Source: an uncultured Eubacteriales bacterium (GTDB lineage Bacteria > Bacillota > Clostridia > Christensenellales > CAG-1252). Taken from it: 46,579 bases of DNA. The DNA is taken from assembly GCA_902797685.1 (NCBI GenBank), contig CADBTQ010000065.1, forward strand, positions 1 to 46,579, given 5' to 3'. Position 1 is the stretch's first letter. Every line of letters begins with the position of its first letter. The translations under genes and the position numbers were made by a program. Below, in pieces: positions 1 through 46,579 of the stretch. The notes beneath the pieces were generated by a model that saw nothing but the letters and a program-made list of their open reading frames with translations, had not been told where the DNA came from and searched no databases.

Positions 1-1
1 G

Positions 2-1887
<1,886 letters not shown>

Positions 1888-2011
1888 ACGGGGCGAGAAA
1901 TGAGCGATTGAGCACAAATACGCTCGTTCGCTCGCACCGTGTACCATAGTACACTGGGTACTCGACTCACTCGTTAGCATTCGCACTCACTCATCTCATT
2001 TCTCGCCCCGT
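1888..2011. repeat. 124-bp element with perfect 17-bp terminal inverted repeats after groEL
   Basis: Immediately after the groEL stop codon, ACGGGGCGAGAAATGAG (1888-1904) is perfectly complementary to 1995-2011. The 90 nt between hold a second hairpin, GTGTAC-CATA-GTACAC (1939-1954), and short repeated runs of CTCG and CACTC. The loop is far too long for an ordinary intrinsic terminator and no U-tract follows directly; a GGGTTTTTG run lies about 20 nt further on. No target-site duplication is visible. It could be a REP/MITE-like element or a structured mRNA 3' end. Confidence 0.7.
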
Positions 2012-2052
2012 TGGGAACAGGAATGAGGTGGGTTTTTGTATGGAGTAAAAAG

Positions 2053-2086
2053 GCGATCGAGTACAAATACGCTCGTTCGCTCGCAC
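2053..2086 (+). repeat. Direct repeat of an internal segment of the post-groEL element
   Basis: These 34 bases match 1904-1937 at 32 of 34 positions, in the same orientation; the mismatches are at the 6th and 10th bases. Both copies contain ACAAATACGCTCGTTCGC. The second copy lacks the 17-bp terminal arms, so it looks like a partial copy of the element next to groEL. It lies between that element and the promoter of the next gene. Confidence 0.8.
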
Positions 2087-2126
2087 TATGTCGGTAGCCC
2101 TCTTTGCCCCATTTTTCGTTGGTCTG

Positions 2127-2156
2127 TTGACATCTGTCTTTCGTCTGTTTTATAAT
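2127..2156 (+). promoter_or_regulatory. Vegetative promoter of the zinc-ribbon/LRR gene
   Basis: TTGACA (2127-2132), an 18-bp spacer and TATAAT (2151-2156) make a near-consensus sigma-A promoter 27 bp before the ATG at 2183. It shows that the following gene is transcribed independently of groESL. Confidence 0.85.
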
Positions 2157-2182
2157 CAATTATCACCCAAAGGAGAACGATC

Positions 2183-3205
2183 ATGGGACTCGTCAACGCC
2201 AAATGTACCAATTGCGGAGCGGTACTCAAAATCGACAACGCCAAAGAGGCGGCTATATGCGAGTATTGCGGCTCGCCTTTTATCATTGAAAAGGCTATCC
2301 TCAATTTTAACGTCGGGCAATTCGTCAACAATACCATCAACGCCGAAACCGTCAACATCTTCACCGCCTCGTCCGACTTCGCCATCGAAGCGGGAGTGCT
2401 CAAACAGTACAAAGGGGAGAGCTTGACCGTCCGCGTCCCCGACAACGTCAAGAGATCGCAATGCGTTTTTCCCGCGGGCGTTACCGAGGTCTATTATCCG
2501 GACAGCGTCCTATCGGTCAACGACAAGTGGCCCGACAGTATCCAAACCGTTCGATTGCCGAGCGGGTTGACCTCTCTTGCGGAAGGGTGTTTCGCCGACT
2601 GTGCGCGTCTTGCCCAAGTCGTCTTGCCTAAGTCGCTCAAAATCATCGGCAAAGAGTGTTTCAAAAACTGCAAGTCCCTTCAAACCATCGATTTGCCGCA
2701 AGGGGTGGAGCATATAGGTGAAAGCGCTTTTTACGATTCGGGTTTGACCGAGATCGTTATACCCGATACGGTCAAAAGTATCGGCAGAGCGGCGTTCGGC
2801 AGGACGCATATCAAGCACGTCGACCTGCCCGCCGTGCCCGAGTGTATCCAAACCTTTATCGGTTGCGATGATTTGGAATCGGTGACCTTTGCGGAAGGTC
2901 TGCAACGTATGCGCGGTACTTTTTACAGCGTAGACTCTATCGTCGACGTCAACATTCCCCGTAGCGTTACCCGAATCGACGGCGCGTTCTATTTCTGCCA
3001 TCGTTTGACCAAGATATTCGTCCCCTCCACGGTGCAGACCGTCACGGCGCATTCCTTTGACGATTGTCCCGTGCTTACCATTTGTTGCGAAGCGACCAAA
3101 CGGCCCAAAGGTTGGGATCGCAAATGGGACAAAGACGTCTACAAAAGGCGTTCTTCCAAAAAAGTCCTTTGGGGCGTGACCGAACAAGAGTTTAAAAAAC
3201 TGTAA
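2183..3205 (+). CDS. Zinc-ribbon protein with BspA-type leucine-rich repeats
   Basis: A 340-residue protein of unknown role. The N terminus carries a zinc ribbon with two CxxC knuckles (Cys8/11 and Cys26/29, 14 residues between), then a linker ending in INAETVNIF (about residues 52-60). From about residue 75 to 310 there are BspA-type (LRR_5) repeats of the form 'IxxxAFxxCxxLxxIxLPxxVxxI', for example SLTSLAEGCFADCARL and VKSIGRAAFG. The C terminus is basic. No signal peptide or membrane segment is seen, so it is probably cytoplasmic, unlike most BspA-type proteins. AAAGGAG precedes the ATG, and the gene has its own promoter. The same N-terminal module is found on the RibU-like protein at 24290-25156. 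Confidence 0.85.
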   Translation: MGLVNAKCTNCGAVLKIDNAKEAAICEYCGSPFIIEKAILNFNVGQFVNNTINAETVNIFTASSDFAIEAGVLKQYKGESLTVRVPDNVKRSQCVFPAGVTEVYYPDSVLSVNDKWPDSIQTVRLPSGLTSLAEGCFADCARLAQVVLPKSLKIIGKECFKNCKSLQTIDLPQGVEHIGESAFYDSGLTEIVIPDTVKSIGRAAFGRTHIKHVDLPAVPECIQTFIGCDDLESVTFAEGLQRMRGTFYSVDSIVDVNIPRSVTRIDGAFYFCHRLTKIFVPSTVQTVTAHSFDDCPVLTICCEATKRPKGWDRKWDKDVYKRRSSKKVLWGVTEQEFKKL

Positions 3206-3266
3206 TGAGGTCTTTGACGGGTTTTTGCTCGATATAGCATTATCCGCCATTGAAAACGATAATAAA

Positions 3267-3292
3267 AATCCCGACCGTCACCGGTCGGGATT
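3267..3292 (-). terminator. Intrinsic terminator of the glycerol operon
   Basis: AATCCCGACC (3267-3276) pairs with GGTCGGGATT (3283-3292). Read on the minus strand the stem is followed by a T-rich run (TTTTTATT), so it ends the gldA-dhaKL transcript. On the plus strand the tail is poorer in T but it may also stop readthrough from the LRR gene. Confidence 0.88.
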
Positions 3293-3314
3293 CTTATGAT
3301 TTTGGTTTGCTACA

Positions 3315-5147
3315 TTACATTTTGGCGATAAAGGCTGCCAACTCGTTGAAGATCACGTCCAAGCCGTGAGCACCTGCGTCGGGGAAGCCGATGGAGCGCT
3401 CGCCCACCGTGCCGGCACGTCCCAAGGTAGCGACGTGGGTCTTGGTGGCTTCGGCACCTTCGTGAGCGGCTTTGGCACCGTCGAAGAGACCTTCTTGCAA
3501 CTTCTTGCCCGCCTCGGCAGCGGCAGTCAAAGCGTCCGCGCAGGGTTTGAGGGCGTCGACCAAGGTCTTGTCACCGACCACAGCGCCTTTACCAAAGCTG
3601 CGTTTGCCCGTCTCGAACACACCGCGGTTGGCTTCTTGGAACAGGCACGCGATATCGGCGAGGTTGACTTCTTTCTTGCCCGCCATGGCTTTGCCCGCAT
3701 ACTTGAAGGCGCTGCCCCAGATGGGACCGGACGCGCCGCCGCAGTATTCTTTGATGATCTCCGAGCAGCTTTGCAAGAATTGACCGATGTCACCTTTCTT
3801 GCGGGTAGCCCAGTCGGCTTTGAGTTGTTTGAACCCTTTGGCGATACTCATACCGAAGTCGCCGTCACCCATTTGATCCGCCTCGCAGAAGGGAACTTCG
3901 TTTTCGATGATGATATCAGCCATCTTGTCCACGATCTGCACGAAAGCGGCGGTGTTGATGGTCTCGCCCACTTCGGGTTTGCCCTCTACTTCGTAGACGG
4001 CTGCTTCTTCCTCTTTGGCTTCCTCTTTCTTAGCGGCTGCTTTGGGGGCTTCGGCTTTTTCGGCGGGGGTAAAGCCAAGGGCTTTGCCGATCGCGCGGAT
4101 CGCTTCCAGAGCGGCTTCGGCTTCCTCGTTCATAGCGCCGCCCCAAGTGAGAGCGGGGGTGTTGACGGGATAGTCGACCAACTTCTTGAGTTCCTCATCC
4201 ACTTTGAGCACGGTGATGGAAGCGCCCGCCATGTCGATAGAGGTCATAAAGTTGCCTACGATGGTGCGATGGATGGCGATGCCGTCCTCTTCCAAACATT
4301 TGCTGACCGAGTTGTTGAGGATGTACAGCTCTTGCAAGGGGCTGCCGCCGAAACCGTTGATCAGCAAGACCACTTCGTCGCCTTTCTTGACGCCGAGGTC
4401 GCTCTCCAGATCACTCACGATACGGCGGGAGAGATTGTCGGCGAATTTGCCGTCCGAATAGTCGATCTTCTCACGGAAGCGCCCGGGCTCGCCGTGGATA
4501 CCTACGCCAAACTCCATCTCGTCGTCACCGATCTCGAAGGTGGGGTGACCGGCGGCGGGCACGGTGCAGGAAGTAAAAGCGAAACCGAAGCTGCGGACGT
4601 TTTCGATGACTTTGTTGGCGATGCGTTTGACTTCGGCTAGGTCTTTGCCTTGCTCGGCGGCGGCGCCGGCGCACTTGTGCACCAACACGGTACCCGCCAC
4701 GCCGCGACGACCCACGGTGTACAGGCTGTCCTTGACGGCGATGTCGTCGTTGACGTACACAGCGTCCACTTTGATGCCGTCGTCGTCGATGGCGTCCGCC
4801 ATGGCGTTGTTGAAGTTCATGCAGTCGCCCGAGTAGTTTTTGATGATGAGCAGCACGCCCTTATCGGTCGCCACTTCTTTGATGGCGTTGCGTACTTGCA
4901 CTTGAGAGGGGCTGGCAAACACGTCGCCGCACACGGCGCAGTCCAACATACCTTTGCCCACAAAACCGGCGTGAGCGGGCTCGTGACCCGAACCGCCGCC
5001 CGAGATCAGGCTGACCTTGTTGGGATTGATCTCTTTCTTTTTGACGATCTTAAACTTCTCGACAAACTCCAGTTCGGGATGTGCTTTGGCGAGGCCGTGA
5101 CACATATCGTAAACGAAAGTTTCGGGGGTATTCATTATCTTTTTCAT
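3315..5147 (-). CDS. dhaK: Dihydroxyacetone kinase, DhaK-DhaL fusion
   Basis: A 610-residue single-chain dihydroxyacetone kinase that phosphorylates dihydroxyacetone to DHAP. The DhaK part (about 1-340) has SGGGSGHEPAHAGFVG and GVGIHGEPG, whose His (about residue 218) forms the covalent hemiaminal with substrate. The DhaL part (about 400-610) has the Mg-ATP motif DQMGDGDFG, GGASGPIWG, GDKTLVDAL and GRAGTVGERSIGFPDAGA. A low-complexity Ala/Glu/Lys linker (about 352-390) joins them. The K-L fusion is the layout of ATP-dependent kinases (Citrobacter type), and no PTS-type DhaM gene is present, so ATP is the likely donor. An AAAAAGGAG site precedes the ATG. It lies downstream of gldA in the same transcript. 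Confidence 0.95.
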   Translation of the reverse strand: MKKIMNTPETFVYDMCHGLAKAHPELEFVEKFKIVKKKEINPNKVSLISGGGSGHEPAHAGFVGKGMLDCAVCGDVFASPSQVQVRNAIKEVATDKGVLLIIKNYSGDCMNFNNAMADAIDDDGIKVDAVYVNDDIAVKDSLYTVGRRGVAGTVLVHKCAGAAAEQGKDLAEVKRIANKVIENVRSFGFAFTSCTVPAAGHPTFEIGDDEMEFGVGIHGEPGRFREKIDYSDGKFADNLSRRIVSDLESDLGVKKGDEVVLLINGFGGSPLQELYILNNSVSKCLEEDGIAIHRTIVGNFMTSIDMAGASITVLKVDEELKKLVDYPVNTPALTWGGAMNEEAEAALEAIRAIGKALGFTPAEKAEAPKAAAKKEEAKEEEAAVYEVEGKPEVGETINTAAFVQIVDKMADIIIENEVPFCEADQMGDGDFGMSIAKGFKQLKADWATRKKGDIGQFLQSCSEIIKEYCGGASGPIWGSAFKYAGKAMAGKKEVNLADIACLFQEANRGVFETGKRSFGKGAVVGDKTLVDALKPCADALTAAAEAGKKLQEGLFDGAKAAHEGAEATKTHVATLGRAGTVGERSIGFPDAGAHGLDVIFNELAAFIAKM

Positions 5148-5172
5148 AGCAAAATCTCCTTTTTTAATAATA

Positions 5173-5199
5173 GGCGGCGTACCGGCACAGTACGCCGCC
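5173..5199 (-). other. Intercistronic hairpin between gldA and dhaKL
   Basis: GGCGGCGTAC (5173-5182) and GTACGCCGCC (5190-5199) form a perfect 10-bp GC-rich stem with a 7-nt loop. On the minus strand it is followed by TATTATTAAAAAAGGAG, an A-rich ribosome-binding region rather than a U-tract. It is therefore more likely an mRNA-stabilising or differential-expression element than a full terminator. Confidence 0.65.
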
Positions 5200-5212
5200 C
5201 AAGTCGAGCAAA

Positions 5213-6382
5213 TTAGTCGTCCAAACCTTTGAATTCACGACCGATCTTGTCGGCGGTCTTGATGGCGGCGACGACCATGTCTTCGGTCACGGGGAAGGGC
5301 ATGTTGTGGATGGACTCGTCGGGGATGCAGGTCTTAGCGGCAACCGCTTTGAGTTCTTCCTCGGTCAAGGAGCTACGAGCCACTTCGCCGGTCTTCTTGT
5401 TGGTCATCAAGTCCTCGATGCACACGGGCAGACCCACGGTGTCGCAGAAGTCAAGCACTTCGTACAATTCCTCTTCGGGAGCGTTTTCCAAGATCAATTG
5501 GCACAGAGTACCAAAGGCGACGACTTCGCCGTGGAAGTTGTTGGCGTGGATCTCGTGGACGATGGTGATACCGTCGTGGATGGCGTGCGCGGCAGCCAAA
5601 CCACCCGATTCAAATCCCAAACCGCTGAGCAGGATATTGGTCTCGACGATCTTTTCAAAAGCGGGGGTCACGGCGTTGCAATCGCAAGCGGCTTTGGCTT
5701 TGGCGCCGTCGGAGATCAAGTTCTTGTAGCACAGTTCCGCCAAAGCGAAAGCGGTGTGGGTGCCGTAGCCCAACAGGGTACCTTTGGCACGGTTGGCGCC
5801 GCAGGGCAGACCCGCGTTGACGTTGGACACCGAGCGGACGTTGGCTCTCGCCTCGAAGTAGGTGGACAGAGCGTCGCCCATACCGCTGACCAAAAAGCGG
5901 GTGGGAGCGTTGGCGATGACGTTGAGGTCGATCAACACCACGGAGGGGGATTGACGGAAGTAAGCGTAGTCGTCAAACTCGTGATCGTCGGTATAAAGCA
6001 CGGCGGAGTGAGAAGTGGGCGCGTCGGTAGCGGCGATGGTGGGGCAGATGATCAGGGGGTTGCCAGCAGCCACGCACTTACTGGTGTCGATGGCTTTGCC
6101 GCCGCCCAAACCGATGGTGCAAGCGCACTTGTTGGCTTTGGCGAAATCTTGCAATTCTTTGACAACGCGACGAGAGCATTCACCTTTGAAGATGTCGCAA
6201 GTGATCAGCTCGATGCCGTATCTCTTTTGGGTCTCTTCCAATTCGCCTTTGACCAAACCGAGCGCAAAGGGGTCGGCGATCAACAGCGCCTTTTTGCCAA
6301 AGGTCTTGACAAAATAACCGAGGTTCAAAAGTTCGTGTTCACCTTGGACATACTTGGTAGGGCAGATAAATGCTTTTCTCAT
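5213..6382 (-). CDS. gldA: Glycerol dehydrogenase (NAD+, zinc-dependent)
   Basis: A 389-residue family III polyol dehydrogenase that oxidises glycerol to dihydroxyacetone with NAD+. It shows the NAD-binding GLGGGKAIDTSK motif, PTIAATDAPTS, and the metal ligands in MGDALSTYFEA (Asp), AAAHAIHDG (His) and NNFHGEVVAFG (His). The N terminus (MRKAFICPTKYVQG) is typical of GldA. The product is the substrate of the kinase encoded directly downstream, so the two genes form the oxidative arm of glycerol fermentation. No glycerol dehydratase is in the window. An AAAGGAG site precedes the ATG, and a consensus promoter lies 56 bp upstream. The family is slightly longer here than the usual ~365 residues. 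Confidence 0.96.
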   Translation of the reverse strand: MRKAFICPTKYVQGEHELLNLGYFVKTFGKKALLIADPFALGLVKGELEETQKRYGIELITCDIFKGECSRRVVKELQDFAKANKCACTIGLGGGKAIDTSKCVAAGNPLIICPTIAATDAPTSHSAVLYTDDHEFDDYAYFRQSPSVVLIDLNVIANAPTRFLVSGMGDALSTYFEARANVRSVSNVNAGLPCGANRAKGTLLGYGTHTAFALAELCYKNLISDGAKAKAACDCNAVTPAFEKIVETNILLSGLGFESGGLAAAHAIHDGITIVHEIHANNFHGEVVAFGTLCQLILENAPEEELYEVLDFCDTVGLPVCIEDLMTNKKTGEVARSSLTEEELKAVAAKTCIPDESIHNMPFPVTEDMVVAAIKTADKIGREFKGLDD

Positions 6383-6437
6383 AAATAATCTCCTTTTCTG
6401 TTATTTTTGATTTTTGCGGGCATTCCCGCTTACTTTC

Positions 6438-6465
6438 ATTATACCATTGCTTTTGCCGTTGTCAA
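6438..6465 (-). promoter_or_regulatory. Promoter of gldA-dhaKL
   Basis: On the minus strand, perfect TTGACA (6460-6465) and perfect TATAAT (6438-6443) boxes are separated by 16 bp. The predicted leader is roughly 50 nt. A 9-bp inverted repeat, TTTTTGAGG (6472-6480) with its complement at 6498-6506, lies just upstream of the -35 box and could be a regulator site; this last point is inference. Confidence 0.88.
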
Positions 6466-6646
6466 TAGGCATTTTTGAGGTTTTTGCTCCACTCACCCCT
6501 CAAAAAACGTATTTTCCAGGGTCTAACCTTGTCAAAAAGTGAGTTTTTTGCGCCTTTTGCTCTCCAAAACTCAAAAAAGTGCTATCCTTTCACTTGACAC
6601 TTTTTGCCCGCTTGACCCAAGTTGAGGCGGGCGCAAGGAGGGGATC

Positions 6647-7939
6647 GTGAAAAGCGTTAGGGTCGTGAGTATCGTACTCCTTTTGCTGACGAGCGCTATG
6701 TGCGGTGCTATCTATATCCAACAATACGTCTTGCCGCCCAAGTCCGATCCGACGCCATCGTCGGTCACGGTAGCCGAGCCGACCCCCGAGCCGGAGCCCC
6801 CTTCGCCTACGATCGAGTACACCCTGTTTCCCCGTGCGGCGGTATCGGTCAAAGGGGGCGTCGTGGGCGTGACGGGCGGGGAGGGAGAGGAGACCTTGTT
6901 GTCTTGCTATCGCTTGGGCGGCTATACCTTGGCGATCGTCAAGACCGACTCCAACGGCTTGGACTATCGCGCTACCGCGCCCGCTTTGGCGGTTGCCAAG
7001 TTTGACAAATCCCTCTCTTTGGTGGGGACGGTCACCCTGCCTACAGGCGGCGACTTCCTTTGCGCCACACCCTACGAATACGGTCTGCTTTTGCTCATCA
7101 CAAGAGATGGATCCCTCGACATCGTGGCGGTGGACGGCGGCTTGTCCTTGTCGACCCGTACCCTGCCTTACTCGGTGAATGCGGCTTGCGCGGTATCGGG
7201 CGAAGACGGGGTAGTCTTTGCCGCAAGCGGAGAGCGGATGCACTTTTTCGGCTTGTCGGGAGAGTTGTCCCTTACCTTTTCCCACTCGGTCGTCTCGGAC
7301 GGCTACCAAGTCCACTCCCTTTACGCGTACGCGGGACAATATATATCTTTTGCCAAAGGACTTACCGACGGTCGCGCCCACGTGTGGTCGCCACTTGGTA
7401 TCGTTGGGCGCTACGACGTCGCCCGACCCGACGCCATCACCCCCGCCTCTTACGGTTTTGCCCTTGCCACCGTCTCGGAAAAAGTGACCTTGTATCGGTA
7501 CGACTATCACCTGTCTTATTTGGGCTCGACTCCGTTGGATCACGCCCTCTCCGTGTCCCTCGGCTCTTACGACGGCGGGGTGTGGGCGGTGCTCAAACAA
7601 ACTTCGTCTACCGTCGGCTACACGGTGTGCCGTCACGGGGACGTGCAAAGCAAAGTCGAGTTGCCTTTCGGCACCCCCTCGACCCCCATTTGGAACGGAG
7701 ACCACTTCCTCTATTGGTCGGACGGCGAGGAGGGAGACCTCGTCTCCTACGTCCCTTTGACCAACAAAGCCACGACCCTTTTGTCCATGGTCGGCGCGTC
7801 CCGTGTGGAGTGGTGGAAAGCGGGCGGTACGGTCTACGTCGCGTGCGACTCCGACTTTGACTACGGCTATTTCGCCCCGCATATTGGCAAGAGGGACGTA
7901 TTTTTAATACATATAAGTTTGTCAGCCCCTGTTGAATAA
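6647..7939 (+). CDS. Secreted or membrane-anchored propeller-like protein, function unknown
   Basis: A 430-residue protein starting with GTG, placed by a strong AAGGAGGGG three bases upstream. Residues about 5-24 form a hydrophobic signal or anchor segment (VVSIVLLLLTSAMCGAIYI), followed by a Pro/Glu/Thr-rich stalk (about 33-57). The rest consists of short beta-strand-like blocks of 40-50 residues rich in G/V/Y/S, resembling a beta-propeller, but no catalytic motif is recognised. It probably sits outside the membrane. A GC-rich hairpin (GCCCGC at 6606-6611 with GCGGGC at 6627-6632) abuts the ribosome binding site. The last dozen codons are AT-rich, unlike the rest, so the C terminus may have been altered where an AT-rich island begins. 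Confidence 0.72.
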   Translation: MKSVRVVSIVLLLLTSAMCGAIYIQQYVLPPKSDPTPSSVTVAEPTPEPEPPSPTIEYTLFPRAAVSVKGGVVGVTGGEGEETLLSCYRLGGYTLAIVKTDSNGLDYRATAPALAVAKFDKSLSLVGTVTLPTGGDFLCATPYEYGLLLLITRDGSLDIVAVDGGLSLSTRTLPYSVNAACAVSGEDGVVFAASGERMHFFGLSGELSLTFSHSVVSDGYQVHSLYAYAGQYISFAKGLTDGRAHVWSPLGIVGRYDVARPDAITPASYGFALATVSEKVTLYRYDYHLSYLGSTPLDHALSVSLGSYDGGVWAVLKQTSSTVGYTVCRHGDVQSKVELPFGTPSTPIWNGDHFLYWSDGEEGDLVSYVPLTNKATTLLSMVGASRVEWWKAGGTVYVACDSDFDYGYFAPHIGKRDVFLIHISLSAPVE

Positions 7940-8010
7940 AACGATAATTGACTATTAGGCGTCGTTTCGTTGTATTATAGTATTATGGAGGAAAACGCTC
8001 GCTAAAACAC

Positions 8011-8039
8011 TTGACACTCTAATTATTTGGACATATACT
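8011..8039 (+). promoter_or_regulatory. Promoter within the AT-rich island
   Basis: TTGACA (8011-8016), a 17-bp spacer and TATACT (8034-8039) make a strong vegetative promoter. The next gene starts at 8175, giving an AT-rich leader of about 130 nt that contains several A and T runs (for example 8048-8063) but no recognised riboswitch. Confidence 0.82.
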
Positions 8040-8174
8040 TTTGTGTGAAAAAAATGTTTTTTTTCTATAAAAACTGCTATTGTTTTTTTCGCCGATGTCA
8101 CAAACGGATATCCTTGTCCAATAAAGGTGATCAAACACATTGTAGCAGGTTCTATTGTCGTGATTGAGGTCAAC

Positions 8175-8891
8175 ATGGAAAATAATCATATTGAACAGCA
8201 AAAACCCGAACGGAAAAAGCCCAAAAAGCGGGTTATCGTATGCGCCGTGATCATGACGATCATGGTGGTTATCTATTGTATTGCCCTTGTGCGCTGTCCG
8301 CAAATGTATACCACCCAACGGAATATGGAGAACATTAAGCGATTGGCAGACAAGCGTTACGTCGAATCCGGCGATTATGACAGCCTATCGGTGTATCCTC
8401 TCTATGACGAAACTGATAAGGTAAAATATTTCTTGGTGGAAATGTCGCCTTCGGCTTATGTGTTTGTAAAACCGCGTACACCTCAAATAGGCAATCTGGG
8501 ACAATATTCGCGTTCGGCGGATACCGTAGAGCGGCCTTGGCGCAGATATCGAATTTGCGAGGACGGGAGCGCGCCGTTGTCCTACGAAGGCGAAGAATGG
8601 AAAGCTGACTCCAAATATACTTCCGGCAAAGAAAAGAATTACCGCTATGAAACTGACGATAAAGGGGATTTTATTGAGTACGCTGCCAGTCCTTACGCTG
8701 TTGCGGGCGTGTTGGGTCAAAAGTTGTATATGCTTTACGTAGGAAATTATCAATACGTTCCGGCTATCAGACAGGGCAGTGCGTTTTTTAATTTAATTTC
8801 CATGGAGACTTTTGATTATAGCACCGCGACCGACCTCAATACGCCCTCATTATTTATGTCATTTTTTATCAAACATAGCGCAAACCTGTAA
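8175..8891 (+). CDS. Unknown single-pass membrane protein in an AT-rich island
   Basis: I do not recognise this family. The open frame extends up to 8127, but the ATG at 8175 is preferred because GAGGT lies just before it. The 238-residue product has a charged start (MENNHIEQQKPERKKPKKR), one membrane helix (about residues 20-42) and an extracellular domain of about 195 residues rich in Tyr, Asp and Ser. The coding sequence is clearly more AT-rich than its neighbours and uses more A/T-ending codons, which suggests transfer. It is followed in the same frame, right after the stop codon, by the remnant of a SLOG-like gene. Confidence 0.6.
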   Translation: MENNHIEQQKPERKKPKKRVIVCAVIMTIMVVIYCIALVRCPQMYTTQRNMENIKRLADKRYVESGDYDSLSVYPLYDETDKVKYFLVEMSPSAYVFVKPRTPQIGNLGQYSRSADTVERPWRRYRICEDGSAPLSYEGEEWKADSKYTSGKEKNYRYETDDKGDFIEYAASPYAVAGVLGQKLYMLYVGNYQYVPAIRQGSAFFNLISMETFDYSTATDLNTPSLFMSFFIKHSANL

Positions 8892-9053
8892 TCACACAAA
8901 GGAGACATCTCCCGCCGCAACGAATGGATGGTGCTCAAAGCGGATCTGGTGATCGCCTATATCGACGGGCATTACAGTCGCGCGTGTCGGTTTTACGAAT
9001 ACGCTCTCCGCAAAGGAAAACAGACGATCAATCTCGGCAAACTCGTCGATTGA
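8892..9053 (+). pseudogene. 3' remnant of a SLOG/DUF1273-like gene
   Basis: Starting directly after the previous stop codon, an in-frame stretch of 53 codons ends at TGA 9051-9053. It contains ISRRNEWMV, ADLVIAYIDGHYS and YEYALRKGKQTINL. These match, from my knowledge of the family, the C-terminal end of SLOG-type DUF1273/YpsA-related proteins ('RNxWMVxxSDxVIAYV...YAxRKGKxIINL'). The N-terminal ~120 residues with the nucleotide-binding Rossmann core are absent, and no start codon with a ribosome site is seen. Base composition returns to the GC-rich norm here, so the junction with the AT-rich island lies at about 8892-8910. Confidence 0.68.
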
Positions 9054-9060
9054 ATAAAAA

Positions 9061-9087
9061 AATCCGTACGCTTGGGGCGTACGGATT
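9061..9087 (-). terminator. Bidirectional terminator after valS
   Basis: AATCCGTACGC (9061-9071) pairs perfectly with GCGTACGGATT (9077-9087) around a 5-nt loop. A runs on the left and T runs on the right allow termination in both directions: for the valS transcript on the minus strand, and for anything reading in from the AT-rich island on the plus strand. Confidence 0.9.
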
Positions 9088-9104
9088 TTTGTGATGAACG
9101 GGAG

Positions 9105-11732
9105 TTATTTCAAACTGTCGATACGTTCTTGGAGTTTGTTTTTCTTGTCCAAATTGGCGGCGAGTTTCGCCTTTTCGCCGTCCACGACGGCTTGCGGAGC
9201 GCGCGCCACAAAGCCGGGGTTGTTGAGCATACCTTGGCTGCGGGCGATCTCCTTGTCCAACTTGTCCATTTCGCCCTTCAGTCGGGCGATCTCCTTGTCG
9301 ATATCCACCAATTCGCCCAAAGGCAAATACACCTCGGCGACGGACGTCACCTTGGAACTGACCTTGGACGGCAGGTTGTCTTTGTCGACGTAATTCACGC
9401 TTGCCGCTCCCGCCAATTTCTCGATATAGGCGTGGCACTTGGCGATGGTCTTTTGGTGTTCGGGCGAAGTCACCAACATCACGTTGATGCGCTTGCTCGG
9501 CGCCACGCCCACCTCGGCGCGCACGTTGCGGATGGCGGAGATGATCTCCATCACGCCCTCAAACGCTTTGGCTTCTTTGCCATAGGCAAACTTGCGCACG
9601 GGTTGCGGATAGGCTTGCAACATAATGGTCTCTTTGGCGCCCGGCAGATCCCGATAGATACATTCGGTCACGAAGGGGATATAGGGGTGCAGCAGCCTCA
9701 ACGTCATATCCAACACGTACACCAACACCGATACGGTGTCTTGCTTGGCTTTGGCGTCGTCGCTGTACAGCACGCGCTTAGCCAACTCGATGTACCAGTC
9801 GCAAAACTCCGACCAAACGAAGTCGTACATTTTGCTCGCGGCGATACCGATCTCGTAGCGATCGAGGTTTTTGCACACCTCGCGGCTGACTCTGTTGAGG
9901 CGGGACAAGATCCACTTATCGGCGGGAGTCTTTTTGACCTCGTCGATGGGTTTGATCTCCACGCCTTCGGCGTTCATCAGTACAAAGCGGCTGGCGTTCC
10001 AGATCTTGTTGATAAAGTTGCGGCAAGACTCGATCTTTTCGGGCATAAAGCGGGTGTCCGAGCCGGGGGCGATACCGTTGGCGAGCGAAAAGCGCAAACT
10101 GTCCGCGCCGTAGCGGTCGATGATCTCCAAAGGATCCACGCCGTTGCCGAGCGATTTGCTCATCTTGCGTCCCAATTCGTCCCGCACGATGCCGTGAATG
10201 AGCACGTCGGGGAAGGGCGTTTTGCCCATGTGTTCGATACCCGAAAAGATCATACGCGCCACCCAAAAGAAGATGATGTCGTATGCGGTCACCAACACCG
10301 AGTTGGGGTAGAAGTAGTCGAGATCCGCCGTCTTGTTGGGCCAACCCAAGGTGGAGAAAGGCCACAGCGCCGAGGAGAACCAAGTATCCAGTACGTCCTC
10401 GTCTTGGCGGAAGTGGGTGCAGCCGCACTTGGGGCAAGTCTTAGGCTCGTCCTCGCTGACCACGGTGTGTCCGCACTCTTCGCAGTAGTAGGCGGGGATA
10501 CGGTGACCCCACCACAGTTGACGGGAGATACACCAATCCTTGATATTGTTCATCCAATTGAAGTAGATCTTGCTGAATCTGTCGGGCACAAAACGGGTCT
10601 CTTTGGACTTGACCGCTTTGATAGCGGGCTCGGCAAGGGGCTTCATTTTGACAAACCACTGACGGGAGATGATGGTCTCGCCCGTGGAATGGCAGCGGTA
10701 GCAGGTACCCACGTTGTGGGTATAAGGCTCTTTTTCGACCAAATAGCCGCCCGCTTTGAGGTCTTCTTCGATCTTTTTGCGCGCCTCGAAGCGGTCCAAG
10801 CCTTGGTAGGCGGGGACGACGTCGTTCATGGTGCCGACGTCGTTCATCACGCGGATGACGGGTAGATTGTGACGTTTGCCCACCTCGTAGTCGTTGGGGT
10901 CGTGGGCAGGGGTGATCTTGACCGCGCCCGAGCCGAAATCCTTTTCCACGTATTCGTCCGCCACCACGGGGATGCGCTTGTTGACAAGCGGCAGGATCAA
11001 TTCCTTGCCGATCATGTCCTTATAGCGGGGATCGTCGGGATGCACTGCCACCGCGGTATCGCCCAACATGGTCTCGGGACGGGTGGTCGCCACGGTGATG
11101 GAACCCGTACCGTCGGCTAAAGGATAGCGGATATGCCAAAGAAAACTCGCTTGCTCCTGGTACTCCACTTCCGCGTCGGACAGAGCGGTCTTGCAATGGG
11201 GGCACCAGTTGATGATGCGATCCCCTTGGTAGATCAAGCCCTTGTCGTACAGGTTGACGAATACCTTTCTCACCGCGTGCGAGAGATTGTCGTCCATGGT
11301 GAAAGCCTCTCTCGACCAATCGCAAGAGTCGCCCAACTTTTTCATTTGGGTCACGATCCTGCCGCCGTAGCGGTTTTTCCAATCCCAAGCGCGGCGCAAA
11401 AACTCCTCGCGTCCCACTTGCTCTTTGGTCAACCCCTCTTTCGCCATCGCTTCCACGATCTTGACCTCGGTCGCGATAGACGCGTGGTCGGTGCCGGGCA
11501 GCCACAAAGTCTCGTATCCTTGCATGCGCTTATAGCGCACCAAGATGTCCTGCAAGGTGTGATTGAGCGCGTGCCCCATGTGCAGTTGCCCCGTAATGTT
11601 GGGTGGGGGAATCACGATGGTGTACGGCTTTTTGTCGGGATTGGGCTTAGCGGCGAAATAGTGGTTATCTTCCCAAAACTTGTAGATGTCTTTTTCGAAG
11701 TCCTGCGGATTGTAGGTCTTGGGGATATTCAT
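9105..11732 (-). CDS. valS: Valyl-tRNA synthetase
   Basis: An 875-residue class I synthetase that charges tRNA-Val. It has the HIGH signature as HMGH (51-54), the editing (CP1) domain with TTRPETMLGDTAVAVHP, a zinc-knuckle-like CEECGHTVVSEDEPKTCPKCGC, the KMSKS motif (about 522-526, GRKMSKSLGNGVDP), an anticodon-binding helical domain, and the C-terminal coiled-coil arm (about 810-875, EIARLKGEMDKLDKEIARSQG) typical of ValS. Length and domain order are normal. It is separated from the upstream pgsA-like gene by only 3 bp, so the two are probably co-transcribed. No T-box leader is seen upstream of the pair. Confidence 0.97.
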   Translation of the reverse strand: MNIPKTYNPQDFEKDIYKFWEDNHYFAAKPNPDKKPYTIVIPPPNITGQLHMGHALNHTLQDILVRYKRMQGYETLWLPGTDHASIATEVKIVEAMAKEGLTKEQVGREEFLRRAWDWKNRYGGRIVTQMKKLGDSCDWSREAFTMDDNLSHAVRKVFVNLYDKGLIYQGDRIINWCPHCKTALSDAEVEYQEQASFLWHIRYPLADGTGSITVATTRPETMLGDTAVAVHPDDPRYKDMIGKELILPLVNKRIPVVADEYVEKDFGSGAVKITPAHDPNDYEVGKRHNLPVIRVMNDVGTMNDVVPAYQGLDRFEARKKIEEDLKAGGYLVEKEPYTHNVGTCYRCHSTGETIISRQWFVKMKPLAEPAIKAVKSKETRFVPDRFSKIYFNWMNNIKDWCISRQLWWGHRIPAYYCEECGHTVVSEDEPKTCPKCGCTHFRQDEDVLDTWFSSALWPFSTLGWPNKTADLDYFYPNSVLVTAYDIIFFWVARMIFSGIEHMGKTPFPDVLIHGIVRDELGRKMSKSLGNGVDPLEIIDRYGADSLRFSLANGIAPGSDTRFMPEKIESCRNFINKIWNASRFVLMNAEGVEIKPIDEVKKTPADKWILSRLNRVSREVCKNLDRYEIGIAASKMYDFVWSEFCDWYIELAKRVLYSDDAKAKQDTVSVLVYVLDMTLRLLHPYIPFVTECIYRDLPGAKETIMLQAYPQPVRKFAYGKEAKAFEGVMEIISAIRNVRAEVGVAPSKRINVMLVTSPEHQKTIAKCHAYIEKLAGAASVNYVDKDNLPSKVSSKVTSVAEVYLPLGELVDIDKEIARLKGEMDKLDKEIARSQGMLNNPGFVARAPQAVVDGEKAKLAANLDKKNKLQERIDSLK

Positions 11733-11735
11733 AGT

Positions 11736-12560
11736 TTACTCCTCTTTGGTTGATTGTTGTTGATCCGCTTCCTCTTGGGGTGCCTCTTCCTTGGCTTTGT
11801 CCGCTTCCTCTTTGGCCTCTTGCTCGGCGATCTCCTCGCGGCTTAAGGTCTTTTCGGAAGTGTTGTGGAAGTAGTCGATACGTACGTCGTGCGCGTCCTT
11901 GATCTTTTTGACGCCGCCCAGTTGTTTGAGCACCATCATGGTATAGTTGGCGGCGGCGACGTAACCCAAAGCGGTACCCACCGACAGCAGACCGAAAGCG
12001 ACCCAGTACAATACGATACCCACCGTTTGGTTGTCGCCCGCCCAGTGACCGATGAGACCTGCGGAGATACTGCCGTCCGTCCAACTGCGAGCGCCGCCGA
12101 ACACGGCGACGATGATACCGCTCGCCACCACAAATGCGGCGGCTTTGCCCCAGTAGTTGGCTTTGCCAACTATATTTTTGCTCACCAACATGATGCTGGC
12201 GAAGATCTGGTACAATTCACGCACGCCGATCAGCACCGGGAAGATCCAAAACACGTTGCCGTTGACGGTCAAGCATACGACCGCCATCAGTTGCAGTAGC
12301 TTGTCCGCCAAGGGGTCGAGGGCGGCGCCGACCGCCGACTCCATGTGGAATTTGCGGGCGATCTTGCCGTCGAACACGTCGGTCAGCGAGGCAAACGCAA
12401 ATACCGCCAACGCCGAGTAAAGGTAGGCGTACGGGTCGATGCCGTCTCTGCCTTGGAGCAAAAAGAACACCAAAGCGAAAGCGGGCACGCACAGCAGGCG
12501 GATGTAACACAAAATGTTGGGAATGTTGAGTAACTCTTTTTTAGTAAAAGTCAATTTCAT
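11736..12560 (-). CDS. pgsA: CDP-alcohol phosphatidyltransferase (PgsA-like)
   Basis: A 274-residue integral membrane enzyme. The ATG at 12560 is chosen because AAGGAG stands just before it; an in-frame extension to 12638 would run through the promoter. The signature DG-x2-AR-x8-G-x3-D-x3-D is complete at about residues 60-84 (DGKIAR ... GAALDPLADK). About six membrane segments are visible. The family transfers a phosphatidyl group from CDP-diacylglycerol to an alcohol; glycerol 3-phosphate is the likely acceptor by resemblance to PgsA. A cytoplasmic Glu/Lys/Gln-rich tail of about 60 residues (EQEAKEEADKAKEEAPQEE) is unusual for the family. The substrate remains inferred. Confidence 0.85.
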   Translation of the reverse strand: MKLTFTKKELLNIPNILCYIRLLCVPAFALVFFLLQGRDGIDPYAYLYSALAVFAFASLTDVFDGKIARKFHMESAVGAALDPLADKLLQLMAVVCLTVNGNVFWIFPVLIGVRELYQIFASIMLVSKNIVGKANYWGKAAAFVVASGIIVAVFGGARSWTDGSISAGLIGHWAGDNQTVGIVLYWVAFGLLSVGTALGYVAAANYTMMVLKQLGGVKKIKDAHDVRIDYFHNTSEKTLSREEIAEQEAKEEADKAKEEAPQEEADQQQSTKEE

Positions 12561-12609
12561 GGTTTTCTCCTTATTTACCCGTGTTACGCACGGGCGCATA
12601 ATCTCAATC

Positions 12610-12638
12610 ATTATACTACGTTCTTTTGCATTTGACAA
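12610..12638 (-). promoter_or_regulatory. Promoter of pgsA-valS
   Basis: On the minus strand, TTGTCA (12633-12638) and TATAAT (12610-12615) are separated by 17 bp. The leader to the ATG at 12560 is about 45 nt. On the other side, a perfect hairpin CCCCAA-GCG-TTGGGG (12658-12672) lies between this promoter and the divergent ABC transporter operon. Confidence 0.85.
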
Positions 12639-12729
12639 TCCTTTTTAACCATTTGTCCCCCAAGCGTTGGGGCACACTCCTCTCGATTGCTCTCATATAC
12701 TCAAGTGACTTCATTTTTAAGGAGGAGTT

Positions 12730-13713
12730 ATGAAAAAAACTATTGCAATAATTTTTGTCGTTATCCTGACCGTTGCCTTGTCGGTCGTCGGCGTGGGCTG
12801 CAAGACCAAATCGGATAACGTCATACGGCTTAGCGAGGTGACCCATTCGGTGTTTTACGCGCCCCTCTACGTCGCTCTTAACAACGGCTATTTCAAGGAA
12901 GAGGGGCTCGAGATCGAACTGACCAACGCGGGCGGCGCGGATAAGGTGATGACCTCGGTCATTTCGGGGCAAGCGGACATCGGTTTTTGCGGACCCGAAG
13001 CGGTCATCTACGTTTATAACGAGGGGCGCACCGATTATCCCCAAGTCATCGCCCAACTGACGAGATTGGACGGCTCGTTCGTGATGGGTAGGGACGATAC
13101 CCCCTTCGATTGGGAGACCTCGTTCCGTGGTAAAGAGATCATCGGCGGCCGTAGAGGCGGCGTGCCCGCCATGGCGTTGGAATACTGCCTAAGACACTCG
13201 GGCTATACCATCGGGCGGGACGTGACCGTCAACTACGACGTGCAGTACGACCTCATCACCGCCGCATTCGAGGGCGGGGTCGGCGACTATTGCACCATGT
13301 TCGAGCCAGCGGCGACCGTCTTCCAAAACGCGGGCAAAGGGTACATCAAGACCGCGGTCGGGCCCAAATGTGGGGAGATCCCGTACACCGCTTTTTGCGC
13401 CACCAAGACCTATCTCAAAGCCAACGGCGACAAGGTCAAAGCCTTCCTTCGAGCATTGGAAAAAGGGGTGGATTACGTGGCTGACAACACCCCAGAGACC
13501 ATCGCCAAAGCGGTCGCGCCTTCCTTTGTCGGCGTGGACGGCAACGTGCTCGTTTCGGCGATCGCCAACTACAAAAACATCGGCGCAATCGTCACGGATA
13601 TGCATCTTAGCCAAGAGAGTTTCGAGAGACTTCAGGACGTCATCGTCGAGGCGGGCGTGATGACCAAACGGGCGGTGTATTCGGACGTAGTCAATCACGG
13701 TTATTTGTCATGA
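12730..13713 (+). CDS. ABC transporter substrate-binding lipoprotein (NMT1/SsuA/ThiY-like)
   Basis: A 327-residue solute-binding lipoprotein. The signal peptide ends in a lipobox with Cys24 (VVGVGC). The mature part has the NMT1/SsuA-type opening HSVFYAPLYVALNNGYFKEE, then ADKVMTSVISGQADIGFCGPE, and a second lobe with GGVPAMALEYCLRHSG. Such proteins bring thiamine-pyrimidine precursors, nitrate, taurine or aliphatic sulfonates to their permease. No TPP riboswitch or other ligand-specific control was seen upstream, so the substrate is undecided. AAGGAGG precedes the ATG. The gene overlaps the ATPase gene by 4 bp and starts a three-gene importer operon. Confidence 0.9.
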   Translation: MKKTIAIIFVVILTVALSVVGVGCKTKSDNVIRLSEVTHSVFYAPLYVALNNGYFKEEGLEIELTNAGGADKVMTSVISGQADIGFCGPEAVIYVYNEGRTDYPQVIAQLTRLDGSFVMGRDDTPFDWETSFRGKEIIGGRRGGVPAMALEYCLRHSGYTIGRDVTVNYDVQYDLITAAFEGGVGDYCTMFEPAATVFQNAGKGYIKTAVGPKCGEIPYTAFCATKTYLKANGDKVKAFLRALEKGVDYVADNTPETIAKAVAPSFVGVDGNVLVSAIANYKNIGAIVTDMHLSQESFERLQDVIVEAGVMTKRAVYSDVVNHGYLS

Positions 13714-14519
13714 AAAGTATGTTGTCTCTGTCCGACGTGTCCTACGTCTACCACACCAAACGGGGCGAGACGCACGCGTTGGATCACGTGTCATTCGACG
13801 TGGCGGAGGGGGAGTTTTACGGTATCGTAGGACCCTCCGGCAGCGGCAAAACAACCCTTTTGTCGGTGCTTGCGGGGGTACTCAAACCCACCTCGGGCAA
13901 GGTTTCGGTGGACGGCAAAGAGGGGACTTTGGGCGCGGTCGGATACATGCTGCAGAGGGACCAATTACTCGAGTGGCGCACCATTCGCAAAAACGTTTTG
14001 TTGGGGTTGGAGATCAATCGTTCTCTTACCCCCGACAACTTGGCTTATGCGGACAATTTGCTCAAAAAGTACGGATTGCACGAGTTTTCGTCAAGTTATC
14101 CGCACGAATTATCGGGCGGTATGCGGCAGCGGGCGGCGCTTATACGCACTCTCGTTTTGCGCCCCAAGGTGGTTTTGTTGGACGAACCTTTTTCGGCGTT
14201 GGACTTCCAGACGAGATTGTCGGTAGGGGACGACGTGCACCGCATTATCAAAGCCGAGGGGCTTACCGCGGTACTCGTCACGCACGACATTTCCGAGGCG
14301 ATCGCACTGTGCGACAAAGTGGCGGTCTTGACCCCTCGCCCCGCCACCGTCAAATCGGTGTTTGACATCGACATCGCCGAAAATCACGACACCCTGGCAA
14401 GACGGGACGATCCCGAGTTTGCCAAAATATTCAAAAGAATCTGGAAGGAGTTGGAAGTACATGAAGAAGAAATCGGTGAGTCCCTCTCACCTCAAATACC
14501 TACGCAATCAACGTCGTAA
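13710..14519 (+). CDS. ABC transporter ATP-binding protein (SsuB/TauB/ThiZ-like)
   Basis: A 269-residue ATPase that powers import through the neighbouring permease. It has Walker A GPSGSGKTT, a Q-loop in YMLQRDQLLEW, the signature LSGGMRQRAAL, Walker B VVLLDEPFSALD and the H-loop VTHDISEA. The EWRTIRKNV stretch after the Q-loop is typical of the nitrate/sulfonate/taurine subfamily. Its ATG lies in an ATGA overlap with the stop of the binding-protein gene, implying translational coupling. The 3' end overlaps the permease gene by 59 bp. The last ~20 residues beyond WKELEVHEE are not conserved in the family as I know it. Confidence 0.95.
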   Translation: MKSMLSLSDVSYVYHTKRGETHALDHVSFDVAEGEFYGIVGPSGSGKTTLLSVLAGVLKPTSGKVSVDGKEGTLGAVGYMLQRDQLLEWRTIRKNVLLGLEINRSLTPDNLAYADNLLKKYGLHEFSSSYPHELSGGMRQRAALIRTLVLRPKVVLLDEPFSALDFQTRLSVGDDVHRIIKAEGLTAVLVTHDISEAIALCDKVAVLTPRPATVKSVFDIDIAENHDTLARRDDPEFAKIFKRIWKELEVHEEEIGESLSPQIPTQSTS

Positions 14520-15267
14520 CAAAGGGGTCGTCGTCACCTGTCAACTGCTGCTTGTCGTCCTCTTTTTGGGGCTTTGGCAACTGCTGGCGGATAAGGGGGT
14601 GATCGACTCGTTTATCACCTCGTCGCCCGCCAAGGTCTGGACGACTTTCGCCCAGCTTGCCAAGGGGGATCTGTGGCGGCACGTCGGCGTGACTTTGATG
14701 GAGACGGTCGTCGGCTTTTTGCTCTCGTTCGTCATCGGCACCGTCGTTGCGATCTTGCTATGGTTCAGCCAAACGGTGAGACGGGTGTTGGAACCCTATC
14801 TCATCGTCCTCAACGCCCTGCCCAAGATCGCACTGGGGCCCTTGATCATCGTGTGGATCGGAGCAGGCAAGGAGGCTATCATTACCATGGCGGTGTTGAT
14901 CTCGGTCATCATCACCATCATCAACACTCTCACCGGGTTTATCTCGGTGCCCGAGGATAAGTTGCTGTTGATGAAGACCTTGGGCGCCAACAAGTGGCAG
15001 ACGCTGTGGAAGCTCGTATTTCCCTCGTCCATGCCCACTATCACCGCTTGTCTCAAGATCAACGTGGGCATGAGTTGGGTCGGCAGCATTATGGGGGAGT
15101 ACTTGGTCAGCAAAGCGGGCTTGGGTTACCTCATCGTGTACGGCGGTCAGGTGTTCAATCTCTCCTTGGTGATGTGTTCGACCGTCATCTTGTGCGCGCT
15201 GGCGGGGTTGATGTATTTGGCTGTGGCGATCGTCGAGCGTGTCGTCACCAAAGCGATGGGGTTGTAG
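14461..15267 (+). CDS. ABC transporter permease (SsuC/TauC/ThiX-like)
   Basis: A 268-residue inner-membrane permease of the binding-protein-dependent type. The frame is open further upstream, but the ATG at 14461 is chosen because AAGGAG lies 11 bases before it and the protein then begins with a positively charged MKKK segment. About six membrane helices are visible, and the EAA-loop region reads KLLLMKTLGANKWQTLWKLVFPSSMP, split here by a typical GA-x3-W pattern. ALGPLIIVWIGAGKEA and GMSWVGSIMGEYLV are typical of this permease family. It starts inside the ATPase gene and ends the operon; no clear terminator follows. Confidence 0.93.
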   Translation: MKKKSVSPSHLKYLRNQRRNKGVVVTCQLLLVVLFLGLWQLLADKGVIDSFITSSPAKVWTTFAQLAKGDLWRHVGVTLMETVVGFLLSFVIGTVVAILLWFSQTVRRVLEPYLIVLNALPKIALGPLIIVWIGAGKEAIITMAVLISVIITIINTLTGFISVPEDKLLLMKTLGANKWQTLWKLVFPSSMPTITACLKINVGMSWVGSIMGEYLVSKAGLGYLIVYGGQVFNLSLVMCSTVILCALAGLMYLAVAIVERVVTKAMGL

Positions 15268-15370
15268 GCTCGTTACGGCGAAAAAACAACCTAAAATTGT
15301 AATTAAATATTTATTAAGAAAAATTAATCCAATCGTTAAATATTTCTTCCGTTCGGGTCAAGATTTGCGA

Positions 15371-15399
15371 TTGGATTTTTTCGTTTGACGTGATATAAT
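15371..15399 (+). promoter_or_regulatory. Promoter of the 15453 membrane protein gene
   Basis: TTGGAT (15371-15376), 17 bp, TATAAT (15394-15399). It sits at the end of an AT-rich intergenic stretch (15280-15360) in which I see no other structure. The predicted leader is about 45 nt. Confidence 0.7.
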
Positions 15400-15452
15400 A
15401 ATGGCGTAAAAGTGACATTGGCTTTTACCGCCATAGGAGACTTAGGGTCGTA

Positions 15453-16238
15453 ATGGTGGCACTACAATGTGATATATATGACTTGGTGCGGGGTGACCCG
15501 CTGTGCTATATGAAGAAGAAGTTATCACTCCAGGAGTGTTTTGACTCGACCTCGACCGTTCGCCGTTTGAACCGTGCAAAGGTGGGGTTGGGGTCTACGA
15601 TAGCCGGATTTATCGTCTTTTTGGCTCTCGCGATCACGCTCTTTTCGCTATTTGGATACCAAAAACTGTCCGCTCCCACCGCGGGGCTGGTTTTTGCTAT
15701 CGTCTCCGCCGTTATGGCGGTGCTGAGTTTGGGCGGTATCATCTTTTGTTCCGCCTCGTTTACCAATGTGCTCGATCACGCCTCTTTGTGCGCTGGTCTC
15801 ATCCAAGATGAGGCTGCCAAAAAGGCGCGGGTCTATCACGATCAGATCTTCCGCGACAACGACATCAAGGAGCCGTATATCGTCGCCCAAGGGTACTATT
15901 TCAACGACATCGATCACCCGTTTTTGCAGCGCAGGATCGACAACAACGACTACAGTTCCAACTACCAGGTGTCGGTCATTTACGTGGAAAACGAGTGCTT
16001 GTGCTATGCTTCTAAGTCCTTTGGATTGATGGATAACCAAGAGCACACCATGTGCGGCAGTATCCCCTTCGGTCGTATCACCACGGTGGAGATCATCAAG
16101 CCCAACGGCATCGACCTCTTCTGCTCGCAACTCAAGATCGCGTTCGCCAACCGCTGTTTGTTGTTTGCGATCGAGGCGTCGGACAACCGCGTCAAGGTAG
16201 AAAACTTGCGCGAAATCATCTTCGCCGAGCAGGAATAA
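15453..16238 (+). CDS. Membrane protein of unknown function
   Basis: A 261-residue protein I do not recognise. Two membrane helices are visible (about residues 47-72 and 78-101), followed by a soluble domain of about 150 residues with YIVAQGYYFNDIDHPFLQRR and a final segment FGRITTVEIIKPNGIDLFC, suggestive of a PH-like or bPH fold, although this is only an impression. The ATG at 15453 has AGGAG about 13 bases upstream; an alternative start is the in-frame ATG 19 codons later (MKKKLSLQE), which has no ribosome site. It has its own promoter and terminator and so appears monocistronic. Confidence 0.72.
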   Translation: MVALQCDIYDLVRGDPLCYMKKKLSLQECFDSTSTVRRLNRAKVGLGSTIAGFIVFLALAITLFSLFGYQKLSAPTAGLVFAIVSAVMAVLSLGGIIFCSASFTNVLDHASLCAGLIQDEAAKKARVYHDQIFRDNDIKEPYIVAQGYYFNDIDHPFLQRRIDNNDYSSNYQVSVIYVENECLCYASKSFGLMDNQEHTMCGSIPFGRITTVEIIKPNGIDLFCSQLKIAFANRCLLFAIEASDNRVKVENLREIIFAEQE

Positions 16239-16258
16239 ACGATTAAGTCAACGTGATC

Positions 16259-16277
16259 GCCCGTCGTATCGGCGGGC
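16259..16277 (+). terminator. Intrinsic terminator
   Basis: GCCCGTCG (16259-16266) pairs with CGGCGGGC (16270-16277), with one G-U pair and a 3-nt loop, and TTTTATTTTT follows. It ends the monocistronic gene at 15453-16238. Confidence 0.87.
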
Positions 16278-16332
16278 TTTTATTTTTGCAAAATCGGAAT
16301 AATTATTTGCATAATCGCATTTTGGCATCAAG

Positions 16333-17082
16333 TCAGTTTTTCGTCGCTTTGTACCAGACGAAGATCGCGACCGAGCCTATCGCACAGATCCCGCTCCATA
16401 TCCGGTAGTAGTTGGCGATGGGCAGTAGAAAGGACAAAACGAGGGAAGAAAGCGAACTGAACGCAAGGTAAAACGCCACTCTCGGGGAGGGCAGTTCGGA
16501 TACGATTTGTTTGAATTGCACCTTCTTGATCCGCTTGGGAAGAGCGGGTAATTCCGTTTCCTTTGCCGCATGGTACAGCCTTTTGATCTTGACGATCTCG
16601 ACCTCCGTCGGTAGGTACCCCATTAGAGGCAACGCCTTTCGGTCGATCCCTTGGCAGAAGAGCCGACAAACGGGGTAGAAGTTTTCGTTAAGTTGACGAT
16701 ACAGTTTGCACGCGCCTTCCTCGCTTAGTTTGCTCCAACCGTATGCGTTGACGACGAGTGCGCCGTCCGAGGCGACGTAATGATCACAGTCCGATCCTTC
16801 TTCTTCTTTGGGCGGGAACAAACGAAAGAGATAGCGATTGGATAGCGGTTTGCCCGCCAGTAAAAGAGATAGCCGAAACTCGTTGAGCTTGGCGCCTCGC
16901 TTGCTTTTGGGGATCGCACGAATAAGACAAAACACGGTTAACGCGAAAAGGGCGCCCAATACGCCTCCCCAAACCCAGCTGTTGGATATGTACGATCCCA
17001 GTACAAATCCTAGTACGATCAAAGCAATATACCATCCGATACGATCCAAAGGTCTACTCATAGGTTGAGTGTGTACCGCCAC
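16333..17082 (-). CDS. Multi-pass membrane protein of unknown function
   Basis: A 249-residue protein of no recognised family. Two membrane helices lie near the N terminus (about 16-34 and 36-56) and two near the C terminus (about 200-218 and 222-243), with a charged central domain of about 140 residues that contains four Cys residues and the stretch YLPTEVEIVKIKRLYHAAKE. The start is uncertain: GTG at 17082 has a weak AGGA upstream, while the ATG at 17061 (MSRPLDRIG) has none. It is transcribed away from nadD. No clear promoter was found for it in the 139-bp gap. Confidence 0.68.
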   Translation of the reverse strand: MAVHTQPMSRPLDRIGWYIALIVLGFVLGSYISNSWVWGGVLGALFALTVFCLIRAIPKSKRGAKLNEFRLSLLLAGKPLSNRYLFRLFPPKEEEGSDCDHYVASDGALVVNAYGWSKLSEEGACKLYRQLNENFYPVCRLFCQGIDRKALPLMGYLPTEVEIVKIKRLYHAAKETELPALPKRIKKVQFKQIVSELPSPRVAFYLAFSSLSSLVLSFLLPIANYYRIWSGICAIGSVAIFVWYKATKN

Positions 17083-17176
17083 GATCCGTTTTATTCCTGC
17101 TATTCAAATCGTGATTGACGCAATGCTTTCGTTTTCTCGTGCAAAGTGCCGTTTTGACGGATATTTGCAAAAAGAA

Positions 17177-17205
17177 TTGAAATTGCTTTTCAAATAGTGT
17201 ATAAT
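17177..17205 (+). promoter_or_regulatory. Promoter of nadD-rsfS
   Basis: TTGAAA (17177-17182), 17 bp, TATAAT (17200-17205). The ATG is at 17222, so the leader would be only about 10 nt, just enough to hold the AGAGGT ribosome site. Confidence 0.83.
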
Positions 17206-17221
17206 AGATTAAGAGGTAAAC

Positions 17222-18373
17222 ATGGCACAAGACGTAACGATCAAAGTCGGCATATTCGGCGGGGCGTTCGACCCCCCTCACAAGGAGCACGTGCGATTGG
17301 CGCAAGCTGCTATCGAGGAACTGTCGCTTGACCTGTTGGTGATCGTCCCCTCGTACCACGCGCCGCACAAGTTGACTTCGACCTCGTTTGACGATCGGGT
17401 CGAGATGTGCAAATTGGCGTTTGCTTCTATCCCCCAAGTTGTGGTCGATCCCATCGAGCAAGAGGTGGACGGCGCCACCTACTCGGCTGTCGTTTTGCCC
17501 AAGCTCGTCGCCAAGTACGGCGAGATCGTGCATTTGATCGGCGGGGATAGTTTGCTCGCCATCGAGAGTTGGTATCACCCCGAGGAAGTGCTGCGCTATC
17601 CTACGGCGGTATTTGCTCGTGACAATCTTGCCGAGTGTCGGCTTAAGGCGGCTCGTCTTGCCGATAAGTACGGTGCTCGAATCACCGTCCTTCGTTCGGT
17701 GGGCGAGGCGGTCAGTTCCACCGAGATCCGTTATGCTTTGGCGGTAGGGCGCTCAAGTCCCACTTTATCGCAAGAGGTGTCCGAGTACGTCAAGTCAAAA
17801 GGCTTGTATGCACCGTATGCGAAGATCGTGGAGGGCGTGTCCGCGCACCTTTCCCCCAAGCGTTGGGCGCACACCCAAGAGGTCGCTCTCTTTGCCGCCG
17901 CCCTTGCTCCAATGGTGGGGGTATCGGTGGATAAGGCACTCTTGGCGGGACTGTTGCACGACTGCGCCAAGACCGCGTTGGACGGTGCGGAGTATGAATA
18001 TTTATGCAACAAGGTGCCTGCCGATTGTCGCCAAAGACCCGTGCTCCATTCCTTCGTCGGCGCCCTCGTCGCCAAAGAGGTGTACGGAGTCGAAGACGAG
18101 GAGATATTGGGAGCCGTGCGTTACCACACCACGGGTCGTGCGGATATGACCCCCATCGAAAAGTTGATCTACCTTGCCGACTACGCCGAGCCCACTCGCA
18201 CCCATCCGGGATCGAGCGAGGTACGCGAGTTGGCGCATAGCGATTTCGAGGCGGCGTTCCGTCTCGCCGTCCTCAATACCTACACACACGTTGCCGACTC
18301 TCCCGACCTTTGTCCCAAGGGCAAGGAGTGCTATCGGTTTTATTTCAAACAAGGAGAACATCATGATCAGTAA
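17222..18373 (+). CDS. nadD: Nicotinate-nucleotide adenylyltransferase fused to YqeK-type HD hydrolase
   Basis: A 383-residue bifunctional protein. The NadD half (about 1-200) makes nicotinate adenine dinucleotide from NaMN and ATP in NAD synthesis; it has the nucleotidyltransferase motif GGAFDPPHKEH (13-23), YHAPHK, HLIGGDSLL and the SSTEIR ATP motif. The YqeK half (about 205-380) is an HD-domain phosphohydrolase, with RWAHTQEV, LLHDCAK (about 245-251), LHSFVGA and RYHTTGRADM; YqeK proteins hydrolyse Ap4A. In Bacillus the two are separate adjacent genes. AGAGGT precedes the ATG. It overlaps rsfS by 11 bp, the usual nadD-yqeK-rsfS order. I see no frameshift that could explain the fusion artificially. 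Confidence 0.95.
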   Translation: MAQDVTIKVGIFGGAFDPPHKEHVRLAQAAIEELSLDLLVIVPSYHAPHKLTSTSFDDRVEMCKLAFASIPQVVVDPIEQEVDGATYSAVVLPKLVAKYGEIVHLIGGDSLLAIESWYHPEEVLRYPTAVFARDNLAECRLKAARLADKYGARITVLRSVGEAVSSTEIRYALAVGRSSPTLSQEVSEYVKSKGLYAPYAKIVEGVSAHLSPKRWAHTQEVALFAAALAPMVGVSVDKALLAGLLHDCAKTALDGAEYEYLCNKVPADCRQRPVLHSFVGALVAKEVYGVEDEEILGAVRYHTTGRADMTPIEKLIYLADYAEPTRTHPGSSEVRELAHSDFEAAFRLAVLNTYTHVADSPDLCPKGKECYRFYFKQGEHHDQ

Positions 18374-18719
18374 AGAACTAGCGAAAAGGATCGCCGAGAT
18401 TTTGGCGGACAAACACTGTACCAACATCGTCACCATCGACGTGCAAGGAAAGACTTCGGTCACCAACTACTTCGTCGTTTGCACCGCCCGCAACGCCACG
18501 GTCGCCAAGACTGCTTGCGAGGGGTTGGAAGAAGTGTTGGAAGCCGACGACATCGCCGCTACCCGCAAGGAAGGGGAGAGGGAAGGTCGTTGGATCGTGC
18601 TCGACTACGAGTACGTCATCGTGCATATCTTCCACACCGACGTGCGCGACTTCTACGCCTTCGAAAAATTGTGGGTCGAGCCCGACGGCAGCAACGCCGA
18701 GCGCTATTTGGTGGAATAG
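18363..18719 (+). CDS. rsfS: Ribosomal silencing factor RsfS
   Basis: A 118-residue protein that binds ribosomal protein L14 and blocks subunit joining when nutrients are scarce. The frame is open further upstream, but the ATG at 18363 is placed by AAGGAG seven bases before it and by family length. Conserved parts are VTIDVQGKTSVTNYFVVCTARN, GLEEVLEADD, EGRWIVLDYEYVIVHIF and REFYAFEKLW-like DFYAFEKLWVE (the first run is given here split by its core TSVTNYFVV). It overlaps the nadD-yqeK gene by 11 bp, so translation is coupled. Confidence 0.95.
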   Translation: MISKELAKRIAEILADKHCTNIVTIDVQGKTSVTNYFVVCTARNATVAKTACEGLEEVLEADDIAATRKEGEREGRWIVLDYEYVIVHIFHTDVRDFYAFEKLWVEPDGSNAERYLVE

Positions 18720-18742
18720 TTTTCTAATCGTGCGGTCATACT

Positions 18743-19012
18743 TTGGGTATGATCGTCATGGTGCAACAAGAGATCCGATCTCCCCAAGTCCTATCCTATC
18801 GTTTGGTAGAGGACGACCGATATTTGGTGGCTGTGGTTTTGCTCCGCCCCCTCTTTGGGCGAGCGGCAAGAGAAAGCGCCCTTAAGGAGATCGCGGACGA
18901 GTTGAGCAAGCAGAGCGACAAAGAGGTTTGGGTCACCGCCGACTTGGACTTGTGGGCAAAAGCCGATTTTGCTCAGGCTGCCGAACTGGTCGCGTTGCTC
19001 CAACAAAGATAG
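18743..19012 (+). CDS. Small protein, possibly related to the YhcN/YlaJ C-terminal domain
   Basis: An 89-residue open frame. The start is unsure: TTG at 18743, ATG at 18749 or ATG at 18758, none with a good ribosome site. The pattern SYRLVEDDRYLVAVVLL ... ALKEIADELSKQSDKEVWVTADLDLWAKA resembles the end of YhcN/YlaJ sporulation lipoproteins ('vayVTdDpdlf'), but no signal peptide or lipobox is present. The resemblance is weak and may be a shared fold only. It follows rsfS by about 25 bp and is followed by a terminator, so it is probably the last gene of the nadD operon. Confidence 0.55.
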   Translation: MGMIVMVQQEIRSPQVLSYRLVEDDRYLVAVVLLRPLFGRAARESALKEIADELSKQSDKEVWVTADLDLWAKADFAQAAELVALLQQR

Positions 19013-19019
19013 TGAAAAT

Positions 19020-19043
19020 AGACAGGCTCGACCTGTCTTTTTT
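19020..19043 (+). terminator. Terminator of the nadD-rsfS operon
   Basis: AGACAGG (19020-19026) pairs with CCTGTCT (19032-19038) around CTCGA, with a run of six T from 19038. Confidence 0.9.
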
Positions 19044-19095
19044 ATATTCCAAACAAAAAGGTAATATTTTTAGCCACGTTTTAGGTAAGGTAGGT

Positions 19096-19101
19096 TATAA
19101 T
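19096..19101 (+). promoter_or_regulatory. -10 element of the two-component operon
   Basis: A perfect TATAAT lies 18 bp before the response-regulator ATG. No good -35 box is found at the right distance (GCCACG at 17 bp), which is common where an activator is needed. Auto-activation by the regulator itself is possible but not shown. Confidence 0.5.
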
Positions 19102-19119
19102 AGGGGCAAGAGGTGCGAT

Positions 19120-19782
19120 ATGAAACTACTACTTGTCGAAGACGAAAGAGAATTGTCCCAAGCGGTCAAAAAGGTGCTGGAGTACCACAAGTACGACGTG
19201 GACTGTGCCTACGACGGGCAACAGGCGTTGGATATGACGGCAAAAGATACTTACGACGGAATCGTGATGGACGTCATGATGCCCAAAGTGGACGGCATCA
19301 CCGCGGTCAAACGCCTAAGAGAGAGGGGAGACAATACCCCTATCCTTATGTTGACCGCCAAAGCCGAAGTGGACGACAAGGTCCAAGGGCTCGACGTGGG
19401 TGCGGACGACTATCTCACCAAGCCGTTTGCCGTCAAAGAGCTGTTGGCGCGCATTCGCGCTTTGCTTCGCCGCAAAGGGGAAGTGGCGGTCTACACCATC
19501 GGCAACACCACCCTAAACCCCGAGACCTTTGCGCTCAAAGCCCTAAGCGAAGTGCGTCTTTCCAACAAGGAATATCGCTTGATGGAATACCTTATCAACA
19601 ACAAAAACTCCTTTTCTTCCACCGAAAAACTCATGGAAAACGTGTGGGATTGGGAGTCGGAAGCCGAGATCAACGTGGTGTGGGTGTTTGTGTCCGCGCT
19701 GCGCAAAAAGATGGAGGGCATCGGTAGCGACTACACGATCAAAGCGACTCGCGGGGTGGGCTACCGATTGGAACGCAAATGA
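19120..19782 (+). CDS. OmpR-family response regulator
   Basis: A 220-residue DNA-binding response regulator. The frame is open upstream, but the ATG at 19120 gives the canonical start MKLLLVEDE and has AGAGG before it. The receiver domain (1-115) has the acidic pair Glu7-Asp8, phospho-acceptor Asp51 (GIVMDVMMPKVDG) and Lys in YLTKPF. The winged-helix output domain (about 125-218) has LSNKEYRLMEYL and ATRGVGYRLE. The gene overlaps the kinase gene by 4 bp (ATGA). It most likely controls its own operon and unknown targets. Confidence 0.95.
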   Translation: MKLLLVEDERELSQAVKKVLEYHKYDVDCAYDGQQALDMTAKDTYDGIVMDVMMPKVDGITAVKRLRERGDNTPILMLTAKAEVDDKVQGLDVGADDYLTKPFAVKELLARIRALLRRKGEVAVYTIGNTTLNPETFALKALSEVRLSNKEYRLMEYLINNKNSFSSTEKLMENVWDWESEAEINVVWVFVSALRKKMEGIGSDYTIKATRGVGYRLERK

Positions 19783-21029
19783 TCAAAAAACTTCGTATCC
19801 GATTTGTAGCGATCGCGATGGCGGCGGTGTTCGCCGTCCTTTTCGTGATCATGCTCGTCATCAACCTCATCAACTATTCCAACGTGCGCACGCAAGCGGA
19901 CGACTTGACCTACAAGATCGCCACCCACTCGGGCGGATTCGACCGCTTTTTTGACGGTACCACGCCCCCCGAGGGGCAAACGACCTCGCCGCTAGATGCC
20001 GAGCAGGGGCAGCCCCAAGAGGGTACGCCTCCCGACTTCGGGCGCACCGACCGCGAGGGCAAACGAGACGAGACCCCCTTCGAGACCCGCTTTTTTGTGG
20101 TGACCGTCGAGGGCGATCAAGTCACGACCAACACCTCGCAAATCGCCGCCGTTTCCGAAGACGAGGCGGTGGCTATGGCGCAAAAAGCGCTCGCAGGCAA
20201 CAAAACCAAAGGATACCAAGGGGTGTACCGCTATTTGGTGGACGGTGACACCGTCATCTTTGTGGACTGCACCAGACAGTTGGATTACGCCAAGACTTTT
20301 TTGATCATCTCCCTCTGTACCGCCGCAGGCGGTCTGTTGGCGGTGTTTGCTTTGGTCGTGCTGTTTTCGGGCAAGGTCGTCAAACCCTTCGTGCAAAATT
20401 ACGAGCGGCAAAAACGCTTTGTGACCGAAGCCAGTCACGAACTCAAGACCCCTCTGACCATCATTTCCGCCAACAACGAGTTGGTGGAGATAGAAGCGGG
20501 GGAGAGCGATTTCACCCACGCCATATCCAAGCAAGTCGAGCGCATGACCGTCATGGTCAAAAACATGACCGCTTTGGCTCGTCTTGACGAGATGGATATA
20601 CTCAAAGACAAGGCGGAGTTCGATTTGTCCGCCGCCATAGACGACGTGGCAAGCACCTTCCAAGCCCCCTTGGGAGAGGGATACTCGGTCAAGATCGACG
20701 AGGGCGTGCGCTATCTCGGCAACGAAAGTTTGATCAGGCAATTGACGTCCGTTTTGTTGGACAACGCCGTCAAGTATGCCGAGGGCCCCACCACTCTCTC
20801 TTTGGTGGGCGGTAAACACCCCGTACTTACCGTCAGCAACCCCTCGTCCGACTCGGACGGGGATCACAGCGCCTATCTCGACCGTTTCGGCAGAGGCGAA
20901 CAAGCCCGCGCCAAAGGAGAGGGTAGCGGTATCGGCTTAGCGCTCGCTAAGGAAATCGTTTCGCTCCATCACGGCAAAATCGAAGTGTTTCAACAAAAAG
21001 GGATTTTTACCGTTCGTATTATTTTGTAA
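19779..21029 (+). CDS. Membrane sensor histidine kinase
   Basis: A 416-residue kinase partner of the preceding regulator. Membrane helices at about 8-31 and 168-193 bracket an extracellular sensor of about 135 residues, whose first part is low in complexity (PPEGQ, QPQEGTPPDFGRTDREG) and whose second half (FETRFFVVTVEGDQVT) is PAS/Cache-like. There is no clear HAMP. The H box is TEASHELKTPL with phospho-acceptor His220. The N box is LTSVLLDNAVKYAE, and the G box is GEGSGIGLALAKEIV. The extended Asp/Glu-rich loop suggests sensing at the cell envelope, but the signal cannot be read from sequence. Start codon overlaps the regulator's stop. Confidence 0.94.
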   Translation: MIKKLRIRFVAIAMAAVFAVLFVIMLVINLINYSNVRTQADDLTYKIATHSGGFDRFFDGTTPPEGQTTSPLDAEQGQPQEGTPPDFGRTDREGKRDETPFETRFFVVTVEGDQVTTNTSQIAAVSEDEAVAMAQKALAGNKTKGYQGVYRYLVDGDTVIFVDCTRQLDYAKTFLIISLCTAAGGLLAVFALVVLFSGKVVKPFVQNYERQKRFVTEASHELKTPLTIISANNELVEIEAGESDFTHAISKQVERMTVMVKNMTALARLDEMDILKDKAEFDLSAAIDDVASTFQAPLGEGYSVKIDEGVRYLGNESLIRQLTSVLLDNAVKYAEGPTTLSLVGGKHPVLTVSNPSSDSDGDHSAYLDRFGRGEQARAKGEGSGIGLALAKEIVSLHHGKIEVFQQKGIFTVRIIL

Positions 21030-21037
21030 ATAAAACG

Positions 21038-21066
21038 TTGAAATCACGTAAAAATACTGCTATAAT
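21038..21066 (+). promoter_or_regulatory. Promoter of the 21102 membrane protein gene
   Basis: TTGAAA (21038-21043), 17 bp, TATAAT (21061-21066), just after the kinase stop codon. The gene downstream is therefore transcribed on its own, in addition to any readthrough. Confidence 0.8.
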
Positions 21067-21101
21067 ATTCTTATCCGAGTTTTTACAAAGAGGAGAAAAA
21101 T

Positions 21102-21686
21102 ATGAAAAATCAAAAGAATGCTATCAGTTTGTACAAAGTCGGCATCGTGTTTGGCGTTTTGGGGTTGCTCGGTGGGATCTATTTGATCTTCAACGGGGTG
21201 ATCATTCGCAACCACGTCGCCGAGTATGCCGCGAGGCTCAAATATGACGAGGCGATCGTCGAATTGGTCGCCGTCTACTACATCATCGCAGGCGTTTGGG
21301 CTTTGGTCGGCAACGTCGTCAATATCGCCTTGGGCAAAGTCGCCATCAACGCGTTAAACGAGATTCCCCCTCGCAAAGGGATCCACGTCGCTTTGTTGGT
21401 ATTGTCTATTTTGTTCGGCGGTATCTTCTACTTTATCGGCTCTATTCTTGCTATCGCTTTCGTCAACGGATTCAAGCCCGAAGACGTCCAACGATCCGAC
21501 GAAGAGTTGCCCTCTTGGCTTGGTGGTAATCCCACTCAAAACGCGTCGTCCAATGCCGACCCCACGAGAGAGGAAGGTCTGTCCCGCGAGTTGGACGAAG
21601 ATCCCTTTGCCGAGCCGCAACCCAAGCCCCAAGAAGATCCCTCCGGGCAACCCGAGCGAGAGGACGACCCTCATACGGAAGAATAG
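21102..21686 (+). CDS. Membrane protein with acidic cytoplasmic tail, function unknown
   Basis: A 194-residue protein with three to four membrane helices (about 12-34, 54-78, 93-119) and a hydrophilic, acidic, Pro-rich tail (about 125-194: repeated P-x-P, EDP, REE). The membrane part resembles small four-helix DUF-type proteins common in Bacillota, but I cannot name the family. AGAGGAG precedes the ATG. It lies next to the two-component system and may be its target or accessory; that is inference from position only. A strong terminator follows. Confidence 0.75.
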   Translation: MKNQKNAISLYKVGIVFGVLGLLGGIYLIFNGVIIRNHVAEYAARLKYDEAIVELVAVYYIIAGVWALVGNVVNIALGKVAINALNEIPPRKGIHVALLVLSILFGGIFYFIGSILAIAFVNGFKPEDVQRSDEELPSWLGGNPTQNASSNADPTREEGLSRELDEDPFAEPQPKPQEDPSGQPEREDDPHTEE

Positions 21687-21699
21687 TTTTTATCCAAAT

Positions 21700-21735
21700 A
21701 AAAATGCCTTCGCAACGTCTTGCGAAGGCATTTTT
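21700..21735. terminator. Bidirectional terminator
   Basis: AAAAATGCCTTCGCAA (21700-21715) pairs perfectly over 16 bp with 21720-21735, around a 4-nt loop. The A and T runs at the ends serve the convergent genes on both sides, the membrane protein and the iron alcohol dehydrogenase. Confidence 0.95.
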
Positions 21736-21747
21736 TGTAAGTTGAGT

Positions 21748-22989
21748 TTACGCTTGTTGCGCCTCTTCGGGTTTGACTTCTTCCATCAATTCGTACACGA
21801 TGGCGGACAGTTCCTTGCGGTCAAACAAGGTGGGGCAGGGGTACAAAGGATTGGCTTCCTTGTCCGCGCGCTCCACGATGGCGGGGATATCTTCCTCTTT
21901 GATGGCAAACTTGCCCCCGATCTTGGCGGGGATCTCCATTTTGGCGTTGAGGTCAACGATTGCGGCGATAAAGTTGTTGGCTTTTTCCTCTCTCGTATTG
22001 CCGCCGATTCCCACCAAATCCGCCAATTCCGCCAGCTTCTTGTGCGCCGACTTGCCGTACGCTTTGAGCATGGTGGGCAGGATGATGGACATCGCCAAGC
22101 CGTGCGGGATGTGGTAGAACGCGCCTAAGGCGTGACCGATGGCGTGAACGTAACCCACGTAGGCGCGAGTAAACGCGCGACCCGCGACCATGGCGGCAAA
22201 CTGCATATTGCCGCGAGCGGTCAGATTGGTAGGCTCGTTGTAGGCGGTGAGGATGTTGTCAAAGATGAGTTTGACGGCGGTCTTGGCGTCCTCTTTGGTG
22301 TGGCGGGTGTTGCTGTGACCGATATACGCTTCCACCGCGTGGGTCATGGCGTCCATGCCCGTCGTGGAAGTCACGGGTTTGGGCAGTCCCACGGTAAGAG
22401 TTGGATCGAGGATGACGAAACCGGGGATCAAACTCGGGTCGTTGATGGGATACTTTTCGTTTTTGTCGGGGTTGGAGATGACGGCTGCCAAAGTCACTTC
22501 GCTGCCCGTGCCCGCCGTGGTGGGTACCGCGTAGAAGGGGGGCAATTTGCTGTGGATCTTGAGTAGACCTTTCATCTTTTCGACCGGCTTTTTGGGATTG
22601 ACCGCCCGTGCCGCGATGATCTTGGCGCAGTCCATGGGGCTACCGCCGCCCACGGCTACCACCGTGTCGCAGTGGTTGGCTTGGTACAGCTTGAGCCCAT
22701 CCTCGATGCAGGCGATGGTGGGGTTGGGGACCACTTCGTCGTAGAGGGTAAAGGGCACGCCCTTTTGACGCAACGCCTCGAACAAGGGGGGCAGCAGGTT
22801 GGTGGACAAAAACTTATCCGTCACGACCAACACGCCTTGGCTTCCTTGCGCTTTGAGGGTGTCGGGCAAACGTTGCAACAGGCAGTGAGCGCCCTCGATG
22901 ACCTCGGCTTTGCGCCAGGGCATCAAAAACTCCGCGCAATACATGACTTTTTGATAGGTGCGGCAGTACGCCTTTTTGCAAATGTTCAT
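21748..22989 (-). CDS. Iron-containing alcohol dehydrogenase
   Basis: A 413-residue group III (Fe-ADH) NAD(P)-dependent dehydrogenase. It has the nucleotide-binding VVAVGGGSPMDCAKI, PTTAGTGSEVTLAAVI, and the metal-site TTGMDAMTHAVEAY (Asp) and GYVHAIGHALGAFYHIPHG (three His ligands). The first ~25 residues (MNICKKAYCRTYQKVMYCAEF) contain three Cys and are unlike most family members. The substrate is not readable: family members reduce butyraldehyde, lactaldehyde or 3-hydroxypropionaldehyde. A role in re-oxidising NADH during fermentation fits the glycerol genes elsewhere in the window. A GGAGG site precedes the ATG and a -10 box is at 23019-23024. Confidence 0.92.
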   Translation of the reverse strand: MNICKKAYCRTYQKVMYCAEFLMPWRKAEVIEGAHCLLQRLPDTLKAQGSQGVLVVTDKFLSTNLLPPLFEALRQKGVPFTLYDEVVPNPTIACIEDGLKLYQANHCDTVVAVGGGSPMDCAKIIAARAVNPKKPVEKMKGLLKIHSKLPPFYAVPTTAGTGSEVTLAAVISNPDKNEKYPINDPSLIPGFVILDPTLTVGLPKPVTSTTGMDAMTHAVEAYIGHSNTRHTKEDAKTAVKLIFDNILTAYNEPTNLTARGNMQFAAMVAGRAFTRAYVGYVHAIGHALGAFYHIPHGLAMSIILPTMLKAYGKSAHKKLAELADLVGIGGNTREEKANNFIAAIVDLNAKMEIPAKIGGKFAIKEEDIPAIVERADKEANPLYPCPTLFDRKELSAIVYELMEEVKPEEAQQA

Positions 22990-23018
22990 AATCGACCTCC
23001 GTCAATAACTTCCTCTCT

Positions 23019-23024
23019 ATTATA
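23019..23024 (-). promoter_or_regulatory. -10 element of the iron alcohol dehydrogenase gene
   Basis: TATAAT on the minus strand, about 30 bp before the ATG at 22989. The base run at the expected -35 position (TTTATT) is only a poor match, so the promoter may need activation. Confidence 0.5.
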
Positions 23025-23079
23025 TCACTAACAAATGACGAAATAAAGAGGTTTTGCCCTGTTTTTGCGACAAAAAACC

Positions 23080-23616
23080 TCAAAAATCAAGGCGATAGAG
23101 CTCTTTTCCGTCCAAATCGAAGATAGAAGCGCCCTTTTCGTCGAGCATTATGTAGGCGCGGAGTCCGTCTTTGGGCAGCGAGATCGAGCCGGGGTTGAGG
23201 ATATGCACGCCCGAGACGTCCTCGCACGTCACTTGATGGAAGTGTCCGTACACCAAGGTATCTCCTTGTGAAAGGGCGGGCAGATGGTCTTTGTTGAAGA
23301 CGTGACCGTGGGTAAGATAGACCTTGTTAGATCCCACCATTAGCGCCGCCGATTCCACAAAATGGAACTCGGAGATCATGCTATCCACTTCCGAGTCGCA
23401 GTTGCCCTTGACGACCAACAGTTTGTCTTTGATAGAGTTGAGCAATCTTGCCACTTCCATCGGGGCGTATTCTTGGGGTAAGGGGTTGCGGGGACCGTGA
23501 TTGTACACGTCCCCGAGTATCGCCAACAAGTCGCTCGAGCTCGTTTGGAAAATCTCGAGCGCCTTACGTGTATAGTACGCCGACCCGTGCAGGTCGGACA
23601 CGATCATCACTTTCAT
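23080..23616 (-). CDS. yfcE: YfcE-type metallophosphodiesterase
   Basis: A 178-residue calcineurin-like phosphoesterase. The start ATG at 23616 is chosen because it gives the family start MKVMIVSDLHGS, has GGAGG upstream, and sits in a 4-bp ATGA overlap with the Nudix gene; a longer open frame upstream is the antiparallel coding noise. Metal-binding motifs are SDLHG (Asp8-x-His10), LGDVYNHG, KGNCDSE, THGH and YGHFHQ, in the standard order. YfcE cleaves phosphodiesters in vitro; the natural substrate is not known. Length is normal for the family. Confidence 0.92.
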   Translation of the reverse strand: MKVMIVSDLHGSAYYTRKALEIFQTSSSDLLAILGDVYNHGPRNPLPQEYAPMEVARLLNSIKDKLLVVKGNCDSEVDSMISEFHFVESAALMVGSNKVYLTHGHVFNKDHLPALSQGDTLVYGHFHQVTCEDVSGVHILNPGSISLPKDGLRAYIMLDEKGASIFDLDGKELYRLDF

Positions 23617-24017
23617 CGTTTGCCTCCCAAATCCTCTATCAGCGCGTTGACGATGGGTGCGTCGGCGGGCGCCCACTCGTCGGGATCGAGTTGATCGACG
23701 GATAGCCACCGCCCTTCCTCGTGTTCCAACAGTCGATACTCGGAGCGCATCTCGCATAGATACGTGTGCAACGTCACCACGAAGTCGGGGTAGGTGTGCC
23801 GTACCGTCATATAGGGGCGTATCACCTCGGCGGTAAGCCCCATCTCTTCCTTGAGTTCCCGCTCCAACGCTTGGGGATAGTTTTCCCCGCTCTCCACTTT
23901 GCCGCCCGCAAACTCGTACTTGTGCGCGACGTAAGGGTAACGGCTGTCCCCGCGGCGTGCGGCAAACACCCTGTTGTTCTCGACAAATATGGCTCCTACT
24001 ACTTGCAATCGTTTCAT
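23613..24017 (-). CDS. mutT: MutT-type Nudix hydrolase
   Basis: A 134-residue (deoxy)nucleotide diphosphohydrolase, most like 8-oxo-dGTP diphosphatase, which sanitises oxidised nucleotides. The Nudix box G-x5-E-x7-REUxEExGU is intact: GGKVESGEN then ALERELKEEMGLT (about residues 38-62). The start MKRLQVVGAIFVENNRV is typical of MutT. The 3' end overlaps the yfcE start by 4 bp. There is no ribosome site: the predicted -10 box ends six bases before the ATG, so the transcript is probably leaderless. Substrate assignment is by resemblance. Confidence 0.9.
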   Translation of the reverse strand: MKRLQVVGAIFVENNRVFAARRGDSRYPYVAHKYEFAGGKVESGENYPQALERELKEEMGLTAEVIRPYMTVRHTYPDFVVTLHTYLCEMRSEYRLLEHEEGRWLSVDQLDPDEWAPADAPIVNALIEDLGGKR

Positions 24018-24023
24018 AAACTC

Positions 24024-24052
24024 ATTGTAGCACTTTTTGCAAGGCGTGGCAA
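24024..24052 (-). promoter_or_regulatory. Promoter of mutT-yfcE, predicted leaderless
   Basis: On the minus strand TTGCCA (24047-24052), 17 bp, TACAAT (24024-24029), then GAGTTT and the ATG. Transcription starting the usual 6-7 bases after the -10 box would begin at the A of the ATG. Confidence 0.75.
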
Positions 24053-24069
24053 TTATTTGCGCAAAACAC

Positions 24070-24099
24070 TTGTACCCTTATGCTCTTTCGTGCTATAAT
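24070..24099 (+). promoter_or_regulatory. Promoter of the FMN riboswitch transcript
   Basis: TTGTAC (24070-24075), 18 bp, TATAAT (24094-24099). The FMN aptamer begins within about 10 bases of the expected start site. The region between this and the divergent mutT promoter is only 17 bp. Confidence 0.8.
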
Positions 24100-24104
24100 C
24101 AAAT

Positions 24105-24235
24105 CACCTTGAGGCGAAGTGCAATTCTTCACCGGCGGTATAGTCCGCAAACACACCTTGGTGTGCCGAGTGGGTGCGATTCCCACACCGACGGTATAGT
24201 CCGGATGGCAAAGGGGGCGACGATCGTCGTCATAT
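24105..24235 (+). ncRNA. FMN riboswitch (RFN element)
   Basis: The conserved RFN blocks appear in order: GAGGCGAAGTGCAATTC, ACCGGCGGTATAGTCCGC, a variable hairpin (ACACACC-TT-GGTGTGC), GGGTGCGATTCCCACACC, and GACGGTATAGTCCGGATG. This is the FMN-binding aptamer that controls riboflavin genes in Bacillota. The exact closing of helix P1 is not certain, so the ends are approximate. It precedes a terminator hairpin and the RibU-like gene, which fits switching off riboflavin uptake when FMN is plentiful. Confidence 0.96.
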
Positions 24236-24248
24236 AGCCTGTTGACGT

Positions 24249-24275
24249 GCCGCTTCGAGGGAAGCGGCTTTTTTT
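24249..24275 (+). terminator. Riboswitch-controlled terminator
   Basis: GCCGCTTC (24249-24256) pairs with GAAGCGGC (24261-24268), followed by seven T. It lies between the FMN aptamer and the ATG at 24290, the position expected for the expression platform. When FMN binds, this hairpin should form and stop transcription. Confidence 0.9.
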
Positions 24276-24289
24276 ATCGGAGGAAAGAT

Positions 24290-25156
24290 ATGAAACAACT
24301 TAAGTGTACAAGTTGCGGGGCGAGTTTACACGTCCAAGAGGGACAAAAGACGGTCAAATGCGAGTACTGCGGTGCGGAAAATCGCCTGGAAGAGCCTACC
24401 GTCATCAACGCCGAGACGGTCAACGTCTACGTGGGGTCGGAAGGGTTAGTCCTCAACCAAGCCGAGCATAGCGACGAGATCGCGGGAGGGGAAGAGCCGT
24501 CCCAAGAGGCGCAAGAGCAGACCGCCAAGCCGCCCAAATCCAAAGCCCGCACGCTCACCATCAAGATCGCCATTACCGCCGTCTTTGCGGCGATGTCCTT
24601 TGGATTGTATCTTTTGGGCAAGTTTTGCAAATTGCCTTTTCTGTTCCCCTCGTTTTTGGACTTGCAATTCAGCGAATTGCCCGCTCTGATCGTGGGTTAC
24701 GCCTTGGGTCCCGTGTACGGGGCGGCGGTCATCGTGGTCAAGTGTTTGCTCAAGATGCCCATGACCTCGACCGGCTTCGTGGGGGAGTTGACCGATATCG
24801 TACTGGGGTTGTTGCTCGTGTTGCCCGCGTCCATACTGTACCGTTTCAAACGCAATCTCAAAGGCGCTATCTTGGGCGCACTGTTGGGTAGCTTTTTCAT
24901 GATCGGCGGGGCGATCCTTCTCAATCGCTTCGTGTCCATTCCCTTCTATCTCAAGACCTTCTTTGATGGCAACTGGGATATTTTGTTGGGTATGCTCAAA
25001 GGACTGTTCCCCAAGATCAATCAACAAAACTTCTACCGCTACTACCTCTGGTGCAGCGTGTTGCCCTTCAATTTCTTGCGTTGCTTGGTCATGTGCTTGC
25101 TCACCTTCGGCGTTTACAAACGGCTGTCCAAGTTGATCCACCGCATCACCATGTAG
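24290..25156 (+). CDS. ribU: Riboflavin ECF transporter S-component (RibU-like) with N-terminal zinc ribbon
   Basis: A 288-residue membrane protein. The ATG at 24290 follows GGAGGAAAG; an upstream in-frame start lies within the terminator. Residues 1-30 are a zinc ribbon (Cys6/9 and Cys24/27, 14 residues between). Then come INAETVNVY (39-47) and an acidic Gln-rich linker to about residue 85. From there six membrane helices form the S-component, with the RibU-type LFPSFLDLQFSELPALIVG and GFVGELTDIV. It would bind riboflavin and work with an EcfAA'T energy module encoded elsewhere. The FMN riboswitch upstream supports the substrate. RibU is normally about 190 residues without the ribbon, so the fusion is unusual. 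A partial copy of the ribbon-linker module is on the protein at 2183-3205. Confidence 0.9.
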   Translation: MKQLKCTSCGASLHVQEGQKTVKCEYCGAENRLEEPTVINAETVNVYVGSEGLVLNQAEHSDEIAGGEEPSQEAQEQTAKPPKSKARTLTIKIAITAVFAAMSFGLYLLGKFCKLPFLFPSFLDLQFSELPALIVGYALGPVYGAAVIVVKCLLKMPMTSTGFVGELTDIVLGLLLVLPASILYRFKRNLKGAILGALLGSFFMIGGAILLNRFVSIPFYLKTFFDGNWDILLGMLKGLFPKINQQNFYRYYLWCSVLPFNFLRCLVMCLLTFGVYKRLSKLIHRITM

Positions 25157-25163
25157 CGATCGC

Positions 25164-25192
25164 TTGACGAAACGGGGCGGGGGTTATATAAT
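25164..25192 (+). promoter_or_regulatory. Promoter of the tsaE operon, predicted leaderless
   Basis: TTGACG (25164-25169), 17 bp, TATAAT (25187-25192), then six bases and the ATG at 25199. There is no ribosome site between. The -10 box lies inside a perfect inverted repeat, GGTTAT-ATA-ATAACC (25182-25196), which could be a regulator site. Confidence 0.8.
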
Positions 25193-25198
25193 AACCGC

Positions 25199-25603
25199 AT
25201 GGAATTTTTATCAAAAAGCGTAAAGGATACCTATGAGATCGCAGCCAAGTTAGCGCAAGAGTTGACGGGCGGCGAGATCATCTTGTTGGACGGGGACTTG
25301 GGCGCGGGCAAAACCACCTTTGTCAAAGGGTTGGCTTTGGCGTTGGGCGTCAAAGACGTGGTGACCTCGCCCACCTTTACTCTTTTCAATCAATACGAGG
25401 GGACTAAGTTATCCCTTTACCACTTCGACCTCTATCGTTTGGAAGAGGGGGAAGCGGACGAGTTGGGTTTCGACGAGTATATCGGCGATCCCCAAGCGGT
25501 CACTTGTATCGAATGGAATCGCGATAAGCCATCGGGCAAAGTGATCCGCTTGCAAGCGCGTTACGTGGAGGGTGACCCCGAGGCGAGGGTGTACAGTTGG
25601 TGA
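25199..25603 (+). CDS. tsaE: tRNA t6A synthesis ATPase TsaE
   Basis: A 134-residue P-loop ATPase of the bacterial complex that makes threonylcarbamoyladenosine at tRNA position 37. It shows Walker A GDLGAGKTTF (about 32-41), SPTFTLFNQYEG, the LYHFDLYRLE block and CIEWNRDKP near the end. Length and motif order are typical. The stop codon is followed after one base by the tsaB ATG. The gene begins the operon tsaE-tsaB-rimI-hydrolase-murF-ddl. The transcript start probably coincides with the start codon. Confidence 0.95.
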   Translation: MEFLSKSVKDTYEIAAKLAQELTGGEIILLDGDLGAGKTTFVKGLALALGVKDVVTSPTFTLFNQYEGTKLSLYHFDLYRLEEGEADELGFDEYIGDPQAVTCIEWNRDKPSGKVIRLQARYVEGDPEARVYSW

Positions 25604-25604
25604 T

Positions 25605-26174
25605 ATGAACGTACTGTTGATCGATACTTCCGCTCGCTTGGTAGCGGTACAAATATTGGGTGACAAACAAGTGCTTGCGGTGGACGAAGGTAAGACGGGT
25701 TCCACTTCGTCGCGCATTATGCCGACGATCGAAAGCGCGCTGTCCCAAGCGGGACTTTCGGTCAAGGACTTGGACGTGGTCGCTGCGATCTCGGGCCCCG
25801 GTAGTTTTACGGGACTTCGTATCGGCGTGTCGGTCGCCAACGGTTTGGCGTTCGGCTTGGGGTGCAAGCGCTTGCCCGTACCCCTTCTTGCCGCCATCCG
25901 AGAGGGTGCGCCCCTTGCGGCGATCCCTTCCCGCAACGGGTTCAGTTATACCTTAGGGGCGGAATATGCCGAACTGTCCGTCGAGGATGTGGCGGAGCAA
26001 GAGTCGGTAGGCACCCAAGGGAGCGGGGCAAAGATCGTGTTGTCCCAAGAGGAAGTCTTTGCTCGATGCGCTCGCTACGTCCTTTCCCACCTTGACGAGG
26101 CAAGCGAACGTCCTATCGAGCCGATGTACCTCAAAAAATGCCAAGCCGAGAGGGAAAGAGAGGGCAAAGCATGA
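25605..26174 (+). CDS. tsaB: tRNA t6A synthesis protein TsaB
   Basis: A 189-residue member of the ASKHA fold that scaffolds TsaD and TsaE. The ATG at 25605 gives the family start MNVLLIDTSARLVAV and lies one base after the tsaE stop; a longer in-frame start inside tsaE is not needed. ISGPGSFTGLRIGVSVANGLAF is the family signature (given as GPGSFTGLRIG core). At 189 residues it is shorter than the usual ~220-230, with a reduced C-terminal domain. It overlaps rimI by 4 bp. TsaD, its partner, is not encoded in the window. Confidence 0.93.
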   Translation: MNVLLIDTSARLVAVQILGDKQVLAVDEGKTGSTSSRIMPTIESALSQAGLSVKDLDVVAAISGPGSFTGLRIGVSVANGLAFGLGCKRLPVPLLAAIREGAPLAAIPSRNGFSYTLGAEYAELSVEDVAEQESVGTQGSGAKIVLSQEEVFARCARYVLSHLDEASERPIEPMYLKKCQAEREREGKA

Positions 26175-26605
26175 TCTCCTATCGTCCTGCGACCTTAGAC
26201 GATCTGGGAATACTGTCCACGATCGAAAAGGCTTGTTTTGCCGACCCGTGGAACGACTTGATGCTCCAAGAGGAGCTATCCGTGCCGGGTAGCGTCTATA
26301 CCCTCATGCTCGAAGACGAGGTCGTGGTGGGTTATTATTCTTACATGCACATTATCGACGAGGCGCATATACTGAATGTGGCGATCCTGCCTGCGTATCA
26401 AGGGCGGGGATTGGGCAAACAGATGATGCGCCATCTGATCGATACTCTGCCGTCAGACGTCAAAGGGGTCACCCTCGAGGTACGAGACGGCAACAAGCGC
26501 GCGATCGCATTGTACGAAGGGTGCGGTTTTGCGTTTGCGGGCAAACGGCCCGGGTATTATCTCAACAAGGAGGACGCGCGTATCTACTGGCTCAAAAAGG
26601 AGTAG
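26171..26605 (+). CDS. rimI: Ribosomal protein S18 alanine N-acetyltransferase RimI
   Basis: A 144-residue GNAT acetyltransferase. The ATG at 26171 lies in an ATGA overlap with tsaB, with family-like start MISYRPATLDDLGILSTIE. Motif A is VAILPAYQGRGLGKQMM (acetyl-CoA pyrophosphate loop QGRGLG), followed by LEVRDGNKRAIALYEGCGF, a hallmark of RimI. Members acetylate the N-terminal alanine of S18, though relaxed targets are known. tsaB-rimI adjacency is common in Bacillota. It is followed after three bases by the hydrolase gene. Confidence 0.93.
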   Translation: MISYRPATLDDLGILSTIEKACFADPWNDLMLQEELSVPGSVYTLMLEDEVVVGYYSYMHIIDEAHILNVAILPAYQGRGLGKQMMRHLIDTLPSDVKGVTLEVRDGNKRAIALYEGCGFAFAGKRPGYYLNKEDARIYWLKKE

Positions 26606-26608
26606 TCG

Positions 26609-27292
26609 ATGTTTTGCGTCCGTCAAGGACAAGGTCAGGAAGTATTATACTTGCATGGATGGGGTTGTTCGCACGAGGTTTTCGCCTCTTGTCGCAACCC
26701 CTCTTTTTGCGAAACGTTGCCCGACTTGTACGGGTTTGGCGAGACCCCCGCACCCACGCATCCCGTGGATCTGGACTATTACGTCGAGGGGGTCAAGCGA
26801 CTGATGGATCGCTACTATATGCAAAACGTGGTCGTGGTCGCTCACTCGTTCGGCGCGCGCATAGCGGTACGTCTTGCCGCCACCTCTCCCCACGTAGTCG
26901 GGCTGGTATTGGTGGGCGCGGCGGGTATGAGACCCCGTCGGGGGGTTAAATACCTCGCTCGGGTAGCCCACGCCAAGCTCGCCAAACTCTTTCGCCTAAG
27001 ACCCCCCGAAGGCAGCGAGGATTACCGTCGCCTGTCGGGTGCGATGAAGGGGACTTTCGTCAATATCGTACATACCTATCAAGAAAAGGAATTGAGCCGT
27101 GTCACCGTGCCCGTCCTTTTGGTGTGGGGCGCCGAGGACAAGGAGACCCCGCCCTATATGCTCAAACGGTTTGAAAAGGGGTTGCCCCTTTCCCGCACGG
27201 TATGGATGGAGCGTTGCGGGCACTTTTGTTTTGCTCAACAGCCCGATCGCTTTCGGCGGTTGGTCGCGACCTTCGTGGAGGAACTCCAATGA
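26609..27292 (+). CDS. Alpha/beta hydrolase, substrate unknown
   Basis: A 227-residue single-domain alpha/beta-hydrolase. The oxyanion motif is LHGWG (15-19), the nucleophile elbow is AHSFGA with Ser80, the acid is Asp177 in WGAEDKETP, and the base is His205 in CGHFCF. It shows no signal peptide, so it acts in the cytoplasm or at the inner membrane face. It sits between rimI (3-bp gap) and the MurF-like gene (4-bp overlap), so its translation is coupled to cell-wall precursor synthesis. Proteins of this fold can be esterases, peptidases or thioesterases; no specific activity can be read from the sequence. Confidence 0.85.
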   Translation: MFCVRQGQGQEVLYLHGWGCSHEVFASCRNPSFCETLPDLYGFGETPAPTHPVDLDYYVEGVKRLMDRYYMQNVVVVAHSFGARIAVRLAATSPHVVGLVLVGAAGMRPRRGVKYLARVAHAKLAKLFRLRPPEGSEDYRRLSGAMKGTFVNIVHTYQEKELSRVTVPVLLVWGAEDKETPPYMLKRFEKGLPLSRTVWMERCGHFCFAQQPDRFRRLVATFVEELQ

Positions 27293-28743
27293 CGGTAGGC
27301 TTTTATGTGGTCTTAGGCGTGGCGACGGTCGCGGGGCTCGTTCTCATCACGGGGAGCGTGTACCGCTTGCAGCGGGCAAGGTATCGGTTGCGCCCATTAT
27401 CCAAAGGGCAGGTGGGTTTGTATCTTTTGATGCTCGGCTTAGTCGGGGCGCTGTGTGCGCTCGGACAATGGTTTTGTTTGCCCCTTTTGTGGATCTGTAT
27501 CGGCATATTGCCGCCTCTCGTCATGGCGGTGATGACCTTGGCGCTCAAGCGGTTCCCTCGATTGACCGCACGCCCCGTTCGCTTGACTGTCGCCGCCGTC
27601 TTGACGTACGTTTGCTTGATGGTCACGCTTATGGCGCTCGGGCTGTTCGCCTGGTCTCCTTTGCTCGCTTCGGCTCCCCCCTTGCTCGTAAGAGCGATCG
27701 CCTTGCCCCTCGGTAGATGGGAAGAGCGGCACAACCGCCGCTTTGTGGCAAAAATGAAAGCCAAATTGGCAAGCTCGGGCGCGATCACCGTAGGGATCAC
27801 CGGCTCGGCGGGCAAAACCACCGTCAAAAATCTGTTGACCGTCGTGCTTGGCGAGGGAGCGTATCCCAGTCACGGCAATTACAACACGCCGATGGGCTTG
27901 GCGTTGTCCATCAAGGAGATGCCACCGCACACTCGTTATTTCGTGGCGGAGATGGGAATCAGCCACCCCGGGGATATGCAAGCGCTTTTGGACGTGGTCC
28001 ACCCCTACTTGGGGATATTGACCAACGTTTTGCCTCAGCACACTTTGACCGCGGGCGGGGTAGAGGAGATACTCGCTCATAAGCGGCAAATGCTGTTGGC
28101 GTCGAAGTTGGCGATCGCCCCCGTCGGATCGGACGTCGCAAGAGCGGCTCTAACCGTGGGCGAGGGCGGGGATTGGAGCGCCGAGGAGGTCGTTTTGCAC
28201 CTCGATCACACCTCGTTCGTCGCCGTACACGAGGGACGTCGCTATCCCGTCACCCTTCCTCTCTTAGGTCGGGCGTGCGTATTGGACGCGCTGTTTGCGT
28301 TTGCGGCGGGCGTGACGTTGGGGGTAGAGCCTTCCCTTGCCGCCTCTCGTCTGTCCAAGGTAGAGCGGGTCCCCCATCGTATGCAGCTTACCCCCAATGA
28401 CAGAGGGATCACCATTATCGACGACAGTTACAACCTCAATATCGAGGGCGCCAAGAGCGCGATGGAATACCTGTCGCTGTACTCGGGGCGCAAAGTCGTG
28501 ACCGTGTCGGGTATCGCCGAAAGCGATCCGTCGCTTCGACTCAACGAGCGATTAGGGGAGATCGTCTCGGGTGCGGACGTAGTGATATTGGTAGGGGAAC
28601 GCTATCGCGCTCCTTTGCTTCAAGGAATACGGCAGGGCACCCTCGTACACTTTGCCGAGGATACGCCCGCCACCGTCAAATTGTACCAAAAACTATTGCG
28701 GACGGGGGACGTATTGTTGATATTGGCGGATATGCCCAAATAG
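27289..28743 (+). CDS. murF: Membrane-anchored MurF-like Mur ligase
   Basis: A 484-residue protein. The ATG at 27289 overlaps the stop of the hydrolase gene (ATGA). The first ~150 residues hold about four membrane helices instead of the usual soluble UDP-sugar-binding domain. The ligase core begins at about 165, with the P-loop GITGSAGKTTVKNLL, SHGNYNTPMGLALS, VAEMGISHPGDM, NVLPQHT and the MurF-type IIDDSYNLNIEGAKSAMEYL. MurF adds D-Ala-D-Ala to the UDP-MurNAc-tripeptide. The neighbour ddl makes that dipeptide, supporting the assignment. The acceptor may be recognised differently because the N-terminal domain is replaced. Confidence 0.87.
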   Translation: MTVGFYVVLGVATVAGLVLITGSVYRLQRARYRLRPLSKGQVGLYLLMLGLVGALCALGQWFCLPLLWICIGILPPLVMAVMTLALKRFPRLTARPVRLTVAAVLTYVCLMVTLMALGLFAWSPLLASAPPLLVRAIALPLGRWEERHNRRFVAKMKAKLASSGAITVGITGSAGKTTVKNLLTVVLGEGAYPSHGNYNTPMGLALSIKEMPPHTRYFVAEMGISHPGDMQALLDVVHPYLGILTNVLPQHTLTAGGVEEILAHKRQMLLASKLAIAPVGSDVARAALTVGEGGDWSAEEVVLHLDHTSFVAVHEGRRYPVTLPLLGRACVLDALFAFAAGVTLGVEPSLAASRLSKVERVPHRMQLTPNDRGITIIDDSYNLNIEGAKSAMEYLSLYSGRKVVTVSGIAESDPSLRLNERLGEIVSGADVVILVGERYRAPLLQGIRQGTLVHFAEDTPATVKLYQKLLRTGDVLLILADMPK

Positions 28744-28750
28744 GAGTGAT

Positions 28751-29761
28751 ATGAAAAACGTAGTTTTGTTATATGGCGGCAGATCGTACGAACACGACGT
28801 CAGCGTGATCACGGCGATCGAGGTGGGACAATGGTGTCCCCAACAGTATCGGCTCTATCCCGTCTATATGCGGGATGGCGAGTGGTGGCTCGTCAAGGAT
28901 TGGCAGCGCTTCGGGTCGTACACTTCGACCATCAAAGGGCGTAAAGTGCGCCTTGACGACGAGGGCTTGCACGTGGGGATCAAAACCGTCAAGGTGGATT
29001 GCGTGCTGCTATCGACCCACGGCGGGGAAGGAGAGGACGGCAGGTTGCAGTCGCTTCTGGAGTGGTGGGGCTTGCCGTACACTTCGTGCGACCCCCTCAC
29101 CTCGGGGATATTGATGGACAAAGTATTCGCCAAATCGGTGCTCAAGGAGAGGGGTTTCGTCGTTGCGCCCGCGTATCCCGAATCAGCCCCTGTCTATCCC
29201 GTCATCGTCAAGCCCGCAAGGCTCGGCAGCAGCATCGGGGTTGGGGTCGCTCGCAACGAAGAGGAATACCGCCAAGCGTTGGCTAACGCCGAAGATTACG
29301 ACAGATCGGTGCTGGTAGAACAGTTTTTGGAAGGGGCTGTCGAGTATAATTGCGCGATCCTTCGGGATGGCGATCAACTCCTCGTCAGCGAGATCGAGTG
29401 CCCGCGCCATACGGGGGATACTTATACGTTTGGACAAAAGTACCAAAAGGAATGCGAGCACGCCTTACCCGCTCCCATGGAAGACGGATTGCGGGAGGAG
29501 ATCAAGCGCACGACCTCGTCCCTGTATACGGCGCTTCGTTGCAAAGGGGTGGTCAGGGTGGATTATCTCTATCACCAAGGGACGCTGTACGTCAACGAGG
29601 TCAATACCATCCCCGGGGCGTTGTCCTATCGATTGTTCGGCGCGGCGGGTGTTTCCATCGGCAAACTGTTGACGATACTTATCGAAAACGCGTCTTGCCA
29701 ACCTCGTCCCAAGGTCAAGTACGGAGAGTTGTTGGACGATCTGATCGGCGCTTGGAAATAG
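28751..29761 (+). CDS. ddl: D-alanine--D-alanine ligase
   Basis: A 336-residue ATP-grasp ligase that joins two D-alanines for peptidoglycan. It shows the N-terminal LYGGRSYEHDVSV with the substrate-binding Glu, LSTHGGEGEDGRLQSLLEWW, the ATP-grasp strand VIVKPARLGSSIGVGVA, VVRVDYLYHQG and the metal site VNEVNTIPGAL. It follows the MurF-like gene by 7 bp with AGGAG before the ATG. It ends the operon. Nothing indicates a D-Ala-D-Lac or D-Ala-D-Ser variant for certain, as the selectivity loop was not compared. Confidence 0.95.
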   Translation: MKNVVLLYGGRSYEHDVSVITAIEVGQWCPQQYRLYPVYMRDGEWWLVKDWQRFGSYTSTIKGRKVRLDDEGLHVGIKTVKVDCVLLSTHGGEGEDGRLQSLLEWWGLPYTSCDPLTSGILMDKVFAKSVLKERGFVVAPAYPESAPVYPVIVKPARLGSSIGVGVARNEEEYRQALANAEDYDRSVLVEQFLEGAVEYNCAILRDGDQLLVSEIECPRHTGDTYTFGQKYQKECEHALPAPMEDGLREEIKRTTSSLYTALRCKGVVRVDYLYHQGTLYVNEVNTIPGALSYRLFGAAGVSIGKLLTILIENASCQPRPKVKYGELLDDLIGAWK

Positions 29762-29820
29762 CCGAGTCGCCCGTCACAGGCTTCGCCGTTATCCAAGTAT
29801 GGGATATGAGATCGTGCGAA

Positions 29821-29849
29821 AAAGCGCCTTACATAATGCAAGGCGCTTT
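29821..29849. terminator. Bidirectional terminator after ddl
   Basis: AAAGCGCCTT (29821-29830) pairs with AAGGCGCTTT (29840-29849). The A-rich run to the left serves the prepilin gene on the minus strand, and the T-rich run to the right serves the tsaE-ddl operon. Confidence 0.88.
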
Positions 29850-29866
29850 CTTTGTCTCAACAAAGA

Positions 29867-30367
29867 TTACAGATCGACAGCCGTAGGTTCGGTAAGGTAG
29901 CGGCTCATCGTGTACAACACCCCGTCCTCGAGATAAAAAACCGTGTCCATAAAATACGTAAAGTTGACGGGAGTATGGTTGCGCACGTGATCGTAGATGT
30001 CGATATCGCAGTAACGATATAGCACGTAATAACCTGCGTTGGCGTTTTTGCTCGGCTTAAAGTTGTCCGCCGCTTCGCCGTCGTCCAAAAAGATGACGTT
30101 GACGGGGCGGGTCTTGGTGCGTTGGGCGATGGTGTCGGACAGGTTGCCCACGTCGATCATCGAAAAGCCCCCGTTCAACTCCGCCATCACCCCGTTGCAG
30201 GTCTCGAAATAGGTCTTGACCGAGGTGGTGCTTTGTCGTCTTTTGGATGACTTGACCGCACTTGCGATGGAAATGCCCGCGACCGACGACAAAATACCCA
30301 AGATGGCGATGACGACCACCAACTCGACTAAGGTAAACGCTAATTTGTTCGCAAGCATTCGTTTCAT
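29867..30367 (-). CDS. Type IV prepilin-like protein
   Basis: A 166-residue protein with a class III signal: a short basic leader (MKRMLANKLA), then FTLVELVVVIAILGIL, with Glu at position +5 of the mature form. The leader ends in Ala instead of the usual Gly before the Phe, which is tolerated in some prepilins. The hydrophobic helix spans about residues 11-34, and the C-terminal domain is globular with YYVLYRYCDIDIYDHV. No prepilin peptidase, ATPase or platform gene is in the window, so it is an orphan. The promoter puts the start site at the ATG or one base before it, so the mRNA is probably leaderless. Confidence 0.87.
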   Translation of the reverse strand: MKRMLANKLAFTLVELVVVIAILGILSSVAGISIASAVKSSKRRQSTTSVKTYFETCNGVMAELNGGFSMIDVGNLSDTIAQRTKTRPVNVIFLDDGEAADNFKPSKNANAGYYVLYRYCDIDIYDHVRNHTPVNFTYFMDTVFYLEDGVLYTMSRYLTEPTAVDL

Positions 30368-30374
30368 AGCACAA

Positions 30375-30403
30375 AGTATAGCACTTTTTTGACCTCAAGT
30401 CAA
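30375..30403 (-). promoter_or_regulatory. Promoter of the prepilin-like gene, predicted leaderless
   Basis: On the minus strand TTGACT (30398-30403), 17 bp, TATACT (30375-30380), then seven bases to the ATG at 30367. Its -35 half overlaps the -35 region of the divergent promoter at 30389-30417. Confidence 0.82.
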
Positions 30404-30417
30404 TAGGTAGGTATAGA
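30389..30417 (+). promoter_or_regulatory. Divergent promoter overlapping the prepilin promoter
   Basis: TTGACC (30389-30394), 17 bp, TATAGA (30412-30417), reading toward the gene at 30448. The two promoters share 15 bp, and the shared part is an inverted repeat, TTGAC-CTCAA-GTCAA, that contains both -35 boxes. Confidence 0.7.
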
Positions 30418-30447
30418 CCGCCGCTCTTTCGTCCAAAATGATGGGCG

Positions 30448-31191
30448 ATGAAAAGGCGCAATTGGTACAAGTGGATAGTGGTAGCGGTGGCGGTCGCTTT
30501 GGTCACGTTGGCGGCGGTGTTATCCCGCCCCGCGGGCGATCTTGCTTCGACCGATCCCGCCTTTTCCGCCGAGGCTTCCGAAACGGAAGCGGCGGTTGAC
30601 GCGCCGCCTTGGCGTAAAGTAGAGAGAGGGGACGGCAAGTCAGTCGACGAGTTGTTTTCTCATTCCACCGCCTATCACGACGAGCATATCGACTACGGAA
30701 TGCTCGTTGACAAGTGCGTTTATTTCGACAGCCCCTCGGTGTTTCTTCCTTGGGACGAGTGGCTGTATTTGATCCACCAAGTGGTAATGTCTTCTCCGGG
30801 CGCGCTCAAAAAGACACAAGTGCAAAACACGTATATTCTCGTGCAAAACGGCACTTTATACCTCAAAATCGACGCAAACTACCATATCGACAACAAGTTT
30901 TTGAGGCTGTTTGTCAACGGCAGGGATACCGTTTTCGTGACGGTCAACGTCTCGCTTGTTTACGACCGGACCGCAGGCTCGTTTGCAGTAGGCGGGGTGT
31001 CCTGTTCCTCTCCCGCCATGTCGGACGCTTCGCTTAAGACGGCGTTCCGTTTGCTCACCAAGCACTCCGATTATCAATCTTTGGCGGCAACGTATTTGGA
31101 CGTTTTGGTCCACGTGGGCGCCGTCGGCGATCCTTCGGGAAACAATCCCGTCACCGAAGACGGCGTAAGTTTGATTCTTAATACACATTAA
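30448..31191 (+). CDS. Membrane-anchored protein of unknown function
   Basis: A 247-residue protein with an N-terminal signal or anchor (about 9-27) after MKRRNWYK, then an Ala/Glu/Ser/Thr-rich stalk (about 28-55) and an extracytoplasmic domain of about 190 residues with several beta-strand-like segments (TYILVQNGTLYLKIDANYHI, FVTVNVSLVYDRTAGSFAVGG). I do not recognise the family. The ribosome site is weak (GGGCG). It lies between the divergent prepilin gene and the giant surface protein, separated from the latter by its own promoter. An envelope role is inferred from this neighbourhood. Confidence 0.72.
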   Translation: MKRRNWYKWIVVAVAVALVTLAAVLSRPAGDLASTDPAFSAEASETEAAVDAPPWRKVERGDGKSVDELFSHSTAYHDEHIDYGMLVDKCVYFDSPSVFLPWDEWLYLIHQVVMSSPGALKKTQVQNTYILVQNGTLYLKIDANYHIDNKFLRLFVNGRDTVFVTVNVSLVYDRTAGSFAVGGVSCSSPAMSDASLKTAFRLLTKHSDYQSLAATYLDVLVHVGAVGDPSGNNPVTEDGVSLILNTH

Positions 31192-31203
31192 CCATTTTAC
31201 CCC

Positions 31204-31232
31204 TTGCAAATTGCGCGCATTCGTGCTATTAT
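31204..31232 (+). promoter_or_regulatory. Promoter of the giant surface protein operon
   Basis: TTGCAA (31204-31209), 17 bp, TATTAT (31227-31232). A second possible -10, TATAAT, is at 31239-31244, without a suitable -35. GAGGTG serves as the ribosome site for the ATG at 31265. Confidence 0.7.
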
Positions 31233-31264
31233 GTAAAATATAATGCGCATATGCGAGGTGTATT

Positions 31265-34200
31265 ATGACAAGAAGTAGGACCGCAATTTGGATTACCTTG
31301 TTGACTGCCGTCGTTCTGGCTTTGGTCGGATTGGCTTGCACGACTTCTTTTGCCGCTTCGGCGGAAGAGGAAGTCCTGACCATGGACGCTACGCTTTATT
31401 GGTATCACGACGCCATGGACAACGTCGTTATATCTCCCAGGCTTTGGACTCGCCCGAGTGCCGACGCCGAGTGGACGATCGTCGAGCTTGACGACGTGGA
31501 CGCCTATCTTCGCTACGTCTCTTCGGACGGCACCACGGCACAGGTCGCGCCCACCCAATTCGGCAATTACACCGTGCAGATCGTGTTGGGCGACAATGCG
31601 GCGCTCTATCGCTCCCTTTCCGGCACGACCTTGGGTCCGGGGTCGGTCGTATTCGAGCGGCAGTATCGACTACTTCCCGAACAGCTCTCCATCGTGTTCG
31701 CTCCCCAAAACAACGTCGTGCAGGGGCAGTACAGTTATAGCAGGATCCTCAACGAAACCTTGGTCCTTCGCGCAGGGCAACCCTTGGAGCGCGACGTCGA
31801 CTATTCGGTATCCGTGTCCAAAGGCGGGGTAGCGGTCACCTCGATCGCGGACGCGGGCGAATACACCGTGGCTGTCACTTTGCTGTCTCCCGTGGGTACC
31901 TACTCCGCAGGAGAGCGCTTCGAGTCCGTCTTTTTGGTCAAGACCAATTTGGACGGGTTGATCGCCGTGGATTCCACCGTTCGCTACGAGGGTATGTTCT
32001 ACGATCCCACCCGTGGGGACGCTGTCGCATATTACACCCCCACCTTTAGCGGCACGCTCGTTTCCTCTTATGAGGATAGTTATTCGGTCACCTATTTGAC
32101 CGAGGACGGGCAAGTGCTCCTTTCCGCGCCCACTTTCGCCGGTACTTTTGTCGCTCGCGTCACCCTTACTTCCGCCATCGACCCGCTCGGCTTGTCCGTC
32201 GGCGATTACGTGGATTGTTATTACACTATTTTGCCCCTTCCTTATACCGTTACTTTCCGCACGACCGCGGGCAATCACGAAGGCTCGGACAAGTTCGATT
32301 TGTACTATTCCCCCGAGGGGATCGGCGTGCTTGCTCCCGTGGTCTCCAACGGCAACGATACTTTGGACGCGGGCTATCTCGCTACCTCTTACTACAAGTG
32401 GAACGAGTCTATCCGCTCTTGGCAAGCCATGCCGCTTAGCGAACTCGGCGCAAAAGGCAACGTCATTTCCTCGGTCGGGTTGTATCGCGTGCTGTTCGAG
32501 TTGGACTATACCGCGGACGGCGGCACTTCGCTCGCGGGCAACGCTTGGTTCCCGGGCGCCAACGGCTTTGCCATCACCCAAGACAACAATATCTTGACCT
32601 GCTATTTCGAGGTCAAGAGCAATTACACGGTATCGGGATTTAGTTCTTCGTACGTCTACACCGGCGAGGTCTTGACAGAGGGGCAACTCAATCCCGTCGT
32701 CATGAGCCGCGGCTCCAACGGTAGGGGCTATTTCGAGGTGGCGTACTATTTGGACGGCGCTCCCGTCTCCCGCGATCAAGTGGGTTTGGAGAGCGGCCGT
32801 TACGAGGGCGTCATCACTTTTGACGAATGGATCTTAGACGGGGACGTGCCCTATACCGTCACCCAAGCGGGGGAGCAATATCACTTTTGGTTCGACGTCT
32901 TGCCCAAGACTTTCGTTATCCGTTCGAGCGATACGTTCAGCCACGAGGCGTTTGAACAAAACTTGCTCGACTTGCTTTGTTTGTCCGATCTCCATCACGT
33001 TAGCCTCGACTACTTGTCCTATCACGACGGCTACTACGACGTGGTAAGCAAAGGCGACTTCTTTACCCAAGTCGGTTTTTATCGACTGGACGTCACCGTG
33101 TCCCAAGGACGCTACGACGGTTACGTTTTCTCTTTTGATTTTGTCAATCGCGCCGCTTCTTCGCTCAAACAGATCGGCGTTTCTTTCGACAATACGACCA
33201 ACACCGTCATTCCCTACACGGGTATGCCCGTCGTGGCGGACTTCGACTTCGGCGATATGCCCGATACCACCCGTTTGAGTATCCTGTACGAGCAAAAAGA
33301 TGGGGAAGACTGGGCGTACTGCGACTATCCCGTCCTGCCCGGCGACTACCGCGTGAGAGTGCACTTCAACGAGGCGTGTCCCTATTTCGACGTGGATAAC
33401 GGCGCCGAATATACCGTCGCCTTTACCATCAAAGCCTTGTCCTTCTCGGTCGAGTTCGAAGTGGACGGCACGGACGACGTGTACGACGGCAACGTCAAAT
33501 CGTATCGGGCGACCTATTACGCCGATTCCCGCCCCATGCTTTCTTCCGAGGTGGAGATGATGGGCGTCAAGGTGTTGTACGCTCGCGCTACCGACGATCC
33601 CGAGGACTTGGTGTTCGACCCCTCGGCTCGTCCCTTGGAAGCGGGCGGCTACTACTTTGCGGTCACGTTCGACGACGATATGCGCATGTTCGGTCTGACC
33701 GCTTATACCGGCAGCGAATACACCTACGCCAACTTGATCGGTCATGCGGTGTTCAGCCGTCAGATCACGGTGCAAAGACTGCAACTCGCCGCTTTGGTGG
33801 ATCTGCCCTCGGGCTACGGCGGACTGTACACCAAAGGGCAATCGTTGGTGCCTTCGTATACTTTTTACAAATACAACGGCAGCGATCTTTCCGATCCCGC
33901 CGAGATAGCGAAATTGGAAAAGGTGGAGTGGGTCAACGCTTCCTACTACGATGTGCAATATCGTCGCGGCGAGTTGGGCGGCACCGGCTTCGGCAACGAT
34001 TGGATCGATCCCTCTCTCAGCGGGACGTACCCCACCGAGACGGGCAATTATCAATACATCATCGCTCTCCACTTGGAGCACGGCGGTAATTTGTACGTCG
34101 CCAAAGTCGCTACACCCTCGCAAGGGGAGTCCTTGGCGGTCGACCTGGATATGGTGGGCGGCAAATACGGCTTTGATCGTCCCTCCGTGTCGGGCGTGTA

Positions 34201-37200
34201 CCCCATCAATCCCCGTCCCATTTCGGTCGTGGCGGGCGCGTTGCAAGGCAATATTTATTACGGGCAAGCCGCCAAAGTCTCGGTCGGCGATCTCAGTTGG
34301 ACGACGTTGGATCAAGAGGGCGATCCGATCCCCTTTGACGAGAGCGATCTGGACGATTACGTCACTCTGTCCTATTTCGAGCGTTCGGGCTCGTCCATCG
34401 TGTTGGGCGGGGACGATCTGTTTACTGCCGGCGGACTGTTCGCTTCGGGCGGGGAGTACACTTTGCGTATCGCTTTCCGCGCGCCTGTCGACGCCGCCGA
34501 GACGTTGGAGTACAGCCGTTATACCTTAACGGGCGGTCACGATGTGGAAGATCTGCCTCTTGCGGGATTTTTGCAAGCGGGTTGCTATACCGATCAACCT
34601 TTCCGCGTGCGTAGCGCCGAGGGGTTGCGCGCCGTGTTCGAGCCCAATTTCAATTCCTATTGCTTCGACGGTCTTGCCAAAGATTTCAACGTTCGTTTCG
34701 TCACCGAAGGCGAGGTGGACGTGTCCGACGCATTAGCGGGCAAATACAAAGTCATCTACAAAAACCTTTTGTCGGGTATCGACCTCTCGGGCGACGTCAA
34801 ACCCACCCAAGTGGGTACGTACAGCGTGCGCGTCGAGTTTTTGGAAGACGTCTTCCGCTACCAAGCCGCCCAACGCCAAGGCGTGTACGTAGGCTACGGC
34901 GAGGACAAGCCCTATATCGTTTACGGCGGCACGGTGACCTACGAGTACGCCATCTCTCAACCCGCGTTTTTGGCTTGGGAATGGGTCGCTCCCACGGGAG
35001 ACGTTCGGACTGCCGGCACCGCTTCTTCGTCCGATTACGACAGATATCCGTTTGACGGGGAGTCCAAAGGCTACGGCTTGCGTTTCTTCGTCAACGACGT
35101 CAACAAAGTCAGCGTCAACTTGATGCTGCACACCGATTACGAGATCAACTACTACGTCCGCGAGTCGTCGGGCCGCTACACTCTTTTGACGGGCGCTCCC
35201 TCTCAAGTGGGCGAGTACGTCGTGGAACTGGTCTTTTTGACCGAATTGGACGATTATCGCGTGGGCGACGAGGGCAACGTCAAGATCGTTGCTTACACCT
35301 ATGCCGATACGCAAGACGACTGCTTCGGCCGCAGTTTGGTCGGCAACGGGGGAGACCTCGTCAACAACTTGGCGCTGGAGTACCGCTATTTGCAAGTGGC
35401 GATCGACAAAGCCACGGTCACGGTGGAAGGCTTGAGCGTACTTGACAAGATCTTCGACAACGACGACAAGGCGACCACCTCGGGCAGTATGAGCCCCGTG
35501 GCAAAGACGGGCGCTTTGACCTCGCAAGCCCGAGCGGATTTCGCGCTTATCATCGACGCGGTGTCTTTTGCCGCCTTCGACGGGGTAGGCGTGGGCGAGC
35601 ACCGGGTCAAGTTGTCGATCCAATGGGGAGACAAACGGGTGATACTCCCGCACGCTTCGTTGACTTCGGACGGCGTGGCGTTCCTCTTGGGGCAACTATC
35701 CGAGGATGACAAACCCTCCTGGAAAGAAGCGGTCGTTCGCCTTGACGAAAGTTACGTCTTCGTGTGGCAGGATCTCAAAGGCAACGTCAAGCCCCGCACC
35801 CTTTCTTTGATCGCCGACGACTACACCCGTACTTATGATCCCTACTTTGTGGACGGGGACTTTTTGACCTATCACGTCTCTGACGAGGACTTTGCGTTCC
35901 TTTCGTCTCTTAGCGTGGCGGGGATCACCAACGGCAAATTGACCGACTATTTCGTCGGGCACTTGGTGAGGGAAGACAGCGACAACTTCAACGTCAAAGA
36001 GGACGGCTACGCCATCGGTTTCAGTTCGGATTGGGCGTGGATCGACAATACCCTCACTTTGTCGGACGGGACGACGACCACTTTGGACGAGCAGTTGGAG
36101 TACACCATCACCTCCGCCAAATACTACATACTCCGCAAGGAGATCACCATCGGCACCGACGGAGACGTCACCCGCTATTACGACCAAGCCGAGGCGCCCA
36201 TTCCCGTGGTCGTATTGAGCGGCAAGTTGCTCGCCGGCGACCGCATTATGGCGGAAGGGGAGTTTGCCGCCACCCGTCAAAGCGAACGGACGTTGGACGA
36301 CGTGGGTCGCTACGCCATCGACTTTAGCGCGGTGCGCATTTACAACGGGTTGAGCGACCGTACCGACAACTACAAGATTGAATATACGCCCGCTTATTAC
36401 GTCATCGCGGCGCGTACCGTTACCATTCGTCCCGATATCGAGACCAACGTGGATAGACAAAACTACACGGTGGAAGATTGGCGCTCCTTCGCTCCCACTC
36501 CGCTTGTCAAGATCTACAACGACGGCGCCGCCGAGATCAATTTCGACCCTTCTGTCGTGGGCGCTCACGTCGAGGGCAACTTTACGTTGACCCCCCGCAT
36601 GGTGACGTCCGAGCGTATTTATCGTTCGTTTGCCGTGGGCTCGGGCGGGCTTCGCTTGGTCGACCAAGACGGCAGGGACGTTACTCACAATTTCAACGTG
36701 TTGCCTTTGACCAACTGCATCTACAACGTGCGCAAATACGTGGTGCGTTTGTCGGTGGGCGCAGGGTACGAAAAGACCTACGGCTCGCCCGATCCGTTGA
36801 TGACTTTGACCGAGATCGGCAACAGTTTGAGGTCGCTGGGCTTCGTGTTGTCCGAGGATTCCACCGCTTCGCGCGAGGCGGGCGAGGACGTCAAGTTCGA
36901 TTCGGACGGCAACGTGTTGGGATACGATATCCTTCCCACCAACCAAGGGACGATCAAGATACTCAAGCCCAATCCCGACGGAGACGACGAGGACGTGACC
37001 CAATACTGCTACGTGGAAGTGGAAAACACCACGTACGAAAATATGTCCCTCATCAAGTATCAACTCGTCATCAAGCCTTTGCCCGTCACCGTGACCGTGA
37101 GAGAGGAGTCCATCAACCGTTCTTCCCGCGCCATTTTGCCCAGCATCGTGTTCTATGACGAGGGCGGCAACGCGGTCAGTACCGCTATCACGTCCACCAT

Positions 37201-38218
37201 GAAGTCGAGATTCGGCATGAGCGAAGAGCAGACCATCGTGGAAGGGGACAACGTGATCACCCCCGTGCTTCTTAACGAAAGCGATCCCAACTTTGTCTTT
37301 ACCACCGTGCCCGGCGTGTTACACGTGGTCTATCCCGAAAACCACGTTACCGTGTCTGTGATCGACGTGGACGACGATCTTACCGCCGCCAACCAATACG
37401 CTTTCGTGGGCGGACGGCTGTTCAAGACGTTGCAACTCTATCAAGCCAAGACGGACAACGGCAAAGACCCCACCAAGTCGGTACAGACTTTGCTGCCCAC
37501 CACCGACGTCACCGTCAATCACAACGTCTACGTCGTAGCGGTGCGCCGAGACGGCAGCTTCGTGTTGCTCGATCCCGAGATGACCGAGGACGGATTGCTC
37601 GTCAGCGACACCCAATTCTACTATATCATGGTAGCCGAAGTGCAGACCTGGCCCTATTACGTCATCGCGGGCGTGGTCGTTCTGGCGCTTATCGCCGTGC
37701 TTGCTTTGGTGTTGCGCGCCAAAAAGCGTATAAAGATAAGAGGCAAAAAGCAAAAGGAACCCAAGGCGCCCAAGCAACCCAAAGAGAAAGCGCCCAAGGA
37801 GCCCAAACAACCCAAGGAACGCAAGGTCAAACCGCTCCGAGCCACCCCCGTGGAAGAGCGTGAGCAACCGGTGACGGAAGCGGAGGAGCAAACCGAAGAG
37901 GTCCTGCCGACCGAATCGTCGAGCGAGTCTCTCCCCGAGGAGACCGCAGCGCCTTCTGCCGAACAAGCGGAAGCCCTCTCTCCCGTCGAGCCCACAGCCC
38001 AACCCGATCCGGTGCGACCCGCCGGGCCGCAAAGCGTATCGGTCACCCCGTCCGACGACGAGGAGATCGTGATCGCGTCCGCAAGCCGTTTCGACGAGGA
38101 CGTCAAGCCCGTCGAGTCGGTGTCCCAACCCCAATCGTCCTATCCCGCTTCGGACGATGAGATCGTAGTCGCGTCTTCCCGCCGTCGCTTTGACGACGAG
38201 GACGATACGCAAGAATAA
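31265..38218 (+). CDS. Giant repeat surface protein with transmembrane anchor and cytoplasmic tail
   Basis: A 2317-residue protein. A signal peptide (about 1-32, ending ASA) is followed by at least twelve divergent modules of 90-135 residues, each marked by a 'P-x2-x-G-x-Y-x-V-x-V-x-F' motif, for example at about residues 96, 194, 289, 401, 507, 600, 690, 791, 923, 1058, 1180 and 1312. From about 1380 there are YDG/MBG-like modules (VLDKIFDNDDKAT, YEKTYGSPDPLMTL, KPLPVTVTV). A membrane helix lies at about 2129-2150 (YYVIAGVVVLALIAVLALVL), followed by a Lys/Pro-rich then Glu/Ser-rich tail of about 165 residues with two copies of a DDEIV-AS-RFD motif. There is no LPXTG sorting signal. It probably acts in adhesion or envelope structure; this is inference. 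Confidence 0.88.
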   Translation: MTRSRTAIWITLLTAVVLALVGLACTTSFAASAEEEVLTMDATLYWYHDAMDNVVISPRLWTRPSADAEWTIVELDDVDAYLRYVSSDGTTAQVAPTQFGNYTVQIVLGDNAALYRSLSGTTLGPGSVVFERQYRLLPEQLSIVFAPQNNVVQGQYSYSRILNETLVLRAGQPLERDVDYSVSVSKGGVAVTSIADAGEYTVAVTLLSPVGTYSAGERFESVFLVKTNLDGLIAVDSTVRYEGMFYDPTRGDAVAYYTPTFSGTLVSSYEDSYSVTYLTEDGQVLLSAPTFAGTFVARVTLTSAIDPLGLSVGDYVDCYYTILPLPYTVTFRTTAGNHEGSDKFDLYYSPEGIGVLAPVVSNGNDTLDAGYLATSYYKWNESIRSWQAMPLSELGAKGNVISSVGLYRVLFELDYTADGGTSLAGNAWFPGANGFAITQDNNILTCYFEVKSNYTVSGFSSSYVYTGEVLTEGQLNPVVMSRGSNGRGYFEVAYYLDGAPVSRDQVGLESGRYEGVITFDEWILDGDVPYTVTQAGEQYHFWFDVLPKTFVIRSSDTFSHEAFEQNLLDLLCLSDLHHVSLDYLSYHDGYYDVVSKGDFFTQVGFYRLDVTVSQGRYDGYVFSFDFVNRAASSLKQIGVSFDNTTNTVIPYTGMPVVADFDFGDMPDTTRLSILYEQKDGEDWAYCDYPVLPGDYRVRVHFNEACPYFDVDNGAEYTVAFTIKALSFSVEFEVDGTDDVYDGNVKSYRATYYADSRPMLSSEVEMMGVKVLYARATDDPEDLVFDPSARPLEAGGYYFAVTFDDDMRMFGLTAYTGSEYTYANLIGHAVFSRQITVQRLQLAALVDLPSGYGGLYTKGQSLVPSYTFYKYNGSDLSDPAEIAKLEKVEWVNASYYDVQYRRGELGGTGFGNDWIDPSLSGTYPTETGNYQYIIALHLEHGGNLYVAKVATPSQGESLAVDLDMVGGKYGFDRPSVSGVYPINPRPISVVAGALQGNIYYGQAAKVSVGDLSWTTLDQEGDPIPFDESDLDDYVTLSYFERSGSSIVLGGDDLFTAGGLFASGGEYTLRIAFRAPVDAAETLEYSRYTLTGGHDVEDLPLAGFLQAGCYTDQPFRVRSAEGLRAVFEPNFNSYCFDGLAKDFNVRFVTEGEVDVSDALAGKYKVIYKNLLSGIDLSGDVKPTQVGTYSVRVEFLEDVFRYQAAQRQGVYVGYGEDKPYIVYGGTVTYEYAISQPAFLAWEWVAPTGDVRTAGTASSSDYDRYPFDGESKGYGLRFFVNDVNKVSVNLMLHTDYEINYYVRESSGRYTLLTGAPSQVGEYVVELVFLTELDDYRVGDEGNVKIVAYTYADTQDDCFGRSLVGNGGDLVNNLALEYRYLQVAIDKATVTVEGLSVLDKIFDNDDKATTSGSMSPVAKTGALTSQARADFALIIDAVSFAAFDGVGVGEHRVKLSIQWGDKRVILPHASLTSDGVAFLLGQLSEDDKPSWKEAVVRLDESYVFVWQDLKGNVKPRTLSLIADDYTRTYDPYFVDGDFLTYHVSDEDFAFLSSLSVAGITNGKLTDYFVGHLVREDSDNFNVKEDGYAIGFSSDWAWIDNTLTLSDGTTTTLDEQLEYTITSAKYYILRKEITIGTDGDVTRYYDQAEAPIPVVVLSGKLLAGDRIMAEGEFAATRQSERTLDDVGRYAIDFSAVRIYNGLSDRTDNYKIEYTPAYYVIAARTVTIRPDIETNVDRQNYTVEDWRSFAPTPLVKIYNDGAAEINFDPSVVGAHVEGNFTLTPRMVTSERIYRSFAVGSGGLRLVDQDGRDVTHNFNVLPLTNCIYNVRKYVVRLSVGAGYEKTYGSPDPLMTLTEIGNSLRSLGFVLSEDSTASREAGEDVKFDSDGNVLGYDILPTNQGTIKILKPNPDGDDEDVTQYCYVEVENTTYENMSLIKYQLVIKPLPVTVTVREESINRSSRAILPSIVFYDEGGNAVSTAITSTMKSRFGMSEEQTIVEGDNVITPVLLNESDPNFVFTTVPGVLHVVYPENHVTVSVIDVDDDLTAANQYAFVGGRLFKTLQLYQAKTDNGKDPTKSVQTLLPTTDVTVNHNVYVVAVRRDGSFVLLDPEMTEDGLLVSDTQFYYIMVAEVQTWPYYVIAGVVVLALIAVLALVLRAKKRIKIRGKKQKEPKAPKQPKEKAPKEPKQPKERKVKPLRATPVEEREQPVTEAEEQTEEVLPTESSSESLPEETAAPSAEQAEALSPVEPTAQPDPVRPAGPQSVSVTPSDDEEIVIASASRFDEDVKPVESVSQPQSSYPASDDEIVVASSRRRFDDEDDTQE

Positions 38219-38230
38219 TAGGAGGCAACT

Positions 38231-39982
38231 ATGAAAAAACTGATCGTTTGCTTACTCGTATTGGTCATGGCTCTCACTCCCGTCGTGTTGGCGGGGTGCA
38301 AAAAAGCCGACTCTTCCGTCCCATCCGGTGCCAACGTCGGTGACGATACCGATCCGACGACGGGCGGATTTGTCGATCCGCGCACCCAAAAGGCTACGAC
38401 CGATCCCGATTATTATCAACTGTTCGATACTATTCCCGAGTATTATACTCCCAAAGGTTTGGTCGATTTGGATTGTCAATACTTCGATCGCGACGAGTAT
38501 TTGGATACCTATCTCCAATACATGCGCGCCGAGGAGTATCGCGATTACAGCGAGGTGGACTTTGATTACGACTATCACACTTACCTCAACGATCAAGGTC
38601 TGTTTTGGGCGTATGCCGATGAGGACGGCACGCCTCGCATGGTCGCCGACCGCGATCACGAGCAAGTCGATCAACTGCTCCAAGACGGAGTGATCGACCC
38701 TGCCAAACCCACCATCGTATTTATCCACGGTATCCAAATGGGGTCTTACGATCGCAACGTCATCTTTACCGAGGCGGCGATCACCGCTCCCGACGTGTTG
38801 TCCCCTTCCGATCCGTTGTACAGCGATTACGTCGACGAGGCGTACAACATGGTGCAAACCAACACCTTGTACTATCGCAACGGGTTCAACGTGCTCAACT
38901 TCGTCTACAATCGCTTTTCGGACGAGGGCGCGATCGACGGCTATTTGCGGGATAAAGACGGCGAGTTGTTTTTGGACGAGAGCGGCAATCCCGTGCCCCA
39001 AATGTTTATGGCAAATCGTACGATCGAATCCAAGGTATGGTCGACCGACGGGGTCGGCGGGGTGCGCTATCGCTTGCCCAGCGGTCTGTACAGCGACGGC
39101 ACCAACGAGTCGGGTACGCCCGTGGACGGCGCCGAGCGCTTCGACGATCCCGAACACGCCATCGATTTTACGGTGGCGGAGTATCTTTGCGGCGAATGGA
39201 TCCGCTGCGTTAAGCGTTTGGAGAACAAAGGCGTCGCCCTCTCCGACAAAGGCGTGCGCTTTGCGGGTCACAGCATGGGGTGCGAAGTGACGACCGTCGG
39301 CACTTATCTTTTGACCGAATTGGTGAGAGTCGGGCAGATCGACAAGTCCTACCTCCCCGAGAGAGTGTGTATGTTGGACGGCTATATGGGCTTTTATGCG
39401 GGCGAAAAGTTTGACGCTTATGCGACCGATATGGGCGCGTCGATCATTCAAATGACCAGCACCGTCAACTGCCACGTCGCTTGGACGGGCAAATTGATGG
39501 AGAGAGGCGCCATCGCTTCTATGATGTGCGCCGCCGTTCGTCAGATCGTGGCAAACGACATTGCGTACGAATACTACATCGACGGCACGCCCACTTCGAT
39601 GGTGTCTACCGTCGGCAACACCATGCGCACTTTGCTGTTTTCGATGGTGGCGGTCGTCAAGTACACCGGCCACTTCCGCAACACTCACAACTCGGTGCGC
39701 TCGGTCTATTGCAGTAGCCAAGTTTGCCCCGTGCCCGACCTCGTGGATCAAGACGGCAACGTGATCGGCAAAGCCATCTCCGCAGCCAGTACGACCGCCG
39801 AGATCAAAGCCGCGCACGGCAAGATCTTCGTGATGACCGAGGGCGCGTCCACCGGCTCCGCTATCGACGACAAATATCAGTTGGAGAGCATGACCCAAGC
39901 GGGTCAATATCAGCGTCCCATGGGTACCGAGATCCCCTACGTCGATCCCGCCGACCTATTGGAAGACGAAGACGAAGAGTAA
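38231..39982 (+). CDS. Lipoprotein with lipase-like alpha/beta-hydrolase fold
   Basis: A 583-residue lipoprotein. The signal peptide ends in the lipobox LAGC (Cys at about 23), and an acidic Tyr/Asp-rich segment follows to about residue 150. The hydrolase core has PTIVFIHGIQMGSYD (oxyanion region, about 157-171) and the nucleophile elbow FAGHSMGCEV (Ser about 351). Candidate acid and base residues cannot be fixed with confidence by eye. It is anchored outside the membrane. The substrate is unknown. AGGAGG precedes the ATG, which lies 12 bp after the giant protein, so both are one operon and may act together. Confidence 0.82.
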   Translation: MKKLIVCLLVLVMALTPVVLAGCKKADSSVPSGANVGDDTDPTTGGFVDPRTQKATTDPDYYQLFDTIPEYYTPKGLVDLDCQYFDRDEYLDTYLQYMRAEEYRDYSEVDFDYDYHTYLNDQGLFWAYADEDGTPRMVADRDHEQVDQLLQDGVIDPAKPTIVFIHGIQMGSYDRNVIFTEAAITAPDVLSPSDPLYSDYVDEAYNMVQTNTLYYRNGFNVLNFVYNRFSDEGAIDGYLRDKDGELFLDESGNPVPQMFMANRTIESKVWSTDGVGGVRYRLPSGLYSDGTNESGTPVDGAERFDDPEHAIDFTVAEYLCGEWIRCVKRLENKGVALSDKGVRFAGHSMGCEVTTVGTYLLTELVRVGQIDKSYLPERVCMLDGYMGFYAGEKFDAYATDMGASIIQMTSTVNCHVAWTGKLMERGAIASMMCAAVRQIVANDIAYEYYIDGTPTSMVSTVGNTMRTLLFSMVAVVKYTGHFRNTHNSVRSVYCSSQVCPVPDLVDQDGNVIGKAISAASTTAEIKAAHGKIFVMTEGASTGSAIDDKYQLESMTQAGQYQRPMGTEIPYVDPADLLEDEDEE

Positions 39983-39995
39983 CTTGTTAAGACCT

Positions 39996-40032
39996 AAAAA
40001 ACGCTTCCGTTGATTTGGCGGAAGCGTTTTTT
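39996..40032. terminator. Bidirectional terminator
   Basis: AAAAAACGCTTCCG (39996-40009) pairs with CGGAAGCGTTTTTT (40019-40032) around a 9-nt loop. It separates the convergent lipoprotein genes on either side. Confidence 0.93.
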
Positions 40033-40069
40033 GTTTGCGCGTGTGCGCGCAGTCGTGCGCGTAATATAG

Positions 40070-40732
40070 TTAGGGGTTGACGCTCAATACCGTACCGTCG
40101 GTGGGGTCGATCAACACCGAGTAGTAGTCGGTGGGGGAGTGGATAAAGGCGACGTACCAGTAGTAGGGGCTGTCGGGGGTGGACGCGTCGTTGATAAAGC
40201 GCACGTAGATCTCCCTGTCGTGATCGTCCGCTTCCAATTTGGCGGCTAAGGTCTTTTGGGCGATCTGTTTGGCGTCGTTTGCGCCGATGGCGTCTTTGAG
40301 TAGGTCGGTCAATTCAAATTGCTCGCTGTGGTCGCCCCACTTGAGGGTCACCGTTTGCGGCGTTCCGATACTCGCCATCGAGGGGATCGCCCCCTCGTAG
40401 GACGCGCCGAAGTTGTCCTTTTGTAATTCGCCGTCCACGCTTCCCGTACTGCCCGTGAGGGTATAGGTGTAGGTGTCGTTGTACAGATCCACGTGCAAAG
40501 GCACCACCGACAAAGTGGCAAAGTCTTTGACGTCGGTCACTTTGCCGTCCGCGACGAACAGGCTTTCGCTCCGTCCCGAAGACAGCGAGACGCGGAAGTT
40601 GGACGAGGACGAAGTGTAGAGGGTCTGTTGCATATAACTGATGGGTTCCGCTTGTTGTGGGGTGTCTTTGCCGCATGCGGCAAGCGCCAGCGTGAGGGTG
40701 AGTAAAACGAAGATGACAAATACTTTTTTCAT
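40070..40732 (-). CDS. Small lipoprotein with PepSY-like C terminus
   Basis: A 220-residue lipoprotein. The ATG at 40732 is chosen for its AAGGAG site and for the signal peptide MKKVFVIFVLLTL with lipobox LAAC; a longer open frame starts upstream but the extra residues cover the ribosome site. The mature part is rich in Ser/Thr/Asp; the end YYSVLIDPTDGTVLSV resembles the PepSY/YpeB C-terminal strand ('Y.V.ID..TG.V'). The family is otherwise unknown to me. It is transcribed toward the giant-protein operon. Confidence 0.75.
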   Translation of the reverse strand: MKKVFVIFVLLTLTLALAACGKDTPQQAEPISYMQQTLYTSSSSNFRVSLSSGRSESLFVADGKVTDVKDFATLSVVPLHVDLYNDTYTYTLTGSTGSVDGELQKDNFGASYEGAIPSMASIGTPQTVTLKWGDHSEQFELTDLLKDAIGANDAKQIAQKTLAAKLEADDHDREIYVRFINDASTPDSPYYWYVAFIHSPTDYYSVLIDPTDGTVLSVNP

Positions 40733-40824
40733 AGTTTCTCCTTTCTCTTTTGCCATACTGTATGCGTACAAGCCCCTCGCTATACCAGCGCCTATCAAAA
40801 TTACAAAAAACCGCTTAAAATGAA

Positions 40825-40853
40825 TTGCGAAATAAAGAGACTTGCAATATAAT
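40825..40853 (+). promoter_or_regulatory. Promoter of the Na+-decarboxylase operon
   Basis: TTGCGA (40825-40830), 17 bp, TATAAT (40848-40853). The ATG of the first gene is at 40915, so the leader is about 55 nt and contains a structured element. Confidence 0.83.
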
Positions 40854-40862
40854 ATAGACTAA

Positions 40863-40899
40863 GGGAGTTTGGGCCTATTGTATAACAATAGCGACTCCC
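40863..40899 (+). promoter_or_regulatory. Leader hairpin or operator of the decarboxylase operon
   Basis: A perfect palindrome CTATTGT-ATA-ACAATAG (40875-40891) is nested within GGGAGT (40863-40868) and ACTCCC (40894-40899). The inner arms could be a dimeric regulator site (TTGT...ACAA halves), and the outer arms make the whole an RNA hairpin at the transcript start. It is not a terminator, since no U-run follows. Function is inferred from position. Confidence 0.6.
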
Positions 40900-40914
40900 G
40901 CTTGGAGGTTTGTC

Positions 40915-42282
40915 ATGGACAATTTGGATAGACTCAATAGACAACAGGCGCTCCTTGCGGACAGCACCAAAGAGATCCGCAAGATAGTGGACTCGTTGGT
41001 CGACGAAATGTCTTTCGTGCAAAAGGACGCTTTTTTGACGGGCACCAGCCGTTTGGACGGAGAGCCGATCCCCGGCGAAGGTGTTTTGACGGGTACTGCT
41101 ACCGTGGACGGCAACGAGATCGTCGTCGTCGCCCAAAACGCCAAAGCGCTGGGCGGTAGTTTCGGCGCGGCGTCCGCTCGCAAGATACTCAACGCCCTCT
41201 CTCTTGCCGCCAAAGGCAACTTGCCTTTGCTCGCTATCTTGGATAGCACGGGCGCAAGGGTAGGCGAAGGCGTGGCGATGTTGGAAGGCTACGGCGCCGT
41301 CCTCAAGGGGATCGCCGATCTGTCCCGCCAAGTGGTGACCGTGGCGTATATCCGCGGGCAAGCGGCGGGCGTGACCCGTATGTTCGCGTCCCTTTGCACC
41401 TATCAACTTTCTCTCAAAGACGCGGTGGCGTCGGTCAATGCGCCCGCCGTCGCCGAGGCGAAGTTTTCGCTCGCCAAGGACGCGCTGACCGGGATCGGCA
41501 ACGCCATAGGCGGCTCTATCGACTTTGTGGTCAAGGACGATCGCCACGCGGGCAATTTGTTGGTGGCGCTACTGGGACACGCCTACGGGCAGAGGGAAAG
41601 CGAAGACGATCCCAACCGCGAGGCGCCCGCACTCTCACTGGATTCCTCGGCGGAAGATTGGATCTCCGCTATCGTGGACGACGAGTATTACGAGGAATAC
41701 CAAGCCAAGTGCGCCCCCTCGATCAAGTGCGTGATGGGTTCGGTCAACGGCTCGCCCGTAGCGCTTGCCGTGTGCGACGCCAAAGTCAGCAAGACCTTGG
41801 ACGCCGCCGCTTTGTCTAAATTGGCTCGTTTCGTTGTCATCAACGGCGCGAGCGGTATTCCGTTCGTGTCGGTAGTCAACTGTGAGGGGCTGGAAGATAA
41901 GGACCAAAACGCTTTGTCTCTTGCCGTCGCCGATTACGTGTGGCAGATCTCTTCGGGTGATTTCCCCAAGATCGCCGTGGTGCTCAACGCCTATGGCAGC
42001 GCTTACGCCACTTTGTGCAGCAAGGGGATCGGATTCGACTATACCGTGGGCGTCGCGGGCGGCAAAGTCGGCGCGATGGCGCCCTCGTCCGCCATTCACT
42101 TGGTCTATCGCGATCTGCTCGCCCAAAAGGGCAACACCCCCGAGGTGAGAGCGCAACTCGAAAACTTATACGCCGAGCAAAACTGCGATATCCTTACGGC
42201 GGCTCGGGACGGGTATTTGGACGAAGTGATCGATCCCGCCACCGTGCGCCCCTACGTCGCCAACGCGCTGTTGGTGTGCTAA
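40915..42282 (+). CDS. Carboxyltransferase subunit (PccB/MmdA/12S-like)
   Basis: A 455-residue protein with the crotonase-type carboxyltransferase fold in two halves, as in the acyl-CoA carboxylase beta subunits. The N half has GGSFGAASARKI and LDSTGARVGEGVAML; the C half has LDAAALSKLARFVV, FPKIAVVLNAYGSAYATLCSKGIGF. These enzymes move carboxyl groups between biotin and a CoA thioester such as methylmalonyl- or malonyl-CoA. It is shorter than MmdA (about 510). AAGGAGG-like TTGGAGG precedes the ATG. As the first gene of the operon it would supply or receive the carboxyl group of the shared biotin protein. Its CoA substrate cannot be read from sequence. Confidence 0.83.
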   Translation: MDNLDRLNRQQALLADSTKEIRKIVDSLVDEMSFVQKDAFLTGTSRLDGEPIPGEGVLTGTATVDGNEIVVVAQNAKALGGSFGAASARKILNALSLAAKGNLPLLAILDSTGARVGEGVAMLEGYGAVLKGIADLSRQVVTVAYIRGQAAGVTRMFASLCTYQLSLKDAVASVNAPAVAEAKFSLAKDALTGIGNAIGGSIDFVVKDDRHAGNLLVALLGHAYGQRESEDDPNREAPALSLDSSAEDWISAIVDDEYYEEYQAKCAPSIKCVMGSVNGSPVALAVCDAKVSKTLDAAALSKLARFVVINGASGIPFVSVVNCEGLEDKDQNALSLAVADYVWQISSGDFPKIAVVLNAYGSAYATLCSKGIGFDYTVGVAGGKVGAMAPSSAIHLVYRDLLAQKGNTPEVRAQLENLYAEQNCDILTAARDGYLDEVIDPATVRPYVANALLVC

Positions 42283-42291
42283 GGAGGGGAT

Positions 42292-42642
42292 ATGAACGCA
42301 TTACTTAGCGCCAATCCATATATCCAGTCCAGCGGTATCGTGACGGTCTATCTGTTGTTGATCGTCTTTGCGGTACTCGGCATACTGGTCGTGATACTGA
42401 CCTTGGGGCAAAAAGGGCTTAACGGTTTGACGAAGTGCAAAGACAAGCTCAAAGCCAAGAGGGAAGCGCGCAAACAAAGCAAACAGGCTACTCCTCCTAT
42501 CGAGGATGCGCCCATCGCCATCGAAGAGGGCATTTCGCCCGAAGTGGTGGCGGCCATTATGGCGGCTGTCAACTGTTGTATGGAACAGTCCGCCCCCGGC
42601 AAAAAAGCCGATTTTATCGTGAGAAAGATAGCAAGGAGATAA
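42292..42642 (+). CDS. OadG-like small membrane subunit
   Basis: A 116-residue protein with a single membrane helix (about 15-41), a basic stretch (KCKDKLKAKREARKQSKQ) and a C-terminal segment PEVVAAIMAAVNCCMEQ, typical of OadG/MmdD-type gamma subunits that assemble the sodium-pump complex. AAGGAGG is just before the ATG. Gap to the previous gene is 9 bp. The double Cys near the C terminus is unusual, but its meaning is unknown. Confidence 0.85.
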   Translation: MNALLSANPYIQSSGIVTVYLLLIVFAVLGILVVILTLGQKGLNGLTKCKDKLKAKREARKQSKQATPPIEDAPIAIEEGISPEVVAAIMAAVNCCMEQSAPGKKADFIVRKIARR

Positions 42643-42646
42643 CATT

Positions 42647-43003
42647 ATGCGTACATTCAACGTCAAAGTCAACGGTACCAGTTACACCGTCGAAGTGGAA
42701 GAAGTGGGTGCAAGCACCCAACCCGTCGCCGCACCCGAGGCGGCTCCCCAAGCCCCCAAAGCGGTCGAAGCGCCCAAACCTCAACTTACGGGCGGCACCC
42801 AAGTGGTGGCTCCCATGCCCGGGCTCGTGATCTCTCTCAAAGTGGCGGACGGCACGGCGGTCAAAAAGGATCAACCCGTGTTGGTGTTGGAAGCCATGAA
42901 GATGGAAAACGATATCGTCGCGCCTTGTGACGGCGTGATCAGCTACGCCGTGCAAAAGGGCGCCAACGTGGATACCGGCGCCGTCTTGGCTGTGATCAAA
43001 TAA
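42647..43003 (+). CDS. Biotin carboxyl carrier protein
   Basis: A 118-residue carrier. Residues 1-20 form an N-terminal strand, a Pro/Ala-rich linker follows (about 24-50), and the biotinyl domain (about 52-118) has VVAPMPGLV and the biotinylation motif EAMKMEN with Lys85, 33 residues from the C terminus. It is the 1.3S-like carrier between the carboxyltransferase(s) and the membrane beta subunit. The AAGGAGATAAC site precedes the ATG. It is separated from OadG by 4 bp. Confidence 0.96.
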   Translation: MRTFNVKVNGTSYTVEVEEVGASTQPVAAPEAAPQAPKAVEAPKPQLTGGTQVVAPMPGLVISLKVADGTAVKKDQPVLVLEAMKMENDIVAPCDGVISYAVQKGANVDTGAVLAVIK

Positions 43004-43012
43004 GGAGAGCGT

Positions 43013-44380
43013 ATGGCAAGTTACCTACTTGGTGCCAACCAATGGGTGGACAGTCTCCGCAACCTGTGGCAGTCCACGGGCTTGACGGGGATCGGTACGG
43101 GCGGCTTTTGGCTCAATATCGTGATGATGCTCATCGCGTGCGTTTTGATGTATCTCGCGATCGTCAAAAAGTTCGAGCCCATGCTGCTGTTGCCCATTGC
43201 GTTCGGTATGTTTTTGATCAATATCCCGGGTGCTTATCAGCAACTGTACGGCACCAAAGGATTTGAGATCACCGACCCCGCGGGCGCGGTCGTGGCGAGC
43301 GAAACGTTGCAAAACCTCATCGCCAATTTCGACTTCCTTACCGCCGATATGTTTAACGGTTTGTCCGAGACCGAGACCATGCACGTTTTGCAAGAGGCGT
43401 TCGCCACCCACTACGGCGTCGCGGTGGACGCGATCGGCGTGGTCAGCAAGGTGGTCTCCGACCAAGGTCTGTTCTACTTCTTGTACAAAGGGGTAGAGTG
43501 GGTCATATTCCCGCCGCTCATCTTCTTGGGTATCGGCGCCATGACCGATTTCGGTCCCCTTATCGCCAACCCCAAGAGCCTGCTTTTGGGCGCTGCCGCG
43601 CAAGTGGGCATCATCGTGGCGTTCTTCCTGTCGGTGCTGTTCGGCTTTACCCCGCAAGAGGCGGCGAGTATCGGTATCATCGGCGGGGCGGACGGTCCCA
43701 CGGCGATCTATCTTACCAGCAAATTGGCGCCCGATATGGTGGCGACCATAGCCATCGCGGCGTACAGTTATATGGCGCTTATCCCAGTCATTCAACCGCC
43801 TATCATGCGGTTGTTGACCACCAAAAAGGAAAGGATGATCCGCATGGAGCAGTTGCGTACCGTCTCCAAGACCGAAAAGATCATTTTCCCCATCGTCGTC
43901 ACCGCTCTTGTGGGCATCTTGCTCCCCTCGGCGTTACCTTTGTTGGGTATGCTGATGCTCGGTAACTTGATGAAAGAGTCGGGCGTGGTGCCTCGTCTTA
44001 CCAAGACCGCCAGCAACGAACTCATCAATATCATCACCATCATGTTGGGCGTGGTCGTGGGTAGCAAAGCCTATGCGGGCACCTTCCTTACCCTCTCCAC
44101 CCTCAAAGTGATCGTGTTGGGCGTGATCGCATTCGCCTTCGGCACCGCGGGCGGCGTGCTACTCGGCAAGTTGATGTGCAAACTGACCAAGGGCAAGATC
44201 AATCCCCTTATCGGCGCCGCGGGCGTGTCCGCCGTGCCTATGGCGGCAAGGGTGGCGCAAGACGTGGGCGCCAAGGAAGACCCCCAAAACTATCTGCTCA
44301 TGCACGCCATGGGTCCCAACGTCGCGGGCGTTATCGGCTCGGCGGTGGCGGCGGGCGTGCTGTTGGCTATCTTTGGATAA
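43013..44380 (+). CDS. Na+-translocating decarboxylase beta subunit
   Basis: A 455-residue integral membrane protein that decarboxylates carboxybiotin and exports Na+. About 11-12 helices are visible. The family core is present: ATDFGPLIANPKSLLLGAAAQ-type segment (seen as MTDFGPLIANPKSLLLGAA), SIGIIGGADGPTAIYLTSKLA with the essential Asp, and GGVLLGKLMCKLTKGKINPLIGAAGVSAVPMAARVAQ (split here: INPLIGAAGVSAVP). A signal-like N-terminal helix lies at about 29-50. Length is slightly above the usual ~430. GGAG before the ATG, 9 bp after the carrier gene. Confidence 0.95.
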   Translation: MASYLLGANQWVDSLRNLWQSTGLTGIGTGGFWLNIVMMLIACVLMYLAIVKKFEPMLLLPIAFGMFLINIPGAYQQLYGTKGFEITDPAGAVVASETLQNLIANFDFLTADMFNGLSETETMHVLQEAFATHYGVAVDAIGVVSKVVSDQGLFYFLYKGVEWVIFPPLIFLGIGAMTDFGPLIANPKSLLLGAAAQVGIIVAFFLSVLFGFTPQEAASIGIIGGADGPTAIYLTSKLAPDMVATIAIAAYSYMALIPVIQPPIMRLLTTKKERMIRMEQLRTVSKTEKIIFPIVVTALVGILLPSALPLLGMLMLGNLMKESGVVPRLTKTASNELINIITIMLGVVVGSKAYAGTFLTLSTLKVIVLGVIAFAFGTAGGVLLGKLMCKLTKGKINPLIGAAGVSAVPMAARVAQDVGAKEDPQNYLLMHAMGPNVAGVIGSAVAAGVLLAIFG

Positions 44381-44391
44381 CGAGGTGAATT

Positions 44392-45786
44392 ATGGACAAA
44401 CTCAATATTACCGAAACTATATTGCGTGACGCGCACCAATCGCAAGCGGCGACCCGTATGCGTTTGGAAGAGATGCTTCCCGCGTGCGAGCTCTTGGACA
44501 AAGTGGGCTTTTACAGCATGGAAGTGTGGGGCGGCGCCACGTTTGACAGCTGTCTGCGCTTTTTGGACGAGGATCCGTGGGAAAGACTGCGCGCTCTGCG
44601 CAAGGCGTTGCCGCATACCAAGTTGCAAATGCTGTTCCGCGGACAAAACATCTTGGGTTACAAGCACTACGCCGATGACGTGGTGGACTTCTTCGTCAAA
44701 AAGAGTTTGGAAAACGGGATCGACATCATCCGTATTTTCGACGCTCTCAACGACCCCCGCAACTTGGAAGCCGCGATCAAAGCGACCAAAAAGTACGGCG
44801 GCATCTGTGAAGTTGCCCTCTCATACACCACCAGCCCCGTGCATACTCGGGAGTACTTCGTCAAATTGGCGAAGGAGATCGAAGGCATGGGCGCGGACAC
44901 CATTTGTATCAAGGACATGGCGAACTTGTTGTTGCCCTACGAGGCGTACGAACTCGTCAAAGCCCTCAAAGCCGAACTCAAGATCCCCGTACACCTTCAC
45001 ACCCACGACACCTGCGGGACGGGCGCTATGACCAATCTGATGGCGGTGCAAGCGGGCGTGGATATCGTGGATACCGCTTTGAGTCCCTTGGCCGGCGGCA
45101 CCTCCCAACCCGCCACCGAATCTTTGGTCGCCACCCTCAAAGGCACCGAGCGTGACACCGGGTTGGATCTGGATACGTTGTCCGAAGCGGCGGCGCATTT
45201 CCGCAAGGTGGCGGATCGCCTCAAAGCGGACGGATTTCTCAATCCCAAAGTGTTGGGTATCAACGTCAACGCTTTGCGTTACCAAGTGCCCGGCGGTATG
45301 CTAAGCAATTTGCTCAACCAACTCAAAGAAGCCAAAGCCGAGGACAAGTACTTGGCGGTGTTGGAAGAGGTGCCCAGAGTGCGCGCCGACTTGGGTTATC
45401 CCCCTCTTGTGACGCCTACTTCTCAGATCGTGGGTACCCAAGCGGTGATGAACGTACTGTTCGGTCGTTATACCCGCGTGACCAAGGAGACCAAAGGTCT
45501 GCTCAAAGGGGAGTACGGTCGCCTGCCCGCCGAGCCCAATCCCGAGATCGTGGAACTGGTGCTCAAAGGGGAGCCTCGCATCACCTGTCGCCCCGCCGAT
45601 TTGCTCACCCCCGAATTGGATAAGTATCGCGCCGAGATCGCCGAGTATATCGAGCAGGAAGAGGACGTGTTGTCTTACGCCCTGTTCCCCCAAGTGGCGC
45701 TCAAGTTTTTCCAAAAGCGCAAGGCGAAAAAATACGGGGTAGACGTGACCCATCAAGACAAAGACAACCCCGTGCATCCCGTATAA
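44392..45786 (+). CDS. oadA: Carboxyltransferase subunit, OadA/pyruvate carboxylase B (5S) type
   Basis: A 464-residue TIM-barrel carboxyltransferase. It shows the LRDAHQSQAATRM entry motif, the metal-site CIKDMANLL (carbamylated Lys) and VHLHTHDTCG (two His), and FRGQNILGYKHYADDVV near the substrate Arg. The C terminus keeps the helical domain that contacts the carrier (LRYQVPGGMLSNL) but has no own biotinyl domain, which fits the separate carrier gene. It decarboxylates oxaloacetate or transfers its carboxyl group to biotin. The 12-bp gap and shared operon point to one complex. GAGGTG precedes the ATG. Confidence 0.94.
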   Translation: MDKLNITETILRDAHQSQAATRMRLEEMLPACELLDKVGFYSMEVWGGATFDSCLRFLDEDPWERLRALRKALPHTKLQMLFRGQNILGYKHYADDVVDFFVKKSLENGIDIIRIFDALNDPRNLEAAIKATKKYGGICEVALSYTTSPVHTREYFVKLAKEIEGMGADTICIKDMANLLLPYEAYELVKALKAELKIPVHLHTHDTCGTGAMTNLMAVQAGVDIVDTALSPLAGGTSQPATESLVATLKGTERDTGLDLDTLSEAAAHFRKVADRLKADGFLNPKVLGINVNALRYQVPGGMLSNLLNQLKEAKAEDKYLAVLEEVPRVRADLGYPPLVTPTSQIVGTQAVMNVLFGRYTRVTKETKGLLKGEYGRLPAEPNPEIVELVLKGEPRITCRPADLLTPELDKYRAEIAEYIEQEEDVLSYALFPQVALKFFQKRKAKKYGVDVTHQDKDNPVHPV

Positions 45787-45863
45787 GGACGCGACCCGAG
45801 CGAGATAGACTACGACCGAGATCGACTATATCGCTTACCGATCAACGAATAATCGTTATAGAT

Positions 45864-45885
45864 AGGCTCGCAGCACAGCGAGCCT
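45864..45885 (+). terminator. Terminator of the decarboxylase operon
   Basis: AGGCTCGC (45864-45871) pairs with GCGAGCCT (45878-45885), followed by T residues. It lies about 80 bp after the oadA-like stop; the sequence between holds no feature I recognise. Confidence 0.88.
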
Positions 45886-45942
45886 TTTTGTATGCACCTT
45901 TTTTCGTCTCTACTATTGCTTTTGCAATCGGCTAAAAAACAG

Positions 45943-45971
45943 TTGACAAGCATATCGACTTGGGGTATAAT
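45943..45971 (+). promoter_or_regulatory. Promoter of ylxM-ffh
   Basis: Perfect TTGACA (45943-45948) and TATAAT (45966-45971) boxes with a 17-bp spacer, a textbook strong vegetative promoter. Confidence 0.92.
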
Positions 45972-45977
45972 CCAAGG

Positions 45978-45999
45978 TGTAAAGGGCAAAACCTTTACA
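45978..45999 (+). other. 5'-terminal hairpin of the ylxM-ffh mRNA
   Basis: TGTAAAGG (45978-45985) pairs with CCTTTACA (45992-45999) around GCAAAA. It starts at the predicted transcription start, so it would cap the 5' end of the mRNA; a stabilising role is possible. It also stands where an operator could overlap the start site. Confidence 0.55.
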
Positions 46000-46009
46000 G
46001 TGTAGAGAT

Positions 46010-46324
46010 ATGACCTTATCCGATCGCGTAGCCATCAGCGAGTTACTCGCCGAATACGGTGCTCTGCTGACCGACAAACAGCGGGATATGCTGTCTATGT
46101 ACTGCGAGATGGATCTCTCTTTGTCCGAGATCGCAACCGAGTACCAAGTCAGCCGCCAAGCGGTCAGGGACAGTATGCAGCGTGCGATCGCCTCACTGGA
46201 AGAGTACGAATCCAAATTGGGCTACGTTCGTTTGCGGTCGGAGATAAGCGCTTTGTTGACCAAGGTCGACGAGAGCAACTGGAAGGACGCTATCGCCGAG
46301 ATAGCGAGCAAATTGGAGGTGTGA
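46010..46324 (+). CDS. ylxM: YlxM-family helix-turn-helix protein
   Basis: A 104-residue protein of the YlxM family, located upstream of ffh in most Bacillota and thought to assist signal-recognition-particle assembly. It has a sigma-70 region-4-like helix-turn-helix: LLTDKQRDMLSMYCEMDLSLSEIATEYQVSRQAVRDSMQRA (its core SLSEIATEYQVSRQAV). Length is normal. The ribosome site is poor (TAGAG). The stop codon is followed after one base by the ffh ATG. Confidence 0.93.
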   Translation: MTLSDRVAISELLAEYGALLTDKQRDMLSMYCEMDLSLSEIATEYQVSRQAVRDSMQRAIASLEEYESKLGYVRLRSEISALLTKVDESNWKDAIAEIASKLEV

Positions 46325-46325
46325 T

Positions 46326-46579
46326 ATGGCTTTTGACAGTTTGAGTGAAAAACTGAATCATATCTTTTCCAAACTCAAAAACAAGGGCGCGTTGACCGAG
46401 TTGGAGATCAAGCAAGCCATGCGGGAGATCCGTATCGCTCTCTTGGGCGCCGACGTCAATATCAACGTCGTCAAGGACTTTATCGCCAAAGTCAGCGAAA
46501 AGGCTTTGGGTGAGGAAATACTCAAATCCTTGACGCCTGCGCAGCAGGTCGTCAAGATCGTCAACGAAGAGTTGACGGC
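46326..46579 (+). CDS. ffh: Signal recognition particle GTPase Ffh, N-terminal part (runs off window)
   Basis: The first 84 residues of Ffh, the SRP54 GTPase that brings ribosome-nascent chains to the membrane. MAFDSLSEKLNHIFSKL, then LTELEIKQAMREIRIALLGADVN, are typical of the N domain. GTP-binding motifs would follow beyond the window end. GGAGGTG lies before the ATG, inside the end of ylxM. Confidence 0.96.
   Translation, partial: MAFDSLSEKLNHIFSKLKNKGALTELEIKQAMREIRIALLGADVNINVVKDFIAKVSEKALGEEILKSLTPAQQVVKIVNEELT

Follow-up and report, generated by a model that had tools for sequence, protein, structure and literature searches.

Promoters placed directly before start codons suggest a class of leaderless genes in an uncultured Eubacteriales lineage

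The genome of an uncultured Eubacteriales bacterium appears to hold a distinct class of leaderless genes, whose predicted transcripts start at the start codon itself; after background subtraction, this class is estimated at about 5% of the genes. These transcripts are very probably truly leaderless and would arise from ordinary sigma-A promoters, beside normal genes led by Shine–Dalgarno (SD) sites. A sequence-only reading had predicted such transcripts for three genes (mutT, tsaE, and a prepilin gene) of the window, that is, the whole stretch of 46,579 nucleotides that was analysed. Since the promoter geometry is real, specific to SD-less genes, genome-wide, and conserved, leaderless transcription seems by far the best reading of the sequence; at this level, a leader of 1–3 nt would be indistinguishable from none.

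Promoters and starts of the three genes

The three genes have -35/-10 pairs with 17-bp spacing, located exactly where the earlier reading had put them, and gaps of 6, 6, and 7 nt, respectively, between the -10 hexamer and the ATG. The NUDIX hydrolase gene mutT (23613..24017, minus strand) shows the layout TTGCCA-N17-TACAAT-gagttt-ATG. The promoter scan placed its -35 hexamer at 24047..24052 and its -10 hexamer, with a TG ahead of it, at 24024..24029, both on the minus strand. This gene is the leading one, and an overlapping phosphoesterase gene comes next. On the plus strand, tsaE (25199..25603, Pfam TsaE) shows TTGACG-N17-TATAAT-aaccgc-ATG and opens a gene run of the tsaE-tsaB-rimI type. Its -35 hexamer (25164..25169) has a TTG which is kept in relatives, and its -10 hexamer (25187..25192) is near-invariant across 21 leaderless tsaE genes. 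The prepilin-like protein, which carries an N-methylation motif, is encoded on the minus strand (29867..30367) with the layout TTGACT-N17-TATACT-ttgtgct-ATG, the -35 hexamer being at 30398..30403 and the -10 hexamer, again with a TG ahead, at 30375..30380.

A scan of positions 20000–34000 (14 kb) for sigma-70-type promoters returned 17 sites against 6.9 in shuffles, and the promoters of the three genes are three of the four best matches. The claim that these genes have no ribosome site was borne out, as no SD match of at least 4 bases precedes the ATG of mutT, tsaE, or the prepilin gene.

The -10 hexamer of a promoter occupies positions -12 to -7. With a gap of 6 nt, the +1 position is thus expected to fall on the first base (A) of the ATG, and the transcript would begin with AUG. 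In the proposed mechanism, the promoter is of the sigma-A type (TTGNNN, 17 bp, and TATAAT or a near match), with the -10 box 6 nt away from the ATG (5 or 7 nt in some cases), and the remaining genes would be translated through their SD sites. Ribosomes would bind the 5′-terminal AUG directly, probably as 70S, by analogy with other bacteria, where leaderless mRNAs are mostly bound by 70S ribosomes (PMC9031893). The features of a leaderless class were found, i.e., a gap of 5–7 nt, no SD, an AUG start, and the conserved start of a real protein. On the contrary, the AGGAGG-like site of an SD-led gene is missing at mutT, tsaE, and the prepilin gene, despite the intact anti-SD of order-mates.

The window also contains an FMN riboswitch (Rfam RF00050, 92.9 bits) at 24101–24220, ahead of a membrane protein gene at 24290. 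The product of this gene is similar to a riboflavin-type ECF transporter subunit and has an N-terminal zinc-ribbon-like CxxC pair.

Genome-wide pattern and products

The pattern TATAAT-Nd-ATG was searched in the whole genome (1.78 Mb in 95 contigs). Further counts come from a 442-kb sample, i.e., 21 stretches of the same genome with 394 genes, 376 of them with sufficient upstream DNA; these genes were called by a simple home-made caller which relies on codon usage only and ignores upstream signals.

In the whole genome, the pattern occurs 35 times with N6, 10 times with N5, and six times with N7. Frames of at least 60 codons are opened by 30 of the 35 N6 sites, compared with one of the 10 N5 sites and one of the six N7 sites. 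A random ATG in this genome opens such a frame in 37.5% of cases, and the probability of the N6 result is therefore about 6e-9. Similarly, in the 442-kb sample, 12 sites with d=6 begin frames of 60 or more codons, against one at the most for any other distance between 1 and 12. The -10-like boxes of the sample show a sharp maximum at exactly 6 nt (14 genes vs. around 2–3 at most other distances).

The signal is specific to genes without an SD. In detail, TANNNT is found 5–7 nt ahead of the start in 28 of 172 SD-less genes of the sample but in only two of 204 SD genes (Fisher p 1.7e-8). The SD-led genes have their -10 boxes in a broader peak about 28–30 nt upstream, which is the usual leadered spacing. 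As to the start codon, frames of at least 100 codons at the leaderless spacing are opened by 10 of 15 ATGs, none of two GTGs, and none of three TTGs, these being small numbers from the same sample. A scan for -10 boxes 6–7 nt before SD-less starts, proposed together with the original prediction, was positive over the genome.

One TATAAT-N6-ATG of the window, at 31239, was left uncounted because its frame has five codons only and the large gene that follows is equipped with a separate GAGGTG site. This short frame (31239–31268) ends in an ATGA which spans the start of a 2317-aa surface-type protein, and it may be a very short upstream frame or a product of chance.

Most of the 30 proteins encoded at N6 sites match Pfam families, and many are aligned from their first residues. 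The products include DnaX, UvrC, Maf, SmpB, BioY, and NFACT/RqcH, as well as a YgiQ-type radical SAM protein, an RlmL-type methyltransferase, a DHH phosphoesterase, a two-component pair, and others. The alignments of DnaX, UvrC, SmpB, Maf, NFACT/RqcH, and the radical SAM protein to the first residues show that the N6 ATGs are true starts. In the relative G008, 23 N6 sites open frames, with DNA polymerase I, type III pantothenate kinase, and shikimate kinase among the Pfam-assigned products. The two ribosome-rescue genes seen in the source genome, smpB (L005:1513-1962) and the NFACT/RqcH gene (L002:1513-3015), share the leaderless geometry.

These distances also bear on a reading in which the mRNAs start a few bases off, with a leader of 1–5 nt or with the AUG partly removed in some of them, and would be translated independently of an SD without being strictly leaderless. 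A start-site wobble of 1–2 nt is normal, the prepilin gap is 7 nt in about half of the homologues, and some tsaE genes of relatives have d=7–8. The genome-wide peak, however, is sharp at d=6 and not spread over 5–9, which suggests selection for an AUG exactly at +1, and we consider short leaders very unlikely as the general explanation.

Conservation in family, order, and class

The first comparison across genomes concerned tsaE. The geometry (-10 with at least 5/6 matches, -35 with at least 3/6, spacer of 16–18, and gap of 6–8) is present before this gene in 14 of the 17 family genomes, in 12 of 42 from the remainder of the order (belonging to nine further families), and in one of 51 from the remainder of the class. 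When the anchor was slid upstream under the same rule, the control rates were 0.7%, 1.3%, and 2.8%, respectively. Judged by this geometry, tsaE is leaderless in 10 of the 31 families sampled within the order. Outside the order, the gene mostly has an SD match or lies directly behind another gene.

Within the 14 upstream regions of the family, information reaches 1.75 bits per base in the -10 box and 1.25 in the -35 region, vs. 0.36 in the spacer and 0.34 in the far flank. Pairwise identity averages 90% for the -10 box but 36% for spacer plus discriminator; conservation at the family level is in part shared ancestry.

The prepilin geometry recurs in 16 of 18 homologues with 27–48% protein identity, against an average of 0.75 of 18 in the slid control. 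All 16 have TTGACA or TTGACT, a spacer of 17–18 bp, a -10 box, and an ATG 6 or 7 nt beyond it. In genus g3, the prepilin upstream regions (L120, L121, L124-L126, L128, and L130) carry a near-perfect palindrome, TTGTCAATATA-n-TATATTGACAA, which overlaps the -35 box and is likely an operator for some regulator. The window's prepilin gene has a weaker TTGACTTGAGGTCAA at the position of the palindrome.

The geometry of mutT is present in G000, G001, and G002, which is only part of the genus. The gene is SD-led in the genus-mate G005 and in many members of genus g3, and in another genus-mate, G003, it has no promoter. This patchy distribution shows that one of the three genes is a recent or labile case. 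An interchange between SD-led and leaderless starts has been reported in Actinobacteria (PMC3160421), and the mutT pattern agrees with it.

For each genome, enrichment was measured as the TATAAT-N6-ATG count divided by the mean of the N9–N11 counts, because chance sites dilute exact-TATAAT counts in AT-rich genomes. Median ratios are 3.0 for the family (n=20), 1.3 for the order outside the family (n=45), and 0.84 for the class outside the order (n=131), with Mann-Whitney p values of 3e-12 for family vs. class and 6e-11 for order vs. class. The feature is therefore concentrated in the family, with a weaker signal over the order. Three genomes of the class from other families beyond the order (G150, G180, and G111) have ratios of 1.9–2.2, and independent leaderless lineages are possible there.

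As a 16S gene is missing from the assembly of the source genome, the anti-SD was read in three order-mates with complete 16S genes, where CCTCC is intact. Judged from these order-mates, the ribosome is ordinary as to its anti-SD. Membership in Clostridia is supported through the 16S of one order-mate, G049, which among full-length plasmid-record matches is nearest to Clostridia (84–85% to Vescimonas and Monoglobus).

The conservation weighs on the idea that expression comes mainly from upstream promoters or read-through, the close promoters being secondary or due to chance and translation proceeding by coupling or from an SD-free leader. The tsaE gene does lie 42 bp behind the same-strand FMN-riboswitch transporter gene, and in C. 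phytofermentans, where 4% of genes appear leaderless, most of these retain an RBS and have another start upstream (PMC5171806). Here, on the contrary, the genes lack an RBS, the -35, the -10, and their spacing are kept in relatives though the flanks diverge, and far more N6 sites open frames than chance would give; such expression is highly improbable as the main route. It is scarcely credible that the true starts lie downstream, with the ATG falling 6–7 nt from the -10 box by coincidence (a +1 preference for A, then TG): A is indeed the commonest +1 base after TATAAT-N6 and the prepilin gene has a further in-frame ATG at 30358, yet the first prepilin ATG is the start in homologues, the tsaE ATG at the promoter is in many relatives the sole nearby start and the point where the protein match begins, and many of the N6 proteins match Pfam from their first residues.

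Relation to known leaderless genes and significance

Leaderless genes as such are of a known kind, and the present class is a well-supported case in a lineage for which the papers searched do not describe them. The statement of the sequence-only reading that they are rare in Clostridia agrees with published start-site maps. For instance, 15 leaderless genes appear in the map of C. difficile (PMC7438776), and the share in solventogenic clostridia is 2–3% (PMC9045289). The statement is qualified by 212 leaderless transcripts reported from RNA-seq of C. acetobutylicum (PMC4533764) and a low-level prediction for Firmicutes in 2011, which covered 56 of 209 genomes with a mean of 4.2% and was concentrated in Lactobacillales and Mycoplasma (PMC3160421).

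In Actinobacteria and Deinococcus-Thermus (Mycobacterium tuberculosis, Streptomyces, and Deinococcus), a TANNNT -10 box about 12 nt before the start, no SD, and SD genes alongside are likewise found (PMC3160421, PMC3898074). The share there is about 20–40% of genes, whereas the present class is near 5% and has a clear -35 and TATAAT. The Firmicutes predictions (Lactococcus-Streptococcus, Oenococcus-Leuconostoc, and Mycoplasma) share the sigma-A TATAAT promoter directly before the ATG (PMC3160421). They refer, however, to Bacilli and Mollicutes, while the genes described here have good -35 boxes and belong to an uncultured lineage whose order-mates' 16S is Clostridia-like. The apparent leaderless transcripts of mapped Clostridia (C. 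difficile, C. phytofermentans, and solventogenic Clostridium) are of the same class, so far as the present genes can be placed, with a small fraction of start sites at the start codon (PMC7438776, PMC5171806, PMC9045289, PMC4533764); in C. phytofermentans the RBS and the other start are mostly kept, and here the SD is absent and the arrangement conserved. No report of a conserved leaderless tsaE was found in the literature searched, and the tsaE-containing operon of M. tuberculosis is described without leaderless architecture (PMC5335608).

A wider proposal is that an ancient order-wide set in these Clostridia (tsaE foremost, with DNA-repair, tRNA- and rRNA-modification, and ribosome-rescue genes such as smpB and rqcH) stays leaderless because translation from a 5′-terminal AUG would be regulated differently from SD translation, e.g., under limitation of subunit joining or of IF3, and that promoter position would thereby define a regulon. 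We regard this as rather unlikely and offer it tentatively.

The conservation is more interesting than the mere existence of leaderless genes. In published start-site maps of Clostridia, leaderless mRNAs are a small, poorly understood fraction, and the present lineage would offer a clean, conserved leaderless class beside SD genes, in genomes small enough for full analysis. Gene-start annotation is also affected, as SD-based gene finders can misplace leaderless starts. The lineage would further provide a list of genes, tsaE included, whose promoter and start codon evolve as a single unit, and would make it testable why leaderless starts persist across the order in some genes but change in others like mutT.
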